From positions 252,292 through 316,291 of the forward strand of contig NZ_LR701479.1 of assembly GCF_902498745.1 (NCBI RefSeq): a stretch of DNA of 64,000 nt, given 5' to 3'. The stretch comes from Erythrobacter sp. EC-HK427 (GTDB lineage Bacteria; Pseudomonadota; Alphaproteobacteria; Sphingomonadales; Sphingomonadaceae). Position numbers and translations under genes: made by a program. Positions 1 to 64,000 of the stretch are shown here, one piece after another. The notes under the pieces are model-generated. The model did not search any database, was not told the DNA's origin, and saw only the letters and a list, made by a program, of their open reading frames with translations. Every line of letters starts with the position of its first letter. Position 1 is the first letter of the stretch.

Positions 1-20
1 TGCGGGGGGCGTGCTTCAAG

Positions 21-1799
21 CTATTCGGTGGGTTCGGTGGTTTCCGGGCGCGCTTCGAAGCGGAACGGATCACCCACAGGCTGGCCGTCGATAAAGAGCT
101 GTTGCCCCTGATAGGGGCGCAGTTCGACCCCTTCGGCATCCGTAGAACTATGCACCTCAGTCGCGGTGTTGTCGGCCAGCACCCCGTTGCGGCTATATTG
201 TTCAACCGCGCGGACAGCCCCGGGTCTAACCAACAGCAATCGGGGATTGCTGGCGTAGTCGTCTGCGGGGATCAATGCCAACAACTTGCCCTGTGGCGCT
301 TCTGCCAACAATTCGACCCGGCACGGATCGGTGCCTTCACTCGCTTCGCACAAATAGCCTTCTTCGCGAATGTAAGCGCGGATCGCGCTTGCGGTGGCTT
401 CGTCAAATGCGGCAAGATCGACGTTTTCCGCGATACCCGCCAGTTCCTGCTGCGGACGCTCGCCATACCAAGGCCGCTCCGTCTGCGCCTGCGCTTCGCT
501 CGCATATTGCGCGATTGTCGCGTCTTCGCTCTCCGTCAGCTCCGCCAAAGCCGCGCGCCCGGCATCGCCGAAATCCCAGCGCAGCGCGGTGTAATCGAAC
601 GCGCTCGGAGCCACTGCTCCGCTTTCCAGCCGCGCCACTTGGTCGCGCGTCGAAATCGCGCCGAAATCGAGGAAAGGCAGCGCGAGGAACAGCGCGATGC
701 CGCAGGTCACCACTGCCAGATGCAAGTTCGCGCGGCGCAGATTGGCACTCCAGCCCGCCAGTCGCCCGCGCGCCACGCCGACCCAATAGGCAAGCCCGTA
801 AGCGGTCGAAATGGCAATCGCGATCAGGGCCCAGATGCGCTCGGGCGCGAGGCCATACTGGTCGATGCGGATGCCCATGCTGATCGCGGCGAACACGGTC
901 AGCGGCAGAATGCACAGCGCCAGCACCAGCGCGGCTGCTTGCATCACGATGTTGGCACTGCGCGATTCGTCGTCATCGCGCACCACGGCATTGGTCAGGA
1001 TGAAGCAAATCACCGCGCAGGCGAGCAGCACCGGCGTTGCCGAATCGGTCGCTTCCCACAGCGCGCTGCCGCCCGAGGCGAGCAGAATGACGACAAAGAT
1101 CAGGATCGCACCGGCAAAGGGCACGGCCAGAAGCGCGAACACCAGCATCACCACGCGTTGCAAGGTGCCGATAATGCTCTGCTGGTTGCGCAGCACGCCC
1201 AAAGCCGCGCCGAGGGTTGCGCCGATAAAGATGGCGGGGAACCAGCCTTCCTGGATCAGCTCCTCGATCACCGTGATGCCGATGAGGCTGAACAGGCCGT
1301 GGAGCAGCCAGAGCAGCAGCCAGCTCAGCCCCATGAACAGCACCGCCCCGCCCGCGCTGACCGCGTCCGTCCACACATGGAAATGGGTGAGCAGATAGGG
1401 CGTGGCCCAGCGGGTGCGGTGGAAACCCGCTTGGAACAGCGGGATCGCCAGCAGCGAGAAGAACACGCCCGCCGCAAAGGCGAAGTCGGTTGCAGCGCGG
1501 CTTTCGGCGGCATTGGCGGCGAGCCAGGCAATCCCGCCCATCACCGCGCCAAGGCCAAGCGCAAACACCAAGGATTCGGCCAGCCTTACCGGCCGCAGCA
1601 CGAAACCGGCGGCGGCCGCGGCGAAGAAGCAGAAGGCAGAGAGTGCGGGCCGCCACGCCTGCGGCGCGTCATTGTCCCATCCGTCGAGCAGGTGGTAGAG
1701 CAGCAAACCCGCCACCCCGCCAATCGCGGCGAGCAGCCACGGGCGCAGCGCCCAGTCTTCCCCTTCGACCCGTGTTACCGCATCCGCCGTTTCGTCCAT
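21..1799 (-). CDS. DUF4153 domain-containing multi-pass membrane protein
   Basis: The 592-residue product has about eleven hydrophobic segments in its first 385 residues, followed by a soluble C-terminal region of roughly 200 residues rich in Ala and Glu. This layout and the run of Leu/Ala/Gly-rich helices fit the DUF4153 inner-membrane family, whose biochemical role is unknown. The ATG start gives a charged N-terminus (MDETADAV) before the first helix near residue 20. It is the last gene before the left edge and is separated by 95 bp from the upstream FKBP gene on the same strand, so it may be read singly. Family assignment is by overall resemblance. Confidence 0.75.
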   Translation of the reverse strand: MDETADAVTRVEGEDWALRPWLLAAIGGVAGLLLYHLLDGWDNDAPQAWRPALSAFCFFAAAAAGFVLRPVRLAESLVFALGLGAVMGGIAWLAANAAESRAATDFAFAAGVFFSLLAIPLFQAGFHRTRWATPYLLTHFHVWTDAVSAGGAVLFMGLSWLLLWLLHGLFSLIGITVIEELIQEGWFPAIFIGATLGAALGVLRNQQSIIGTLQRVVMLVFALLAVPFAGAILIFVVILLASGGSALWEATDSATPVLLACAVICFILTNAVVRDDDESRSANIVMQAAALVLALCILPLTVFAAISMGIRIDQYGLAPERIWALIAIAISTAYGLAYWVGVARGRLAGWSANLRRANLHLAVVTCGIALFLALPFLDFGAISTRDQVARLESGAVAPSAFDYTALRWDFGDAGRAALAELTESEDATIAQYASEAQAQTERPWYGERPQQELAGIAENVDLAAFDEATASAIRAYIREEGYLCEASEGTDPCRVELLAEAPQGKLLALIPADDYASNPRLLLVRPGAVRAVEQYSRNGVLADNTATEVHSSTDAEGVELRPYQGQQLFIDGQPVGDPFRFEARPETTEPTE

Positions 1800-1894
1800 G
1801 CTGTTATCACCCCTGTTGCACAGTCAGCAGATCATGCCAGCTCGCCGCGCTGCCGTCATGAGCAAAAGGTGAGCAATGCCCGCTTGGCGGATTT

Positions 1895-2488
1895 TTACTG
1901 CGGAGCGCCTTCGGCCGGCGGGGTTGCCGCGCCGCCTGCACCCTCGCCACCTTCGCCGCCTTGAGCCTGCATCAGCATCTGCTCCATCGCCTGGAACCGC
2001 TCGCGCGCTTCGGCTTCGGGCATGAAGTCGACGATTTCGACGTTGAAGGTCAGATCGGCATTGGGCGGAATCGGTGCGCCTTCGGGCGGCTCTGCGCCAT
2101 AGGCCTTTTCCGCCGGGATGAAGATTTCATAGGTACCGCCCTTTTGCGTTTGCAGCAGGCCTTCGTAGAAGCCGACAATCAGCGCATCGGGCTCCAGCAG
2201 CATCGGCGTGCCTTCCGGCAGCAGGCCGGGGATCGGCCATTGCGCGGGCTGCGACTGGTCGAACACCGTTCCGTCCTCCAGCATTCCCGAATAGCGCACG
2301 AAGACGACATCGCCCTGCTGCGGGCCTTCGCCCTCGCCTGCGGTAACCGTGTCCACCGTCACGCCCTTGGGCATGGCCGCCCAGGCAATTCCGCCCGCCA
2401 GCAGCACGGCGGCGAGCACGCCTAGCCATAATTTGACGAGCGATCCCCCGGCAATCGGGCGCAATGGAACGCGGGTGACTTCGGTCAT
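1895..2488 (-). CDS. FKBP-type peptidyl-prolyl cis-trans isomerase, membrane-anchored
   Basis: Predicted prolyl isomerase assisting folding in the periplasm. I take the ATG at 2488 (MTEVTRVPL), ten codons inside the longest frame. It gives a short cytoplasmic N-terminus, one hydrophobic anchor (about residues 20-40), then an FKBP domain at roughly residues 45-155 with DGTVFDQS, VGFYEGLLQ and AYGAEPP blocks. A Gly/Ala/Pro-rich tail follows. The gene lies downstream of rpsU on the same strand with a terminator between, so it probably has its own promoter. The fold assignment is strong; the substrate is unknown. Confidence 0.88.
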   Translation of the reverse strand: MTEVTRVPLRPIAGGSLVKLWLGVLAAVLLAGGIAWAAMPKGVTVDTVTAGEGEGPQQGDVVFVRYSGMLEDGTVFDQSQPAQWPIPGLLPEGTPMLLEPDALIVGFYEGLLQTQKGGTYEIFIPAEKAYGAEPPEGAPIPPNADLTFNVEIVDFMPEAEARERFQAMEQMLMQAQGGEGGEGAGGAATPPAEGAPQ

Positions 2489-2535
2489 GATTCTCTCAAT
2501 CCTTGCAAATGCTTCCACGCAGGTTTCAGCGCAGC

Positions 2536-2572
2536 AAAAAGGGCGCGGAAGCCGAACTTCTCACGCCCCTTT
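2536..2572 (-). terminator. Rho-independent terminator after rpsU
   Basis: Read on the minus strand, a GC-rich stem (GGGCGtGAGAAG paired with CTTCcGCGCCC around a TTCGG loop) is followed directly by TTTTT. It lies 56 bp past the rpsU stop codon and upstream of the FKBP gene, so it should separate the two transcripts. Confidence 0.75.
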
Positions 2573-2627
2573 GGCTTAGCTGCGGCGCGCTTTCAAGCGC
2601 GCCCTTCGGATTACCCCGAACGCAGGC

Positions 2628-2834
2628 TTATTTGATGCCGTCGCGTTCCATCCGCTTGCGCTCCATCTTGCGGGCGCGGCGGACAGCGGCGGCCTTTTCA
2701 CGGGCGCGCTTTTCGCTCGGCTTTTCGTAGTGGCGGCGCAGCTTCATCTCGCGATAGACACCTTCACGCTGCAGCTTCTTCTTGAGCGCGCGCAGGGCCT
2801 GCTCGACATTGTTATCGCGGACGATGATCTGCAT
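2628..2834 (-). CDS. rpsU: 30S ribosomal protein bS21
   Basis: The 68-residue, strongly basic protein begins [20 protein letters not shown] and continues with the [13 protein letters not shown] segment typical of bS21, a small-subunit protein near the anti-Shine-Dalgarno region of 16S rRNA. Length is normal for the family. It is transcribed alone, divergently from the crcB operon across a 209-bp intergenic region, and ends at a strong terminator. The identification is secure. Confidence 0.97.
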
Positions 2835-3043
2835 AAAATTCTTGCCACCTTATCTTGTCAAAACGATCAGAGCCCGCGGATCAAGGCGCGGGGTGCACCG
2901 CAAATTCCAAACGAAAATGCGCCGAATCCTTCTCGGGATCGGCTCGCTGAGGGGGCGGATATGCCAAAGCGGGTGGAAAAGCAAGCGAAACGGACGCGCT
3001 TTTGCGGTTTGCCTTACCCGCCCCAACGGCTAGAGCCGCCGCT

Positions 3044-3457
3044 ATGGCAAACACCACACCACAATTACAGGCCTCGCTGATGGTCGCGCTGGGCGGCGGG
3101 GTCGGCGCTTTGGCGCGCTACCAGCTCGGCCGCGCGATGACCGCGTGGATGGGGCCGCAGATGATGACTTTCTTTCCATGGGCCACGCTGGCGGCGAACA
3201 CGCTGGGCAGCATCGCCATGGGATTGCTCGCCGGATGGCTGGTGAAAAGCGCGCCGGAAAATGCCGAGCAACTGCGCCTGCTCTTGGGCGTCGGCCTGCT
3301 GGGCGGCTTCACCACCTTCAGCGCCTTCAGCCTCGAACTCGCGATGCTGGTGCAGCGTGGGCAAGTGCTGGTGGCAGGCACCTATATCATGCTTAGCATC
3401 GGACTGGGCGTGAGCGGGTTCCTGTTCGGCCTGTTTATGACGAGGCTTTTGGCATGA
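3044..3457 (+). CDS. crcB: Fluoride ion exporter CrcB/Fluc
   Basis: Predicted inner-membrane fluoride channel working as a dual-topology dimer to relieve fluoride toxicity. The 137-residue form starting at ATG 3044 (MANTTPQLQ) has four hydrophobic helices, an N-terminal GGGVGALARY block, a central NTLGS segment and the signature GGFTTFSAFS, where the Phe residues line the pore. The longer in-frame start at 3002 would add an Arg/Ala stretch and is unlikely. Its stop overlaps the start of the next gene by 4 nt (ATGA), so it is translationally coupled to the pseudouridine synthase. I saw no convincing fluoride riboswitch upstream. Confidence 0.93.
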   Translation: MANTTPQLQASLMVALGGGVGALARYQLGRAMTAWMGPQMMTFFPWATLAANTLGSIAMGLLAGWLVKSAPENAEQLRLLLGVGLLGGFTTFSAFSLELAMLVQRGQVLVAGTYIMLSIGLGVSGFLFGLFMTRLLA

Positions 3458-4602
3458 GCGGGGACGGGAAAGATCAGGCCACCGATCAGGTTCGCCAGTT
3501 TACGGTAGAGGCCGATGATGACGGCGTGCGGCTTGATCGCTGGTTCAAGCGGCATCTGCCGCAGGTCGGTTTCGGCACAGTCAGCCGCTGGGCGCGCACT
3601 GGCCAGCTGCGGGTAGACGGCAAGCGGGTGAAGCCCGAAGACCGGATCGCCGCAGGGCAAGTGCTGCGCGTTCCTCCGGGCGGAGAAGATGGCGGGCGCA
3701 CCCAGCGCGGGCGGCGCGAATTGACCGAAGCGGAAGTGGCCGAGGCAGAGGACATGCTGATCTCGCGGACGAATTCGGCGCTGGTGCTCAACAAGCCGCC
3801 GGGGCTGGCAACGCAGGGCGGCACCAAGACGAAGCACCATGTCGACGGCCTGCTTGATGCCTTTGCGGGCGAGGACGAACAGCGCCCGCGCCTCGTCCAC
3901 CGGTTGGACAAGGACACCTCGGGCGTGCTGCTGGTCGCGCGCACCGCAGGCAGCGCGGCGTTTTTCTCCAAGCGGTTTTCCGGTCGCAGCGCGAAGAAGA
4001 TCTACTGGGCGCTCATCGTCGGCGTGCCCGAAGTGCGCGAAGGCACCATCGAAGCGCCCATCAGCAAGCAACCGGGCAGCGGCGGCGAGAAGATGCATAT
4101 CGACACCGAGAACGGCCAGCCCGCCAAGACGGTCTACCGCGTGGTCGAGCGCGCGGGCAATCGCGCGGCCTGGGTCGAACTGCAACCTTTCACCGGGCGC
4201 ACCCACCAACTGCGCGTGCATATGGCGGCCATCGGCCATCCGATTGTCGGCGATGGCAAATATGGCGGGCAGGAAGCGTTCCTCACCGGCAGCGTCAGCC
4301 GCAAGATGCACCTCCACGCGCGCCGCCTCATCATCGATGCTCCCAAGGGCGAGATGATCGATGTGACCGCTCCGCTGCCCGAACATTTCGCCGCGACGAT
4401 GGAGCAATTGGGATTTGACGAGAACCTGAGCGATGCCGGGCCGGTCGCAACCCCACCGCCCGAACGCAGCAAAGAAGAAAAGAAGCAGGCCGCCCGCCAG
4501 CACGCCAAGCAATACCGCAAGGCCCGCCGCGGCGAACGCAAATCGCGCGGCGTCTCTACGGAAAAGAAGCGGCCCGGCCCCAAGCCGAAGGGGGCGCGGT
4601 GA
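3454..4602 (+). CDS. RluC-type 23S rRNA pseudouridine synthase
   Basis: Converts specific uridines of 23S rRNA to pseudouridine. An S4 RNA-binding domain occupies about residues 17-75. The RluA/C/D catalytic domain follows, with HRLDKDTSG at 149-157 and catalytic Asp152, then FTGRTHQLRVH. The C-terminus adds a 50-residue Lys/Arg-rich tail not needed in the core fold and probably RNA-contacting. It overlaps crcB by 4 nt and the downstream HAD gene by 4 nt (GTGA), placing it in a five-gene operon (3044-6173). RluC rather than RluD is inferred because a better RluD match lies at 40348-41313. Confidence 0.88.
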   Translation: MSGDGKDQATDQVRQFTVEADDDGVRLDRWFKRHLPQVGFGTVSRWARTGQLRVDGKRVKPEDRIAAGQVLRVPPGGEDGGRTQRGRRELTEAEVAEAEDMLISRTNSALVLNKPPGLATQGGTKTKHHVDGLLDAFAGEDEQRPRLVHRLDKDTSGVLLVARTAGSAAFFSKRFSGRSAKKIYWALIVGVPEVREGTIEAPISKQPGSGGEKMHIDTENGQPAKTVYRVVERAGNRAAWVELQPFTGRTHQLRVHMAAIGHPIVGDGKYGGQEAFLTGSVSRKMHLHARRLIIDAPKGEMIDVTAPLPEHFAATMEQLGFDENLSDAGPVATPPPERSKEEKKQAARQHAKQYRKARRGERKSRGVSTEKKRPGPKPKGAR

Positions 4603-5258
4603 GCGCCATCCGCCTCGCCGTGTTCGATTGCGACGGCACGCTGTCGGACGGGCAGGCGGGCGTTTGCCATGCGATGGATACAGCTTTTGCCGTCGCCGGC
4701 CTCCCCGCGCCCGACCAGCATCAGGTGCGCCGCATCGTCGGGCTGAGCCTGCCGCAGGCGGTCCGCCACCTCGCGCCCGACGCCGCGCCGGAGCAGCAGG
4801 CGGCGGCGGTCGAAGCCTACAAGGCGGCCTTCCGCGCCTCGCGCGAAGATGGGTCTCTGCGCGAGCCGCTCTATCCCGGCATTGTCGATCTGCTCCACCG
4901 GTTGCACGGGCAAGGCTGGACGCTGGCGGTGGCCACCGGAAAATCGGATCGCGGGCTGGCAGCCACCCTCGCCGCGAACAGGCTGACGCAACTTTTCGCC
5001 GCCACCCATACCGCAGACCGCCACCCGTCCAAGCCGCATCCCGCCATGTTGCAGGCGGCGATGGCCGATACGCTGGCAGAGCCTGCGCAGACGGTGATGA
5101 TCGGCGATACCGTGTTCGATATCGACATGGCCAAGGCCGCCGGCACCCGCGCCATCGGGGTCGCCTGGGGCTATCACGAGCCTGCCGAATTGCTGCACGC
5201 GGGCGCGGAAGCCGTGGCGCAGGATATTGCCGCGCTGGAGGCGCTGCTCAATGGCTGA
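4599..5258 (+). CDS. HAD-superfamily phosphatase, phosphoglycolate phosphatase-like
   Basis: Predicted cytoplasmic small-molecule phosphatase of 219 residues. HAD motif I is DCDGTLSD (Asp9 nucleophile, Asp11), motif II is the VATGKSD block, motif III the Lys in HPSKPHP, and motif IV GDTVFDIDMA. A helical cap lies between motifs I and II, as in Gph/PGP subfamily enzymes. The start is GTG at 4599, overlapping the TGA of the pseudouridine synthase. The exact substrate (2-phosphoglycolate or another phosphoester) cannot be read from sequence. Confidence 0.87.
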   Translation: MSAIRLAVFDCDGTLSDGQAGVCHAMDTAFAVAGLPAPDQHQVRRIVGLSLPQAVRHLAPDAAPEQQAAAVEAYKAAFRASREDGSLREPLYPGIVDLLHRLHGQGWTLAVATGKSDRGLAATLAANRLTQLFAATHTADRHPSKPHPAMLQAAMADTLAEPAQTVMIGDTVFDIDMAKAAGTRAIGVAWGYHEPAELLHAGAEAVAQDIAALEALLNG

Positions 5259-5478
5259 CAATTCCCCAAGCGAAACCGAAGCGCAGGGCCGCTTCCTCAT
5301 CCTCAACGCCGTGCGGCTGGGCGGCGTGATCATGGTGCTGATTGGCATCGCGATTGCGGTGGGCGAATGGGACATTCCGCGCGTCATCGCCTACGTGCTG
5401 ATCGCGCTCGGACTTGTCGAGGCGCTGGTCATTCCCCAAGTGCTCGCGCGAAAGTGGAGCAGCAAGCGCAGGCCATGA
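5251..5478 (+). CDS. Small two-helix membrane protein
   Basis: A 75-residue protein starting at ATG 5251, eight nt inside the end of the HAD gene, and itself overlapping the next gene by ATGA. It has two hydrophobic helices (about residues 20-40 and 48-65) joined by a short loop (GEWDIPR) and a basic C-terminus (ARKWSSKRRP). No family function is recognised. Its tight position just before the ATP12 chaperone gene suggests conserved co-translation, but that does not define its job. Confidence 0.8.
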   Translation: MADNSPSETEAQGRFLILNAVRLGGVIMVLIGIAIAVGEWDIPRVIAYVLIALGLVEALVIPQVLARKWSSKRRP

Positions 5479-6173
5479 AACGTTTCTATTCGGAAGTAAC
5501 CATCGCCGTGGTCGATGGCGGCTGGCAGGTCATGCTCGATAGCCGCGCGCTGAAGACGCAGGGGCGGCAACTCCCGCAGATTGTTCCGACGCAAGCCGCC
5601 GCCGAATTGCTCGCCGGAGAATGGCGCGCGCAAGGCGAGGAAATCGACCCCAAAAGCTTTGTCTTCCGCGATCTGGCCGATTTCGCCGTGGATGTGGTGC
5701 AGCCCGATTGCAGCGCGACGGTGGACAAGCTGCTGCAATATGCCGCCACCGACACGCTGTGCTACCGCGCCGATCCGGACGAACCGCTCTACAAGCGCCA
5801 GCAGAGCGTGTGGGAGCCGCTGGTCTCCGCCTTCGAGCAGCGCCACGATGCCAAGGTGACGCGGGTTAGCGGGATTATCGCCCGCCCGCAGCCCGAAGAA
5901 ACGATGGCCGTTCTGCGCAATAGGCTGGCGGGAGAGGACGCGTTCACGCTGGCTGCGCTGGTGACACTGGCATCGCTCGCCGCGTCAATCGTGGTGCCGC
6001 TCGCCGTGCTCGACGAGGAGCAGGACATGGCGACCCTGTTCGCCGCGGCCAATGCCGAGGAAGACTGGCAGGCGGAGCTGTGGGGCTGGGACGAAGCTGC
6101 CGAGCGCACCCGCAAAGCGCGGCTGGAAGCGTTCGAAAAAGCCGCCGAATTTGCGCGGGCGGTGCGCGGTTAG
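5475..6173 (+). CDS. ATP12-family F1-ATPase assembly chaperone
   Basis: ATP12 proteins bind the F1 alpha subunit during ATP synthase assembly; alphaproteobacteria carry homologues of the mitochondrial factor. The 232-residue product from ATG 5475 begins MKRFYSEVTIAVVDGGWQVMLDSRALKT, matching the family N-terminus. It keeps the central TDTLCYRAD block and the segment WEPLVSAFEQRHDAKV. It overlaps the upstream small membrane protein by 4 nt and closes the crcB operon. The converging lipoprotein gene stops 7 bp later. Confidence 0.93.
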   Translation: MKRFYSEVTIAVVDGGWQVMLDSRALKTQGRQLPQIVPTQAAAELLAGEWRAQGEEIDPKSFVFRDLADFAVDVVQPDCSATVDKLLQYAATDTLCYRADPDEPLYKRQQSVWEPLVSAFEQRHDAKVTRVSGIIARPQPEETMAVLRNRLAGEDAFTLAALVTLASLAASIVVPLAVLDEEQDMATLFAAANAEEDWQAELWGWDEAAERTRKARLEAFEKAAEFARAVRG

Positions 6174-6179
6174 GCTGTC

Positions 6180-6764
6180 CTAACCCACCCACTCCGCAAC
6201 CTGATCCGCCACTACGTTCGCCGCCTCGTTCAACGCTGCGCCCACGGCGTTCGCTTCGGCTGGAATGCCATCAATCCGGTGTTCGAAACGGCGGGTCAGC
6301 ACACGGCCTTCGGCCAATTGCAGCACTGCATCATAGCGCACGATCACGCTGCCGGAGACCGCATCGTAATCCATCGCCGCCAGCTCGCCCGAAAGCTGCG
6401 TCGCGGCGGTGTATTCCATTGCTCCGCCCGTCACCACCATCCGGTTGCCTTGCGAACGGATCGTTTCGGCGAGCATATTGGCGAACAATTGCGCGGGCTT
6501 TTCCACCCAATACGCGTCCGCAAGATAAGCGAGCGAGCTGTCGCTGGTGATGACCGGAATGCGCGTGACATTCAGCCGCTGCGTCACCGCCGGGGTGCGC
6601 ACCGCCAGCGCGGCGGCGGGATCGCCTTCGCGCGCATGGCCCGCTGGCACTTGCGCGCTGCTGGTGAGGGTGAGCAATTGCGCGGGCGCTTCGGGCGTCA
6701 GGCTGATGCAGCCGCCCAAAAGCAGGCTCGCGGCAATGGCGGAAAGAACGGGTGTGCGGATCAT
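6180..6764 (-). CDS. ABC-type transport auxiliary lipoprotein of the Mce/Mla system
   Basis: A 194-residue lipoprotein: signal peptide MIRTPVLSAIAASLL with lipobox LGGC, so it should be lipidated. The body matches the PqiC-like ABC-transport auxiliary lipoprotein family (LTLTSSAQVPAG, NRMVVTGGA, SGSVIVRYDAVLQL). In sphingomonads these follow the MlaD-type gene and are thought to join the MCE ring to the outer membrane. It is the last gene of a four-gene minus-strand operon (permease, ATPase, MCE protein, lipoprotein), 16 bp after the MCE gene. Confidence 0.87.
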   Translation of the reverse strand: MIRTPVLSAIAASLLLGGCISLTPEAPAQLLTLTSSAQVPAGHAREGDPAAALAVRTPAVTQRLNVTRIPVITSDSSLAYLADAYWVEKPAQLFANMLAETIRSQGNRMVVTGGAMEYTAATQLSGELAAMDYDAVSGSVIVRYDAVLQLAEGRVLTRRFEHRIDGIPAEANAVGAALNEAANVVADQVAEWVG

Positions 6765-6780
6765 GGTCTGTTTCTCCCGC

Positions 6781-7731
6781 TCAAGGTTCGTAATCGGGCA
6801 GCGGCGGACTGTTAAGCAGCGAGCCCACGCCCTGCGTTTCCAACCGCTCGGTGAGGTTGCGCAGCGTTTCGGACGTTACGCGCAAATCCTCCATCGTGGC
6901 GGAAGCGGCGGGCAGCGTCTCGCGCGACAATTGCTGCGTCAGCGGCTCGACATTGGCGAGCGAGGCTTCGAGCGCCGCCGCCGCATCGCGCGCCGAGGCC
7001 AGCGTTTGCTGCAAATCGGCGGTCAGCGTGCGCCCGTCGCGCTCGACCGTGGCGTTCACTTGCTCCAGCGTCGTCTCGAAGGCGGCGAGCGTTTGCGTGG
7101 ACTGGTTCAGCGTCCCCTGCAGTTCGATCAGCGTATCGCGCACTTCGGGCGATGTCGCCGCCAGTTCGCTGCTGATCGCGTCGGTATTGCGCAGGATACC
7201 AGCAATCGAATTCTGGTTGTCATCATCGAGCACGCGGGTCAGCCGGTCGGTCAGCGTAGCAAGGCGTTGCAACAATAGCGGTGCGCTGGCGAGGATTTCG
7301 CCGATGGCGCCGGGCGCGGGCGGGATAACCGGAATGCCGTCCTCTACGCAATCAGTAGTATCGCAATCGATTAGCGGCTGGTTGCTGCGCCCGCCGGAAA
7401 GCGAAATGTTCGAATTGCCAGTAAAGCTGGCGGAAACCGTCGCTTCGGTGCCGACATGGATTGGCGTTTCCTTGCTCAGGCGGATGCGCACCTTCACGAA
7501 TTCAGGGTCTTCTTCCCAGATCGAGATATCGGTCACTTCGCCCACCGGCACGCCGTTATAAGTGACGACCGAGCCTTCGGCGACGCCGCCCACCGATTGT
7601 GCGAAGAAGATATCATATTCCTGCCGGTTGGTTTCCCCTAGCCGCGCCAGCCAGATGAAAAACGCCGCCGCGCCCACCAGCAGCAACAGCGTGACCACCC
7701 CGACCCAGACATGATTGGCGCGTGTTTCCAT
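6781..7731 (-). CDS. MCE/MlaD family substrate-binding protein
   Basis: Periplasmic phospholipid-handling subunit of an Mla-like transporter. The 316-residue protein has one N-terminal membrane anchor (residues 8-30, VWVGVVTLLLLVGAAAFF). An MCE domain follows at about residues 38-120 (VGGVAEGSVVTYNGVPVGEV and TGNSNISLSGG). A long predicted helical region, about 200 residues rich in Gln, Thr and Leu, extends to the C-terminus. Such helices form tubes in Pqi/Yeb-type MCE proteins. It lies 10 bp after the ATPase gene. Confidence 0.9.
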   Translation of the reverse strand: METRANHVWVGVVTLLLLVGAAAFFIWLARLGETNRQEYDIFFAQSVGGVAEGSVVTYNGVPVGEVTDISIWEEDPEFVKVRIRLSKETPIHVGTEATVSASFTGNSNISLSGGRSNQPLIDCDTTDCVEDGIPVIPPAPGAIGEILASAPLLLQRLATLTDRLTRVLDDDNQNSIAGILRNTDAISSELAATSPEVRDTLIELQGTLNQSTQTLAAFETTLEQVNATVERDGRTLTADLQQTLASARDAAAALEASLANVEPLTQQLSRETLPAASATMEDLRVTSETLRNLTERLETQGVGSLLNSPPLPDYEP

Positions 7732-7741
7732 ATGCTTTGTC

Positions 7742-8605
7742 CTATGAACCCTCGGCCGCCTGCTTGTCTAACGCTTTCCCCGCCTCATGCGTTTGCGCGG
7801 CGGCGCGGCTCCGCGGGCCGTTGAAATATTCCTGAATCCAAGGATGATCGGTGGCGAGCAGTTCCGGAATGGTGCCCACCGCCACCACTTTCTTGTCCGC
7901 CAGCACCGCGATCCGGTCACAAATCGCATAAAGCGTATCAAGATCGTGAGTGATGAGGAACACGGTCAGCCCCAGCGTATCGGTCAGCTCACGCAGCAGC
8001 TCGTCAAACTTGGCCGCCCCGATGGGATCGAGCCCTGCGGTCGGTTCGTCCAAAAACAGCAATTCGGGGTCGAGCGCCAGCGCGCGGGCCAGTCCAGCGC
8101 GCTTCTTCATCCCGCCCGACAATTCGCTGGGATATTTGCTGCACGCATCCTCCGGCAGGCCGGTCAGCACGGTCTTGTAGCGGGAGATTTCGTTGAGCAG
8201 CTTTTGCGACAGCTCGGGGTAATATTGCTTCAGCGGAACCTGCACGTTTTCCGCCACGGTCAGCGTGGAAAACAGCGCCCCGCCCTGGAACAGCACGCCC
8301 CAGCGGTTGCGCACGCCAATCTGTTCGTCGGGCTCCGCGCCGGTAATGTCCTTGCCGAACACGGTGATGCAGCCCTCGTCGGGGAATTGCAGCCCGATGA
8401 TCGAGCGCATCAGCACCGATTTGCCCGTCCCCGATCCGCCGACCACACCCAAAATCTCGCCGCGCCGCACGTCGAGATCGAGATCCTCGTGCACCGCAAA
8501 ATCGCCGAAGCGGTTGGTCAGCCCGCGAATGACAATCGGGTGCTCGCTGCAATAGCAGTCCCATTCAAGGTCGGGTCCATCAAGATCAGTAGCGTGTTCG
8601 CTCAT
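7742..8605 (-). CDS. MlaF-like ABC transporter ATPase
   Basis: Cytoplasmic ATPase energising the Mla/MCE lipid transporter. Walker A is GGSGTGKS (residues 56-63), the signature LSGGMKKRAGLARA lies near residue 165 and Walker B LLFLDEPTAGLDP follows, with the switch His in LITHDLDT. The LSGGM variant and the PIGAAKFDELL segment are typical of the MlaF/Ttg2A branch. The start codon overlaps the permease stop by 4 nt, so it is translationally coupled. At 287 residues it is slightly longer than E. coli MlaF because of an N-terminal extension (DLDGPDLEWDCYC). Confidence 0.93.
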   Translation of the reverse strand: MSEHATDLDGPDLEWDCYCSEHPIVIRGLTNRFGDFAVHEDLDLDVRRGEILGVVGGSGTGKSVLMRSIIGLQFPDEGCITVFGKDITGAEPDEQIGVRNRWGVLFQGGALFSTLTVAENVQVPLKQYYPELSQKLLNEISRYKTVLTGLPEDACSKYPSELSGGMKKRAGLARALALDPELLFLDEPTAGLDPIGAAKFDELLRELTDTLGLTVFLITHDLDTLYAICDRIAVLADKKVVAVGTIPELLATDHPWIQEYFNGPRSRAAAQTHEAGKALDKQAAEGS

Positions 8606-9720
8606 ATCCAGCCGATGCTCGAAAAGAAGACCGCGAAGAAGGCATCGAGCACGATCACTAGGAAAATCGCCTGCACCACGGCCATGGTGGTGCGGGAACC
8701 GACCTCCTCGGCATTGCCGCGCACTTGCAGGCCCTGATAGCAGCCCGACAGTGCGATGATGAGGCCGAAGACCGGCGCCTTGATCATCCCGACCCAGAAA
8801 TCCTGCGTGGGTACCACTTCCTGCACGCGGGCGAGGAAAGTGAGGAACGGAATGCCCAGCATCGCATCGCCAATCACCGCACCGCCGATAATCGCCACCA
8901 CGCTGGCGTAAAAGCCCAGCAGCGGCATCATCAGCACGGCGGCGAGGATGCGCGGAATGATGAGCGCCTCCATGGGCGAGACGCCGATAGTGCGCATCGC
9001 ATCGACTTCCTCGGTCAGCTTCATCGTGCCGAGCTGCGCGGCAAAGGCAGAACCCGAACGGCCCGCCACCATAATCGCCGTCATCAGCACGCCCAGCTCG
9101 CGCAGGGTGATCCGGCCCACCAGATTAACAGTGAAAGCCTCGGCCCCGAATTGCTGCAATTGCACCGCGCCCTGCTGCGCGATGACAATGCCGATCAGAA
9201 AACTCATCAGTCCGATGATTGGCAGCGCGTTGACGCCCACCATCTCCATCTGCCGCACCAGTGCCCGCACGCGAAAACGCGAGGGGTGGCGGATGATGCC
9301 GAAAAAGGTGACCACAATCGCGCCGAGAAAACCGATATAGCGGCGGATGCCTCCCGCCATCTCGAACACCTTGCGCCCGACGCTTTCGGTCACCCGGCCA
9401 AACACATAGCCGCGCGGCGGGGTAATAGGGGCGCGGCTGGCGCTTTGGGCCACCGCGTGGATCAGCACTTGCGCCGCTTCACTCGCGCCGGTGATCTCGG
9501 CACCCTTGTCCTCGGCAAAACGATGCACGATCCACGCGCCGACCGTGTCGATATGGGTGGCCCCGGCAATATCCACTGCCTGCACCGCATCATCCAGCCC
9601 GCGCAGGGCCGGATCGAGCCTGCCGATCCCCGATACGGTCAGCGGCCCGGTCAGCGAGACGGTGACGCGCCCTTCGCGCTCTTCCAAGCTATATTCGGCC
9701 CATTCGCGCATTGCCGCCAT
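8602..9720 (-). CDS. MlaE-family ABC permease with N-terminal STAS-like domain
   Basis: Inner-membrane permease of the Mla-like transporter. The first 90 residues ([17 protein letters not shown]) resemble a STAS domain fused ahead of the permease, a known arrangement in alphaproteobacterial MlaE proteins. The MlaE domain (about 115-372) has five to six helices and the conserved MALRTIGVSP-like motif, here [16 protein letters not shown]. It is the first gene of the operon. A promoter should lie in the 77-bp gap shared with divergent valS. A second ATG three codons in (9711) is a possible alternative start. Confidence 0.9.
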
Positions 9721-9797
9721 GGTATGCGGACAAAAGCACAGGCCCGCAACCGTTTCCCGTGTTGAAAAGGCGACAACACGGTGGCAGGGCGCGGGCT

Positions 9798-12746
9798 ATG
9801 ACCACCGAGCTTGCAACGACTTTCGATCCCGCCGCGATAGAGGCGAAATGGTATGCCCACTGGGAAGAAACCGGCGCGTTCCGGCCCGAACGCCCCGATG
9901 CGGAGCCCTATACCATCGTCAATCCGCCGCCGAACGTCACCGGCAGCCTGCATATCGGCCATGCGCTCGACAACACCTTGCAGGATATCGTCATCCGTTA
10001 CGAGCGACTGCGCGGCAAGGATGCGCTGTGGGTGGTGGGCATGGACCATGCCGGAATTGCGACGCAGATGGTGGTCGAACGCCAGCTGGAAGCGCGGCAG
10101 GATAAGCGCACCAATTACAGCCGCGAGGAATTTGTCCAGAAGGTGTGGGATTGGAAGGCCGAAAGCGGCGGGCAAATCACCCGCCAGCTGCGCCGCCTCG
10201 GCTGCTCGATGGACTGGAGCCGCGAGCAATTCACCATGGACGAGCACTTCTCGAACGCGGTGCTCAAGGTGTTTGTCGATCTCTACAACAAGGGCCTGAT
10301 CTACCGCGACAAGCGGCTGGTGAATTGGGACCCGAAGCTGAAAACCGCGATTTCCGATCTCGAAGTCGAGCAGCAGACGGTTGCGGGCAGCTTCTGGCAT
10401 TTCAAATATCCGCTGGCCGACGGAGCAACACTGGATAGCGGACAGGTCTATATCGAAGTCGCCACCACCCGGCCCGAAACGATGCTCGCCGATATGGCGG
10501 TGGCGGTGCATCCGTCGGACGAACGCTATGCCAGCGTCGTGGGCAAGCACATCATCCTGCCGCTCACCGGTCGGCGCATTCCCATCGTGGCGGACGAGCA
10601 CGCCGATCCCGAACTCGGCAGCGGTGCGGTGAAGATCACGCCGGGGCATGATTTCAACGATTTCGAAGTCGGCAAACGCGCCGGAATCGCGGCGGGCGAA
10701 ATGCTCAATATGTTGGATGCCGAGGCGAATGTTTGCCAGACGGCGGACGGGCTGGTTCCGGCGGAATTTATCGGCCTCCACCGCTTCAAGCGCGCCAGTG
10801 AAAATGGGGGGGGTGTGGACGGCGCGCGCGAACTGGTGGTGCAGCGGATGAAGGAAGCGGGCTTCCTGATCCCGCATATCACCAAGAACAAGGCGGGCGA
10901 GGAAATCGAACTCGACGCCGAACCGCGCCAGATCGCAACGCCCTTCGGTGATCGCGGCGGCGTGGTGATCGAACCCTGGCTGACCGACCAATGGTATGTC
11001 GATGCCGCCGAACTGGCGAAAAAGCCTATCGAGGCGGTGCGCAGCGGCGAAGTCGAGATCGTGCCGAAGACGTGGGAGAAGACCTTCTTCAATTGGATGG
11101 AGAATATCCAGCCGTGGTGCGTCAGCCGCCAGCTGTGGTGGGGGCACCGGATTCCGGCTTGGTATGATGCCGATGGCAATGCCTATGTGGCGATGAGCGA
11201 GGAAGAAGCGCAAGCGCTGGCTGGTGTTGGCGTTGCTCTTACCCGCGACGAAGACGTCCTCGACACGTGGTTCTCCTCCGCGCTCTGGCCCTTCGCCACG
11301 CTCGGCTGGCCGGGCGAAAATTCCTCTCCCCTTGCGGGAGAGGAGGGAGGCGCGTCAGCGCCGGAAGGAGAGGGGTCGACGACGCCAGTCGCCGCTTGCG
11401 CGGCAGACCCCTCCCCCAACCCCCTCCCGCAAGGGGAGGGGGCCAGTTTGCTCGAAAAGCACTACCCCAACTCGCTGCTCATCTCCGGCTTTGACATCCT
11501 GTTCTTCTGGGATGCGCGGATGCTGATGGCGGGGTATTTCAACATGGGTGAGCGCCCGTGGGACAAGCTCTATTTGCACGGCCTCGTGCGCGCGGCGGAT
11601 GGCTCGAAGATGAGCAAATCCAAGGGCAATGTGGTCGATCCGCTCGGCCTGATCGACCAATATGGCGCCGATGCGCTGCGCTTCTTTATGGCGGCGATGG
11701 AAAGCCAGGGCCGCGACATCAAGATGGATGAGCGGCGCGTCGAAGGGTACCGCAACTTCGCCACCAAACTGTGGAACGCGACGCGCTTCTGCCAGGCCAA
11801 TGGCATCGGCAAAAGCAACACGGTGAAGGCTCCCGCAGCAAGGCTCGCGGCCAACCAATGGATCATCGGCGAAGTGCAGCAGACGGTGGAAGCGCTAGAT
11901 GCAGCGATGGCCGATCTGCGCTTCGATGCCGCTGCCAACACCATCTACCAGTTCACCTGGAGCCGGTTCTGCGATTGGTATCTGGAGCTGATCAAACCGG
12001 TGCTTTCTCCCCTCCCGCCTGCGGGAGGGGCTGGGGGAGGGCCTGAAACATCGGACGGTGACACGCCCTCCCCTAACCCCTCCCGCGAGCGGGAGGGGGA
12101 CTGGTCAGCCATCCAAGAAACCCGCGAAGTGGCCGGATGGGCGCTCGACCAGATCCTTGTCATGCTGCACCCCTTCATGCCCTTCATCACCGAAGAGTTG
12201 TGGCACGCGCAAGGTGAGCGGAATCACGACCTGATCCTCGCCAAATGGCCCGATCCGCGTGCGGAAGTTTCCAAGGAAGCGACCGACGCGATTGACTGGA
12301 CGATTGCGCTCACCACCGCGACGCGCGGTGCGCGCAACGAACTGGGAATTTCGCCCGGCGAGAAGCTGGCGGCCTTTGTGGCGAACCCCTCGCCGGTGGC
12401 TAGCCGCGTGCTTGACCGCAGCAGCGCCGCCATCGAACGGCTTGCCCGCCTCACGCCGGTGACTATCGGCGAAGCCCCGGCGGGTGCGGCGATGCAAGTG
12501 ACGGCGGGAGAGGATGTGTTCGTTATCCCGCTTGAAGGCGTGATCGACATCGAAGCCGAACGCGCCCGCCTGACCAAGGCGCTCACCGCCTCGCAAAAGG
12601 AGGCGGCGAGCCTTGAAGGGCGGCTTGGCAATGCCAGCTTCGTCGAGCGCGCCAAGCCCGAAGCGGTGGAGAAAGCGCGCGAGGATCTGGCGCATCACCA
12701 GGGCGAAGTCACACGGCTGACAGGCGCGCTGGAGCGATTGGGGTGA
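9798..12746 (+). CDS. valS: Valyl-tRNA synthetase carrying two in-frame repeat insertions
   Basis: Charges tRNA-Val. The 982-residue class I synthetase from ATG 9798 has HIGH at residues 52-55 and KMSKS near residue 605, plus CP1 editing, anticodon-binding and C-terminal coiled-coil regions. Two stretches do not belong to the family: about residues 509-548 (between ATLGWP and the conserved [10 protein letters not shown]) and about 737-767 (after WYLELIKPV in the anticodon-binding domain). Both are translated copies of a palindromic DNA repeat (family A) whose lengths are multiples of three, so the frame is kept. The longer upstream in-frame start at 9711 overlaps mlaE and is unlikely. Confidence 0.97.
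11323..11442 (+). repeat. Family A palindromic repeat inside valS, copy 1
   Basis: About 120 bp with inverted arms: CTCCCCTTGCGGGAG at the left and CTCCCGCAAGGGGAGGGG at the right, enclosing a less symmetric centre. It is read through in frame as a Ser/Pro/Gly/Glu-rich peptide ([10 protein letters not shown] then [11 protein letters not shown]). The same arm motifs recur at 12007, 12760 and 35577. Confidence 0.9.
12007..12099 (+). repeat. Family A palindromic repeat inside valS, copy 2
   Basis: About 93 bp (31 codons). Each end is itself a small hairpin: CCCTCCCGCCTGCGGGAGGG at the left and CCCTCCCGCGAGCGGGAGGG-like at the right, with CTGGGGGAGGG and CCCTCCCCTAACCCC between. It is translated in frame as a Pro/Gly/Ser-rich loop within the anticodon-binding domain of ValS. 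Confidence 0.88.
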
Positions 12747-12759
12747 TTGCGGTCATTGG

Positions 12760-12882
12760 CTCCCCTCCCCTCCTTTTCAAAGGAGCGGATCGAGGGGCGG
12801 TTTTGCGATCAGAAGGTCGCACCGGATTTGCTCACTGCGTTCGCTACCACCCCCAACCCCCTCCTCTGAAGAGGAGGGGGCT
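12760..12882 (+). repeat. Family A palindromic repeat between valS and queE
   Basis: About 120 bp filling almost the whole valS-queE gap. The left end is CTCCCCTCCCCTCCTTTTC with AAAGGAG; the right end is CCCCCTCCTCTGAAGAGGAG followed by GGGG. The right arm gives a GAGGAGG sequence 7-13 nt before the TTG start of queE. No other gene fits in the gap. Confidence 0.88.
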
Positions 12883-12885
12883 CAG

Positions 12886-13626
12886 TTGAAATTGGTTTTA
12901 GCCACAGACGACGCGGGCGGGCCGGAGATTTTCGCCACCGTGCAAGGCGAAGGCACCGCCATCGGGCGGCCCGCAACCTTCGTGCGCCTGTCGCGCTGCA
13001 ACCTCGCCTGCACGTGGTGCGACACGCCCTATACTTGGCATTGGGAGGGCGATCCGCGCCCGCATGCTGACGGCGTCACCTTTGACCGCAAGGCCAATCA
13101 GGTGACGCTGGATATCGCGGAGGTCGCCCACCGCGTCTGCGCGTTGCCGCCGAATGATGTCGTGTTCACGGGGGGCGAGCCGATGATGCAGCAAAAGGCG
13201 CTACTGGCGCTCGCCGATCTACTCGACGAGATGGCGCCCTATCGCTTCAGCTATGCGGTGGAAACAAACGGCACCGTGCTGCCCGAACAGCCGCACCGCT
13301 TCGAATATACGGTCAGCCCGAAGCTGGCGCACAGCGGGAACGACCCTGCGCTTGCCCTGCCTTTCGAGGCCATGGCGCATTGGGCGCAGTCACGACACGC
13401 GATTTTCAAATTCGTCATCGCGAACCCGGAAGACGTGCTTGACGTTGATGCGCTGGTGCAGCGTTTCAGCATTCACCCCGGCGCGGTTTTGCTGATGCCC
13501 GAAGGGCGCGAATCGCAGGTTCTGCACGCGCGGGCCAAGTGGCTCGCCCCGATCTGCATCCAGAAAGGCTATCGCCTGACCGACCGCCTGCATATCCACC
13601 TGTTTGGGGATACCAGAGGAACCTAA
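12886..13626 (+). CDS. queE: 7-carboxy-7-deazaguanine synthase, radical SAM
   Basis: Radical SAM enzyme converting 6-carboxy-tetrahydropterin to CDG in the queuosine pathway. The 246-residue product has the iron-sulfur motif CNLACTWC with Cys38, Cys42 and Cys45. The QGEG motif (residues 20-23) precedes it and FTGGEP follows. The start is TTG at 12886; its ribosome-binding site GAGGAGG is contributed by the adjacent family A repeat. No queC, queD or queF is visible nearby. The 3' end overlaps the convergent HerA-like gene by 4 nt. Confidence 0.93.
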   Translation: MKLVLATDDAGGPEIFATVQGEGTAIGRPATFVRLSRCNLACTWCDTPYTWHWEGDPRPHADGVTFDRKANQVTLDIAEVAHRVCALPPNDVVFTGGEPMMQQKALLALADLLDEMAPYRFSYAVETNGTVLPEQPHRFEYTVSPKLAHSGNDPALALPFEAMAHWAQSRHAIFKFVIANPEDVLDVDALVQRFSIHPGAVLLMPEGRESQVLHARAKWLAPICIQKGYRLTDRLHIHLFGDTRGT

Positions 13627-15362
13627 CTTCCCTGCGCGCGCCAGCGTTGCACGGTGCGGTGTACCAGGTCTTCCTCGCCGCCGCCCTGGTTCCACAGGTC
13701 GACAAAGCTCGGGTCTTCGGATGCCGGGCGCTTGCTCTCTTCGAGATTGTCGAACGCCACGCGCATCGGGATGGCGACACCCTCGCCGCAGACGATGCAT
13801 TCACGGTTGCGCAAGGCCGGGATCGAATCGAGGAAACCGCGCGCGCCTTCGGGCATGGCGGCCTTCACAAAGGCCTGATCGCGGTCGTTGTTGAGGCGCA
13901 TCGAAATGATCGTGCCGCATTGCGACAGCACGCCTTCGGCAAGGTCGGAGGGCCGCTGCGTAATCAGGCCAAGGCTGATCCCGTATTTCCGCCCTTCCTT
14001 GGCGATGCGGCTGAGCACGGTGCCGACCGAATTGCCATCGGCATTGCGTTCGTTGGGCACGTAACGGTGCGCTTCCTCGCAGACGAGAAGGATGGGGCTG
14101 GTGCTTTCGTTGCGGCTCCAGATTGCGAAGTCGAAGACAAGGCGGCTGAGCACCGCGACCACGGTGCTGGTGATGTCCGAAGGCACGCCCGACACGTCGA
14201 TAATCGCAATCGGCTTGCCGGCCGACGGCATCCGGAAGATCTTGGAGATAAAGTCCGCCATCGTATCGCCCACCAGCATTCCGGAGAACATGAACTGGTA
14301 ACGCGGATCGGCCTTCAGCTCGTCGATCTTGGTCTTGATCCGCATATAGGGCGCGGTGTTGGTGGCCTTGTCCAGCCTGCCCATTTCGTCCTGGATCATA
14401 TTGGTCAGATCGCTGAGCAGATAGGGGATCGGCGAATCCACCGTGATCTTGCCCATCTGCTCGGCCAGCCGGTTCTTCGAACGGGCGTGCAGCAGACATT
14501 TGGCGAGAATATCGCGGTCGTTCTGCAGATCATTGCCGGAGGATTTCAGCAGCACTTCGCAGTGCTCTTCAAAGTTCATCAGCCAATACGGCATTTGCAG
14601 GTTCGACACGTCGAAGATCATGCCCGTATTGCGGAAAGCGGCGGAATATTCGCCATGCGGGTCGATCATCAGGATGTGGCCCTGCGGCGCGGCCTCGCAA
14701 ATGCGGTGGAGGATCAGCGCGGCGCTGGTCGACTTACCGGTACCGGTGGAACCGAGCAGCGCGAAGTGCTTGCCCAGCATGGCATCGATATACATCCCGG
14801 CGCGGATATCACTGGTGGGATAGACGGTGCCAATCTGGATCGCACTGCGGCCATCGCTGGCGTAAATCTGGCGCAAATCCTCGGTGGTGGCCGGATAGAT
14901 CATCGCGCCGGGAATCGGATAGCGGGTCACACCGCGGCGGAAGCTGTGGATCTTGCCCGTCAGCTTCTCTTCCATGCCTTCGCCCATGAAGTCGATATTG
15001 GCGATAACCGAATTGCCCTCGCCCCGGCGATCCTGCCGCTGGTTGCGCACGCTGGCGAGCAGCCAGCCATCATTGGTCTTGATCTTGATTTGCGAGCCGA
15101 CTTGCCCGGCCAGCGCAATCGAGGGGTCGGCATCGGCCATGCATTCGTTAAGACGCATCAGGTCGAGCGCGATAGCAGAGCCCGAACCGGCGATTTCCAG
15201 CACCACGCCAATCGGCTGGCGCGCGCATTCGACGCTTTGTGCCCGTTTCGCTTCTAGCGCCGGATCATGCTGGGGCGCGCGGTCACGCGGTTGCGCGGCT
15301 ACGGGAGCAGCGCCATTGCTGTGGACGGGCGCAGAGCGGGGCATACCGGACATATCATTCAT
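13623..15362 (-). CDS. HerA-like ATPase with DUF87 domain
   Basis: A 579-residue P-loop ATPase of the HerA/FtsK superfamily. After a 45-residue low-complexity N-terminus comes a HAS-barrel-like region (about 50-185). The ATPase domain follows, with Walker A GSTGTGKS (204-211), an IDPHGEY block, Walker B ILLVCEEAHRY and a C-terminal arginine-finger region (TVLSRIAKEGRKYGISLGLITQRP). HerA partners the nuclease NurA in DNA end resection in archaea. No nurA is seen here, so the bacterial role (DNA translocation or defence) is uncertain. It is transcribed convergently to queE. Confidence 0.85.
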   Translation of the reverse strand: MNDMSGMPRSAPVHSNGAAPVAAQPRDRAPQHDPALEAKRAQSVECARQPIGVVLEIAGSGSAIALDLMRLNECMADADPSIALAGQVGSQIKIKTNDGWLLASVRNQRQDRRGEGNSVIANIDFMGEGMEEKLTGKIHSFRRGVTRYPIPGAMIYPATTEDLRQIYASDGRSAIQIGTVYPTSDIRAGMYIDAMLGKHFALLGSTGTGKSTSAALILHRICEAAPQGHILMIDPHGEYSAAFRNTGMIFDVSNLQMPYWLMNFEEHCEVLLKSSGNDLQNDRDILAKCLLHARSKNRLAEQMGKITVDSPIPYLLSDLTNMIQDEMGRLDKATNTAPYMRIKTKIDELKADPRYQFMFSGMLVGDTMADFISKIFRMPSAGKPIAIIDVSGVPSDITSTVVAVLSRLVFDFAIWSRNESTSPILLVCEEAHRYVPNERNADGNSVGTVLSRIAKEGRKYGISLGLITQRPSDLAEGVLSQCGTIISMRLNNDRDQAFVKAAMPEGARGFLDSIPALRNRECIVCGEGVAIPMRVAFDNLEESKRPASEDPSFVDLWNQGGGEEDLVHRTVQRWRAQGS

Positions 15363-15445
15363 ACAGGCGGCTCACAGGGATGTTGCACGTCCCGATGGCC
15401 TAGTCCGACAGGGTTAAGATCGGGTCAATACTGCGACAAAGCCCT

Positions 15446-16303
15446 TTATATCAGTGCGAAAAGCCGCCCTGCGGCAAAGCCCATGCCGACCGACAGCCCC
15501 ACCGCAAGCAGACCGTAGAACAGCGCATAGTCTTCTGCCCCCTGCTCCACCCGCCGTTCGAACCCTTCCTTGCGCACCTGCACTTCGGAGGTGGCAGAGG
15601 TAATCACCCGGCCATTGGAAATGGCAAAGGTTTCCGCGACATAGCGCCCCGCGCGGACATTGGACGGGATCGGCAGCCGGGCGCGGTACAGCACGCCTTC
15701 GGACACCGAAACGCCATCCTCATATTGTGCATAGAGCCCTTGCCGCTGGCGCAGATCGACCAACCCGGCCGAAAAGCGCGCCTGTTCCGCGGGGTCGATC
15801 GAGCCGCTCGGAGACAACTGCAAATAGGGCAGGCCCAGCTCGAAAATCGCCGCCGTCTGTTCGTCCACGATCTCGGCAACGGGCCGCGAACTGGCCAGCG
15901 CGTAGAAGCTGGGAACCGAGCGGTATTCCACGCTGTCAGCATTGACCCACATTCCCAGGAAGCGTTCCTTCTCGCGGATGCGGATTTCCTCGGTGGGGCC
16001 TTTCAGCACCACGATTATGTCATAGGCCGCGCCCGCCTGCCCGCCATCGGGATCGAGAATGGCGCCGAACAGCAGCAGATCGGCACCGGTAAAGCCCTGC
16101 CGCAGAACAATGTCATGCTCGGAAATATCGGGCACCAGCACCGGCTCACGGTTCTGCGCCTGCGCTGGGACGGCAATCAAAAGGCCGAAAAGTAGCGCCA
16201 ATATCGCTCGCCCAAGCGAGCCCAAGCGCGACCGCGCGCCCGCAGCTGCCGCGCAGCCGGAACGCAGTCCCGGCGAAGCGAATAGCAGCGAGGAGACCAT
16301 CAT
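15446..16303 (-). CDS. TIGR02186 family transmembrane protein
   Basis: A 285-residue exported protein of the alphaproteobacterial TIGR02186 family. A hydrophobic signal (ILALLFGLLIAVPAQA) ends near residue 49. This is unusually deep, so a start downstream of the first ATG is possible. The body contains the family pattern DISEHDIVLRQGFTGADLLLFGAI, and a final helix (ALFYGLLAVGLSVGMGFAAG) anchors the C-terminus with the body on the periplasmic side. The ATG overlaps the TauE stop by 4 nt (ATGA), the usual genomic pairing of these families. Function is unknown. Confidence 0.85.
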   Translation of the reverse strand: MMVSSLLFASPGLRSGCAAAAGARSRLGSLGRAILALLFGLLIAVPAQAQNREPVLVPDISEHDIVLRQGFTGADLLLFGAILDPDGGQAGAAYDIIVVLKGPTEEIRIREKERFLGMWVNADSVEYRSVPSFYALASSRPVAEIVDEQTAAIFELGLPYLQLSPSGSIDPAEQARFSAGLVDLRQRQGLYAQYEDGVSVSEGVLYRARLPIPSNVRAGRYVAETFAISNGRVITSATSEVQVRKEGFERRVEQGAEDYALFYGLLAVGLSVGMGFAAGRLFALI

Positions 16304-17217
16304 AATGGCACGACCGTGTACACCTCGTCAGGTGTCAGGATCAGCCCATAGGCCATGCGCAGCGCAATCGCGACAACGATGGCGGCGAGCACCAGCCGCA
16401 GCAATTCGGGTTTGAGCTTTTGCGCAATGCTCGTGCCGAACTGCGCGCCGAGCACCGATCCCAGCAGCAGCAGGCCCGCCAGCACGATATCGACCGCACG
16501 CGTAGTGAAAGCGTGCACCATCGTCACCAGCATGGTGATGAAGAGGATGTTGAACAGGCTCGTCCCGACAACGACTTTCGCGCTCATGCCGAGGATGTAC
16601 AGCATGGCAGGCACCATCAGGAAGCCGCCGCCCACACCCATCAGCATGGTGAGGATGCCCACCACCAGCCCCAGCAAGAGCGGGGCGATGGGGGAGATGT
16701 AAAGGCCCGAACGGTAGAAGCGCCACCGATAGGGCATCGCGGCAATCCACGGGTGGTGGCGGCGCTTGGCGGCGCGGGGCTTGCTCCCGTCGGCCGAGAC
16801 ATAGCCCAGCGATTGCAGCGCCTCGCGCAACATGATCCCGCCGATGGAGCCCAATAGCAGGACATAGAGCACGTTGATGACCACATCGATCTGGCCGATG
16901 GCGGACAGCAGGTTGAACAACCCCGCACCGATCAACGCGCCCAGCATCCCGCCCGCCACGATCACGCCGCCGATCTGGTAGTCGACCCCGTTATTCCTGC
17001 CATGCGCCAGCACACCCGAAACGCTCGCGCCAGTCACCTGCGTCGCGGCGCTGGCGGCGGCGACCGTGGGGGGGATGCCGGTAAAGATCAGCAGCGGTGT
17101 TGTGAGGAACCCGCCGCCTACACCGAACAGTCCGGACAGCACCCCCGTTGCCGCGCCAAGCAACACGATCCACAGTCCGTTGATCGAGAGATTGGCGATG
17201 GGCAGGTATACGTCCAT
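16300..17217 (-). CDS. Sulfite exporter TauE/SafE family permease
   Basis: Predicted inner-membrane exporter of sulfite, sulfoacetate or another organosulfur anion. The 305-residue protein has about eight helices in two repeats, each opening with a GVGGGFL motif (GLFGVGGGFLTTPLLIF and LMGVGGGFLMVPAMLYI), the TauE/SafE signature. It is translationally coupled to the downstream TIGR02186 gene, and this pairing recurs in alphaproteobacteria. The exact substrate is not readable from sequence. Confidence 0.88.
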   Translation of the reverse strand: MDVYLPIANLSINGLWIVLLGAATGVLSGLFGVGGGFLTTPLLIFTGIPPTVAAASAATQVTGASVSGVLAHGRNNGVDYQIGGVIVAGGMLGALIGAGLFNLLSAIGQIDVVINVLYVLLLGSIGGIMLREALQSLGYVSADGSKPRAAKRRHHPWIAAMPYRWRFYRSGLYISPIAPLLLGLVVGILTMLMGVGGGFLMVPAMLYILGMSAKVVVGTSLFNILFITMLVTMVHAFTTRAVDIVLAGLLLLGSVLGAQFGTSIAQKLKPELLRLVLAAIVVAIALRMAYGLILTPDEVYTVVPL

Positions 17218-17271
17218 GTATAGCGCCTAACCCATGGCGCGCCGGGTTTGAAGATCAATGCGCGTTTGCGC

Positions 17272-18438
17272 TTAAAAACCTGCCGATAAGGTGATCGCCG
17301 GGCCACTTTCCGGCTCCGCGTCTCCTGCTACGCGGAAACGGTAGTCGGCGGAAAGGCGGCCTTGCGTTTCGCCGAGGCGGAACGTCAGCGCGGCGCTCGG
17401 CCCGATATCCAGCCTTTGCGCGTCGTCCTGCGCCCCGCCCCACGCGCCCGCTCCCGCTTCCAGACGGAAGTCGTCGCGGCGCAGCACGGGCCGGGTGATC
17501 CGCGCCTGCCCGTCGACAAAGGGCGTCGCGGCATTGCCGGTGACATAGCCCGCCTGCGCATAGGCTTCGCCGGTCAATCCGCCGGGAAGCGCGAGCGGCG
17601 GCAGTTCTGTGACGGCATAGCCTGCCGCGCGCCATTCGGTGCCACTGGCGGTCTCGCTCAGCCGCGTCTCGGCAGCCAAGCGGAGCGGGAATGCGGGAAG
17701 CGGGTGGGCGCTTGCCCCGAAGGCGATGTCGCGTTCGCGCGCGCCCTCAAGCGCCGACGTGGCGCGCAGATAGAGTTGCGGGCGGTGTCCACTCGCCTCG
17801 GCCAGAGCGTAGCGCAGCACCGCGCCCGCCTGGCTACGGCCATAGCTCGGCAGGCCCGCGACCAGCGGCGCATTGCCGCCCTCGCGCCACAGCACCCAAG
17901 CATCGAGCGACCAGCGCGGCGGCGCAGGCGTGGCGCGCAATTCGCGCGCGGCGGCGGGGGCATCGTAAATCGCCAGACCGGCCCTGCGCGGTGCCAAAAC
18001 CGGCGACGGGACGGCGGCAGCCGAAGGCCGCATCCCGAAGCCCATGCGCAAGAGATTGGCATGGCCAAGCACGCGGTTGGAACCGTAAGCCTCCCGCTGC
18101 AACACCGGGCCGCGCGTCGCGTTCGGGGTTGCAGGAGAACGCCAATCCGGAGGCGCAAGTGCAGGCCGCAGGGGCGCGATCACGCGGTCACTTTCCCAAT
18201 GGACAGGGACGGGTACAACCCACTCCGTCAGCGGCTGCGTCTCTGACGGAGCGGGCATCGCTTCCCGACCGCTGGCATCGGAAGCGGCCAAGGGCGGCAG
18301 GATTTCGGGCAGCAGCGGCGATTCCCACAAGGCCACGCGCATTATGCCCCACGCGGCCACGACCAGTCCGATAGCCAACAGCCCGCGCCCGCGCGGCAGC
18401 GGCGCTTCGCTTTGGGCGGAGGCGCGGTTGGCGCTCAT
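17272..18438 (-). CDS. Putative outer-membrane beta-barrel partner of the NfrB-like glycosyltransferase
   Basis: A 388-residue protein I cannot place firmly. It has an N-terminal hydrophobic helix (LLAIGLVVAAWGIMRVAL, residues 20-37), then a Pro/Ala-rich linker to about residue 170. The last 200 residues are made of alternating hydrophobic strands and end LSAGF, the terminal-Phe pattern of outer-membrane barrels. It overlaps the upstream glycosyltransferase stop by 4 nt. By position and shape it may correspond to the C-terminal part of NfrA (phage N4 adsorption protein A), but that is inference. Confidence 0.6.
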   Translation of the reverse strand: MSANRASAQSEAPLPRGRGLLAIGLVVAAWGIMRVALWESPLLPEILPPLAASDASGREAMPAPSETQPLTEWVVPVPVHWESDRVIAPLRPALAPPDWRSPATPNATRGPVLQREAYGSNRVLGHANLLRMGFGMRPSAAAVPSPVLAPRRAGLAIYDAPAAARELRATPAPPRWSLDAWVLWREGGNAPLVAGLPSYGRSQAGAVLRYALAEASGHRPQLYLRATSALEGARERDIAFGASAHPLPAFPLRLAAETRLSETASGTEWRAAGYAVTELPPLALPGGLTGEAYAQAGYVTGNAATPFVDGQARITRPVLRRDDFRLEAGAGAWGGAQDDAQRLDIGPSAALTFRLGETQGRLSADYRFRVAGDAEPESGPAITLSAGF

Positions 18439-19856
18439 TGTCCGCCCTCCGCCGCCAGACGCGGTGGCGCGGCGGCATCGAGCGGGTGGCGATCATGCAC
18501 GGTCTTGTCCCACACCACGCTCTGGCCGAGCAAGGTCTTGCCATAGGCCACCAGCGCGCGGCGGGCGGCCATGATGGCGATGACATTGGCAACCGGCATC
18601 CGCAGCACCGCGCGCAGCCCCTCGCCCACGCCGTAATCGCGCGCAGTAAAGGCAAAGCGCATCGCCATCCGCCACAGCAAAGCGGCAAAATTGAGCACGA
18701 GCAACGTCCACAGCAGCGGCGTCATGCTTGTCGTCCGCTCGAAACCGAACAGGTCGAGCAGCATCAGCATCCCGGCAAGGACAAACAGCACATAGCCTGC
18801 CAGCAACACCAGCGCCGCGAGCGGGCCGCGCCGGTCACGCAGGCGCATCCAGTTTTCCGCCAGCCGGTTGCTCCAGCCGAGACTGTCCCAGCCTTGCAAG
18901 GCAATCCCGTGCATCCAGCGCGCCTTTTGCCGCACGGCGGCGGGCAGGTCGGCGGGGAAATAGCTGCGCGTCGCGACCAGCGAGCCGTCCTCTCCGCGCA
19001 CGCGCAGGAAACGGCCCCGCCCGCCTTGCGCGGTCACGCTGAGGCCCAGTTCGTAATCCTCGGTCAGCGATTGCCCGCTGAAGGGGCCGGCATCACTCCC
19101 GCGCATCGCCGCCAGATTGCCCAGCAGGCTGCGCCGGAACCCGCAGCCCACGCCCGCCGCCGGTATGCCGACGCGCAGCATATCCCGCACCACCAGAGCC
19201 TTGCCATGCGCTTCGGCAAATTCCTCACAATAGTGGCTGGCGACCCAACGGCTTTGCGGATCAATCAATGGCAGCACGGGCAGTTGCACAAAATCGTTAT
19301 GCTCGAGCCCGTGATCGATCAGCGAAAGCGCTGCTGCATCGACCACGTCCTCGGCATCGTGGAGGATAACAGCGCGCACTTTGCTTCCGCGCCGCCGCTC
19401 GTCCTGCTGCATGGCGCGGTAAAGCCGGTTGAGGCAATCCGCCTTGGTGGTCGGCCCTAGCACGTCATGCACGATCAGGCGGACGCGCGGATCATTGCCC
19501 GCCGCCCCCATCGCCGCCTGCAAGGTGGCGGGATCGTTGCGATAGCAACCGATATAGAACAGCAGGTCTTTCTGCGGCCAAGCCGCCAGCGCATGGCTGA
19601 GCGTCGGCCCGATCACCTCCTGCTCTTGCCAGGTCGGGATGAAGACAGCGGTGGGGCCGGAAAGATGGCGATGGCGCAAATCCGCGCGCGAAACGCTGTG
19701 TGTTACCAGCTTTCCGCGAAGGCGGTGCCAAAGCCAGAGGCTATCGACAGCCATTTCGTCCAACGCGCCGATCAGGAAGAACACACCTGCAAACAGCAGC
19801 AATTCGTGCTCGATCACCGCCAGCCATTGCAGCAGGGACAACGCGCCCAGTTCCAT
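18435..19856 (-). CDS. NfrB-like family 2 glycosyltransferase, membrane-bound
   Basis: Inner-membrane glycosyltransferase resembling NfrB, which in E. coli makes the N4 exopolysaccharide receptor. The 473-residue form from ATG 19856 (MELGALSLLQ) is preceded by GGGGG about 10 nt upstream and was preferred over ATG 19877 and the longer frame. Family motifs are FIPTWQE, the nucleotide-binding HDAEDVV, SLTEDYELGLS and the QxxRW-like QKARWMHGI. Helices lie at both ends (residues 12-35 and several after 350). No C-terminal GspE_N-like extension like that of full-length NfrB is apparent. It is coupled to the barrel-like gene downstream. Confidence 0.82.
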   Translation of the reverse strand: MELGALSLLQWLAVIEHELLLFAGVFFLIGALDEMAVDSLWLWHRLRGKLVTHSVSRADLRHRHLSGPTAVFIPTWQEQEVIGPTLSHALAAWPQKDLLFYIGCYRNDPATLQAAMGAAGNDPRVRLIVHDVLGPTTKADCLNRLYRAMQQDERRRGSKVRAVILHDAEDVVDAAALSLIDHGLEHNDFVQLPVLPLIDPQSRWVASHYCEEFAEAHGKALVVRDMLRVGIPAAGVGCGFRRSLLGNLAAMRGSDAGPFSGQSLTEDYELGLSVTAQGGRGRFLRVRGEDGSLVATRSYFPADLPAAVRQKARWMHGIALQGWDSLGWSNRLAENWMRLRDRRGPLAALVLLAGYVLFVLAGMLMLLDLFGFERTTSMTPLLWTLLVLNFAALLWRMAMRFAFTARDYGVGEGLRAVLRMPVANVIAIMAARRALVAYGKTLLGQSVVWDKTVHDRHPLDAAAPPRLAAEGGQ

Positions 19857-20023
19857 TACCGTATTGCCCCCGCACATTAGGTGATTTCGCGTAAATCTAC
19901 ATTTTACAATAGGCTTTGCAAGCGTGTGGCGCGGCCAAGCGCTGCTTTGCGGGTGCGCGATTGGCAAGGTTTCGCGCCAGCGGGCTTGCATTGCGCGGCC
20001 AAATCGCGAAATGGAGGCGCAAT

Positions 20024-21280
20024 ATGGCACAACCCAATTTCCTCGTTTCGACCGTCCGCAACTTCAAGACGCTGTTCAAAGCGGATGCCTTTTCGGGTAT
20101 CCTGCTGATCGCTGTCGCCATTGTTGCGATGGTGGTGGCCAATTCGGGCGCGGCTGCGGCCTATTTCGGCCTGTTCGAAAGCTCACTTTTCGGGTGGGAG
20201 TTCTGGGAGCAGGTTCCCGGCAACACCGACAAGCTGATGTATCTCGACACCATTAAGGGCTGGGTCAACGATGTCCTGATGGTGGTTTTCTTCTTCGTCG
20301 TCGGCCTGGAAGTGAAGCGTGAAATCATCGCGGGGAACCTGTCCGATCCCAAGGCCCGCAACCTGCCGATTATCGCCGCGATAGCGGGCATGGTCGCGCC
20401 GATGGGCGTATACTACCTCGTTTCGGGTGGTGAGCCGCAGTACATCGCCGGACTCGCCATTCCGGCGGCAACCGATATCGCCTTTGCCATGGGTGTGGTC
20501 GGGCTGCTGGGAACGCGCGTTCCGTCGGCCCTGCGCCTGTTCCTGCTCACCGTGGCCATTGTCGACGATATCGGCGCGGTGACGATTATCGCGGTGTTTT
20601 ACAGCGATCCCAAATTCATGTGGCTGCTCGGCTCGCTTGGCGTGCTGCTGGCGATGTATGTGTTGGGACGGGCGGGCGTTTCCTCAAAACTACCATTTAT
20701 CGTGCTCACCGTGACGCTGTGGTATCTCGTGCTCAATTCCGGCGTCCACGCGACGATTGCCGGGGTCTTGGCAGCCTTCATGATTCCCTTCCGCTGCAAG
20801 AACGGCAGCACCATGCTGGAGGATATGGAGCACGCGCTGGTGCCGTGGAACTCCTATGTCGTGGTGCCGATTTTCGGTTTCGCCAATGCCGGGGTCAGCC
20901 TTGCGGGACTGGGTTTGAGCGCGCTAACCGACACCTTGCCGCTGGCCATCGCGGCAGGTCTGGTGATCGGCAAGCAGGTCGGTATTTTCGCAGCGGTCTG
21001 GGCAGCGGTGAAGCTGAAAGTCGTCGAAAAGCCCGCCAATTCCAGCTGGCCGGAAATCTGGGGCGTTTCGGTGCTTTGCGGGATCGGCTTTACCATGAGC
21101 CTGTTTATCGGCGAGCTTGCCTTCCCCGGCGCGGCGGAGGAAATGCGCTTCCTGCGTGACGAGGCGAAGATCGGTATTCTCACCGGCTCGCTGATCTCGG
21201 CGATCCTCGGTTACACGATCCTGCGCATGACGACCTCGCATCCGGACGAGAAAGACGATCCGAACGATCCGGTCGTCTGA
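20024..21280 (+). CDS. nhaA: Na+/H+ antiporter NhaA
   Basis: Electrogenic sodium/proton antiporter for pH and sodium homeostasis. The 418-residue protein from ATG 20024 is preceded by GGAGG at 20013. It has about twelve hydrophobic helices, the conserved ATDIAFAMG and the ion-binding pair in VDDIGAV, equivalent to Asp163/164 of E. coli NhaA. Both are intact. The longer frame from 19916 would run across the divergent promoter region. It is transcribed alone and converges on the DUF3297 gene. Confidence 0.96.
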   Translation: MAQPNFLVSTVRNFKTLFKADAFSGILLIAVAIVAMVVANSGAAAAYFGLFESSLFGWEFWEQVPGNTDKLMYLDTIKGWVNDVLMVVFFFVVGLEVKREIIAGNLSDPKARNLPIIAAIAGMVAPMGVYYLVSGGEPQYIAGLAIPAATDIAFAMGVVGLLGTRVPSALRLFLLTVAIVDDIGAVTIIAVFYSDPKFMWLLGSLGVLLAMYVLGRAGVSSKLPFIVLTVTLWYLVLNSGVHATIAGVLAAFMIPFRCKNGSTMLEDMEHALVPWNSYVVVPIFGFANAGVSLAGLGLSALTDTLPLAIAAGLVIGKQVGIFAAVWAAVKLKVVEKPANSSWPEIWGVSVLCGIGFTMSLFIGELAFPGAAEEMRFLRDEAKIGILTGSLISAILGYTILRMTTSHPDEKDDPNDPVV

Positions 21281-21284
21281 TACG

Positions 21285-21320
21285 AAAAAGGCGGAAAGGG
21301 GCCGCAGCCCGTTTCCGCCC
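21285..21320 (-). terminator. Terminator after the DUF3297 gene
   Basis: On the minus strand the stem GGCGGAAACGGG pairs with CCCCTTTCCGCC (one mismatch) and is followed by TTTTT. On the plus strand the hairpin lies just after nhaA but lacks a T run, so it mainly serves the minus-strand gene. Confidence 0.72.
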
Positions 21321-21344
21321 TTCGGGTGGTTCTAGCGAAACGGT

Positions 21345-21680
21345 TTAGTCAGCCTTGCGGTTGACCGGTGCATCCTCGCCAAGATCTTCGTACCATGCTT
21401 CGACTGGGCCGCTCAGTTTGATCGTCAGCGGGCGGCCCTTGCGGTCCATCGTCTTGCCCGCCTGCACGCGCACCCAGCCTTCGGGGATCGAATAGGCTTC
21501 GATATCGGTGCGCACGCGGCCCTTGAAGCGGATCGCGACGCCACGTTGCAGCTTCTCCGCATCGAAATGCGGGCTGCGCGGATCGATCGCCAGCTGGTCG
21601 GGCGGCACATCCGGGCCAGTGCTTGCGCCGGTGGTTGCAGGAGTGGTTTCGGGGGTTTGATCGGTGTCTGTATCGCTCAT
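21345..21680 (-). CDS. DUF3297 family protein
   Basis: A 111-residue protein starting at ATG 21680 (MSDTDTDQTPE). The first 28 residues are Thr/Pro/Asp-rich and likely disordered. The conserved part starts at PPDQLAIDPRSPHFDAE and continues through GVAIRFKGRVRTDIEAYSIPEGWVRV, the DUF3297 pattern. Function is unknown; the domain is small, soluble and widespread in proteobacteria. It is a single-gene transcript ending at the 21285-21320 terminator. Confidence 0.85.
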   Translation of the reverse strand: MSDTDTDQTPETTPATTGASTGPDVPPDQLAIDPRSPHFDAEKLQRGVAIRFKGRVRTDIEAYSIPEGWVRVQAGKTMDRKGRPLTIKLSGPVEAWYEDLGEDAPVNRKAD

Positions 21681-21833
21681 GGCGCTGCCCGATAGCCGTG
21701 CCACCACAAAAAGCAATCACATTGCCCCACAATTGGCGCGAATTGGCGAGACTCCATCTTGCCCTTTTCTCCCACCCCTTCTAAGGGCGGCGCTTCGTGC
21801 GCAGGCGTCCTCGCTTGCACGGTTCGCTTGGCC

Positions 21834-21918
21834 GCGGGCGTGGCGGAACTGGTAGACGCGCTGGTTTTAGGTACCAGTATCTTACGATGTGGGGGTTCGA
21901 GTCCCTTCGCCCGCACCA
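21834..21918 (+). tRNA. tRNA-Leu (anticodon TAG)
   Basis: Acceptor GCGGGCG pairs with CGCCCGC followed by ACCA, so CCA is encoded. The D-arm has GGTAGACGC, and the anticodon stem CTGGT/ACCAG encloses the loop TTTAGGT with anticodon TAG. A variable arm of type II length and GGTTCGAGTCC in the T-arm are present. It sits 59 bp before the trigger factor gene. Confidence 0.96.
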
Positions 21919-21977
21919 GTTTCGCTTGGCTTGATGGCCGGCACGAACCGGTAAATGGATTTGAGTAAAGGCTGATA

Positions 21978-23513
21978 ATGCAGATCGTCGAAACCACCAA
22001 TGAAGGCCTCAAGCGCGCCTACACCCTGACCATCACCGCCAAGGATATCGAAACCCAAATCGATGCCGAGGTGAAGAAGGTCGCTCCGCAGGTGCGGATG
22101 CCGGGTTTCCGTCCGGGCAAGGTTCCCGCCAATCTCGTGCGCAAGATGCATGGTGAAGCGCTGCACGCCGATGTGCTGAACAAGGCGCTGCGCGATTCGG
22201 TTGACGGCCTGATCCGCGACAAGAAGCTGCGCCCCGCGCTCCAGCCCAAGGTCGAAATGATCGACGGATACGAGCAGGGCAAGGATGCCCAGCTGACCGT
22301 GGAAGTCGAAATCCTTCCCGATATCGAAGCGCCCTCGGTGGACGGCCTCAAGCTGGAAAAGCTGAACGTGCCCGTCAGCGCCGCGCAGCTCGATGAAGCA
22401 TTGGGCAAAATTGCCGAAGGCCAGAAGAGCTACAAGGATGCCGCCAAGAGCAAGAAGGCAGCCGATGGCGACCAGCTGATCATCGACTTCGTCGGCCGCG
22501 TGGATGGCGTGGAATTCGAAGGCGGCAAGGCCGAAGGCGCGCCGCTGGTTATCGGTTCAGGCGCATTCATCCCCGGTTTTGAAGAGCAGCTGACGGGCGT
22601 GAAGACGGGCGATGCGAAGACCATCACCGTCACCTTCCCCGAAAACTATCCGGCAGAGCATCTGGCGGGCAAGGAAGCCGAATTCGACGTGACCGTGCAG
22701 CAGGTCAAAGTCCCCACCGAAACCAAGGTGGATGAAGACTTCGCCAAGCAGCTGGGTTTCGACGGTCTCGACAAGCTGAAGGAACTGGTGAAGGGCCAGC
22801 TGGAGCAGGAAAGCGCCGGGCTGACCCGCACGCAGATGAAGCGCCAGCTGCTCGACACGCTGGCCGCCGACCATGATTTCGCCGTGCCGCCGAGCATGGT
22901 GGAAGCCGAATTCGACCAGATCTGGAACCAGCTGACGCAGGAAGCGGCGCGCGAGGAAGATCCGGCGGCGGCGATGAAGGAAATCGAAGCCGAGAAGGAC
23001 GATTATAAGCGCATCGCCGAACGCCGCGTGCGGCTCGGCCTGCTGCTGTCCGAAATCGGCCAGGCGAACGGCGTGGAAATCACCGCGGCGGAAATGCAAA
23101 TGCTGATCCAGCAGGCAGCGCAGCAATACCGCCCCGAAGATCGCCAGCGGTTTGTCGACTATGTCCGCAGCGAGCCGATGGCGCAGGCACAACTGCGCGC
23201 GCCGCTGTATGAAGACAAGGTCGTCGATTTCCTGTTCGACAAGGCCGAAGTGACCGAACGCGACGTGACGCGCGAGGAACTGGAAGCAGCGATCGAGGCC
23301 GAAGAAGCGGCTCCGGCTGACGTCAAGAAGAAGACCGCAGCGAAGAAGGCTCCCGCCAAGAAGGCTGCTGCGAAGGACGAAGAGCCTGCTGCGAAGAAGG
23401 CTCCGGCCAAAAAGGCTGCGCCGAAGAAGGCTGCCGCCAAGGCAGACGATGGCGAGGCAAAGCCTGCCGCAAAGAAGAAGGCTCCGGCCAAGAAGCCTGC
23501 CGCAAAGAAATAA
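21978..23513 (+). CDS. tig: Trigger factor with long Lys/Ala-rich C-terminal tail
   Basis: Ribosome-bound chaperone for nascent chains. The N-terminal ribosome-binding domain includes the signature GFRPGKVP (residues 42-49). A PPIase domain (about 155-245, with GDQLIIDFVGRVDG) and the helical C-domain follow to about residue 435. The protein then runs on to 511 residues with a tail of repeated KKAPAKKAAAK-like units. Typical trigger factors are about 430-450 residues, so roughly 65 extra basic residues are added. The gene follows tRNA-Leu, ends at a strong terminator and shows no co-transcribed partner; clpP and clpX lie 6 kb away. Confidence 0.96.
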   Translation: MQIVETTNEGLKRAYTLTITAKDIETQIDAEVKKVAPQVRMPGFRPGKVPANLVRKMHGEALHADVLNKALRDSVDGLIRDKKLRPALQPKVEMIDGYEQGKDAQLTVEVEILPDIEAPSVDGLKLEKLNVPVSAAQLDEALGKIAEGQKSYKDAAKSKKAADGDQLIIDFVGRVDGVEFEGGKAEGAPLVIGSGAFIPGFEEQLTGVKTGDAKTITVTFPENYPAEHLAGKEAEFDVTVQQVKVPTETKVDEDFAKQLGFDGLDKLKELVKGQLEQESAGLTRTQMKRQLLDTLAADHDFAVPPSMVEAEFDQIWNQLTQEAAREEDPAAAMKEIEAEKDDYKRIAERRVRLGLLLSEIGQANGVEITAAEMQMLIQQAAQQYRPEDRQRFVDYVRSEPMAQAQLRAPLYEDKVVDFLFDKAEVTERDVTREELEAAIEAEEAAPADVKKKTAAKKAPAKKAAAKDEEPAAKKAPAKKAAPKKAAAKADDGEAKPAAKKKAPAKKPAAKK

Positions 23514-23530
23514 GCGCCCTGCGCTGAATG

Positions 23531-23569
23531 GAAAAAGCCCTCCCGGCACCAGCTGTGGAGGGCTTTTTC
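23531..23569. terminator. Strong bidirectional terminator between tig and a TonB receptor gene
   Basis: GAAAAAGCCCTCC pairs with GGAGGGCTTTTTC around a GC-rich loop. The stem has A and T runs on both sides, so it can end transcription of tig (plus) and of the converging receptor gene (minus). Confidence 0.88.
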
Positions 23570-23576
23570 ATGCGCG

Positions 23577-25664
23577 TCAGAAACTCCCCGTCAGCGTCAG
23601 CGTGATCGTCTGTCCGAGATCGCGGCGGCGGTTCTCGGTAAAGCGCACGGGCGAGGAGCCGCGCAGCCCGTCGTAAACGGTGCGGAAAAGCACATCCTCG
23701 TCATCGATCAGATTGCCCAGCCGCAAATTGGCGGTCGCGCCCAGCACGTCCTTGTGCTCGACAAACACCGATGCCGAAGTGCTCGGCCCGTGATTGAAGA
23801 TTTCCTGCCGGGTGCGGAAGGACGGATCCCGCTCAGTGGCGAGGAAGCCCCAACCCCAGGCGATATCGGTGCGCGGGATATCGTGGCGGAAGTCCAGCGC
23901 CAGCTCCAACGGATCATTACCGTCAAAACGCCGCTCCACCGCCGTGACGGGATCGATCACAGAGGAGGTTTCCCAGTCAATCGCAACATCGAGCTGCGCG
24001 CCCGCAATGCCGATCGGCGCGAGCTGGAATGTGCCGAGAAAATTGAGCCCGGTGCGCCGCGAGGAATCGATATTTCCCAGCGCCTCGCCGCCATTGTCGA
24101 GCGGGAGCACAAGGATCAGATCGTCGATCTGCTCATCGAACAGGGTGAGCGTGGCTGAGCCCCATGCGCCCAGATTCTTGGCAATTTCCAGCGTCACGTC
24201 CCAGTTCTGTTGCGGGCGCAGATCGCTGTTGCCCGCATTCTCCTGCTCGTCCGACAGATCGACGCTGGAAAGGAAATCACCGAAATCGAGCTGGCCCACG
24301 CGGCGGGCGATTTCGAAATTCACATCGAGCCCGCTGGCAGGCGCCCAGGCCAGATTGAGCGAGCCTTTGGGACGGGTAAAGCTGCGCGAGCGGGCATTGT
24401 CGCCGGTCTGGCGGATATCCGAATATTCCGCGCCGCCGACCAGTTGCACGGTCAGGTTCGCGGCCAGCGGGAAACCGACGCTCAGCAGCGCCTCATACCG
24501 GTCTTCGCGCACATTGGCCGCGCCGCCGGGAAAGGCCACTTCGACGTAATCGGAACGCGCCGGATCGTAATCGAACAGCCGCCCGGTCTGATCGAGCCGG
24601 TTGAACGCCGCCTCTGCGGAAAGCTGCCAGTCCGCGCCGAGCATGGCCCAGCTATACTCGCCCCGCCCGATCCGCTCGCCGTCCTCCGCAACGCGGATGA
24701 ATTGCGAACCGCTGGTGGGCAGGCTGGCGGTATCGAGCAGCGAGCTGTCGCGCCGTTCCCGGTAATCGTAGCTTTCCAGCACGATCAGCTTCAATGACCC
24801 CGGCCCCACCGGGAAGGTCACGTCGCCGCCCAGTTCGTAAAACCATTCGTCGCTATCGGTGTCAAAGCGCTCGACAAAGGGGGCGAGCGGAGAAGCGGCC
24901 ACGCGCGTTTCTTCCTCGTCCGAGTTGAAAATCTCGATCCCGCCGGTGAGGTTGAGATTGACCGCAACCTGCGGCGCAGGCGTGAAGGCGAGGAAGGCGT
25001 TGAGGTTCGGGCGGTTGAACAGGTTGGAGGCGCGGTTGATCCGCTCATCCACCGTACCATCGGCGAAGGTGATGATATTCGGCCCCAGCCGCCCGCGCGC
25101 AAAATCGCGGTTTTCCAGCGCGAAGGTGTAATCGACGCCCAGCGTGCTGCCGGTGAGCGACAGTTCGCCTTCGAACCATTGCGCGGGCGCGCTGCCGGTG
25201 TTCCATTCGGGCCGCCAGCGGAACTGGCCCGTCGCGCCCTGCTGTTCGACGATGATATTGGCGACGCGGCCAGTAAGGCCGGGAATGCCGAGCGTGGCCC
25301 CGTCCACCACTTCAATCCGCACCACCGCGGCAAGGCTGATGCGCGACAGCTGGTCTGCGGTGCTGTTCGATTTGCTCGACAGCCGCTCACCATTGATCAG
25401 CAGGTTCTCCGACGCCTGCCCGAAACCGCGCCCGTCACCACCTTCATTCACCGTGAAGCCGGGGATCCGCTCGACCAGATCGCGCGCATTGCGCGGGGCG
25501 AAGCGGGCGAAATCGGCGGGCGTGTAGACCTCGCGCGGCGCGGTTACATCGACCGGCGCCGGATCGCTGGCGGCCTCCTGCGCCTGCGCCGCCATCGGCA
25601 AGCTGGCCAGCGCCGCCGCCAAGGCCAGCCATCCGCAGTGATGCGAAGGAATACGCGCCGCCAA
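23577..25664 (-). CDS. TonB-dependent receptor-like outer-membrane protein, paralogue 1
   Basis: Predicted active-uptake outer-membrane receptor of 695 residues. Signal peptide LALAAALASLPMAAQA ends near residue 28. A plug domain follows (about 45-150, with ADFARFAPRNARDLVERIPG, LLINGER and VVDGATLGIPGL), then a beta-barrel ending in TLTGSF. The start is TTG at 25664, with GGAG about 10 nt upstream. It is paralogous to the receptor at 27353-29464, sharing nearly the same plug motifs. No TonB box was identified with confidence. The two receptors and the intervening amidase lie on one strand, probably one operon. Confidence 0.87.
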   Translation of the reverse strand: MAARIPSHHCGWLALAAALASLPMAAQAQEAASDPAPVDVTAPREVYTPADFARFAPRNARDLVERIPGFTVNEGGDGRGFGQASENLLINGERLSSKSNSTADQLSRISLAAVVRIEVVDGATLGIPGLTGRVANIIVEQQGATGQFRWRPEWNTGSAPAQWFEGELSLTGSTLGVDYTFALENRDFARGRLGPNIITFADGTVDERINRASNLFNRPNLNAFLAFTPAPQVAVNLNLTGGIEIFNSDEEETRVAASPLAPFVERFDTDSDEWFYELGGDVTFPVGPGSLKLIVLESYDYRERRDSSLLDTASLPTSGSQFIRVAEDGERIGRGEYSWAMLGADWQLSAEAAFNRLDQTGRLFDYDPARSDYVEVAFPGGAANVREDRYEALLSVGFPLAANLTVQLVGGAEYSDIRQTGDNARSRSFTRPKGSLNLAWAPASGLDVNFEIARRVGQLDFGDFLSSVDLSDEQENAGNSDLRPQQNWDVTLEIAKNLGAWGSATLTLFDEQIDDLILVLPLDNGGEALGNIDSSRRTGLNFLGTFQLAPIGIAGAQLDVAIDWETSSVIDPVTAVERRFDGNDPLELALDFRHDIPRTDIAWGWGFLATERDPSFRTRQEIFNHGPSTSASVFVEHKDVLGATANLRLGNLIDDEDVLFRTVYDGLRGSSPVRFTENRRRDLGQTITLTLTGSF

Positions 25665-25742
25665 AGGGAAGGTCTCCGGATCGAAAGGCTCCGCCTAGGC
25701 GGAAGCAGCAAAAGCGCGCCGGAACGGCGCCGGGATAAGTGG

Positions 25743-27263
25743 TCAGTCAGCGCCCGTAGCTGGCAAAGGTTCCCAAGGGGCCAATGTCGGCTGCGGCAAG
25801 GTTACGCTGCGCGCCCGCTCATACGCCGCGCCTGCTTGCAGGACAAGGTGATCGTCCCACGCGGTGCCGATGAAGGAGAGGCCGACAGGCAGCCCTTCGA
25901 TAGCGCCCATCGGCACGGTGAGATGCGGGTATCCGGCAATCGCGGCGAAGGAACCGATGCCGATCCCGCCGCGGAAATTGTCGCCATTCACCAGATCGCT
26001 CACCCAGGCCGGGCCGCGCGTGGGCGCGACGAGGAAGGCGACATTGTGCTCGGCCAGCATCGCGTCGATCCCTTCGGGCCCCGCAAGACGGAAGCTGTTC
26101 GCCCGCGCGGCTTCGTAGGCGGCGCTGTCGGTGGTTTGCAGCGCGAGTTCGAAAATATCCTGCCCGAACCAGCGCATTTCGGTGTCGGCATTGGCGATGT
26201 TGAACGCGATCAGGTCTTCCAGCGAACGCACCGGAATATCGGCGGGCGAACCGGCGAGATAGGCGTTAATCCCCTCGCGGAATTCGTACAGCAACACGGT
26301 GTATTCGTCGCCGAACATCGCCGGGTCGCTTGCGAACGTCACATCGACCAGCACCGCGCCCGCGCTGGCAAGGTCGGCCAAGGCCTGATCGTAGACCGCG
26401 CAGAGCGGAGCGAAATTGCCGCAGCGTTCGCGCATCACGCCGATGCGCACTCCGGCGAGCGAATAGTCGGCAAGCCCGGCGGTGAAGTCGTAGGCGAGAT
26501 CGCCCGCGCCCATGTCGCCGTAATCCGGGCCTGCGATGGCCGATAGCAGCAGCGCCGCATCGGCCACGCTGTTTGCCATCGGCCCGGCGGTGTCTTGGCT
26601 GTGGCTGATGGGCACGATCAGCTCCCCGCTGATGAGCCCGACGGTGGGCTTGAACCCAACCACGCCGTTGATGCTGGCGGGGCAAGTGATCGATCCGTCG
26701 GTCTCGGTGCCGATGGCGGCCCAAGCGAAGCCCGCCGCGACCGCCGCGCCGCTGCCCGAGGACGAGCCGCAGGAATTGCGGTCGGTGGCGTATGGGTTGC
26801 GCGTCAACCCGCCCACCGCGCTCCACCCGCTGGTGCTTTCGGAGGAGCGGAAATTCGCCCATTCGGAGAGGTTCGTCTTGCCGAGCACCACCCCGCCGTT
26901 TTCGCGCATCCGCGCGATCAGCGGCGCATCGCGGCCGGTGTTGTTATTGGCAAGCGCGAGGCTGCCCGCAGTGGTGGGAAATTCGCGCGTTTCGATATTG
27001 TCTTTGACGAGGACGGTGCGGCCTTCAAGCAATCGCTCCGTATTGGCAAGCGTTAGCAGGGCTGCGTCCGGATCATACGCTATCACCGCGTTCAGCATAG
27101 GCCCAGCGTCATCGATAGCTTCGATCCTGTCGATATAGGCTTGCGCCCGGTCAAACACGGGTCTTGGATGCGCGATCGAGATGACCTCCGGATCGACATC
27201 CTGCGCGGCGGCAGGGAAAGCAGAAAGCACCGCGAAAGCGGAGGTAAGGAGCAGCTTTTTCAT
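25743..27263 (-). CDS. Secreted amidase of the amidase-signature family
   Basis: Predicted periplasmic or secreted C-N hydrolase of 506 residues from ATG 27263 (MKKLLLTSAFAVLSAFPAAAQ, a clear signal peptide). The amidase-signature catalytic triad is visible: Lys in VLVKDNIE, the cis-Ser in GSSSGSGAAVA and the nucleophile Ser in ETDGSITCPAS. Family members cleave peptide amides, aryl amides or similar substrates. Its place between two paralogous TonB receptors suggests that it processes their ligand or its products, but no substrate can be named. Confidence 0.9.
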   Translation of the reverse strand: MKKLLLTSAFAVLSAFPAAAQDVDPEVISIAHPRPVFDRAQAYIDRIEAIDDAGPMLNAVIAYDPDAALLTLANTERLLEGRTVLVKDNIETREFPTTAGSLALANNNTGRDAPLIARMRENGGVVLGKTNLSEWANFRSSESTSGWSAVGGLTRNPYATDRNSCGSSSGSGAAVAAGFAWAAIGTETDGSITCPASINGVVGFKPTVGLISGELIVPISHSQDTAGPMANSVADAALLLSAIAGPDYGDMGAGDLAYDFTAGLADYSLAGVRIGVMRERCGNFAPLCAVYDQALADLASAGAVLVDVTFASDPAMFGDEYTVLLYEFREGINAYLAGSPADIPVRSLEDLIAFNIANADTEMRWFGQDIFELALQTTDSAAYEAARANSFRLAGPEGIDAMLAEHNVAFLVAPTRGPAWVSDLVNGDNFRGGIGIGSFAAIAGYPHLTVPMGAIEGLPVGLSFIGTAWDDHLVLQAGAAYERARSVTLPQPTLAPWEPLPATGAD

Positions 27264-27322
27264 AACACACCTTTTGCTCCGCCGTCGCATGAATGGCAAC
27301 GGTGAAGCAGAAGGAAGCCCTG

Positions 27323-27341
27323 CCCCGGATCAAGTCCGGGG
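27323..27341. repeat. Short palindrome CCCCGGA-TCAAG-TCCGGGG
   Basis: A perfect seven-base-pair inverted repeat with a five-base loop, between the receptor stop (27353) and the amidase start. It has no T run, so it is a poor terminator. It resembles short dispersed palindromes common in this group of genomes; only one copy is seen here. Confidence 0.6.
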
Positions 27342-27352
27342 TGACGAAGAGA

Positions 27353-29464
27353 TTAAAAATCCCCGCTCAGGCGGAAGCTGAAAATCGGCTGCACGCTCAG
27401 ATCCTGTGTTTCGCGGAACAGCAGCGCGGAACGGTCGCGGTAGCCTTCATAGACGAAGCGGTCCTGCCGCGCGCGGCCGTCGGTTAGGTTGAACACGGTG
27501 AGGTTCGCGGTCATGCCGAACACGTCTTTGTGCTCGATAAAGGCGAAGGTGTAGACCGGCCCTTCGTAATTGAAGCCTTCCTCGCCCAGCCGGTAATATC
27601 GCTGCGCGCGGTCATAATCGAGGCCCACGCCCCACGCCAAGTCCGATCCGGGAATATCGTGCCGCAGCAGCGCATCCACTTCGATATCGCGGTTGTCGCT
27701 CCACTTGCGGGTTTCGCCAGTGAGCGGGTCGGTGAGGCTCGTCCAGTCAAAATCCAGCGTCAGTTCGAGCTGCATTCCGTTAAGCCCCAGCGGGGCAAGC
27801 TGGAACGTGCTGTTCGAGCGGGCACCATAGACGCTAGCGCTGTCGATATTGCCGATGGTCTCGCCGCCATTGGGGGCGGGAATGAATTCGAGGTAATCCT
27901 CGATTTCCTGGCCGTAGAGCCGCAATTCGGTGCTGCCCCAGCGGCCCAAGCTCTTGGTGACATTGATCTGCGCTTCCCAGCTCTGCTGCGGCACCAGTTC
28001 GACATTGCCGGCATTCTCCTGCTCTTGCTGGAGCGAGACGCTGGCGAGGAAATCGCCGAAGCTCAATTGCCCCACGCGGCGGGCCAGCTCGAACGAAATG
28101 TCGAGCCCGTCCTCGATCTGCCACGCGAGATTGACCGAGCCCTTGGGCCGCCAGAAACTGCGGGTAAGGCCATTCGCGCCGGTTTGTGCCAGCGTCGAAT
28201 ATTCGTAGCCCGCGCCCAATTGCAGCGAGAGGTTGGGCCGCAACTGGCGGCTGTGGGTCAGGATCGCTTCATAACGATCCTCGGTCACGCCGCCGCTGCC
28301 GCCGGGGAAGTCCAGCTCGACAAATTGCCCGCCTGTATCCAGTTCGAACAATTGCGCCTCGCGGTCGAGCCGGTTGAACGCGGCTTCGGCTGCCAACTGC
28401 CAATCGCCGCCGAGCATAGTCCAGCTGTATTCGCCGCGCCCGATCCGTTCCCCGCTGGTGGCCTGCGCGGCGAAGCGGTTGCCGGTGTCAGGCGAATTGT
28501 CGACAAATTCATTGATCGAATCCGAACGCGAATTGCTGCTGCTGAACCGCTCGAGCCCGATCAGCTTGAGGCGGCCCGGCCCCAGCCCGAATTCGACATC
28601 GCCGCCGATCTGGTAGGAATAGCCGCGATCGCGGTTCTCGAAGCTGCGCAGGCGGTCAACGCCGGTTGTCAGGTCACGAAACTGGGTGTCGCGGAAATTT
28701 ATGTAAGAGCGGCTGTAATTGGCATTGGCATTCACCACCGTGCCGCCGGGGCTTGTCCATTGCGCGCTGCCCGAGATGCGCGGATTGTCGGCGATGAACT
28801 GGATTTCGATATCGCGGCTTTCCAGCACGTTGCCATCCGCATCGAAAATGAAGGACTCGCCCCCGCCCGCCGCGCCGCGGCCCACGCCATTGGCGAGCGC
28901 GACCGTCCAGTCCAGCGTATTGCCCGATCCGCTCAGCGAGACCTCGCCGCCGATAAAGCTGGGTTCGGCATAGCGCGGGCGGAAGCTGGCGCGGTAGGTG
29001 AAGCGGCCTGAAATATCACTCGGGCGGGTGATGACATTGGCGACCTGCCCGGACAGGCCGGGAATCCCCAGCGTCGCGCCATCGACAATCTCGATCCGCT
29101 CCACCCGGTCGGTGGCGATGCGGCTCAATTGGGTGAACACGCCTTCGGATTTGTTGGTGATGCGTTCGCCATCGATCAGCACATTGGCGCTCGCCTGCCC
29201 CAGCCCGCGCTGGTTATCCTCACCGCGCAGGGTGAAGCCGGGAATCTCGCCAATCATGTCGAGCGCGGTGCGCGGGGCAAAGCGGGCGAAATCGGCGGGG
29301 GTGAACACCCGCGTGCCGCTGGCTGCCGTGGTGGTCGCGACGGGTGCGGCGGCCTCTGCCGCTTCCGGGTCAGCCGCTTCCTGCGCATCGGCATTTGCAG
29401 CAAAAACAGCGATATAAGCCGCAAAAGCGGTGCTGATAAGATAGTGTCGCAATTTCGTTCCCAT
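27353..29464 (-). CDS. TonB-dependent receptor-like outer-membrane protein, paralogue 2
   Basis: A 703-residue receptor from ATG 29464 (MGTKLRHYLIST); the much longer open frame upstream is antisense to clpP and is rejected. A signal peptide ends at ANADA. The plug has ADFARFAPRTALDMIGEIPG, VLIDGERITNKSEG and VDGATLGIPGLSGQVANVI. The barrel ends FSFRLSGDF. Sequence blocks such as RIGRGEYSW, AAEAAFNRLD and LARRVGQLSFGDFL are shared with paralogue 1, so the two arose by duplication. No clear Shine-Dalgarno precedes the start. A palindromic site lies just upstream at 29471-29487. It heads the receptor-amidase-receptor cluster. Confidence 0.87.
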   Translation of the reverse strand: MGTKLRHYLISTAFAAYIAVFAANADAQEAADPEAAEAAAPVATTTAASGTRVFTPADFARFAPRTALDMIGEIPGFTLRGEDNQRGLGQASANVLIDGERITNKSEGVFTQLSRIATDRVERIEIVDGATLGIPGLSGQVANVITRPSDISGRFTYRASFRPRYAEPSFIGGEVSLSGSGNTLDWTVALANGVGRGAAGGGESFIFDADGNVLESRDIEIQFIADNPRISGSAQWTSPGGTVVNANANYSRSYINFRDTQFRDLTTGVDRLRSFENRDRGYSYQIGGDVEFGLGPGRLKLIGLERFSSSNSRSDSINEFVDNSPDTGNRFAAQATSGERIGRGEYSWTMLGGDWQLAAEAAFNRLDREAQLFELDTGGQFVELDFPGGSGGVTEDRYEAILTHSRQLRPNLSLQLGAGYEYSTLAQTGANGLTRSFWRPKGSVNLAWQIEDGLDISFELARRVGQLSFGDFLASVSLQQEQENAGNVELVPQQSWEAQINVTKSLGRWGSTELRLYGQEIEDYLEFIPAPNGGETIGNIDSASVYGARSNSTFQLAPLGLNGMQLELTLDFDWTSLTDPLTGETRKWSDNRDIEVDALLRHDIPGSDLAWGVGLDYDRAQRYYRLGEEGFNYEGPVYTFAFIEHKDVFGMTANLTVFNLTDGRARQDRFVYEGYRDRSALLFRETQDLSVQPIFSFRLSGDF

Positions 29465-29470
29465 CCCATG

Positions 29471-29487
29471 ACGACAAATGTAGTCGT
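29471..29487. promoter_or_regulatory. Palindrome resembling a BlaI/CopY-type operator upstream of the TonB receptor gene
   Basis: ACGAC-AAATGTA-GTCGT lies 7-23 bp before the receptor start. On the minus strand the core CTACATTTGTCG differs by one base from the CTACANNTGTAG pattern bound by BlaI/CopY-type repressors. No such regulator is encoded in the window, so the assignment is tentative. Confidence 0.35.
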
Positions 29488-29651
29488 TTCGGCAGAGACG
29501 ATTATTGCGACCCTTTCGCGCTATCATCGACCAGCGACATATCCCTGCCGATGAAGGGATTCGGGCATTCGTTTCGTCGCGCCCCTTGAACTTGTTGCGG
29601 TGTGAGGCGACATAGGCCGCTCTAATCCCGAGACGAGAGGAATGCGCTCCG

Positions 29652-30341
29652 ATGTTCGACCTGTTCGGCGACAAGCAAGACCAATTCACCACCGATCCCG
29701 TCACCGGCGCGCTTGTGCCCGTTGTTGTCGAATCGACCAGCCGCGGAGAGCGCAGCTTCGACATTTTCAGCCGCCTGCTGCGCGAACGCATCGTCTTCGT
29801 TACAGGGCAAGTGGAAGACAATATGGCCTCGCTGATCGTCGCCCAGCTGCTGTTCCTCGAATCCGAGAACAGCAACGACATCAGCATGTATATCAACTCG
29901 CCCGGCGGCGTGGTGACGGCGGGCATGGCGATCCATGACACCATGCAATATATCAAGCCCAAGGTGCGCACCGTGTGCATTGGTCAGGCGGCTTCGATGG
30001 GATCGTTCCTGCTGGCGGCGGGCGAGCCGGGGATGCGCGTGGCGCTGCCTAATGCGCGGATCATGATCCACCAGCCTTCGGGCGGGGCGCGCGGAATGGC
30101 GTCGGATATCGAAATCCAGGCCCGCGAAATCCTGCGCATCCGCGCACGGATGAACGATCTGTATGTGCAATATACCGGCCAGAAGCTGGAGGATATCGAG
30201 AAGGCGATGGACCGCGACACCTTCCTCGAAGCCGATGAAGCCAAGAAATTCGGCCTGGTTGACGCGGTGTTCGCGCATCGCCCGAAGGACGATGAAGGCC
30301 GCGATGCCTCGGGCAGCGGCGGCGCACCGGACGCAGGATGA
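29652..30341 (+). CDS. clpP: ATP-dependent Clp protease proteolytic subunit
   Basis: Serine protease forming the tetradecameric chamber of ClpXP. The 229-residue protein has catalytic Ser115 in GQAASMGS and His140 in MIHQPSGG, with a conserved Asp in the MDRDTF region. A short C-terminal tail is Gly/Ser/Asp-rich. ATG 29652 is preceded by GAGAGG about 12 nt upstream. clpX follows 212 bp later on the same strand, the usual order. A family A-like hairpin lies just after the stop. Confidence 0.97.
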
Positions 30342-30349
30342 CGCATCCA

Positions 30350-30373
30350 TCCTTCCCCCCAGAGGGGAAAGGA
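30350..30373. repeat. Family A-like solitary hairpin after clpP
   Basis: CCTTCCCC-CCAGA-GGGGAAAGG forms a near-perfect hairpin 9 bp after the clpP stop. It resembles one arm of the family A palindromes and lacks a T run. The rest of the 212-bp clpP-clpX gap shows nothing I recognise apart from the presumed clpX leader. Confidence 0.55.
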
Positions 30374-30553
30374 AGTCGCCTGCGATTGTAGCATTTTGGC
30401 AACCCTGCACCTTCACACTGGAGCAAGGCGGGGATGTTAAGCATGGGAATGATTGATCTCGCGCCTGTGGTGCTTACCATGGGCGGTCGAGTCTCCGCGC
30501 CGGACGGGAACGTCTTGCCCCAAAGACGAAAAAGGCGCAGTGGATAGAAAGTT

Positions 30554-31831
30554 ATGACGAAATTGAGCGGATCCGATAGCAAGAGCACGCTGTATTGCAG
30601 CTTCTGCGGCAAATCGCAGCACGAAGTGCGAAAGCTGATTGCCGGCCCCACCGTGTTCATCTGCGATGAGTGTGTGGAGCTGTGCAACGACATCATCCGC
30701 GAAGAAGCCAAGTCAGGTCTCGCCGGTCGCAAGGATGGCGGCGTGCCCACCCCGCAGGAAATCTGCGATGTGCTCAACGATTATGTGATCGGGCAGGATC
30801 GCGCCAAGCGCGTGCTCTCGGTTGCGGTGCACAACCACTACAAGCGGCTGAAGCACAGCGGCAAGGGCAGCAACGAAGTCGAACTGGCGAAATCGAACAT
30901 CCTGCTGGTCGGCCCGACCGGTTCGGGCAAGACGCTGCTGGCGCAAACGCTGGCGCGCACGTTCGATGTGCCTTTCACCATGGCCGATGCCACCACGCTG
31001 ACCGAAGCCGGTTATGTGGGCGAGGATGTGGAGAACATCATCCTCAAGCTGCTGCAATCGTCGGACTACAATGTCGAAAAGGCGCAGCAGGGCATCGTCT
31101 ATATTGACGAGATCGACAAGATCACCCGCAAGTCGGAAAACCCCTCCATCACCCGCGATGTATCGGGCGAAGGCGTGCAGCAGGCGCTGCTGAAGCTGAT
31201 GGAAGGCACCACCGCCTCGGTTCCGCCGCAGGGTGGTCGCAAGCATCCGCAGCAGGAATTCCTGCAGGTCGACACCACCAATATCCTCTTCGTCGTCGGC
31301 GGCGCCTTTGCCGGGCTCGACAAGATTATTGGTGATCGCTTGCAGAAGCGTTCGATCGGCTTCGGTGCCAATGTGGCAGAGCCGGACAAGCGCCGCATCG
31401 GCGAGCTGCTCGAAAAGTGCGAACCGGAAGACCTGCTCAAATTCGGGCTGATCCCCGAATTCGTGGGCCGTCTGCCGGTGATCGCCACGCTGCACGATCT
31501 GGACGAAGAAGCGCTGGTCACCATCCTTTGCGAGCCGAAGAATGCGCTGGTGAAGCAGTATCACAAGCTGTTCGAGCTGGAAGATGTGGAGCTGACCTTT
31601 ACCGCCGACGCGCTCACCGCCATCGCCAAGAAGGCGATCAAGCGCAAAACCGGCGCGCGCGGCCTGCGCTCGATTGTCGAGGCGATCCTGCTCGATACGA
31701 TGTTCGATCTGCCAGGCATGGACGATGTGACCGAAGTCGTGGTCGATGGCGATGTCGTAGAAGGCCGCAAGGAACCCGTCCGCGTGCTCGCCAACGATAA
31801 TGGCAAGGCGAAGAAGGAAGCAGCGGCGTGA
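30554..31831 (+). CDS. clpX: ATP-dependent Clp protease ATP-binding subunit ClpX
   Basis: AAA+ unfoldase that recognises substrates (including CtrA in alphaproteobacteria) and feeds ClpP. The 425-residue protein has an N-terminal zinc-binding domain (CSFCGKS and CDECVELC), Walker A GPTGSGKT, pore-loop region GYVGEDVE, Walker [10 protein letters not shown] and a C-terminal small domain ([12 protein letters not shown]). The last residues are [12 protein letters not shown]. An imperfect copy of the DNA encoding this tail occurs 342 bp downstream at 32174-32215. Confidence 0.98.
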
Positions 31832-31849
31832 TAGAAATCATCTCGTGTG

Positions 31850-32101
31850 ATGGTTGCTAGCGGCAAAGTCCGATTACGCCGGTTCGGGATCGGCATTTCG
31901 CTCGGTTGCGGCGGCGCATGGCTCGCTGCTTTGTTTGTTGGCCCCGGTGTGGCCCTAGCAATTGCGGTTCTCGCTTTCCTCGGCAGCGTTATGGTAGCGG
32001 ATGATGGCGCTGGGACGTTTTTCCCTCTCGCTCTGTTGGCCGTGATTGCTATCGTGCTCATCCTGATGATGTTCATGGCAACCGTGCTCATCAACAGCTG
32101 A
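31850..32101 (+). CDS. Small hydrophobic membrane protein inserted after clpX
   Basis: An 83-residue protein from ATG 31850 (a GTG at 31847 is also in frame). It has a basic N-terminus (SGKVRLRRFG) and three hydrophobic stretches separated by short loops (GCGGAWLAALFVGPGVALAIAV, then a final helix with LLAVIAIVLILMMFMATVL). No family is recognised. It sits between the clpX stop and an imperfect copy of the clpX 3' end, which suggests that it arrived by an insertion or duplication event. No convincing ribosome-binding site was seen. Expression is unproven. Confidence 0.55.
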   Translation: MVASGKVRLRRFGIGISLGCGGAWLAALFVGPGVALAIAVLAFLGSVMVADDGAGTFFPLALLAVIAIVLILMMFMATVLINS

Positions 32102-32173
32102 GAAAGTCAGGGTCTCGTGGTCGACGAGAAGGCGAGGACCGCCGGTTCCAAAGGCACCTGCTTCCGCGATTTC

Positions 32174-32215
32174 GACAATGATAATGCTAAGGGCAAGAAG
32201 GAAGCAGCGGCGTAG
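32174..32215 (+). repeat. Imperfect copy of the clpX 3' end
   Basis: Matches the last 42 nt of clpX (31790-31831) at 34 of 42 positions, including an exact 19-nt run ending just before the stop codon. It reads DNDNAKGKKEAAA then TAG, against [12 protein letters not shown] then TGA in clpX. Sequence upstream of the copy (32101-32173) is open in the same frame but is not clearly clpX-like. Confidence 0.75.
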
Positions 32216-32255
32216 GGATTAGGTGCGCGTTGCTCCCTCTCCGCCTATCCTCGCG

Positions 32256-33155
32256 CTAAACCGCCTCAATTACAACGCCAAGTCCACAGTGGTCGGTCAC
32301 GGTGACTGCGTTCGCTGATTGCGATACATAAGCCACGCTGCCAACCAGTCGCACCCGCGCGGAATTGTAAACGGCGACATCAAACATCTGCGTTCCTGCT
32401 GAATTGGTGCCGAATTCGTGAACATTATAATTGTCGATCAGCTCGATACCCGCATTGGTCGAGGCGTTACGGTAATTCCCTGTGCCGCTGGCCACGTTAA
32501 GCGAGCTGGCGGTGACGTTGAACGAACTCTGGTTGGTGTCGCCAATCACTAGGTCGATCGTCCTGCCGGACAGGCCAAGACTATGGAAGATGCCATAATA
32601 AAACTGCTCGGTCGCACCACGGCTGCTAGCAATTCGGTTCGGGACGTGGACGAACACGCAGGTGAAGCCATCGACTTCATAGGCAACGTAACCCTCACCT
32701 GCGCCCAAGAGGCTAATCCCGCTCGCAAGCGACGATTGGCTTATCGCGGTGAAGCACTGGCACGCCCGGCTTGAACCGTGCGAGCGGATCGTCACCCCGC
32801 CATCAGGGATCATGCCCGAAAAGTCGGAATGCTCTGCATCGAGTTCTCCCACCACAAATATGCTCGGCATCTGTCCGATAGCGCGATAGAGATTCTGCCA
32901 CAAAAGCGCGATCTGAGCGCCGAATAGCTCCACGGTGTGCGTGTCGCTCGCAAGCACCTCGATGCTCTGCAAACGTGCAGGGCCATGGATCGGAGTACGC
33001 AAATCGCCCGGGTTGAAAGGTAGCACCAGCGCCTCATGCCCCGCATCGGTGACGCGGCGATTGGTTCGGCGGGTGAAGTATTGCTGCGAGATGCTGGCGA
33101 GATTGTGGTTCGAACTCGCATTCGCATTAAATGACTGATAGGCAATAACAGGCAC
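32256..33155 (-). CDS. Putative endonuclease/exonuclease/phosphatase (EEP)-like protein
   Basis: A 299-residue protein with no close family recognised. Its C-terminal half shows an order of motifs like the EEP superfamily (DNase I-like metal-dependent phosphodiesterases): HVPN (residues 170-173), IGDTN (204-208), FDVAVYNS (258-265) and a terminal TDHCGLG (287-293), comparable to GD(F/S)N and SDH motifs. The N-terminal metal-binding Glu motif is not clear. The start is GTG 33155 with GGGGG upstream. No signal peptide is evident. The Asn/Ser-rich composition differs from neighbouring genes, which hints at transfer. It is a single gene. Confidence 0.5.
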   Translation of the reverse strand: MPVIAYQSFNANASSNHNLASISQQYFTRRTNRRVTDAGHEALVLPFNPGDLRTPIHGPARLQSIEVLASDTHTVELFGAQIALLWQNLYRAIGQMPSIFVVGELDAEHSDFSGMIPDGGVTIRSHGSSRACQCFTAISQSSLASGISLLGAGEGYVAYEVDGFTCVFVHVPNRIASSRGATEQFYYGIFHSLGLSGRTIDLVIGDTNQSSFNVTASSLNVASGTGNYRNASTNAGIELIDNYNVHEFGTNSAGTQMFDVAVYNSARVRLVGSVAYVSQSANAVTVTDHCGLGVVIEAV

Positions 33156-33289
33156 GATCGTTTTCCCCCTCTCGGCTGATTAGCCAGACGTTGCGACCGC
33201 GAATCTTCTTTTTGTTGGCGCAGGTTTCGGCGCTGGCGCGCCCTGCGTCAAGCCATTGCGAGGCGGGCCGCACCTCGCGCCAAAACCAC

Positions 33290-33323
33290 AAAACCCCGCC
33301 CGGCTGGGAAAGCCGGACGGGGC
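33290..33323 (-). terminator. Terminator after the fasciclin gene
   Basis: On the minus strand CCCCGTCCGGCT pairs with AGCCGGGCGGGG (one mismatch) around TTCCC and is followed by TTTTG. It lies 60 bp past the fasciclin stop. The remainder of 33156-33289 shows no gene. Confidence 0.78.
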
Positions 33324-33383
33324 CGAGAGCGCCATTAGCCGAGGGGGAGGCGCGGCGCTGCTCTGGGGGGACTGTAAGTCGGC

Positions 33384-33935
33384 TTAGCCGGTCGGCAGCA
33401 GTACGCGGTCAAGCACGTGGATCACGCCGTTCGCGGTGTTGATATCGGTCTGCGTCACCAGCACCTGACGGTCTGCCTGGTCGGTCAGCACAACGGTGCC
33501 ATTGTTCAGCCGCGCAATCAGCGTTTCGCCCGACAGCGTGGTGATGCGCGCATGGCCGTTGCCCGCGCGGATCATGCCGATGAGGTCGTTTGCGCTCACC
33601 CGGCCGGCCACCACGTGATATGTCAGGATCGAAGTCAGCGTGTCGCGGTTGGCGGGCTGGAGCAGCGTTTCGACCGTTCCGGCGGGCAGCGCGTTGAACG
33701 CGGTGTTGGTCGGCGCAAACACGGTGAAGGGGCCTTCGCCCGACAGCGCGCCCGCCAGATCGGCAGCCTGCACAGCGGCAACCAGCGTGCTGAAATCATC
33801 CACCGATGCGGCGGTCTCGACGATGTTGGGCGTGTCGTTCGATGAATGATGATGCTGCGCCATGGCAGGCACGGCGAATGCAAGCGCGGCGGCCCCTGCA
33901 AGCGTAGCGGCGATGCGCGAAGTGGTCTTCAACAT
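33384..33935 (-). CDS. Secreted fasciclin-domain protein
   Basis: A 183-residue exported protein from ATG 33935, with CAGGAGAG just upstream. The signal peptide (MLKTTSRIAATLAGAAALAFAVPAMA) is followed by a short His-rich patch. One FAS1 domain spans about residues 45-180 and carries both conserved boxes, FTVFAPTNTAFNALP (H1) and NGVIHVLDRVLLPTG (H2), plus the YHVV motif. FAS1 domains mediate surface adhesion. It lies downstream of a SigK/RskA-like pair on the same strand. In mycobacteria SigK/RskA control the fasciclin proteins MPT70 and MPT83, so the neighbourhood suggests a similar regulon. Confidence 0.93.
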   Translation of the reverse strand: MLKTTSRIAATLAGAAALAFAVPAMAQHHHSSNDTPNIVETAASVDDFSTLVAAVQAADLAGALSGEGPFTVFAPTNTAFNALPAGTVETLLQPANRDTLTSILTYHVVAGRVSANDLIGMIRAGNGHARITTLSGETLIARLNNGTVVLTDQADRQVLVTQTDINTANGVIHVLDRVLLPTG

Positions 33936-33985
33936 GGGTAATCTCTCCTGTGTGTGCATCAGGCCCCGTCCTGCCTTGCATGGAG

Positions 33986-34015
33986 AGTTACGGGAGGTAT
34001 TGGCGGATGGTTGCA
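33986..34015 (-). promoter_or_regulatory. Candidate ECF sigma promoter of the fasciclin gene
   Basis: On the minus strand TGCAACC and CGTAACT are separated by exactly 16 nt, matching the AAC(-35)/CGT(-10) layout of ECF promoters. The predicted transcript would begin about 43 nt before the fasciclin ATG. I found no matching pair directly upstream of the sigma gene itself. Confidence 0.45.
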
Positions 34016-34039
34016 GGTTCTTGGGGAATCTTTTCGCAC

Positions 34040-34150
34040 CACCCACAGACCGTTTGTCCTGAGCTTGTCGAAGGACTGCTTTCCTTCTGGCCTTGCGCAA
34101 AAGGGAAATACAGCCCTTCGACAGGCTCAGGGCAGTCGGATCATGGGGTA
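34040..34150 (+). repeat. Family B palindromic element, short form, copy 1
   Basis: TTGTCCTGAGCTTGTCGAAG (34054 onward) at the left and CCCTTCGACAGGCTCAGGGC at the right are inverted arms around a spacer of about 32 bp containing CCTTCTGG and TGCGC. The same spacer words occur in the copy at 56003. It separates the fasciclin promoter from the anti-sigma gene. Confidence 0.88.
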
Positions 34151-34190
34151 TGTAGGCAAACATTACGCACCGAGTACGAACGGAGGGGGA

Positions 34191-34937
34191 TCAAATCGCC
34201 CGGAAAGCGCCCTCGGCCACCACCGGCCCCGCATCGACACCTTCGGGCTTGCCGCCCAGCGGCTCGCGCGTGAGCAGCAGGCGTGAGCCCTCGACAAATT
34301 CGCCTGCCAGTTCGGGAGCCACCGCCACCCGCGCTTCCTCGCCCGGCACAATCACGCCCAGCGAATGCAGTTCGCCCGCGCGGTCAACCAGCCACAGCTC
34401 GTGATCGTGCACCCCGTCAGCGGTCAGTCCTGCGGAGGAGACGGTCATCACATCGCGGTCCGGCACGTAAGTCAGCGCGAGCCGCAGGCCGGTGTCGGCG
34501 ATGGGAATATTCGCCGCCAGCAGCGCGCTTTCAGCAGGCGCGGGCGCGACGGGTGAGCCCGCTTCGCGCACCGGCCCTGTCATCACCACAATCGCCAGCA
34601 CCGCTGCCGCCGCGGCTGACAGCCCGCCGAACCAGCGCCAGCGATCGCGGCTCGTTTTCAGTGCGACGATCTCGGCCGTAGCCACCGGCGCGTCATCCGG
34701 TGCTGCGACCGTCGCCGCCGCAATCCGTGCCCAGACTTCGGGCGCAGGCGCAGCCTCGTCCAGCGTGTCGAGCAGCGGCGCGAAATGCTCTTCCCAGCGC
34801 GCCACCGCATCCGCAAAGTCCGGATCGCGCGCCAGCATCGCCCGCGCACGCAGCAGCTCCTCGCCCTCGGCAAGCCCTAGGACAAATTCGGCGGCGAGCG
34901 TTTCGCGCGGAGGCAAAGAGGCGGCTTTTGTGGTCAT
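34191..34937 (-). CDS. Anti-sigma factor of the RskA type
   Basis: Membrane-bound regulator predicted to hold the ECF sigma factor encoded just upstream. The 248-residue protein has an N-terminal anti-sigma domain (AAEFVLGLAEGEELLRARAML, residues 14-34). One transmembrane helix (GGLSAAAAAVLAIVVMTG, about 103-120) follows. The periplasmic C-terminal RskA domain includes HDHELWLVDRAGELHSLGV. Its start overlaps the sigma stop by 4 nt (ATGA), so the two are translationally coupled. Release by regulated proteolysis is known for RskA but not shown here. Confidence 0.9.
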   Translation of the reverse strand: MTTKAASLPPRETLAAEFVLGLAEGEELLRARAMLARDPDFADAVARWEEHFAPLLDTLDEAAPAPEVWARIAAATVAAPDDAPVATAEIVALKTSRDRWRWFGGLSAAAAAVLAIVVMTGPVREAGSPVAPAPAESALLAANIPIADTGLRLALTYVPDRDVMTVSSAGLTADGVHDHELWLVDRAGELHSLGVIVPGEEARVAVAPELAGEFVEGSRLLLTREPLGGKPEGVDAGPVVAEGAFRAI

Positions 34938-35512
34938 TCGCGTTCGAGACAGATCTTCAGTTTGGCGAGCCCGCGATGGACCCGCGATTTGATGGCACTT
35001 ACGGACATATTGGCACCCTCTGCCAGCGCAGCATAGGTCGCGCCGCCGAAAAAGGCATCGCGGATCGCACCGCGTTGCGCGGCGTCGAGCGTTTCGAGGC
35101 AGTGGTGAATGCGTGCATCGCGCTCGTCCAGCAGCAGGCGCTCGTCCGCCGCCAGCGCGCCATCGGCAACGCTATGCGCTTCGTCCTCGGGAACAGCCCC
35201 GCCGCGCACCTTGCCGCCCGCGCGCAGCCGGTCCACCGCGCGGTTGCGCGCCATGCAGGCAAGCCAGCTGATCGGGCTGGCGCGCGCCGGATCGAACCGG
35301 TCGGCCCGGCGGTACAGATCGATATAGACATCTTGCAGCGCATCTTCGGCTTCTTTCTCGTCACCCAAGATACGCAGGCAAATGCCGTAAAGTTTCGCCG
35401 ACGTCGCAGCATAGATCGCCGCCAGCGCATCGCCCTCCCCCGCCGCCAGCCGCGCGATGTTGGCGCACAATGCCTCACGGGCGGTGTAAGGGCTGTGGGA
35501 GGATTCGCGCAT
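34934..35512 (-). CDS. ECF sigma-70 factor, SigK-like
   Basis: Alternative sigma factor of 192 residues from ATG 35512 (MRESSHSPYTAREAL). Region 2 holds the core-binding block (LGDEKEAEDALQDVYIDLYRRADRFDP) and region 4 the helix-turn-helix (TYAALAEGANMSVSAIKSRVHRGLAKL). The longer frame to 35680 runs into a family A repeat and is rejected. It is paired with the RskA-like anti-sigma downstream and probably directs transcription of the fasciclin gene beyond it. Confidence 0.92.
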   Translation of the reverse strand: MRESSHSPYTAREALCANIARLAAGEGDALAAIYAATSAKLYGICLRILGDEKEAEDALQDVYIDLYRRADRFDPARASPISWLACMARNRAVDRLRAGGKVRGGAVPEDEAHSVADGALAADERLLLDERDARIHHCLETLDAAQRGAIRDAFFGGATYAALAEGANMSVSAIKSRVHRGLAKLKICLERE

Positions 35513-35576
35513 TGCCTCGCGTGCATAGCGCGCAGAGGCGGGATTGGGAATTGGGTGTCGTCCAGCAACAAACGCG

Positions 35577-35669
35577 CCTCCCCTCCCCTTGGGGAGGGGC
35601 CGGGGGTGGGGGTTCGACGTTATTGGCGCAAGTACCCCCATCCCAACCCTTCCCCCAAGGGAAGGGCTT
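35577..35669 (+). repeat. Family A palindromic repeat upstream of the ECF sigma gene
   Basis: About 93 bp. The left hairpin is CCCTCCCCTTGGGGAGGGG, then CCGGGGGTGGGGG. The right side is CCCCCATCCCAACCC then CTTCCCCCAAGGGAAGGG. It lies between the deacetylase stop and the sigma start, so it probably sits in the leader or promoter region of the sigma gene. Confidence 0.88.
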
Positions 35670-35689
35670 AGTAGAGACAAACTCCAAAC

Positions 35690-36430
35690 TTATCGCTCCG
35701 CCACCATCTCCCCCGCCCGCAGCAATTCGCCCACCGGAACAATCTCGTATCCGCGCGCCTGCAATTCGCGCAGTACAATCGGCAGCGCCGCGCGCGCCGT
35801 ATCATTGTGGCGATACATCGGGTGCATCAGAATGATCGAGCCCGGCTCGACACGGTCGATAATATCCTGCGCGAACAGCGCCGGATCGGTGAAATCCTCC
35901 GGGCGATCCTCCACGTCCCACATGATGGTGCGATAGCCCGCATCCTCGACCTCGAGCGGCAGGCCGATCAGTCGCTTGCCGAAGGGTGGGCGGAACAGGT
36001 CGGTCGATGCGCCGGCCTCGCGCAGCAACCTGTCCGCCTCGCGCACCTCGCTGCGGTAGAAATCCTGCGAGCGGAAGAGATTGCGCTCATGGCTATAGGT
36101 GTGATTTCCCAGTTCGTGGCCCGCCTCCAGCAGCCGCTCGGCCTGCCCCGGAAACCGTTCCAGCCGGTTGCCGATGAGGAAGAAGGTCGCTTGGACTCCG
36201 AATTCCTCCAGCACAGGCAGCACGGCGTCCACCCCTTCAGGCGTCGGCCCGTCGTCAAATGTGAGGGCGACAATTTTGCGGTCGGTCTCGACCCGGCAAA
36301 TCGCCTCTCCCACTAGCTGGAAACAGCGGGCCTTGGAGATTTTGTGGGTCGCTCCCGCCGCCAGCAGCAGCAGCACAATTCCTCCGACAACGAATTTCCA
36401 TTTCGCCAGCGTCACGATTTTCCCGATCAT
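35690..36430 (-). CDS. Polysaccharide deacetylase, NodB homology domain
   Basis: Predicted periplasmic, membrane-anchored carbohydrate esterase (CE4) of 246 residues. A single N-terminal helix (FVVGGIVLLLLAAGA, residues 13-27) precedes the NodB domain. CE4 motifs are present: TFDDGP with catalytic Asp59 and metal-binding Asp60, the metal-binding HTYSH in GNHTYSH, RPPFG and the C-terminal LMHPMYRHND. Likely substrates are peptidoglycan or exopolysaccharide N-acetyl groups, but sequence alone does not say which. It lies 40 bp after the small lipoprotein gene on the same strand. Confidence 0.92.
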   Translation of the reverse strand: MIGKIVTLAKWKFVVGGIVLLLLAAGATHKISKARCFQLVGEAICRVETDRKIVALTFDDGPTPEGVDAVLPVLEEFGVQATFFLIGNRLERFPGQAERLLEAGHELGNHTYSHERNLFRSQDFYRSEVREADRLLREAGASTDLFRPPFGKRLIGLPLEVEDAGYRTIMWDVEDRPEDFTDPALFAQDIIDRVEPGSIILMHPMYRHNDTARAALPIVLRELQARGYEIVPVGELLRAGEMVAER

Positions 36431-36470
36431 AGGCCTTGCCTTGCTTCGCGAAGGGAAAAGCGGACGCAGA

Positions 36471-36758
36471 TCAATCGTCCCTGTCCGGTTGCGTGGGGAG
36501 CGGGGGTGGCGGAGGTATCGGTACCGGCGCTTCGGGCGGGGCGATGGCCTCTCTTAATGCGCGGCACTCGGGGCGTCTGCTCCCGGCATTGCCCGCACCA
36601 AGACAGCCATCGCCCGCTTGCCTTGCGATTTCCTCGCCGAGCGTTTCGTTCTGGCCAGCAGGTGCGGTGAGCGGGTCACGGGCTTCAGCCACCTGATGAT
36701 CGGGCGATGCGCAGGCTCCCAGCCCCCATGCCACCAAGCCAATCGCGAGTATTCTCAT
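36471..36758 (-). CDS. Small lipoprotein of unknown function
   Basis: A 95-residue product from ATG 36758 (MRILAIGLVAWGLGAC). The lipobox LGAC places the lipidated Cys at residue 16. The mature part is polar with two further Cys residues (DGCLGAG and PECRAL), possibly a disulfide, and ends in a Pro-rich tail (PVPIPPPPPLPTQ). It overlaps the cation transporter stop by 4 nt and so is translated from the same message. No family is recognised. Confidence 0.7.
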   Translation of the reverse strand: MRILAIGLVAWGLGACASPDHQVAEARDPLTAPAGQNETLGEEIARQAGDGCLGAGNAGSRRPECRALREAIAPPEAPVPIPPPPPLPTQPDRDD

Positions 36759-37708
36759 GCGCAATTCCCTTTCGCGCATTGTCTATCAGTCTCAACCTGA
36801 ATGGTAGCATGCTGGATGCCGTGATCGTGCTCCAGCGAATGCGCGACATCGCGCAGGAAGGCATCGCCGGGATGGCCTTCGGGCATCACCAGATGCGCAG
36901 TGAGCGCGGTTTCGGTCGTGCTCATGGGCCAGATGTGGAGATCGTGCACGGCGGTAACGCCCGGCAGCGCCTCCAGATCGGCGCGCACATGGTCGCAATC
37001 GATGCTGTCGGGCACGCCGAGCAGGCCCATTTTGACCGAGTCCTTCAGAAGGCCCCAAGTGCCCCAGCCGATGACAGCCACGATAGCGAGGCTCACCAGT
37101 GGGTCGATCACCGCGTAGCCGGTCAAGAGGATCGCCGCGCCCGCCAGCACCACGCCAACGCTCACCAGCGCGTCCGCCGCCATATGCAGGAAGGCGCCGC
37201 GAATATTCAGATCGTGCTTCCTCCCGCGCATGAACATCAGCGCGGTGGCGGTGTTGATGGCGATGCCGATGCCCGCCACCCAGATCATCGTCCAGCCCTG
37301 CGGCTCTACGGGGTCGATCAACCGGTGCACCGTTTCGAACAGGATCGCGCCGATGGCGATCAGCAGCAGGATCGCGTTGGCGAGGGCCGCCAGAATCGTG
37401 CTGCTTTTGAGGCCATAAGTGAAGCGCGTAGTCGCGGGACGTTTCGCCGCGATGGTCGCGCCCCACGCGATAATCAGGCCGAGCACATCGGAGAGGTTGT
37501 GCCCCGCATCCGCCACCAGCGCCATCGAGCCGGAGAGGAAGCCGTATGTCGCCTCGACAACGACGAAGGCGGTGTTGAGCACAATCCCGATGGCAAAGGC
37601 GCGGCCGAAATCGGCGGGCGCGTGCGCGTGGCCATGGCCTATGCCGTGCGAGTGCCCGTGCCCGTGGTCATGCCCGTGATCATGGCTGTGAGAATGCCCT
37701 GCGCCCAT
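36755..37708 (-). CDS. Cation diffusion facilitator, zinc/cobalt/cadmium efflux type
   Basis: Inner-membrane proton-coupled metal exporter of the CDF family. The 317-residue protein begins with a His-rich segment (about twelve His in the first 30 residues), has six helices, the metal-site HNLSD in ALVADAGHNLSDV and the second-site HMAADALVS. A C-terminal cytoplasmic domain includes DLHIWPMS, typical of CzcD/ZitB. Zinc, cobalt or cadmium is the likely cargo. It overlaps the downstream lipoprotein by 4 nt and lies 5 bp after mtgA. Confidence 0.93.
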   Translation of the reverse strand: MGAGHSHSHDHGHDHGHGHSHGIGHGHAHAPADFGRAFAIGIVLNTAFVVVEATYGFLSGSMALVADAGHNLSDVLGLIIAWGATIAAKRPATTRFTYGLKSSTILAALANAILLLIAIGAILFETVHRLIDPVEPQGWTMIWVAGIGIAINTATALMFMRGRKHDLNIRGAFLHMAADALVSVGVVLAGAAILLTGYAVIDPLVSLAIVAVIGWGTWGLLKDSVKMGLLGVPDSIDCDHVRADLEALPGVTAVHDLHIWPMSTTETALTAHLVMPEGHPGDAFLRDVAHSLEHDHGIQHATIQVETDRQCAKGNCA

Positions 37709-37713
37709 TCGTG

Positions 37714-38385
37714 CTACTCATAGACGCAAGCATCGAGCCCGTCACGCCTGACGACGCCGATGCGCGCTTCTATCGTATTGCCATAGCGGCGGGTGAAGCC
37801 GCCGGGGTTCACCGCCTCGCGCGTTTTCGGGCTTGGCAGCACGGCGGCGATGCGGCTCGCCTCGTCGGCGGAGAGGCGCGCGGCGGAGTGGCCGAAATAG
37901 CGCTGCGCCCCGCTTTCGACGCCGTAAGTGCCCAGCCCCGTCTCGGCGACGTTGAGATAGACTTCCATGATCCGCCGCTTGCCCCACAGGTTCTCGATCA
38001 GGAAGGTGAAATAGGCCTCCAGCCCCTTGCGAAACCAGCCGCCGCCTTGCCAGAGGAAGACGTTCTTGGCGGTCTGCTGGCTGATGGTGGAGGCTCCCCG
38101 CTCCCGCTCGCCCGCCAGCCGCTCCTGCAACGCCTCCTCGATCGCTTCGACATCGAAGCCGTTATGGGTGCAGAACTTGCTGTCCTCCGCCGCGATGACG
38201 GCGCTCACCATGTTGCGGTCGATGCTACTGAGCTGCTCCCAATCGCGGGTGACCGAGCGCTCGTCCATCAGCATGGTCGCGGTGTAGGTGACGGGGACAA
38301 AGCGCAACAGCAGCACCATCGAAACGGTGATAACAAGCCACCAGATCACCGCCTTGGCGAAGAATTTGAGAATGCGGAGGGGCAT
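37714..38385 (-). CDS. mtgA: Monofunctional peptidoglycan glycosyltransferase
   Basis: Polymerises lipid II into glycan strands without a transpeptidase domain. The 223-residue GT51 protein has one N-terminal anchor (AVIWWLVITVSMVLLLRFV). Conserved blocks are EDSKFCTHNGFD with catalytic Glu, GASTISQQTAKN and RRIMEVYLNVAE with the second catalytic Glu. Length is normal for MtgA. It is first in a run of four minus-strand genes (mtgA, CDF, lipoprotein, deacetylase) spaced by 5 bp, -4 bp and 40 bp. Confidence 0.95.
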   Translation of the reverse strand: MPLRILKFFAKAVIWWLVITVSMVLLLRFVPVTYTATMLMDERSVTRDWEQLSSIDRNMVSAVIAAEDSKFCTHNGFDVEAIEEALQERLAGERERGASTISQQTAKNVFLWQGGGWFRKGLEAYFTFLIENLWGKRRIMEVYLNVAETGLGTYGVESGAQRYFGHSAARLSADEASRIAAVLPSPKTREAVNPGGFTRRYGNTIEARIGVVRRDGLDACVYE

Positions 38386-38466
38386 GGGTGGCTCTTACTC
38401 TGGATCGTCCTGTCCAGCCAATCTGTTTTCCTTGTCACTAGTATCTGGTGGGAGTATCCTTCCGAG

Positions 38467-39261
38467 ATGAGGTGGACGGCTTTCATTTTGGCTCAGGCCC
38501 TTACAGTCACAGCCGCAGCGCAAGAAGTTGAATTTGAGACATCTGATCCAGAAACGGACTTCCAAGCAGTGCGCGTCCGCTCAGACTTGCCTTTGTACAC
38601 GTCGGCATGGGTGGAGTTCTGGCCGAGAAGTTTTCACAGGGAGCAGTATTTTGGTTGTGAATCGCGGGTAGAGCCTGGCGATTGGCTTTTTACTCCAAAT
38701 CGCAACGACGCCTTTGGGGCTTCTGGCTGGACACGCATTTGGCTCAACGGCGTTATACATTGTTCCGCTGGTTTTCGCTACGCTGAAACCAAAGAGAGCC
38801 TCTCAGAAACTGACGAATTTGAAACTGAGGGATCTGAGGTCGGCTTCTTTGTCAAATTGGGTGAGGTCGAGAGGGCTGGCAGCATCGTCGAGCTCTGGGC
38901 CATTCAGGAAGGCTTCTATCCGGGAAGTAAATACTCCCTTTGGGCTCGCGAACCTGCCGATGGGATAGTCGACTCTTTTGTTGCTTTACAAAGCCGCTGC
39001 CCGGCAGGTGCGATGAGGGAGCTCGAAGGAGGTTTAGGTATCTTTCGAACCGACTACTGCGCAATCAACAGCCAAGAGGACTTGTTGGCGCTCGCTGTGG
39101 AAATGCTCGACTATCAGCCTCTTGGGACACTGACGCGCGTTGGAAACAGCGATTGGGTGGCACCGCCTGAGGCAGAAGAGCAGGATGCGGAACCAGAGCC
39201 GGAACCTGAACCCGAAGACGGTTCGTGGCTACTCGAAAGGCTGACTTCTACTCCGCAATAG
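38467..39261 (+). CDS. Exported protein of unknown function with acidic Pro/Glu tail
   Basis: A 264-residue product from ATG 38467. The N-terminus (MRWTAFILAQALTVTAAAQ) is a plausible signal peptide. The mature region has four Cys (FGCESR, IHCSAGF, SRCPAG, DYCAIN) that could form two disulfides, and several Trp. The C-terminus is acidic (EPEPEPEPEDG). No known family is recognised. Base composition is visibly less GC-rich than its neighbours, which suggests recent acquisition. It lies between divergent mtgA and convergent rpoH, alone on its strand. Confidence 0.68.
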   Translation: MRWTAFILAQALTVTAAAQEVEFETSDPETDFQAVRVRSDLPLYTSAWVEFWPRSFHREQYFGCESRVEPGDWLFTPNRNDAFGASGWTRIWLNGVIHCSAGFRYAETKESLSETDEFETEGSEVGFFVKLGEVERAGSIVELWAIQEGFYPGSKYSLWAREPADGIVDSFVALQSRCPAGAMRELEGGLGIFRTDYCAINSQEDLLALAVEMLDYQPLGTLTRVGNSDWVAPPEAEEQDAEPEPEPEPEDGSWLLERLTSTPQ

Positions 39262-39262
39262 T

Positions 39263-39292
39263 AAAAAGGGCCGAGCGTCGCCGCCCGGCCCC
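39263..39292 (-). terminator. Terminator after rpoH
   Basis: On the minus strand GGGCCGGGCG pairs with CGCTCGGCCC (one mismatch) around GCGA and is followed by TTTTT. It lies 30 bp past the rpoH stop, just beyond a heptamer array. Confidence 0.75.
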
Positions 39293-39293
39293 T

Positions 39294-39321
39294 CTATTGC
39301 CTACTGCCTACTGCCTACTGC
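39294..39321. repeat. Heptamer array (CTATTGC then three CTACTGC) after rpoH
   Basis: Four head-to-tail 7-bp units fill the gap between the rpoH stop codon and its terminator hairpin. The same unit class (TGCCTAN) occurs at 55971-55993 and 56122-56161. Confidence 0.8.
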
Positions 39322-40224
39322 CTAAGCCGCAACCGGCAGCAACCGCTCGCCAGCAATCCGCTGCATCGCTTTCTGCAGCTTCTCGAAAGCGCGCACTTCG
39401 ATCTGGCGGATGCGTTCGCGGCTCACGTTGTAGACCTGCGAGAGCTCTTCCAAAGTCTGCGGGTTTTCCGTCAGGCGGCGTTCGGTCAGGATGTGCTTCT
39501 CGCGGTCGTTCAGCGCGTCCATCGCTTCCACCAGCATTTCGCGGCGGACATCGGCTTCCTCGGCCTCGGCCACGGTTTCGTCCTGCAAGGGGCGGTCATC
39601 GGTCAGCCAATCCTGCCATTCGCCAGAACCTTCCTCGCCGCCGCGCATGGGGGTGTTGAGCGAGCCGTCCCCGCCCATCATCATGCGGCGGTTCATATTG
39701 ACCACTTCCTGCTCCGACACGCCCAGATCGGTGGCGATCTTGGTCACATCGTCGGGATGCAGGTCGGAATCCTCATAGGCCTCCAGCTGCTTCTTCATCC
39801 GGCGCAGGTTGAAGAACAGCTTCTTCTGCGCGGCGGTGGTGCCCATTTTGACAAGGCTCCACGAGCGCAGGATATATTCCTGGATGCTCGCCTTGATCCA
39901 CCACATGGCATAGGTGGCGAGGCGGAAGCCGCGATCGGGCTCGAACTTCTTCACGCCCTGCATCAGGCCGACATTGCCTTCGGAAATGAGGTCCGCAACG
40001 GGCAGACCATAGCCGCGATAGCCCATCGCCAGCTTGGCAACGAGGCGCAAATGGCTCGTCACCAGTTGCGCGGCCGCGTCCTGGTCCTCATGCTCGGCAT
40101 AGCGCTTGGCGAGCATATATTCCTGCTCGGCGGTCAGCACGGGGAATTTCTTGATTTCGGAAAGATAGCGGTTGAGGCTCTGCTCACCGCTCAGTGCTGG
40201 CACATTCGGCCTGCGATTACTCAT
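39322..40224 (-). CDS. rpoH: RNA polymerase heat-shock sigma factor RpoH
   Basis: Sigma-32 type factor directing heat-shock and stress genes. The 300-residue protein from ATG 40224 (MSNRRPNVPALSGEQ) has sigma regions 2 (RYAEHEDQDAAAQLVTSHLR onward), 3 and 4 (NPQTLEELSQVYNVSRERIRQIE). It also has the RpoH box QKKLFFNLR, a segment specific to RpoH. Alphaproteobacteria often carry more than one RpoH; only one is in this window. It is a single gene ending at the 39263-39292 terminator. Confidence 0.96.
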   Translation of the reverse strand: MSNRRPNVPALSGEQSLNRYLSEIKKFPVLTAEQEYMLAKRYAEHEDQDAAAQLVTSHLRLVAKLAMGYRGYGLPVADLISEGNVGLMQGVKKFEPDRGFRLATYAMWWIKASIQEYILRSWSLVKMGTTAAQKKLFFNLRRMKKQLEAYEDSDLHPDDVTKIATDLGVSEQEVVNMNRRMMMGGDGSLNTPMRGGEEGSGEWQDWLTDDRPLQDETVAEAEEADVRREMLVEAMDALNDREKHILTERRLTENPQTLEELSQVYNVSRERIRQIEVRAFEKLQKAMQRIAGERLLPVAA

Positions 40225-40347
40225 GTTAGTCCCAAACCTTTCTTGCGTCGACCGCAGCTTCCAGGCCCCTGCTGGGCACCCGGCCTTAGCGGCCACATTG
40301 TTGGTGCGCTTTGCTTATACACGCACTGGGGAGATATAGGGTGCATT

Positions 40348-41313
40348 TCATCGATGAGAACCACCCAGTTGGTCGATAAGTTCCAACATATCGGCGGGAA
40401 TTTCGCTTGCGAACCGGCAAAAGTTACCCGTCACCGGATGTTCGAAGCCGAGAATCGCCGCGTGGAGCGCCTGACGGGTGAACGGCATCGCTTTCAGCGT
40501 GGCCCTGAGGGGTGCAGGTGTGCGTCCATAAACAGGGTCTCCCAATAACGAATGACCAATTGAAGCAAGGTGAACCCGCACCTGGTGGGTTCGCCCTGTT
40601 TCAAGGCGGCATTCGATCAGACTGGCGTGATCGAGCCGCTCTATGGTTGTGTAATGGGTGACAGCGGTTTTGCCGCGCAAGGAATCCTTGGGCAGCACCG
40701 CCATTTTCTTTCGGTCGGCGTCCGAACGGCCCAGCCGCGCGTCCACCGTGCCGCTGGCGGGGTTCGGGTGGCCGCCACAGACCGCGAAATAGGCGCGTTC
40801 GAGCGAATGGTCGGCGAATTGCCGCGCCAGCCCTTCATGCGCCTTGTCGGTTTTGGCGACCACCAGCAGGCCGGAGGTGTCCTTGTCGATCCGGTGGACG
40901 ATGCCGGGCCGCGCGACGCCGCCGATGCCGCTGAGCGAGCCTTTGCCGTCTTTGGCGCAATGGTGCAGCAGCGCATTGACCAGCGTGCCATCGGGATTGC
41001 CTGCCGCAGGGTGGACGACCATGCCCGCAGGCTTGTCGACGACGATCAGATGCGCGTCCTCGAACACCACGGTGACGGGGATATCCTGTGGAAGCGCCTG
41101 TGGATTATCCGGGGGCGGAATGTGGATAGAAAAGCTGGAGTTCGCTTGAACTTTGGCCGAGGGGCTGGTGGCGGGCTTGCCGTCAATCAGCACTTTCCCG
41201 TCCGCAATCAACGCCTTGATCCGCTCGCGGCTGAGATCGGTGACAGCAGCGAGCGCCTTGTCGAGGCGGGCGGGGGTCTGGATAATTCCTGTGCGTGTTT
41301 CGCCTTCGGTCAC
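40348..41313 (-). CDS. rluD: RluD-type 23S rRNA pseudouridine synthase
   Basis: Modifies uridines in 23S rRNA helix 69. The 321-residue protein has an S4 domain (about 15-65, RLDKALAAVTDLSRERIKALI) and the catalytic HRIDKDTSG with Asp143, followed by LETGRTHQVRVHL. Overall length and N-terminal layout match RluD better than the RluC-type protein at 3454-4602. Its promoter would lie in the short gap (41314-41373) now occupied by a family B arm and shared with the divergent GIY-YIG gene. Confidence 0.92.
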   Translation of the reverse strand: MTEGETRTGIIQTPARLDKALAAVTDLSRERIKALIADGKVLIDGKPATSPSAKVQANSSFSIHIPPPDNPQALPQDIPVTVVFEDAHLIVVDKPAGMVVHPAAGNPDGTLVNALLHHCAKDGKGSLSGIGGVARPGIVHRIDKDTSGLLVVAKTDKAHEGLARQFADHSLERAYFAVCGGHPNPASGTVDARLGRSDADRKKMAVLPKDSLRGKTAVTHYTTIERLDHASLIECRLETGRTHQVRVHLASIGHSLLGDPVYGRTPAPLRATLKAMPFTRQALHAAILGFEHPVTGNFCRFASEIPADMLELIDQLGGSHR

Positions 41314-41327
41314 AACCCCTCCACCGA

Positions 41328-41352
41328 CTGCCCTGAGCTTGTCGAAGGGCTG
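41328..41352 (+). repeat. Family B arm, left side of the GIY-YIG gene
   Basis: A 25-bp arm CTGCCCTGAGCTTGTCGAAG plus GGCTG, itself nearly palindromic at its ends. It lies 21 bp before the nuclease start codon and matches the left arms of the hairpin copies at 34054 and 56011. Confidence 0.88.
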
Positions 41353-41373
41353 CTTTTCTCTTTAGACCGAACC

Positions 41374-41730
41374 ATGCCCTTTTGGACTTACATCCTGCAC
41401 TGCCACACCGGCAAGTTTTATACCGGCCATACCGACGATTTGGAGCGCAGGGTCTGGCAGCACGAACAAGGCCTGTTGCCCGGATTCTCGCGCGATTGGC
41501 GCCCCGTAAAGCTGGTCTGGTCGCAGGAATTTGTGACGCGCGAGGAGGCGAAGGCGGCGGAAAAGCAGATCAAGGGTTGGTCAAGGAAGAAGAAGCTAGC
41601 ACTTATTCGTGGCGATTGGGATGCGGTGTCGCGCTATGCCAAAAGCAAGGGCAGCCGTTGGCCCTTGGCCAGCTTCGCTTCCGACAAGCTCAGGGCAATC
41701 GGAAAAGGAGAGCGGTGTTTTGTTGGATAA
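41374..41730 (+). CDS. GIY-YIG nuclease domain protein framed by family B arms
   Basis: A 118-residue single-domain GIY-YIG protein of the short UPF0213/YhbQ-like class. The GIY-equivalent is WTYILHC (Tyr6) and the YIG-equivalent FYTGHTDDLERRVWQHE (Tyr16, Arg25). A conserved Glu63 follows in EEAKAAEKQIKGWSRKKKLALI. The C-terminal residues about 101-109 (FASDKLRAI) are encoded by the right-hand family B arm, so the coding frame runs into the repeat. ATG 41374 starts 21 bp after the left arm. The gene plus arms looks like a discrete inserted cassette. Small GIY-YIG proteins of this class have no well-settled role. Confidence 0.9.
   Translation: MPFWTYILHCHTGKFYTGHTDDLERRVWQHEQGLLPGFSRDWRPVKLVWSQEFVTREEAKAAEKQIKGWSRKKKLALIRGDWDAVSRYAKSKGSRWPLASFASDKLRAIGKGERCFVG
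41678..41702 (-). repeat. Family B arm, right side, inside the GIY-YIG 3' end
   Basis: CTTCCGACAAGCTCAGGGC with ATCGG is the inverted counterpart of the left arm at 41328-41352. It encodes part of the GIY-YIG C-terminus and ends 5 bp before the GGAG that precedes the JAMM gene start. Confidence 0.85.
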
Positions 41731-42109
41731 AGCTGTCCTCGACCAAATCCGCACCCACGCCGCCAACTCTGCCCCGCAAGAATGCTGCGGCATCTTCACC
41801 GGCACTGCCAACCGCATCACCGCCGCGCAGCCCGCCGCGAATGTCCACCCTTCCCCCGAATCGCATTTCGAGATCGACCCCGCTGCCCTCATCGCCGCTC
41901 ACCGCGCGGCGCGCGGAGGCGGCGCGCAAGTGCTCGGCTACTACCACTCGCACCCCGATGGCCCTGCCAGACCATCGACTGAAGATCGGGCGCAAGCCTC
42001 AGGCGACGGGCGCATTTGGGCCATTATCGGGAAGGATTTGGATGTGACGTTGTGGCGGGACGACGAAAACCAGTTTACACCGCTTCCCTACACGGTGTCG
42101 CATAGCTAA
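41720..42109 (+). CDS. JAMM/MPN-domain metalloprotease, M67 family
   Basis: Predicted zinc isopeptidase-like enzyme of 129 residues. The JAMM motif is complete: Glu21 in QECCGIF, then H76-x-H78 in YYHSHPDG with Ser86 and Asp89 in RPSTED. Bacterial stand-alone JAMM proteins act in sulfur-carrier processing (for example of ThiS/MoaD-like proteins) among other roles. There is no ATG near the domain. I use TTG 41720, nine nt after GGAG; TTG 41723 is equally in frame. The start overlaps the GIY-YIG 3' end by 11 nt. Confidence 0.85.
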   Translation: MLDKAVLDQIRTHAANSAPQECCGIFTGTANRITAAQPAANVHPSPESHFEIDPAALIAAHRAARGGGAQVLGYYHSHPDGPARPSTEDRAQASGDGRIWAIIGKDLDVTLWRDDENQFTPLPYTVSHS

Positions 42110-42223
42110 AGCAGTGGTCAAATCTGGTAAGAGGAGAAGGACCGGGGCCCACACCCATGTGTCAACTTCGGCAAAAACCACGAAAATGCCTTTTTTATCA
42201 GATATATGTGCTAACGCCAACAG

Positions 42224-42240
42224 GTTGACGCGGTGTCAAC
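42224..42240. promoter_or_regulatory. Palindrome GTTGAC-N5-GTCAAC upstream of chpT
   Basis: A perfect 6+6 inverted repeat with a 5-bp spacer, 42 bp before the chpT start. The right half continues as GTCAACTT, and an identical GTCAACTT stands alone at 42161. This looks like an operator for a dimeric regulator, but I cannot name it. Confidence 0.4.
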
Positions 42241-42281
42241 TTTGTCACCTTTGAAATTCATACTGAACGGCCCAAATCTGA

Positions 42282-42935
42282 ATGACCTCGCAAACCGATC
42301 TCGCCGCCCTGCTCTGTTCGCGCTTGTGCCACGATCTGCTCAGCCCCGTGGGCGCGCTCAATAATGGCTTGGAACTGCTCGCGGACGAGAGCGATCCGGA
42401 AATGCGCAAACGGTGCATCGAACTGCTCGAACAAAGCGCGCGCACCTCGGCGAGCAAGCTCAAGTTCTTCCGCCTCGCATTCGGCGCGGCGGGCGGGTTT
42501 GGCGACCGTGTTCCCGCCGAAGAGCCGAAGGAATTGCTCCAGGCACTCACCGCCAATGACGAACGGCTGACGCTGGCATGGAGCGTCGCCGAGCCCACGC
42601 TGTCCAAGCCTGCGGTCAAAGTGCTGCTCAACCTCGCCGCGATGGGCCTCGACGCGCTGGTGCGCGGCGGCACGCTGGAAGTGGGCGCGGAATCGCGCGG
42701 CGGGACGACCGAGATCGCAATCCGCGCGGCAGGGCCCAAGGTTGCGTTCGATCCGATGCTGGGTCAGGCGTTGGCCGGCCGCTTGCCGGTGGCTGACCTC
42801 AGCGGGCGCACCGCGCCGGCGCATATGGTGCAGATGCTGGTGCAGGAGCAAGGCGGCGGCGTGCAGCACGCGCACACGCCCGAAGCGCTGGTGCTGGGCG
42901 CGGTATTGCCCGATGGCGAAGGCATGATTGGATAG
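42282..42935 (+). CDS. chpT: Histidine phosphotransferase ChpT
   Basis: Relays phosphate from the hybrid kinase CckA to CtrA and CpdR in the alphaproteobacterial cell-cycle and motility pathway. The 217-residue protein has the dimerisation/phosphotransfer helices with LCSRLCHDLLSPVGALNNGLELL, His17 being the phospho-acceptor. The C-terminal half is a degenerate ATPase-like (Bergerat) domain without clear ATP-binding G boxes, as expected for ChpT. A palindrome at 42224-42240 may control it. The amidase gene follows 6 bp later. Confidence 0.92.
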   Translation: MTSQTDLAALLCSRLCHDLLSPVGALNNGLELLADESDPEMRKRCIELLEQSARTSASKLKFFRLAFGAAGGFGDRVPAEEPKELLQALTANDERLTLAWSVAEPTLSKPAVKVLLNLAAMGLDALVRGGTLEVGAESRGGTTEIAIRAAGPKVAFDPMLGQALAGRLPVADLSGRTAPAHMVQMLVQEQGGGVQHAHTPEALVLGAVLPDGEGMIG

Positions 42936-42941
42936 GCGCTA

Positions 42942-43649
42942 TTGACTGACGAACTCGTCCACCGCGAGCATCCCTCGCCCAATTTCAACGAGCGGAAATT
43001 GCCCGTCTCGATGGTGGTGCTCCACTATACCGAAATGAAACCGGTGGAGAGCGCGCTGGAACGGATGTGCGATCCGGAAGCGCAGGTGAGCGCGCATTAC
43101 TGCATCACCGAGGATGGCGAGGTGATCCGGCTGGTCGATGAAGACAAGCGCGCCTGGCACGCGGGGGCGAGTTATTGGCGGGGGAACCGCGATGTCAATT
43201 CGGCGAGCATCGGGATCGAGCTTGACCATCCCGGCCACGCGCTCGGCTACCGGCCCTTTGCCGAAGCGCAGATCGACGCGCTGGTGCCACTGCTCCACCG
43301 GATCGTGAAGCAATATGACGTGCCGCGCGCCAATGTGGTTGCGCATTCGGATGTCGCGCCCGCGCGCAAGGTCGATCCGGGCGAGCTGTTTCCTTGGGAT
43401 CGCTTGGCCGGATGCGGCCTGTGCCTCGCCCGCCCGGAGAAGCTCGAACAAGGCGACGTGTTCGGCAATGATGCGAGCTTCTATCTCGCGCTGGAACGCT
43501 TCGGCTACGAGATTACCGACGGGCGCAAGGCGGTCGAGGCGTTCCAGCGCCGCTGGCGGCCCGAGCGGATCGACGGCGTGATCGACGGGCAAGTGCGCGC
43601 GATCCTGTTCCAATTGCTGCTCGATCGGGATCGGGGACTGGCGCGCTAG
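42942..43649 (+). CDS. N-acetylmuramoyl-L-alanine amidase, AmiD-like
   Basis: Amidase_2 domain enzyme cleaving the bond between MurNAc and the peptide stem in cell-wall turnover. The 235-residue protein starts at TTG 42942, 6 bp after chpT. Zinc ligands fit His28 in VVLHYTEM, His139 in NVVAHSDVAP and the Asp of KVDPGELFPW. A C-terminal peptidoglycan-binding-like helical domain (about 180-230, AVEAFQRRWRPERIDG) follows. No signal peptide is visible, so it may act in the cytoplasm on recycled muropeptides. Confidence 0.9.
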   Translation: MTDELVHREHPSPNFNERKLPVSMVVLHYTEMKPVESALERMCDPEAQVSAHYCITEDGEVIRLVDEDKRAWHAGASYWRGNRDVNSASIGIELDHPGHALGYRPFAEAQIDALVPLLHRIVKQYDVPRANVVAHSDVAPARKVDPGELFPWDRLAGCGLCLARPEKLEQGDVFGNDASFYLALERFGYEITDGRKAVEAFQRRWRPERIDGVIDGQVRAILFQLLLDRDRGLAR

Positions 43650-43738
43650 CATCGCCGGGATTTGATCTGGCGCAATGCAGGCCGGTGCGCGGCGCGGCAA
43701 AGGCCCGCAATGGCAATGATAAACAAGGAATCCGATCA

Positions 43739-44104
43739 ATGACTGCATCGCACTTCAAGGACTGGCCGGGAATGGCCACCGCTCTCCTCCCCGCGATCAA
43801 GACCCTGCACAAAGGCCAGCCCGATGTGATGAAGGCTTTCCGCGAAATGGGTGCGGCCGTGCATGGCGGCGGCGCGCTGGATGCCAAGACCAAGGAACTG
43901 CTCGCGGTGGCCATCTCGGTGGCGGTGCGCTGCGATCCGTGCATCACCTACCATGTCGAAGGCGCGCGCAAGCACGGCGCAACGCGCGAGGAAATCGCCG
44001 AAACGCTGGGGCTTGCGATCTATATGGGCGCAGGGCCAAGCGCGATGTATGCTGCACAAGCGCTTGAAGCCTATGACCAATATGCCGAGGCCGCGGCGGG
44101 CTAA
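43739..44104 (+). CDS. Carboxymuconolactone decarboxylase/AhpD-like protein
   Basis: A 121-residue AhpD-fold protein from ATG 43739 ([12 protein letters not shown]). The redox motif CDPC (Cys65, Cys68) and His72 in [15 protein letters not shown] match alkylhydroperoxidase AhpD core proteins rather than true decarboxylases, so peroxide or thiol chemistry is likely. The C-terminus has the [15 protein letters not shown] block. It stands alone between the amidase and aqpZ. Confidence 0.88.
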
Positions 44105-44187
44105 GCTCGGCACGGAAAAGATTTTACACCGCCTTTGCCCGGTTTCGCGGTAGCATTGCCCTGCCTTCAATCAGGGGAGAGGTAATA

Positions 44188-44907
44188 ATGATACGCAAAT
44201 TGGGCGCCGAGTTTTTCGGCACATTCTGGCTGGTGTTCGGCGGCTGCGGTTCAGCAGTGCTGGCGGCGGCGTTTCCGGAACTCGGCATCGGCTTTGCCGG
44301 GGTGTCGCTGGCTTTCGGTCTGACCGTGCTGACCATGGCCTATGCCGTGGGCGGGATTTCGGGCGGACATTTCAATCCGGCGGTGTCGTTCGGCCTCGCG
44401 GTTGGCGGTCGCTTTTCCTGGGGTGAGCTCCCCGGCTATTGGGTGGCGCAATTGCTCGGCGCGTTCTGCGCAGCGGGAACCCTGTTCCTGATCGCCTCGG
44501 GTCAGGACGGCTGGAGCGCGGGCGGTTTCGCCTCCAACGGATTTGGCGAGCTGTCGCCCGGCGGCTTTTCAATGCAAGCCGTTTTGATCGCCGAAGTGGT
44601 GCTGACAGCATTCTTCCTGATCATCATTCTGGGCGCAACGTCCCCCAAGGCTCCCGCGGGATTTGCGCCGATTGCCATCGGGCTGGGCCTTACGCTGATC
44701 CATCTGATCTCGATTCCGGTCAGCAACACCTCGGTCAATCCGGCGCGCTCAACGGGCGTCGCTTTCTACGCCGAGACCGCTGCCTTGCCGCAGCTCTGGC
44801 TGTTCTGGGTCGCCCCGCTGGTCGGCGCGGCGCTAGGCGCGCTGATCTGGAAACTTGTTCTGTCGCCCGACGAGACGCTCGACCAGATCGGCGGCAAAGG
44901 CGAGTAA
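44188..44907 (+). CDS. aqpZ: Aquaporin Z
   Basis: Water channel of the MIP family, 239 residues with six helices and two half-helices. The first NPA motif is in [12 protein letters not shown] (Asn63) and the second in [13 protein letters not shown]. Residues around the selectivity filter fit a water-specific channel (His and Arg present). ATG 44188 is preceded by GGGGAGAGG. It is a single gene ahead of rnpB. Confidence 0.95.
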
Positions 44908-44966
44908 TCGCTTATGGTTCGGGCGGCGGCTTTCCTTACGCCGTCGCCCGGCCTATATGCTGGCCT

Positions 44967-45398
44967 GTGCCGGGGAGCCGGGCAGCCGCGTCCCTCTTTA
45001 TGGGGGCCGAGGAAAGTCCGGGCTCCACGAAACAAGGGTGGCGGGTAACGCCCGCCGACTCCGGACGTGTTCCGGGGTTAGGGAAAGTGCCACAGAGAGT
45101 ATACCGCCGATGGCCCGCGCTCCTTCTGGAGATTGGGGGCACAGGCAAGGGTGAAAGGGTGCGGTAAAAGCGCACCGGGGTTCTGGTAACAGCGCCCGCA
45201 TGGCAAACCCCACCCGGAGCAAGACCGCATAGGGGTCTCGCGCCTTACGGGCAGGAGTGTTTCGCTCCCATGAGACCCGGGTTGGTTGCTGGAGCATTGG
45301 AGCAATCCAATGCCTAGATGAATGGCTGCCCCTGCCGATACGGTCCCTTTTGGGATACCGTCGGCAGGACAGAACCCGGCTTACAGGCTCCCCGGCAC
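44967..45398 (+). ncRNA. rnpB: RNase P RNA, bacterial type A
   Basis: Catalytic RNA of RNase P, which matures tRNA 5' ends. The 5' GTGCCGGGGAGCC pairs with 3' GGCTCCCCGGCAC to close helix P1. The conserved GAGGAAAGTCCGGGCTCCA lies at 45008-45026, and the 3' signature GACAGAACCCGGCTTACAGG near 45368. Length of about 432 nt suits a proteobacterial type A RNA. Open frames overlapping it are artefacts. Confidence 0.95.
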
Positions 45399-45448
45399 TT
45401 TGGACTTTCCTACAGCAACGAAAGGCAAGCAATGCTTCGCCGGTGCCA

Positions 45449-46264
45449 TCACCCGCCCATTGCTGCGCCCTTGATCTTTATCGCGCCCGCTTTTGTCTCC
45501 TCCGCAGCGAGATAGCGGCGGGTGCTGCCTTCCAGCACCAGCGCGGTCAGCCGACCCGTGGCATAGGCACCGGTGTCAACGCCAATACGGTTGCCCGTAT
45601 CCACCACCTCGTCGGTGATCGTGTGCCCATGAACCACCACCGCGCCATGCGATTTCTTGTGGCTGAGAAAGGGTTCGCGAATCCAGCGCAAGGTGCGCGC
45701 CTTTTGCGCGCTGAGCGGAACGCCCGGCTCGATCCCCGCATGGACGAAGACGAAATCGCCGATGCGGATCATGTCTTCGAATTTGGCCATAAACTTGCGA
45801 TGCTTGCCCGGCACCACATCCTGCATCAGCGCCTGCAATTCGCCAACGCCGAGCTTGCTGAAAGTCTTACGATCCACGCCATAACTCATCAGCGTCTCGC
45901 GCCCTCCGTGGCGCAGGAAGTGTTTGAGCATTTCCTTGTCGTCAAAGCTCTTGAGGAACATCTCCTCATGATTGCCGCACAGCACGCGCACATTGCGGGT
46001 TTTCGCCCAGCGTTTGGCAAGGTCGATCACGCCCGCGCTGTCCGGCCCGCGGTCGACCAGATCGCCAAGCAGGATCACCTGGCATTCCACGCCATTGGCC
46101 GCAGCCACCAAGATTTCTTCCTCGATCGCGGCCACCAGCTGCGCGAACAAATCCGCACGCCCGTGAATATCGCCCACCGCATAGACACGCTGGCCCTTGG
46201 GAATTCGCGGAAGATCCTTCTTCTTTTTGGAGAAGGTGAACATGGTGTCGAAATACTTGATCAT
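45449..46264 (-). CDS. Calcineurin-like metallophosphoesterase, PPP-type
   Basis: Predicted cytoplasmic phosphoesterase of 271 residues. The metal-binding motifs GDIHGRADL, GDLVDRGPDS and GNHEEM occur in order, with later His residues in VHAGIEPG and VVHGHTI. This is the pattern of bacterial PPP-type Ser/Thr protein phosphatases such as PrpA/PphA, though the substrate is unproven. ATG 46243 (MFTFSKKKK) is an alternative start giving a more family-like N-terminus; no good ribosome-binding site favours either. It converges on rnpB. Confidence 0.88.
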   Translation of the reverse strand: MIKYFDTMFTFSKKKKDLPRIPKGQRVYAVGDIHGRADLFAQLVAAIEEEILVAAANGVECQVILLGDLVDRGPDSAGVIDLAKRWAKTRNVRVLCGNHEEMFLKSFDDKEMLKHFLRHGGRETLMSYGVDRKTFSKLGVGELQALMQDVVPGKHRKFMAKFEDMIRIGDFVFVHAGIEPGVPLSAQKARTLRWIREPFLSHKKSHGAVVVHGHTITDEVVDTGNRIGVDTGAYATGRLTALVLEGSTRRYLAAEETKAGAIKIKGAAMGG

Positions 46265-46550
46265 GGGTGCAAAAGACAGGGCAGATAGCGGTTACACACA
46301 GAAGCGCAAAGGCGCGCAGGTGCAAATCCAGCCTGTGGCGCAAAAACCTGTCGCACCGCTGAATGTGGTGCAAAATTCACACACTGATGCGGGCGGTGGA
46401 GAATCTACGCAATAAATCTTGTGCAGTGCAGCACGATTGTGCATGATAGTTTCGCTTTCGCACAAATCGGCACGCAAAAAGATGCCGGACGTGCAGATGC
46501 GCAGGTGGGACGAAGCATAGTTCACCACAGCAATTTGAAGGAAATTGCCC
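46265..46550. other. Intergenic region between the phosphatase and porin genes
   Basis: 286 bp between divergent genes. It is less GC-rich than coding DNA and must hold the promoters of both. An AAGGA Shine-Dalgarno lies about 10 nt before the porin start. I recognise no other element. Confidence 0.6.
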
Positions 46551-47300
46551 ATGCTTACGTCCGTTCGCAGCCTTTCGGCTGTATCTCTTTTTGCCATCGC
46601 CGCTTTGTCGGCCGCTCCTGCCATGGCGCAGGAAGAAGATGAAGGCATCGGTGTCGAGGTTTCGGCCAATGTTGCCCTCGTCAGCGAATACCGCTTCCGC
46701 GGTGTCAACCTGTCGGGCGGCGATCTCGCCATCCAGGGCGGGGTTGATGTCAGCCTGCCTGCCGGTTTCTACATCGGCACCTGGGCCTCTTCGCTCGATG
46801 AAGACACGGTCGGCTTCGGCCATACCGAGCTCGACATTTATGGCGGCTGGGCTGGCGAATTCGGCAATGTGTCGACCGATGTCGGCGTGATCTATTACGC
46901 CTATCCCAACGCGGCTGGCGGTTCGACCGACTATGTCGAATTCTACGGCTCGGTGGGCGTCGGCCTTGGACCGTTCGATGCGACCGTGGGCGTCGCCTAT
47001 GCACCCGACCAGGATTCGCTGGGCGGAACCGACAACTTCTATGTCTATGGCGATCTCGGCCTTGGCGTTCCGGGCACGCCGCTGACCGTCACCGGCCATG
47101 TCGGCTATACCGACGGCTTCCTGACTTTCACCAATGACGGCGAAGCGATCGACTATTCGATCGGCGCTGAAGCCGCGATCCCCGGCACGCCGGTCTCGAT
47201 CGGTGCGGCGTTTGTGGGCGTGGAAGGCGATGTGCTGGTCGATCCGAACGGCACTTTCACCGACGATTCGGTGGTGCTGACGCTCTCCGCCAGCTTCTGA
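46551..47300 (+). CDS. TorF family putative porin
   Basis: Outer-membrane beta-barrel protein of 249 residues from ATG 46551 (a TTG two codons earlier is in frame). The signal peptide (LSAVSLFAIAALSAAPAMA) is followed by the TorF/TIGR02001 pattern: EVSANVALVSEYRFRGVNLS near the mature N-terminus, DIYGGWAGEFG and repeated short strands, ending VVLTLSASF with terminal Phe. Members are Gly/Asp-rich channels of unknown substrate. It appears to be transcribed alone, with a weak terminator after it. Confidence 0.9.
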   Translation: MLTSVRSLSAVSLFAIAALSAAPAMAQEEDEGIGVEVSANVALVSEYRFRGVNLSGGDLAIQGGVDVSLPAGFYIGTWASSLDEDTVGFGHTELDIYGGWAGEFGNVSTDVGVIYYAYPNAAGGSTDYVEFYGSVGVGLGPFDATVGVAYAPDQDSLGGTDNFYVYGDLGLGVPGTPLTVTGHVGYTDGFLTFTNDGEAIDYSIGAEAAIPGTPVSIGAAFVGVEGDVLVDPNGTFTDDSVVLTLSASF

Positions 47301-47323
47301 CCTTCGCCAAAGCGAGGAACGGG

Positions 47324-47357
47324 AGGGCCCGCGCCGGAAACGGAGCGGGTCCTTTCG
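47324..47357 (+). terminator. Weak terminator after the porin gene
   Basis: AGGGCCCGC pairs with GCGGGTCCT (one wobble pair) and is followed by TTTCGC. The T run is short, so efficiency is doubtful. Confidence 0.45.
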
Positions 47358-47412
47358 CGTTGCGGCGGCGTGCCTACATGGGTAGGCTCCAAGCAGATGC
47401 AGGAGCCCTCCC

Positions 47413-47850
47413 ATGGTCAAATATCTTCATACGATGATCCGCGTCGCCGATCCGGATGCGACGGTCGAATTCTTCAAGCTGATCGGGCTGGAGGAAGTGC
47501 GCCGGATGGAAAGCGAGAAGGGCCGCTTCACGCTCATTTTCCTCGCTGCACCGGGGCAAGAAGGCGTGGCCGAGGTCGAGCTGACCTATAACTGGCCGCC
47601 TGCCGACGGCAGCGCGCCGGAGCACTACACCGGCGGGCGCAATTTCGGCCACCTCGCTTACCGCGTCGATAATATCTACGACATCTGCCAGCGGCTGATG
47701 GATGCAGGCGTGACGATCAACCGCCCGCCGCGCGACGGGCACATGGCCTTTGTCCGCACACCCGACGGGATCAGCATTGAACTGCTACAGGAGGGCTATC
47801 TCGACCCGCAGGAACCCTGGGCGAGCATGGAGAATACGGGAAGCTGGTAA
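47413..47850 (+). CDS. gloA: Lactoylglutathione lyase (glyoxalase I)
   Basis: Isomerises the methylglyoxal-glutathione hemithioacetal to lactoylglutathione. The 145-residue VOC-fold protein has the four metal ligands expected from E. coli GloA: His6, Glu56 in EVELTYNW, His80 in FGHLAYRVD and Glu123 in SIELLQEG. Nickel-type enzymes have this short form. The start has GGAG upstream. It precedes der by 61 bp, with no obvious functional link. Confidence 0.93.
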   Translation: MVKYLHTMIRVADPDATVEFFKLIGLEEVRRMESEKGRFTLIFLAAPGQEGVAEVELTYNWPPADGSAPEHYTGGRNFGHLAYRVDNIYDICQRLMDAGVTINRPPRDGHMAFVRTPDGISIELLQEGYLDPQEPWASMENTGSW

Positions 47851-47911
47851 GCGGGGTGCGCTGACGATTCGCTTGCCATTCCGCCAACAAACCGCCACCT
47901 GACGCCGCATC

Positions 47912-49426
47912 ATGCCCGCTCGCAAACTCCCCCAGGTCGTCATCATCGGTCGGCCCAATGTCGGCAAATCGACTCTCTTCAACCGCCTGGTTGGCAAGCG
48001 CCTTGCGCTGGTCGACGATCAGCCCGGGGTTACGCGCGACCGGCGGATGGGCAATGCGGGGATTGCCGGGCTGGAATTCGAAGCGGTGGATACCGCCGGG
48101 TGGGAGGATGAGGACGATGCCTCTCTCCCCGGGCGGATGCGCGCGCAAACGCAGGTTTCGCTGAAAGGCGCGGACGCCGCGCTGTTCGTGATCGACAGCC
48201 GCGCAGGCCTCACCCCGCTCGACGAGGAAATCGCCCGCTGGCTGCGGCAGCAGGAAGTGCCCGTAGTGCTGGTCGCCAACAAGGCGGAAGGCAATGCGGG
48301 CCAAAGCGGCATACTGGAATGTTATTCGCTGGGGCTGGGCGAGCCGGTGCCGGTGAGCGCCGAGCACGGCGAAGGCGTGGCCGATCTGTATTCCGCGCTG
48401 GTTCCGCTAATCGCCGACAAGGCCGACCAATTGGAGCTGGAAGCCGAGGCCGAGGCCGCCATCGCTGCCGACCGTGCCGCCGCGCTGGCGGCAGAGCGCG
48501 AGGCGGAAGAGGGTGGCGAGCTGGTCGAGACTGACCCCGCCGCACCGCTTAGCCTCGCCATTGTGGGCCGTCCCAATGCGGGCAAATCGACCCTGATTAA
48601 CCGGCTGCTGGGTGAAGACCGGCTGCTGACCGGGCCGGAAGCGGGCATTACCCGCGATTCCATCGCAGTGGATTGGGAATGGCACGATCCGGCGAGCGGG
48701 GAGACGCGCATCATCAAGCTGATCGACACCGCCGGAATGCGCAAGCGCGCCAAAGTGGTCGACAAGCTGGAGAAGCTCTCGGTGTCCGACGGCCTGCGTG
48801 CAGTGGACTATGCCGAGGTTGTCGTGCTGCTGCTCGATGCGACGCGCGGGCTGGAAGTGCAGGACTTGAAAATCGCCAACAAGGTGCTCGAAGAAGGGCG
48901 CGCGTTGATGATCGCGATTAACAAGTGGGACGTGGCGGGCACCGTGGGCACCGATGATGCGTCCGCGCTGTTCAACGGCATCAAGGAAGCCTTGAACGAA
49001 GGGCTTGCGCAGCTGCGCGGCGTGCCGCTTTTCGCGGTGAGCGCCAAAACCGGCAAGGGCCTCGACACCATGCTCGGTGCTGCCTTCAAGCTGCGCGATG
49101 ACTGGAGCCGCCGCGTGCCGACATCGGCGCTTAACCGCTGGTTCGATGATGCGCTGTCGGCCAACCCGCCGCCTGCGCCTGGGGGTCGCCGGATCAAGCT
49201 GCGCTATATCACGCAGGTCGGCACCCGCCCGCCGCGCTTTGTGATTTTCGGCAGCCGCCTGTTCGATCTGCCGACCAGCTATGAACGGTATCTCTTGAAC
49301 GGCATCCGCAAGCAGCTGGGCTTTGGCGCGGTGCCGGTGCGGCTGACGCTGAAAAGCCCCAAGAACCCCTACGATTCCAATCGTGGCGGTGGCGGCAAAT
49401 TCAGCGGCGGCGAAGGGCGCGACTAA
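47912..49426 (+). CDS. der: Ribosome biogenesis GTPase Der (EngA)
   Basis: Tandem GTPase for 50S subunit assembly. The 504-residue protein has two G domains: GRPNVGKS (residues 13-20) with DTAGWEDED, and a second GRPNAGKS with DTAGMRK and NKWD. In the first domain the NKxD position reads NKAEG, with Glu for Asp. A C-terminal KH-like domain (from about residue 385) is followed by a Gly-rich tail (NRGGGGKFSGGEG). Length is slightly above typical because of an acidic/Ala-rich linker between the G domains. Confidence 0.97.
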   Translation: MPARKLPQVVIIGRPNVGKSTLFNRLVGKRLALVDDQPGVTRDRRMGNAGIAGLEFEAVDTAGWEDEDDASLPGRMRAQTQVSLKGADAALFVIDSRAGLTPLDEEIARWLRQQEVPVVLVANKAEGNAGQSGILECYSLGLGEPVPVSAEHGEGVADLYSALVPLIADKADQLELEAEAEAAIAADRAAALAAEREAEEGGELVETDPAAPLSLAIVGRPNAGKSTLINRLLGEDRLLTGPEAGITRDSIAVDWEWHDPASGETRIIKLIDTAGMRKRAKVVDKLEKLSVSDGLRAVDYAEVVVLLLDATRGLEVQDLKIANKVLEEGRALMIAINKWDVAGTVGTDDASALFNGIKEALNEGLAQLRGVPLFAVSAKTGKGLDTMLGAAFKLRDDWSRRVPTSALNRWFDDALSANPPPAPGGRRIKLRYITQVGTRPPRFVIFGSRLFDLPTSYERYLLNGIRKQLGFGAVPVRLTLKSPKNPYDSNRGGGGKFSGGEGRD

Positions 49427-49449
49427 AGCGCCCTCGCCCCGCAGCGGGC

Positions 49450-49932
49450 CTACTCGTCGCCCGCAGCCTTGCTTTGCAGCTGCACGTAATTTTCGAGCCC
49501 CATCCGCGCGATCATGTCGAACTGGGTTTCGAGGAAATCGACGTGCTCTTCCTCATTGTCGAGGATATGCGCGAACAGATCGCGGCTGATATAGTCGCGC
49601 ACGCTTTCACAATATTCGATGGCATCGCGCAGCAGCGGAATGGCCTTTTCCTCCAGCGCCATGTCGGCCTTCAGGATTTCCTCGACCGTTTCGCCAACCT
49701 GCAATTTGTGGATCGCCTGGAAATTGGGCAGGCCGTTCAGGAACAGCACGCGCGCCGCCAGCTTGTCGGCGTGCTCCATTTCCTCGATCGATTCCTTGCG
49801 CTCGTAAGCAGCGAGTTTGGTCACGCCCCAATCGTCGAGCACGCGGTAATGCAGCCAGTACTGGTTGATCGCGGTCAGCTCGTTCGTCAGCGCGGCGTTC
49901 AAAAATTCGATGACTTTGGGGTCGCCCTTCAT
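49450..49932 (-). CDS. bfr: Bacterioferritin
   Basis: Iron-storage protein forming a 24-mer with haem at subunit interfaces. The 160-residue four-helix protein has Met52 (IEEMEHAD), the haem ligand, plus ferroxidase-type Glu18, Glu51 and His54 and later DNEEEH residues. It follows the bfd gene on the same strand by 155 bp. Convergent with der, 23 bp away. Confidence 0.97.
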   Translation of the reverse strand: MKGDPKVIEFLNAALTNELTAINQYWLHYRVLDDWGVTKLAAYERKESIEEMEHADKLAARVLFLNGLPNFQAIHKLQVGETVEEILKADMALEEKAIPLLRDAIEYCESVRDYISRDLFAHILDNEEEHVDFLETQFDMIARMGLENYVQLQSKAAGDE

Positions 49933-50087
49933 GGGTGTGTCTCCATTGCTAGCTATGACCGCAGACTAACGCTGGAAAGCCGCCGGAAGGCAAGCAAAAG
50001 CGGCATCAAGACGCACCAAAAACCGCAGAAATCCGCGCTAATGCAAATGCGTAGCAGGATACCTCAAATCGCGACCTAACCCGCTCG

Positions 50088-50282
50088 TCAGGCCGCGTGG
50101 GCGGGCTCCAGCAGCGCCTCGCGCTCTTCGCGGATGATGTCTTCCGCCTCTTCCAGGCAGGTGCCGCAATTGGGACGCTTGCCGAGTTTGGCATACACCG
50201 TTTCCGCGCCGCCCGCACGATGCTGCCGCGCGGCCTTGCGCAGTTCGCATTCGGTGATCGCATTGCAGATGCAGGTATACAT
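50088..50282 (-). CDS. bfd: Bacterioferritin-associated ferredoxin
   Basis: Small [2Fe-2S] protein that reduces bacterioferritin to release iron. The 64-residue form from ATG 50282 (MYTCICNAITE) has Cys4, Cys6, Cys39 and Cys42, the BFD-domain ligand set. Length is standard. It is placed ahead of bfr, as in many proteobacteria. A Fur-box-like sequence lies 50-80 bp upstream. Confidence 0.95.
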   Translation of the reverse strand: MYTCICNAITECELRKAARQHRAGGAETVYAKLGKRPNCGTCLEEAEDIIREEREALLEPAHAA

Positions 50283-50332
50283 GGGCGGAGCAGACCTTTC
50301 GTTCTGATACACCCATGGTAGTGCGAGTCGTT

Positions 50333-50364
50333 TGCAATAGCAATACTAATGCGAACTATTCTCA
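50333..50364 (-). promoter_or_regulatory. Possible Fur-type box upstream of bfd
   Basis: On the minus strand TGAGAATAGTTCGCATTAGT and the AT-rich bases after it resemble alphaproteobacterial Fur sites (GAGAATnnTTCGCA-like). bfd is iron-regulated in many bacteria, which makes the placement sensible. The match is by eye. Confidence 0.42.
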
Positions 50365-50386
50365 AAAGAAACTTAGGGCAGATGCC

Positions 50387-51667
50387 TCACCGCTTCCACG
50401 GGAACAGCTTGCCGTAGGTCAGGCAGCGCCACAGCCATTCGAGCGGGCCGTAGCGATACCGCTCCAGCCACGGTTTGGACCACCACAGCATCACCGCCCA
50501 GCCCAGCGCGACGACCAGATAGAGCTCCGCCCGCGAAAGCTCGCCCCAAAGCCCGCCTGCCCATGGGTGGAAGATCAGCATCATCAGCACTGAGGTGCCG
50601 AGGTAATTGGTGAAGGCCGCCCTGCCCGCCGCCGTCAGCCGCTCGGCCAGCCAGCCGCTCGCATTCGCTCCGTAGATCGCAAGAACGGCAGCAAGCCCGA
50701 AAATGACGAGTAATTTGGGGTAATGGGCATAGGCCATGAAGGCGGCGATCGATTCCCAGAAGGTCAGCCCACCGCGCGTCAGTGCCCAGGCCGCAACCAA
50801 TGTCACCAGCGAACCTACGACGATCCCCGTCCACCCCCAGAACAGCTGCTTTCGCCGGTTGAGACCGCCGCTGAAGAACCCTGAGCGATACAGCCCCATC
50901 CCGATCAGGATCAGTGGCACGGTTTCGAACAGCAGCATCATCGCCGAATCGGCGAAGGGGTCGGCAATGTGCTCGCCAACATTGTGCGCCACGAAATCGG
51001 CATAGCTGCCTTGCGTCATAATCGCCGTCTCGACCGCGTCTTCCGCCAGCATCTCGCTTTGCGCCCGATCGAGTTCGCTGCGCATCTCGGCAAATTCGGG
51101 CTGGTCACCAAACTCCGTGTCCGCCACCAGCGAAGGGCTGACATATGCGGCCAGATAGGCGAGCCCGCCAAGGAGATAGCCGAGCAGCCCCGCGACGATC
51201 AGATTGCGCGCCTGCATCCGCAGAAACAGCAGCGCGAGCAGCCCGCCCACCGCATAGGGCATCAGAATATCGCCGCGCCAAATAAACAGGAAATGCGCGT
51301 AACCGAACAGCAAGAGCCAGAAGAGCCGCCGCGCCAGCAGCCAGCGGCCCGAACCGCGCGCCCACGCCTTCTCCACAAACAGCACCAGTCCGACCCCGAA
51401 CAGCAGCGTGAACAGCCCGCGCATCTTGCCGTCGATCAGCACATATTGTGCGATCCACATCCAGTAATCGGGGTCGCCCGCTTCGGACACAAAGCCTTCC
51501 GGCCACATATAGGCCATCATCGGCTGGCCGAAGAAGACGATATTGGCCGCCAGAATGCCGAGCACCGCGATGCCGCGGATCAGGTCAAGATTGGCGAGGC
51601 GATTGCCGCCGGTCACCGGTTCGAGTGTATCGGGCGTATCGCCAAAAACGGCGGCAGCGTTGCTCAT
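50387..51667 (-). CDS. DUF418 domain-containing membrane protein, YeiB-like
   Basis: A 426-residue inner-membrane protein from ATG 51667 (MSNAAAVFGDTPD); the longer frame adds an Arg-rich stretch and is rejected. About ten hydrophobic helices are present. The N-terminal signature LDLIRGIAVLGILAANIVFF and the later LFSLLFG-like TLLFGVGL are the DUF1624/DUF418 acyltransferase-like pattern of YeiB. The C-terminal DUF418 region (GRAAFTNYLGTSVLMMLIF) is intact. A role in modifying a lipid or glycan is possible but unproven. Confidence 0.88.
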   Translation of the reverse strand: MSNAAAVFGDTPDTLEPVTGGNRLANLDLIRGIAVLGILAANIVFFGQPMMAYMWPEGFVSEAGDPDYWMWIAQYVLIDGKMRGLFTLLFGVGLVLFVEKAWARGSGRWLLARRLFWLLLFGYAHFLFIWRGDILMPYAVGGLLALLFLRMQARNLIVAGLLGYLLGGLAYLAAYVSPSLVADTEFGDQPEFAEMRSELDRAQSEMLAEDAVETAIMTQGSYADFVAHNVGEHIADPFADSAMMLLFETVPLILIGMGLYRSGFFSGGLNRRKQLFWGWTGIVVGSLVTLVAAWALTRGGLTFWESIAAFMAYAHYPKLLVIFGLAAVLAIYGANASGWLAERLTAAGRAAFTNYLGTSVLMMLIFHPWAGGLWGELSRAELYLVVALGWAVMLWWSKPWLERYRYGPLEWLWRCLTYGKLFPWKR

Positions 51668-51731
51668 GTCTGATTCCCCAAACGTCCCGCACGCGACCTT
51701 AGCTGACGACGCGTGACAGGGAAGCGGCAAA

Positions 51732-52883
51732 TCAGTTGCGGGTGACGAGGCAATCCTGGCCAGCGCGTTGCAGGCTGGAACACGCCGCCTGCGCCTCGGC
51801 CTGTGTGGCAAAGCCGCCCGCCAGCAGACGCGTCACGCGGCCACTGGGGACGAGCAGCCGCTCGCGCCCGCGCAGCTCGGAACGCGAGGACAGGCGTTCC
51901 CACAGCCGTTCGGCATTGCCCTGCACGCCGAACGCGCCCAGCTGTACGCGCCACGGGCCGCTGGTGAGATCGCGCGCCGGAGCCGGTGTAGGTGAAGGAG
52001 TAGGAGCGGCGGCCACCGTAACGGGTGCCGGTGTAGGAGCCGGTGTCGGCGCGGGGCGCGTTGCCGGGCGGCTCGAATTGGCGAAGCTCGCCCCGGCCTG
52101 ACCCGGATCCTCGGTGCCCGTGGCTTGCCGTGCTTGGTTCACTGCATCCTGTGCGGCGGCAATCGAGGGCGAGACGGCGACGGTCGGGATCGGGCGCGGC
52201 ACTTGCGGGGTCGCGGCAGGGCGCGCGGGCGGCGCGCTGGTGGCGCGCGGCGGGCCGGCGGTGCCCAGATCGAAGGCGGCAAGCTCTGCCGAACGCGCCT
52301 GCACCGCCTCATCCTCCATCACCCGGGCGAGCGCGACGCCGCTTTGCCGCTGTTCGAGCGACATATACTGGTCCATCTCGGTAATCGCCGATTGCGCATT
52401 GGGAAGGCCCGCCGCCTGCGCCAGCGACAGCAGCGCATAGGCGCGCTCCCAGTCGCGCGGGACAAGGTCGCCGTTGAAATGCGCGATGCCGAGCAGATAG
52501 CGCGCGCGCGGATCGCCCCTTCGCGCCGCGGCCTGCACAAATGGCAACGCGGCCTCACGGCGGCCATCCTGGAACAGCATTAGGCCATAGGTATCGGCGG
52601 CCTGCACATGGCCTGCCTGTGCGGCGCGTTCATACAGGCCCTCCGCCCGCGCCATATCCATCGGCACGCCGCGCCCAAGACGATAGGCCTGCCCCAGATT
52701 GAACATCGCATCGGGATCGCCCGCAGCCGCAGGTCCCTGCCACTGCGACACGGCAGCAGCGTAGTCTCCGCGCGTCCACGCCTCGACGCCCGCTTCCACG
52801 CTCTGCGCGGCGGCGGGCAGCGATAGTCCGGCGGCGATGGCCAGCACGGCACTTGTCAACCAGCGTGATTTTGTCTGCGGCAT
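51732..52883 (-). CDS. Exported Sel1-repeat protein with C-terminal SPOR domain
   Basis: A 383-residue periplasmic protein. Signal peptide (MPQTKSRWLTSAVLAIAAGLSLPAAAQ), then three to four Sel1-like repeats (about 35-170, for example DAMFNLGQAYRLGRGVPMDMA and ARYLLGIAHFNGD). A Pro/Ala/Thr linker follows, and a SPOR domain (about 305-383, PWRVQLGAFGVQGNAERLWERL) that binds denuded peptidoglycan. SPOR proteins localise to the division septum. It is divergent from the ParA cluster, which ends with another SPOR protein. Confidence 0.9.
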   Translation of the reverse strand: MPQTKSRWLTSAVLAIAAGLSLPAAAQSVEAGVEAWTRGDYAAAVSQWQGPAAAGDPDAMFNLGQAYRLGRGVPMDMARAEGLYERAAQAGHVQAADTYGLMLFQDGRREAALPFVQAAARRGDPRARYLLGIAHFNGDLVPRDWERAYALLSLAQAAGLPNAQSAITEMDQYMSLEQRQSGVALARVMEDEAVQARSAELAAFDLGTAGPPRATSAPPARPAATPQVPRPIPTVAVSPSIAAAQDAVNQARQATGTEDPGQAGASFANSSRPATRPAPTPAPTPAPVTVAAAPTPSPTPAPARDLTSGPWRVQLGAFGVQGNAERLWERLSSRSELRGRERLLVPSGRVTRLLAGGFATQAEAQAACSSLQRAGQDCLVTRN

Positions 52884-53175
52884 TGGCGAAAATTCCTGCT
52901 CGTCTGAAACGCGTTTTCAACGCTGCTATAGTAAATGGCCCATTAGCAAAGCGTTTATGACCGCCACAATCGCCAATGCGCAAGCCGTAAGGCGCGCAAT
53001 ACAGGCGATTGTCGCGGGGGCAGCCACCGCCCGCATGGCCGCAGCCGCTGACAATTTTCCTTACAAACCGCCGTGCCAAATTAACCCAAAATAAACGGTA
53101 TCCTGCGAAATCCATGACGCAAGACCCGTCAGACCATCTCCGGTCGGGGTCAGTTGACTTCAAGGGGGAACAGCC
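52884..53175. other. Intergenic region between the Sel1/SPOR gene and the ParA cluster
   Basis: 292 bp between divergent genes, AT-richer toward the ParA side. It holds presumably two promoters. A TTAA-N7-TAAA sequence at 53081-53095 is one base from the CtrA consensus TTAA-N7-TTAA; alone it proves nothing. Confidence 0.5.
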
Positions 53176-53886
53176 TTGCGCGTTCTAGCTTTGGCATCGC
53201 AGAAGGGTGGTTCGGGTAAGACCACTCTCGCCGGACATCTGGCAGTGCAGGCACAACGTGCCGGCGCCGGCCCGGTCGTGCTTATCGATATCGACCCGCA
53301 GGGTTCGCTCGCCGATTGGTGGAACGAACGCGAAGCGGAATTTCCGGCCTTTGCGCAGACCACGGTCGCGCGCCTTGCCAATGATCTTGCGATCCTGCGC
53401 CAGCAGGGCTTCAAGCTCGCCGTCATCGACACGCCCCCCGCCATCACCATGGCGATCCAGAGCGTGATTTCGGTGGCCGAGCTGATGGTCGTGCCGACCC
53501 GTCCCAGCCCGCACGATCTGCGCGCTGTCGGCGCCACGGTTGATCTGTGCGAGCGTGCCGGCAAGCCGCTGATTTTCGTGGTCAACGCCGCTACCCCCAA
53601 GGCGAAGATCACGTCGGAAGCTGCTGTCGCGCTGTCGCAGCACGGCACCGTCGCCCCGATCACCGTTCACCACCGCACCGATTTTGCCGCCTCGATGATC
53701 GATGGCCGCACGGTGATGGAAGTCGATCCCGAAGGTCGCAGCGCGCAGGAAGTCACCGCGCTGTGGCATTATGTTGCGGATCGTCTGGAAAAGAACTTCC
53801 GCCGCACCGTTTTTGCCCCTCCGGGTGGCCGGATGGCGGTGGCTCCCACCCAGCAAGGCGGCTTCGGTCGCCGGGCGGCGCAGTAA
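53176..53886 (+). CDS. ParA family ATPase, orphan
   Basis: Deviant-Walker-A ATPase of 236 residues. Walker A is KGGSGKTT (residues 10-17), with DIDPQGSL and VIDTPPA following. The C-terminal part is short and ends in a Gly/Pro/Gln tail (APPGGRMAVAPTQQGGFG). The start is TTG at 53176 with AGGGGG upstream. It is not beside parB or an origin. Its partners are a small RHH-like protein (TAATG overlap) and a TPR/SPOR lipoprotein, so it may position an envelope complex instead of segregating DNA. Confidence 0.9.
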   Translation: MRVLALASQKGGSGKTTLAGHLAVQAQRAGAGPVVLIDIDPQGSLADWWNEREAEFPAFAQTTVARLANDLAILRQQGFKLAVIDTPPAITMAIQSVISVAELMVVPTRPSPHDLRAVGATVDLCERAGKPLIFVVNAATPKAKITSEAAVALSQHGTVAPITVHHRTDFAASMIDGRTVMEVDPEGRSAQEVTALWHYVADRLEKNFRRTVFAPPGGRMAVAPTQQGGFGRRAAQ

Positions 53887-54350
53887 TGAGCAGCGCGGCG
53901 ATGCCCGAAGAAAGCCGCTTCGCATCGCTCGGCCCGATGCTGCTGGCCCGCAAGGGTACGGCCAAGCCCGCCATGCGCGCGCAGCTGGGCACCGATTCGC
54001 GGATGGCCCAGCTCAGCGACGATTTTGACGAGCTGGCGAGCAGCCAGGATGCGCTCGGTTGGAACGATATGGGCGATGACGCACCGACTTCGGTCGTTTC
54101 GCTGCCCCTCGCCCACAAGCGCGCGCCGATTACGCCTTCGCAGATGCCGCAAACGGCCACTGTCAAGGGCAAGCGCGCCGCGTTTACCCTGCGGCTGGAT
54201 GCCGAACGCCATCTGAAGTTGCGGTTGGCGAGCACGATGCATGATTGCAGCGCGCAAACGCTCGTTACCCAGGCGCTTGATGCGTTCCTGGCCCAATATC
54301 CTGAACTCGATACCCTTGCCGCGCAAATGCGGCGCACACACAAGTCTTGA
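53886..54350 (+). CDS. Small ribbon-helix-helix-like protein downstream of ParA
   Basis: A 154-residue protein from ATG 53886, which shares one base with the ParA stop (TAATG). The N-terminal two thirds are low in predicted structure (Ser/Ala/Asp-rich). The C-terminal 50 residues read KRAAFTLRLDAERHLKLRLA then HDCSAQTLVTQALDAFLAQ, a beta-helix-helix arrangement like RHH DNA-binding proteins. It may be the ParA adaptor (ParB/MipZ-partner-like), inferred only from position. Confidence 0.62.
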   Translation: MSSAAMPEESRFASLGPMLLARKGTAKPAMRAQLGTDSRMAQLSDDFDELASSQDALGWNDMGDDAPTSVVSLPLAHKRAPITPSQMPQTATVKGKRAAFTLRLDAERHLKLRLASTMHDCSAQTLVTQALDAFLAQYPELDTLAAQMRRTHKS

Positions 54351-54367
54351 AGAAGAGGACTGACGCG

Positions 54368-55867
54368 ATGGATACGTTGCAGAAGCGCAATCCGATGATC
54401 GGCCTTGGTGTCACCACGGCGATGGCCGCAGTGATGCTGAGCGGCTGTGCGACCAATCCCGGCCCGCAAGCAAGCGTTGCCGCTGCCGATGCGCAGCTGG
54501 CGATTGCCAATGGGCAGCACGCTTCCGCTGTCCAGTCGGCCGAAGCCGCCGTTGCCGCTGATCCGCGCAATTCCGAATATCGCATGACTTTGGGCAATGC
54601 CTATCTCGAAGCAGGCCGCTTCGCAGCCGCATCGACCAGCTTTGAAGACGCCATGGCGCTGGGGGAACGCAGCCCGCGTGCCGCGCTCAGCCTTGCGCTT
54701 TCGCTGACGGGTCAGGCCCGCTACGCCGAAGCCTCCTCGCTGCTGAATGACTGGCAGGGCGAAATCGCCGCTTCCGACCTTGGTCTTGCCTATGCGCTGG
54801 CCGGACAGCCCGAACGCGGCATCCACGTGCTGACTAACGCCATTCGTGGCGGGGACAACACGGTGAAAACCCGCCAGAACCTGGCCTATGCCTACGCCGT
54901 TGCCGGTCGCTGGCGCGAGTCGCGCATGATGGTGGCGCAAGATGTGCCCGCGCACGAAGTCGGCACCCGCATGGCCGAATGGGCGCAGATGACCCATGCC
55001 GAAGCGTATAATGCCCGCGTTGCCGGTCTGCTGGGCGTGCCCGCCAATGTCCGCGACGGCGGCCAGCCGGTGCATCTGGCATTGGTAAACTCGCCGAGCG
55101 CCGAGCATCTGGCTGCCGAAGCCACCGCTCCGGCACCGGCCATGGCGATGGCTCCGGGTGAGCGGATGAGCGTTCCTGCGACTGGCGGCGAATTGCCGCC
55201 GGTCGGTGCACCTGCGCCGCGTTACGATGTTCCGCGCAGCCCCGCGCCCACCAGCTTTGCGGAGGCCTTTGTCAACGAAGCCCCGCGCGCCGCGCCCGCC
55301 CCGGCGCTGCCCGAAGTGGCTCCGGCCATTCCGGCGGTTGCCGCACAAGCGCCCGCGCTCGCACCGCTTGATCGGCCTGCTACCGCTGCCGCTCCGGTTG
55401 CGCCTGTTACCGTCGCTGCCGCTCCGGCCCGTTCCGCTCCCGTCGCTGCGGCTCCGGCGGCAACGCCTGCGCGTGCCGCTGCTGCGCCAGCTCCGCGCGG
55501 TTCGGCCAACGCGGTGACGCCTCCGATTGCCCGCCCGGCGATTGCTACCGCGCCGGCCAATGCCAGCGGCAACGCAACGCACTTCGTCCAGCTCGGCAGC
55601 TTTGCCAGCGAAGCGGGGGCCGAGCGCGCCTGGGGCATTTATGTCAGCCGTTATCCCGAACTCGCCGAGCGCGAGATGGTCATCACGCAGGCTGTGGTGA
55701 ACGGCCGCAATTACTGGCGCGTGTCGGCTGGCGGTTTCGACCGCAATGGCAGCCGCGCGATGTGTGGCCGGGTCAATACTTCGAACGGCGACGGCTGCAT
55801 CAGCTGGGCCGCATCGAGCCCGTTGCCCGGTGCCGTGGACACCGGCGTACGGATGGCCCGCCGCTAA
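54368..55867 (+). CDS. TPR and SPOR domain lipoprotein
   Basis: A 499-residue envelope protein from ATG 54368. The signal peptide ends in lipobox LSGC (Cys27). TPR-like repeats span about residues 40-200 (AANGQHASAVQSAEAAV and NSEYRMTLGNAYLEAGRF). A long Pro/Ala linker (about 250-400) follows, then a C-terminal SPOR domain (about 405-485, THFVQLGSFASEAGAERAWGIY). The last part contains paired Cys (MCGRVN and GCISWA). It follows the ParA/RHH pair by 17 bp and ends at a strong terminator. Confidence 0.9.
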   Translation: MDTLQKRNPMIGLGVTTAMAAVMLSGCATNPGPQASVAAADAQLAIANGQHASAVQSAEAAVAADPRNSEYRMTLGNAYLEAGRFAAASTSFEDAMALGERSPRAALSLALSLTGQARYAEASSLLNDWQGEIAASDLGLAYALAGQPERGIHVLTNAIRGGDNTVKTRQNLAYAYAVAGRWRESRMMVAQDVPAHEVGTRMAEWAQMTHAEAYNARVAGLLGVPANVRDGGQPVHLALVNSPSAEHLAAEATAPAPAMAMAPGERMSVPATGGELPPVGAPAPRYDVPRSPAPTSFAEAFVNEAPRAAPAPALPEVAPAIPAVAAQAPALAPLDRPATAAAPVAPVTVAAAPARSAPVAAAPAATPARAAAAPAPRGSANAVTPPIARPAIATAPANASGNATHFVQLGSFASEAGAERAWGIYVSRYPELAEREMVITQAVVNGRNYWRVSAGGFDRNGSRAMCGRVNTSNGDGCISWAASSPLPGAVDTGVRMARR

Positions 55868-55922
55868 GCCTCACCGCTCTGAACCCCCGTCTCCTGTTGT
55901 TGACGCACAAGAGACAAACAGG

Positions 55923-55953
55923 AAACCCCGCCCTCCCCCGGGCGGGGTTTTTT
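55923..55953 (+). terminator. Strong terminator after the TPR/SPOR gene
   Basis: AAACCCCGCCC pairs with GGGCGGGGTTT around TCCCCC and is followed by TTTTTT. It closes the ParA-RHH-SPOR operon. Confidence 0.9.
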
Positions 55954-55970
55954 GTTTTCCGGCAGGCTTT

Positions 55971-55993
55971 AGGCAATAGGCAATAGGCAATAG
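55971..55993. repeat. Heptamer array AGGCAAT x3
   Basis: Three exact 7-bp units plus AG. The reverse complement ATTGCCT is the unit seen after rpoH and at 56122-56161, here in the opposite orientation. Confidence 0.82.
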
Positions 55994-56002
55994 AATTTGG
56001 CT

Positions 56003-56115
56003 GAACCCACTTGTCCTGAGCTTGTCGAAGGACTGTTTCTCCTTCTGGAATGCGCCAAGCTGCAAAGAAAAGTGCAATCCTTCGACAGGCTCAGGATGAT
56101 CGGGTCGTGGGTTGT
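56003..56115 (+). repeat. Family B palindromic element, short form, copy 2
   Basis: Left arm TTGTCCTGAGCTTGTCGAAG (56011 onward), right arm ATCCTTCGACAGGCTCAGGA, outer AACCCAC/GTGGGTT arms, and a spacer sharing CCTTCTGG and TGCGC with the copy at 34040. The whole 55868-56183 gap holds the terminator, two heptamer arrays and this element, and no gene. Confidence 0.88.
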
Positions 56116-56121
56116 CCCTTG

Positions 56122-56161
56122 TGCCTAATGCCTAGTGCCTAGTGCCTATTGCCGAGTGCCT
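56122..56161. repeat. Heptamer array TGCCTAN, five to six units
   Basis: Units TGCCTAA, TGCCTAG, TGCCTAG, TGCCTAT, TGCCGAG and TGCCT in tandem, opposite in orientation to the 55971 array. Together the two arrays bracket the family B copy. Confidence 0.82.
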
Positions 56162-56183
56162 CAAAGCCGAAAACCCCCATCGC

Positions 56184-56588
56184 TCACCAAGAGCTGAGGC
56201 GTTGCTCGATCTCGTCGCGGCGCGTTGCGATAGCTTCACGCACAGGCGGTAGCGCGCGGAACCCGTGGTCTGCGAAAGCGCGGACATAGCACTGCTGGGC
56301 TGTAGAAACGACGTTGCTTGGGTCTCCACTAACGCGTTGCATCATCTCATCATGCTCTAACTCAACACGATCACGATTGTCCTTGCCGAACCAGTATCTG
56401 ACCGCTTCGAATACTTCGACATCTTCATCGGTAAAATGGGAGTTTTCCGGATTACTTAGAACCAAGTGCATCGCAAATGCGCAATGGTAATCATCGCTGC
56501 TGTCCAGTGGGCCCGAATTGCAACCGGCAAGAAGAACCAAAGGCCCCAAAGCGCACGATTTCGTCACAAATTTAGCGGACCTAAACAT
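56184..56588 (-). CDS. Small lipoprotein of unknown function
   Basis: A 134-residue product with a signal peptide ending in lipobox LLAGC (Cys23). The mature part is polar and largely helical in composition (ATRRDEIEQRLSSW at the end) with two further Cys (YHCAFA and QQCYVRA). No family is recognised. Base composition is lower in GC than flanking genes, like the gene at 38467-39261. It lies beside the composite repeat at 55971-56161, suggesting an acquired segment. Confidence 0.65.
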   Translation of the reverse strand: MFRSAKFVTKSCALGPLVLLAGCNSGPLDSSDDYHCAFAMHLVLSNPENSHFTDEDVEVFEAVRYWFGKDNRDRVELEHDEMMQRVSGDPSNVVSTAQQCYVRAFADHGFRALPPVREAIATRRDEIEQRLSSW

Positions 56589-56625
56589 GGCGTCGGCATA
56601 CCCCCAAACCTTTGAGACTTTGTGA

Positions 56626-57387
56626 CTAAAGCCTAAACCCGCCGTCGCTTACCAGCGTTGATCCGGTAATCCCGATCGCGTGGTCAGAGAGCAGGAACAG
56701 AATTTGTCCGGCGATCTCTTCCGGCGTTGCAAAGCGCCCCATGGGGGTTGCCTGTGCCGCCATCGCCGCCAGCGCCCCGGCACGGTCGCCCTGGTGCTTG
56801 GCGACCAGGTCTTCGAAAAAGGGCGCGCCGTCCCAGATCGCGGTATCGACGCCGCCCGGCGCTATCGCGTTCACCCGCACGCCATGCGGCGCGGCTTCCT
56901 TGGCGGCCACTTTGGCGAGTTGGATCACTGCCGCTTTGGACGAGGCATAGGCGGCTATGGTCTTTTCCGGCTTCACGCCCGTCACCGAAGCGGTCAGCAC
57001 AATCGCGCTGCCTCGCTCCGCCATCCGCATGGCGGTGCGCAGCGACAGAAACGCGCCGTCGAGATTGACCGCCATGATCTTGCGCCAGTTGTCGAAACTA
57101 TGCTGGATCACCGGCGCCGCATCGCCCGCAATCCCGGCATTGAGCACCGAGACATGGATGGTCTCGCCTTTTGCCTCAATGGCATCCCACAGCGCCTCGT
57201 CCGCAACGCTGCCCGCGTGGATTTGCGTCTCGCAATCCAGCTCCATCGCTTCCAGCACGTCGCCCTGCACATCGACGAGGATCAGCCTGGCCGCGCCGCG
57301 CTCTGCCAAAGCCCGCGCGCAGGCCGCGCCAATGCCCGATGCGGCGCCGGTAACCAGCGCGGTTTTGCCGCTGAAATCTTTAGACAA
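56626..57387 (-). CDS. Short-chain dehydrogenase/reductase
   Basis: NAD(P)-dependent oxidoreductase of 253 residues. The start is TTG at 57387 with GGGAGG eight nt upstream, preferred over the longer frame. The cofactor motif TGAASGIG (about residues 12-19), the NAG motif, Ser in LTASVTG and the catalytic YASSK give a classical SDR. Asp in LVDVQGD after beta-2 favours NAD. Its start overlaps the end of the dihydroorotase-like gene by 8 nt. The substrate is unknown; a link to pyrimidine synthesis is only positional. Confidence 0.92.
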   Translation of the reverse strand: MSKDFSGKTALVTGAASGIGAACARALAERGAARLILVDVQGDVLEAMELDCETQIHAGSVADEALWDAIEAKGETIHVSVLNAGIAGDAAPVIQHSFDNWRKIMAVNLDGAFLSLRTAMRMAERGSAIVLTASVTGVKPEKTIAAYASSKAAVIQLAKVAAKEAAPHGVRVNAIAPGGVDTAIWDGAPFFEDLVAKHQGDRAGALAAMAAQATPMGRFATPEEIAGQILFLLSDHAIGITGSTLVSDGGFRL

Positions 57388-58615
57388 TGCGTTTTCCTCC
57401 CTTGAACAGCGCGGTGGTACGGCCCTGCACGGGTTGTCGGTCAAACGGGGTATTGCCCGCCAGCGCCGCCATTTTCCGCCGGTCGACAATCCACGGCGCT
57501 TCGGTGTCGATAATCGCCAGATCAGCTTCCCTGCCCGCTGCCAGTTCGCCAGCCTCTACGCCCAGCAGGCGGGCGGGATTGCGGGCGAGCAGATCGAACG
57601 CGCGGGGCAGATCGATCACCCCGTCGCGCACCAGTGTCAGCGTGAGGGGCAGCAGCGTTTCCGCACCCGCCATTCCGGGAGCGGCATCGGCAAAGGGCAG
57701 ACGCTTGTCCTCCGGCCCGCGCGGATCGTGGCCGCTGGAAATGACATCAATCGTGCCATCGCCAATCGCCTCAACCACCGCCTGCCGGTCATCCTCGCTG
57801 CGCAAGGGCGGCGAGAGGCGGGCAAAGGTGCGGTAATCGCCCAGCGCGAGATCGGAGAGCATGAAATGCGCAGGCGTTACGCCAGCAGTGATGTTCACAC
57901 CGCGCGATTTGGCCGCCCGCACCAGCGCAAGGCCGGCGCTTGTGGTGACTTGCCGGAAATGCACCCGCGCCCCGCTCATTTCGGCGAGCGCAATATCGCG
58001 CGCCAGCGCCAGCGCCTCGGCTTCCGCAGGCGCGCTCGGCAGGCCGAGGCGGGTGGCCATTTCACCCGCCGTTGCCGCGGCATTGCCCGCCAGCGCGGCA
58101 TCCTCGGCATGGGTGATGGCCACCAGATCGAGCATCGCGGCATATTGCAGCAGCCGCAGCATCACCCCGCTATCGCCGATCCACTGCCGCCCGGTCGCCA
58201 CTGCCTTCGCGCCCGCTTCCTGCATCAGCGCCAGCTCGGCCAATTGCCCGCCCGCCAGCCCGGCGGTGGCGGCGGCGAGCGGGTGCACCCACAGATCGGG
58301 CTTGCCGCTATAGGCCGCAAACCGGATGCGCGCGGGATGGTCGAGCGGCGGCGACTGGTCGGGCATCAGTGCAGCGCGGGTAATCCCGCCGAAATGGAAC
58401 GCCGGACTGTCAACCGCGAACACGCCGAGATCGACCAGCCCCGGCGCGAGCAATTTGCCCTTGGCATCCACCACCACGTCACCGTCCAGCGGACCGGCTT
58501 CGCCAACAGCAGCAATCCGCCCGCCCTCGCAACGCAGAGCGCCTCCGGTCACGCCTGCAGGAGTAACGATGCGGGCATTGGTGATGGCCAGACCAGCCGT
58601 TTCGCTCACAGCCAT
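57380..58615 (-). CDS. Dihydroorotase-like protein, probably catalytically inactive (PyrC'/PyrX type)
   Basis: A 411-residue amidohydrolase-fold protein from ATG 58615 ([13 protein letters not shown]). It aligns with dihydroorotases over its length, but the zinc-binding HxH after the LAPGLVDL motif is replaced by GVF. The TPHH segment reads TPAH, and the IATDHAPH-like segment reads [15 protein letters not shown] is kept. In Pseudomonas such inactive PyrC' subunits assemble with aspartate carbamoyltransferase, and the overlap with pyrB (10 nt) supports that role here. An active dihydroorotase should exist elsewhere. Confidence 0.85.
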
Positions 58616-59637
58616 TCGCCGTCTCCCCACCCCGCAACCCCGCGCGCCTTGCGGGTGAGCACGTCAAGGCAGGCCATGCGCATCGCGACACCCATTTCCA
58701 CCTGCCCGGTGATGATCGAACGGCCCGGCATATCCGCCACATCGCTATCGATCTCGATCCCGCGATTCATCGGGCCGGGATGCATCACAACCGCATCGGG
58801 CGCGGCCAGTGCCAGCCGATCCTGCGTCAAACCATAAAGGTGCCGATACTCGCGCGGGCTCGGAATAAACTGGCCATCCATGCGCTCGTTCTGCAACCGC
58901 AGCATCATCACCACATCCGCGCCCGCCAAAGCGGCGTTGAATCGATTATGCACCTCTGCAACCATCGTTTCCACGCCTTGCGGGATCAGCGCAGGCGGTG
59001 CGCAGAGCCGGACGGTCGCCCCCATCGCCTGCAGGCAGAGGATGTTCGAACGCGCCACACGGCTATGTAGAATATCGCCGCAAATGGTCACGGTCAGGCC
59101 GGTAAAATCCTCCGCCACGTGCCCTTTCGCCCGCAGCGCATGGCGCAGCGCCAGCGCATCGAGCAGGGCCTGTGTCGGGTGTTCGTGCTGCCCGTCTCCG
59201 GCGTTCAAAACCGGGCAATCGACCTTGTCCGCAATAAGCTGCGTCGCCCCGCTGGAACCGTGCCGGATCACAATCGCATCGGCCCGCATCGCGTTCAGCG
59301 TCACCGCCGTATCGATCAGCGTTTCACCTTTTTTTACAGAGGATTGCGCGGCGTGCATATTCACCACATCAGCGCCCAGCCGCTTGCCCGCGATCTCGAA
59401 ACTGAGCAGCGTGCGCGTCGAATTTTCGAAGAAGGCGTTGATGATGGTCAGCCCCGCCAGCGTCTCCGCGTGCTTGGCCGCCTGCCGGTTGAAGGCGACA
59501 TACTGCTCGGCCTCGGCCAGCAGATAGAGGATTTCGTGCCGTTCCAGACTGCCGATGGCGATCAGGTCACGATGCGGAAAAGCGCGCCTGCCCGCCGGAA
59601 AGCGGGAGGATGCGGGGGAAGGTGTCGCCGAAGTCAT
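58606..59637 (-). CDS. pyrB: Aspartate carbamoyltransferase catalytic subunit
   Basis: First committed step of pyrimidine synthesis. The 343-residue protein from ATG 59637 has the carbamoyl-phosphate site [13 protein letters not shown], the [10 protein letters not shown] motif and HPGPMNRG. An N-terminal extension of about 25 residues ([14 protein letters not shown]) precedes the domain. The longer frame to 60066 overlaps sppA and is rejected. It is followed by an inactive dihydroorotase-like gene, the class B ATCase arrangement. Confidence 0.96.
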
Positions 59638-59752
59638 TAAAGCCAAGCCGTTAGTCGAGACCGGTGCGCTTCTCAAGCGGTTAGTGCTGGCGTTTGCGCC
59701 AAGCCGCCCTAAGTGTGGCGGAGCATCTCTGGTTTGAACGGAAATTGGCTTT

Positions 59753-61657
59753 ATGGTTTTTGCACGCAAGGTCTGGAAGCTGCTGGTCGGCGTCAAGGAT
59801 GCGCTGGCGCTCATATTCCTGCTGCTGTTCTTCGTCGCCTTGTTCGGCATTTTGAGCGTGCGGCCCAATCCCGGCCTTGTCCGCGATGGCGCGCTGCTGC
59901 TCGATCTGGACGGCGTGGTGGTGGAAGAAGTCGCTCCGGTCGATCCGATTGCGGCGCTGCTCAGCCAGTCGATGCCAGTGCGCGAATATGCCGTGCGCGA
60001 TCTGGTGCGCGCAATCGATGCCGCGGCAGAAGACCCGCGCATCAATGTCCTCGCGCTCGATCTCACCGCATTCCTTGGCGGCGGCTATGTGCATATGCAG
60101 GAGCTATCGGACGCGGTCGAACGCTTCAAGGCGACCGAGAAACCGGTTTACACCTATGCCTTCGCAATGAGCGATGACGCGCTGATGCTGGCCGCGCATT
60201 CGGACGAAATCTGGGTTAATCCGCTGGGCGGCGCGGCGATCACCGGGCCGGGCGGCGAGCAATTGTATTACGCCAACGCGCTTGAGCAGTTCGATATCAC
60301 CGCCAATGTCTACCGCGTCGGCACGTATAAAAGCGCGGTGGAGCCGTGGACCGAAAGCGCCATGTCCGAAGAGGCGCGCGAGAATATGGCGCAATTGCTT
60401 TCCACCATCTGGGGCGAATGGCGCGCCAATATTGCCGCCGCGCGGCCCGATGCCGATATCGATCTGGTGACGGGCGACGTCGCCGCCTGGCTCGCTGCAT
60501 CAAATAATGATCTCGCCCAAGCCTCACTCGCGGCAGGCCTCGCCGACCGCATCGGCACACGCGTCGAGTGGGGCGAGCGGGTGGCCGAAGCGGCCGGTGC
60601 CGACGAATGGACGAGCGAACCCGGTGCCTTCGCCGCGACCGACTTCGATGCTTTCCTCGCCGATGTCGATGCCAATTTCGATTGGGTCGGCGGCGATAAA
60701 ATCGGTGTCGTCACCATTGCCGGCGAAATAACCGACGGCGATGTCGGCCCCGGCTCGGCCGGCGCGGAGCGGATCGAGCGCATTCTCGATGCTGCACTCG
60801 ATACAGAGCTAGATGCGCTGGTTGTGCGGGTGGATTCGCCCGGCGGATCGGTCACGGGCTCGGAAACCATCCGGCAGGCGATTTTGCGGTACAAGGATGC
60901 GGGCATCCCGATCGCGGTCTCCATGGGCAATTACGCAGCGAGCGGCGGTTATTGGGTGGCAACGCCGGGCGACCGCATCTTCGCCGAACCCGAGACGCTG
61001 ACCGGCTCTATCGGCGTGTTTGCGGTCTTCCCCAGCTTCGAAAACGTGCTCACCGAATATGGCGTGACCACTGATGGCGTGCGCACCACCGGCCTTTCCG
61101 GCCAGCCCGATTTGCTGGGTGGCCTCACCCCCGAAGTCGATGCACTGCTGCAAGGCAATGTCGAGAACATCTATGCCCGCTTCCTCGGCATCGTGGCCGA
61201 AAGCCGCTCGCTCAGCCTCGCGCGTGCCGACGAGCTGGCGCAGGGCCGCGTGTGGGATGGCGGCGCGGCGCGGCAGCTTGGGCTGGTTGACCAGTTCGGC
61301 GGGCTCGATACGGCGATTGTCTGGGCCGCCGAGCAGGCCGAGCTGGCCGAAGGCAGCTATGACGTGGTCTATCTGGGCGAAGGCGCCGACCAGTATGGTT
61401 CGCTCCTCTCCAATCTGCTCGCTGCCGAAAGCCCCGCTGGCGAAAGCGGCAGCCCCGATCTGGCCGCCATGTTCGCGCGCCGCGAGATGGCACGGATCGC
61501 CAGCATTCTGGGCGATTTCGAAGACCTGATGGGCCGCGAGGGCGTGCAGGCGCATTGCCTCGAATGCAGCGTACTGGGCGCGCAGCCCGAAGCGCGGGTG
61601 GCCGAAGTGCCGGAAAGCGGCTGGATGGGCCTCGCCGCCCGCTTTTTCGCCGACTGA
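59753..61657 (+). CDS. sppA: Signal peptide peptidase SppA, 67-kDa type
   Basis: Inner-membrane serine protease degrading cleaved signal peptides. The 634-residue protein has one N-terminal helix ([16 protein letters not shown], residues 18-33) and tandem peptidase domains. The Ser/Lys dyad fits Lys193 in YKSAVEPW and Ser397 in NYAASGGYW. The tandem layout is that of E. coli SppA. The last 40 residues carry two Cys in CLECS. It is divergent from pyrB and a single gene. Confidence 0.94.
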
Positions 61658-61730
61658 CGATCAGGTGGACGAGAGGCGCTTGCCTTCGCCGCGCACCCGT
61701 GGCAAAGGCGCGCCCCTGCCAAGAATCGGC

Positions 61731-61805
61731 GGGCGCGTAGCTCAGTGGTAGAGCACACCCTTCACACGGGTGGGGTCGCAAGTTCAATCCTTGCCGCGCC
61801 CACCA
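61731..61805 (+). tRNA. tRNA-Val (anticodon CAC)
   Basis: Acceptor GGGCGCG pairs with CGCGCCC then ACCA, so CCA is encoded. The D-arm is GCTCAGTGGTAGAGC. Anticodon stem CACCC/GGGTG encloses TTCACAC (anticodon CAC). The T-arm has GTTCAATCC. It lies 73 bp after sppA and 72 bp before the VirB2-like gene. Confidence 0.95.
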
Positions 61806-61876
61806 TCTGCAGCAGTCTTCCCGGCACTCACGCAAGACGATTGGCAGCGCGCCTGCAAATGCGCTAGCCTCACGCC

Positions 61877-62212
61877 ATGTTCAACGCCTCCGCCAGCGAC
61901 GACCCGTTTGCCAGTTCGATTGGCTGGATCACCGGCACCATGCTCGGTGAATTGGCGGTTACGCTGTGCGTGCTGGCGGTCGCCTTTGTCGGGTTTTCTA
62001 TGCTGACGGGGCGCGTTTCGTTGCGGCGGGGCGGGCAGGTTATTCTCGGCTGCTTCCTGCTGCTGGGCGCGCCGGTGATCGCCGCCAATCTGCTGGCGCT
62101 GGCGGATGGCGGGGGTGGCCAACCGGAGGCGCGGCCAACCGTCGTCTACGAGGCGCAGCCGCGCGAACCCCTGCAACCGGCAGACGACACCGCCGCCCGG
62201 CCCACACCCTGA
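61877..62212 (+). CDS. TrbC/VirB2-family pilin
   Basis: Predicted major pilus subunit of a type IV secretion system, 111 residues. Two hydrophobic helices (about 27-46 and 54-74, with GRVSLRRGGQ between) are typical of VirB2/TrbC. The C-terminus is a Pro/Gln/Arg-rich tail. A cleaved N-terminal signal is not obvious. It is the first gene of the virB2-virB3-virB4 order and lies just past tRNA-Val. Confidence 0.82.
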   Translation: MFNASASDDPFASSIGWITGTMLGELAVTLCVLAVAFVGFSMLTGRVSLRRGGQVILGCFLLLGAPVIAANLLALADGGGGQPEARPTVVYEAQPREPLQPADDTAARPTP

Positions 62213-62348
62213 CGCCCGCCCACCGCTACAATGCGGCACACTTCCTTGCGCGAAGGCTCGACTCGCGCCGCAAGCCTTGCAATAAAGCGCGCTTGGTATT
62301 TTTGCGGATGCGCCGTCGGCAACGGCCCACGCGGAACAGGGGGATGAC

Positions 62349-62636
62349 ATGGCAGACAGCTTGCGCAGCGATACGCTGTTCTTGGCGCTGACCCGTCCGC
62401 AAATGTTTGCGGGCGTCACCTTCTCCTTCTTTGTCATCAACGCCATCATCTGCGTGGAGCTGTTCCTGATTTTCGGCAGCTTCTGGATCATCCCGCTCGC
62501 GCTGGCGATCCATGGTGCTGGCGTGGTGCTTTCGCTGCGGGAGCCGCGCATTGTCGAGCTGTGGCTCACGCGGATGCGGCATTGCCCGCGCGTCAAAAAC
62601 CACGCCCATTGGGGCTGCAATTCGTACCGCGCATGA
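62349..62636 (+). CDS. VirB3-family inner-membrane protein
   Basis: A 95-residue two-helix protein (FAGVTFSFFVINAIICVELF then FWIIPLALAIHGAGVVLSL) with the VirB3 pattern LFLALTRPQMFAGV near the start and LREPRIVELW after the second helix. VirB3 sits at the inner-membrane base of type IV secretion systems. AGGGGG lies ahead of ATG 62349. It overlaps the virB4 start by 4 nt (ATGA). The 136-bp gap before it shows no gene. Confidence 0.88.
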   Translation: MADSLRSDTLFLALTRPQMFAGVTFSFFVINAIICVELFLIFGSFWIIPLALAIHGAGVVLSLREPRIVELWLTRMRHCPRVKNHAHWGCNSYRA

Positions 62637-64000
62637 GCAAGCGGCGCGATCTGGTGCGGCGGGAAGCGCCGGCGGGGATGCATCTCCCCTATGCCCGCCA
62701 TCTGGACGCGGCGACGCTGCAAACGCGCGACGGGCTGCTGCTGCAGACGATCCGCATTGCCGGATTCCATTTCGAAACCGCCGATAGCGAGGAGCTGAAT
62801 TACCGCACCGAATTGCGCGATGCGATGCTGCGCGCGCTCGGAAATTCGCGATTTGCCGTCTATCACCATGTCGTGCGCCGCCGCGCCGATGTGGAGCTGG
62901 ACGGCGAATATCAGGATCGTTTCAGCCAAGGGCTGGATGCGCGTTGGCGGCAGCGGCTCGGGGCGAAGAACCTCTATGTCAACGACCTGTTCCTCACCAT
63001 CGTGCGGCGTCCGTTGCAGGGCCGCGTCGGCTGGGCGGAGCGGATTGGCAACTGGTTCACGAAGAAGAGCAGCCGCAATGCCGCGCTGATTGCGGGCGAG
63101 AAGGCGGCGCTCGACAATGCGCGGGATGCGGTGGTCTCGGCGCTGCGGCAATATGATCCGCATTTGCTCACCCGGTATGACACGGCGGATGGCGAGCGGT
63201 CGGAGCCGCTCGAATTTCTCTCCTATCTCTACAATGCCAATATGCGGCCCGTTGCGGTGCCGCATGGTGATGCCGGGCTGCATATCCCTGCGCGCCGCAT
63301 CAGTTTCGGCACGCACACGGCGGAGCTGGGGCCAGCGGGCGCGCTGGGGCGGCGGTTCATGGCGCTGATCTCGATCAAGGATTATCCCGGCCGCACCATG
63401 CCGGGAATGTTCGACGAGCTGTATCGCCTGCCCTTCGAACTCGACGTGACGCAAAGTTTCGCCTTCGTCGAACGCGCGGCCGCGCTCGACCGGATGAATC
63501 TGGCGCTGCGAAGGATGCGCTCGGCGGAGGACGAGGCGCTGTCGCTGCGCGACGAGCTGGTCGATGCCAAAGACGAAGTCGCCGCAGGCCGCGCCGGATT
63601 TGGCGAGCATCACACCACTATCACCATTCACGCCGATGATCTGGGCCTGCTCGACGGGCAAACCGCCGAAGTCATCGCGCTGCTCGCCGATCTGGGCATA
63701 ACCGCCGTGCGGGAGGATCTGGCGCTGGAGCCAACCTTCTGGGCGCGCTTCCCCGGCAATTTCAAATATATCGCGCGGCGCGGGCTCGTCTCGACGACCA
63801 ATTTTGCAGGACTCGCGAGCCTGCACAATTTCGCCACCGGGCGCGCGCGCGGCAATCACTGGGGCGATGCCGTGACCCTGTTCGAGACGACGGCGGCTGG
63901 CCCATACTACTTCAACTTCCACCAGCGTGATCTGGGCAATTTCACCGTGATCGGCCCCTCGGGCAGCGGCAAGACGGTGGTGATGAATTTCCTGCTGGCG
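62633..64000 (+). CDS. VirB4-family type IV secretion ATPase, partial at right edge
   Basis: The ATG at 62633 (MSKRRDLVRREAP) is coupled to virB3 by a 4-nt overlap, and the frame stays open for 456 codons to the end of the window. The N-terminal CagE/TrbE/VirB domain includes YHHVVRRRADVEL, the ISFGTHTAELG block and GGTLG-like sequence. Walker A GPSGSGKT lies at residues 441-448, where the ATPase domain begins. VirB4 powers substrate transfer and pilus assembly. Full length is normally near 790 residues, so about 40% is missing. Confidence 0.93.
   Translation, partial: MSKRRDLVRREAPAGMHLPYARHLDAATLQTRDGLLLQTIRIAGFHFETADSEELNYRTELRDAMLRALGNSRFAVYHHVVRRRADVELDGEYQDRFSQGLDARWRQRLGAKNLYVNDLFLTIVRRPLQGRVGWAERIGNWFTKKSSRNAALIAGEKAALDNARDAVVSALRQYDPHLLTRYDTADGERSEPLEFLSYLYNANMRPVAVPHGDAGLHIPARRISFGTHTAELGPAGALGRRFMALISIKDYPGRTMPGMFDELYRLPFELDVTQSFAFVERAAALDRMNLALRRMRSAEDEALSLRDELVDAKDEVAAGRAGFGEHHTTITIHADDLGLLDGQTAEVIALLADLGITAVREDLALEPTFWARFPGNFKYIARRGLVSTTNFAGLASLHNFATGRARGNHWGDAVTLFETTAAGPYYFNFHQRDLGNFTVIGPSGSGKTVVMNFLLA

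Follow-up and report, generated by a model that had tools for sequence, protein, structure and literature searches.

We identified a putative mobile palindromic element in the 64,000-nucleotide stretch of DNA analysed here (the window, G000:C2:252292-316291), which lies in a host genome of 3.14 Mb. The host genus is probably Aurantiacibacter, since the GIY-YIG proteins of three same-genus loci (L122, L124 and L126) are identical to those of entries bearing that name (L037, L040 and L039, respectively). The element consists of a gene for a small single-domain GIY-YIG nuclease and two inverted arms, and we judge it probable that gene and arms together constitute a single mobile unit: a palindromic element with a nuclease that would act on its own type of arm. 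We observed framing of the gene by the arms, matching of arm types to enzymes, covariation within the arm hairpins, ends common to short and long copies, and presence/absence variation between genomes. It is probably the enzyme that spreads these repeats, including a class of the CGTC type found around related genes.

The gene-bearing element and its short copies

The element (Table 1) is intergenic, lying between rluA and a Prok-JAB gene. Its limits were set by the CCG and CGG tags; in 88 of 94 arms the tag lies three bases out from the stem, and the tags recur in same-genus copies. The element holds most of the GIY-YIG gene, whose stop codon lies beyond the element end, and the right terminal repeat codes for part of the end of the protein, the right arm being translated within the ORF as ...ASDKLRAIG.... 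The first-pass annotation had described both the inverted arms enclosing a small GIY-YIG gene and the coding of the C-terminal part by the right arm, and both descriptions hold. In this gene-bearing copy the right arm is degraded and additional sequence is present. Matches to the arm with up to three mismatches numbered 6 in the window, against 0.14 expected. The window also contains an RNase P RNA (class A; 44970-45399) and two tRNAs (21834-21915 and 61731-61802), identified with Rfam and ordinary in kind.

Table 1. Features of the element, its neighbours and its short copies in the window
Feature	Position	Strand	Details
Gene-bearing element	41324..41702	+	379 bp, outer CCG to outer CGG
Left terminal repeat	41324..41363	+	CCG tag, NNN, GCC stem, core CTGAGCTTGTCGAAG, GGC stem, inner TGCTTTTCTCTTT; stem covaries; inner portion common to short copies
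Left arm	41332-41348	+	exact
Left-repeat core CTGAGCTTGTCGAAG	41333-41347	+	15 nt
GIY-YIG nuclease gene	41374..41730	+	ATG 41374, stop 41730, 118 aa; PF01541, 61.1 bits
Right terminal repeat	41651..41702	-	right arm, variant right end GGCCAGCTTCGC, outer CGG
Right arm	41678-41694	-	2 mismatches
rluA	40348-41313	-	neighbour of element; ORF that we take to be rluA
Prok-JAB gene	about 41720-42109		neighbour of element; PF14464
Short copy without gene	34050..34139	.	arms 34058-34074 and 34115-34131; 40 nt between
Short copy without gene	56007..56103	.	arms 56015-56031 and 56079-56095; 47 nt between; left tag CCA

Genome-wide, the arm word CCTGAGCNTGTCGAAGG is found 43 times per strand, and a reversed control gave 0. 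Around the exact arms we counted 49 F..R pairs in which one arm starts 33 to 85 bp from the other; besides these there are both arms of the gene-bearing copy and 6 arms that stand alone. The arms had earlier been treated as one repeat family (family B); most arm words stand in close inverted pairs. The consensus reads CCG-NNN-stem3-CTGAGC[TC]TGTCGAAG-stem3-TGC-TTTTCTT, followed by a spacer and then the inverse. As had also been proposed, the two short copies in the window have no gene and related spacers, with common TIR-like ends (CTG..TTTC ... AAA..CAG), and the copy at 34050..34139 folds into one long hairpin (z -5.9).

Three stem positions were complementary in 94, 94 and 93 of 94 distinct arms, where shuffles reached at most 84, 61 and 69, and this covariation runs through seven different fully paired triplets; at arm positions 4 to 9 pairing in the 94 distinct arms was not above shuffles (L119 and L149, the window's own gene, were excluded from these counts and from the protein tree below). 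Because 79 of the 80 arms in 40 exact short pairs have kept their own stem, and only 3 of the 40 pairs match in triplet between their two arms, the single arm is the conserved unit. Among gene-bearing type-1 copies, both arms have the same triplet in 20 of 26. Recognition probably takes place arm by arm, in hairpin form, with close pairs held back from becoming long perfect palindromes. The folding of a single arm as DNA is weak (z about -0.65), which counts against our reading.

Site comparisons and the source of the short copies

The right end of the gene copy (GGCCAGCTTCGC[TA]TCCGACA[AG]GCTCAG or a close form) recurs in three short copies, at G000:C2 1645324, 2102375 and 2383794, and, as a fourth case, in the two matches that make up a pair at 336080-336195. 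Since they carry this variant right end, several short copies are likely, on sequence grounds, to be derivatives of the gene-bearing copy. When gene-bearing copies in the genus were compared with the short copies over the inner repeat, 6 to 11 of 13 positions were equal against a random mean of 2.8, in 23 arm readings some of which come from duplicate loci.

We read 30 same-genus loci at the rluA/Prok-JAB junction after searching 40 genomes. The element with its gene is present in 12, in one of them inverted (L138), and three have remnants of arms (L137, L129 and L146, the last with a gene fragment). Nine have both neighbours and no arms; for the other six, no second neighbour was found. The genomes G080 and G142 were aligned over about 87 kb at 88-97% identity (about 95%). 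We read 13 differing segments and, as judged by eye, each has palindromic sequence in one genome or both; in five the two genomes carry different families at one place, and several are an element in one genome and 16-37 bp of filler in the other. Elements are often swapped for other elements or short filler and not cleanly inserted, which counts against our reading. A listing of indels within alignment blocks gave none. At about G080:C1 540604-540690, a segment between inverted repeats is apparently inverted relative to G142.

A 149-bp piece of G080 with a type-4 pair is missing from G142, G210 and G125, where its flanks are exactly contiguous, and it was thus probably gained in G080. Outside the CCG and CGG tags it has 20 and 15 extra nucleotides, with no donor for these among the matches listed; the ends of this one clean insertion are therefore not exactly those of the arms, which counts against our reading. 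Empty sites and target duplications had been named beforehand as marks of movement: the former exist, in the nine same-genus loci without arms, whereas no duplication was seen in this one polarised insertion, which belongs to a sister arm type. Between G040 and G047 (94% identical, 200 kb each) we saw no clear presence/absence site, each having four arm clusters of which most are common to both. A type-1 pair also lies outside the alphaproteobacteria, on nine Moraxella plasmids, e.g. at about 2501-2554 of L243 (Moraxella osloensis plasmid); all nine found carry the element, and near-identical empty plasmid sites did not appear among them.

GIY-YIG homing enzymes act by cutting a target, and a nuclease of this type might have cut existing repeats and become inserted between two arms, in which case the repeats would spread by other means and the gene would be a parasite on them. 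The G080 and G142 sites that are occupied by different elements look as though the repeats were targets. Even so, we regard such an invasion as unlikely because the end that belongs to the gene copy turns up again in short copies, and the variant right end common to both argues for a recent common source of short and gene-bearing copies; the gene-bearing ends match short copies inside the arms too. In addition, the type-3 word, taken from two type-3 loci, is confined to the two genomes with a type-3 gene, where it numbers 10 and 16, and is absent from the other 194.

Related GIY-YIG genes, arm types and CGTC repeats

De novo inverted-repeat detection, with a score of 16 or more as threshold, found inverted arms framing 37 of 49 GIY-B loci of the order, GIY-B being defined by an E value up to 1e-19 in the search of the order's genomes. 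The same holds for 14 of 20 loci from other clades, for all three further short GIY-YIG genes of the host's own genome and for 10 of 26 remaining, mostly distant loci, a group that includes one Sphingomonadales locus (L075) and from which one of 27 was dropped for its short flank. No framing above the threshold was seen at 12 of the 49 GIY-B loci and 16 of the 26 more distant ones, which counts against our reading. Framed control genes numbered 2 of 674, one a GIY-YIG gene and the other a PDDEXK_3 nuclease gene. The latter (PF13366, at G080:C1:743353; repeat GTTCGCACAAAGACACAAAGACAC, score 18) is the sole framed control outside the GIY-YIG family and is perhaps a second small nuclease paired with repeats. 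Controls were ORFs of at least 90 aa taken with a crude script from 360 kb of G080 and 352 kb of G142, the set of 674 including the window as well. For the order, L150-L198 are the best matches in 196 genomes, 29 taken one per genome and 20 more chosen by hand. Genes of other clades were located by tblastn, and L219-L238 were hand-picked from that list of matches before their flanks were viewed, many from genomes with type-1 words and without a GIY-B gene.

Among 50 related loci collected, 25 are from Sphingomonadales; the window's arm word stands on both sides in 17 of these and a TGGCGAA variant in 2. Thus the arms recur in GIY-YIG genes of this class, whose lack of arms the first-pass annotation had named as speaking against its reading. 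The FDKLR-like peptide that it asked about is not conserved: 8 of 12 relatives with C-termini listed read the arm as PSTSS... in another frame, and we rejected the peptide as a common feature. Among seven plasmid GIY-YIG loci, inverted repeats were present at L239, L240, L242 and L246 and were not found at L241, L244 and L245; an S. meliloti 'pSymB' match was used for its flanks alone, as it holds hfq and hflX and is taken to carry chromosomal genes. Palindromes also frame the gene at some loci of Chloroflexi, Ignavibacteria, Legionella, Methylobacterium and Shinella, and are absent from other distant GIY-YIG loci inspected.

The other short GIY-YIG genes sampled are 35 to 46% identical to that of the window and are framed by different palindromes. 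Typical CGTC REPs, located with a detector slightly looser than the CGTC REP definition, stand on both sides of 11 of 23 other GIY-YIG loci with at least one head outward per side, against 0 of 619 controls. Over stretches of 352-360 kb a strict CGTC detector gave 13 hits against 10.5 shuffled and 16 against 5.0; because it is barely above shuffled sequence, it suits comparisons of flanks with controls and not genome-wide counts. Three patterns of the host genome's own CGTC families were absent from the window. According to the available text of Di Nocera 2013 (PMC3733652), CGTC REPs are known from five phyla with no enzyme reported, 'apparently lack a dedicated transposase', and are not reported to flank a transposase gene. 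These REPs have a CGTC or TGTC tag, an 8-9 bp stem, a 4-5 nt loop and a CCA tail, unlike the window family with its CCG tag and a variable 3-bp stem around a 15-nt CTGAGCNTGTCGAAG core.

Several arm types, set by eye, could be compared with the enzymes. Type-1 words have a median of 28.5 in 38 genomes with a GIY-B gene and of 0 in 158 without one, and at least 10 occur in 28 of the 38 and 22 of the 158 (within the family, in 24 of 33 and 18 of 80). The proposed tie between repeats and gene presence therefore stands, yet with those 22 repeat-bearing genomes beside it, among them G142 with 146 type-1 words and G162 with 83, both without a GIY-B gene. In the two genomes whose own gene has the TGGCGAA variant, this word numbers 44 and 24, compared with 0-10 in six others. 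For the type-2 word CGAGCGNAGTCGAG, counts range from 6 to 158 across the 9 genomes whose gene is labelled type 2; among the 187 genomes lacking such a gene, 16 reach 6 or more, one of them being G215 with 178. Placed on a protein tree with 85 members, the arm labels require 15 changes against a shuffled mean of 29.6, the tree resting on 92 columns with many forks open and near-copies among its rows that aid the clustering of type 1. Type 3 is one supported clade; type 4 is not clustered (5 changes, shuffled mean 5.9).

The 118-aa protein has the GIY-YIG domain and no further domain was found in it. The residues invariant in an alignment of 8 relatives are present, including Y6, Y16, G18, R26 and E63, and the nearest solved structures, the only PDB matches up to E 0.01, are the UPF0213 proteins 1zg2 and 1ywl. 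Slx1 is known to act on branched DNA. Single-domain bacterial GIY-YIG proteins have been placed in an Slx1-like cluster, where the Slx1 cluster is listed with 208 non-eukaryotic proteins (available text of PMC1564403), and the window protein, with the same single domain, may be a member. The repeats might instead be moved by a RAYT or a host factor, the GIY-YIG protein being a passenger or a hairpin-processing host nuclease kept nearby for regulation. Such a placement near Slx1 would agree with this, and so would the repeat-rich genomes without the gene; for these genomes, our own reading has to assume gene loss or another enzyme. We consider another mobiliser improbable all the same, as no match to Y1_Tnp (PF01797) was found in the host's own genome, no transposase gene flanked by CGTC REPs is reported in the source cited above, and arm type clusters with the GIY-YIG clade. 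Chance association of palindromes or ordinary terminators with a small gene is scarcely credible: a short pair is able to form a strong hairpin, but the framing controls (2/674 and 0/619), the reversed-word control of 0 and stem covariation beyond every shuffle all speak against it.

Proposed mechanism and known systems

In the mechanism that we propose for a mobile unit of gene and arms, an arm folds into a small hairpin tagged with CCG on its outer side (CCG-NNN-stem-CTGAGCNTGTCGAAG-stem). The nuclease would nick next to hairpins of the type found in its own arms, recognising them where the DNA is single-stranded or forms a cruciform. The piece so released or copied would reach its new site through host replication and repair. 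The short pairs, about 50 in number, would be non-autonomous copies, some derived from the gene-bearing copy, and sister GIY-YIG clades would serve other arm types likewise, CGTC-tagged REPs included. We infer the nicking of the arms, the driving of their spread and the way of insertion; an enzyme that nicks at hairpins, with insertion left to host repair, would agree with the covariation in the stems, the match between arm types and enzymes, and the irregular insertions. The weakest points of this reading are the genomes that have repeats and no gene and the want of clean insertions limited to the arms.

The parallel with RAYTs drawn in the first-pass annotation holds as an analogy, with short copies, a gene-bearing copy and a specific pairing of arm and enzyme, and extends to several arm types and CGTC REPs. 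As in REP/REPIN-RAYT systems, tagged short hairpins occur mostly in inverted pairs with short spacers, many per genome (here the 49 F..R pairs), one or a few copies flank a small nuclease gene, and the pairing is type-specific. However, the gene framed in REPIN/RAYT systems encodes an HUH tyrosine transposase (Y1_Tnp) and the tag is GTAG, whereas the window element frames a PF01541 gene with CCG-tagged hairpins and its sister clades have CGTC. Short copies with the termini of a gene-bearing copy are also a trait of MITEs and TIR transposons, which use a DDE or HUH transposase instead of a GIY-YIG protein.

GIY-YIG homing endonucleases and Penelope-like elements are known cases of a GIY-YIG nuclease in selfish DNA, as here, but the window element shows no sign of an intron or reverse transcriptase and does have gene-less short hairpin copies. 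A homing endonuclease sits in an intron, an intein or its own uncut target, whereas this element is intergenic and the nine same-genus empty sites have no arm at the junction. For Slx1-like and UPF0213 proteins, which resemble the window protein in domain content, the available text of PMC1564403 discusses repair, restriction and RNA metabolism and makes no connection to repeats, whereas the window protein is framed by them. A literature search covering sources other than preprints listed no paper tying GIY-YIG to REP, REPIN or CGTC repeats; in the available text of PMC9465073, PMC10928387 and PMC4642659, GIY-YIG and 'rayt' or BIME co-occur as separate table entries, unrelated remarks or an author's name. 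At L161, right-arm read-through joins the GIY-YIG frame to what we read as a SPOUT-type methyltransferase-like frame. A GIY-YIG/SPOUT fusion reported for Erythrobacter litoralis (available text of PMC1564403) may be the same insertion artefact.

In conclusion, the balance of evidence leans towards single-domain bacterial GIY-YIG nucleases being the missing mobilisers of CGTC REPs and CCG-tagged palindromes in several phyla, in parallel to REPs and RAYTs, with enzyme clades and hairpin types having diversified together. If so, a GIY-YIG partner would supply the enzyme for CGTC REPs across the five phyla in which they are known (PMC3733652, available text), and single-domain GIY-YIG proteins would gain a function. 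The PSTSSG and DKLRA peptides at gene ends, and perhaps the GIY-YIG/SPOUT fusion, would be arm read-through. The reading predicts that the enzyme nicks its matching hairpin specifically and that repeats cease to move once the gene is deleted, and it would mean a second, chemically different route to palindromic repeats in bacterial genomes.
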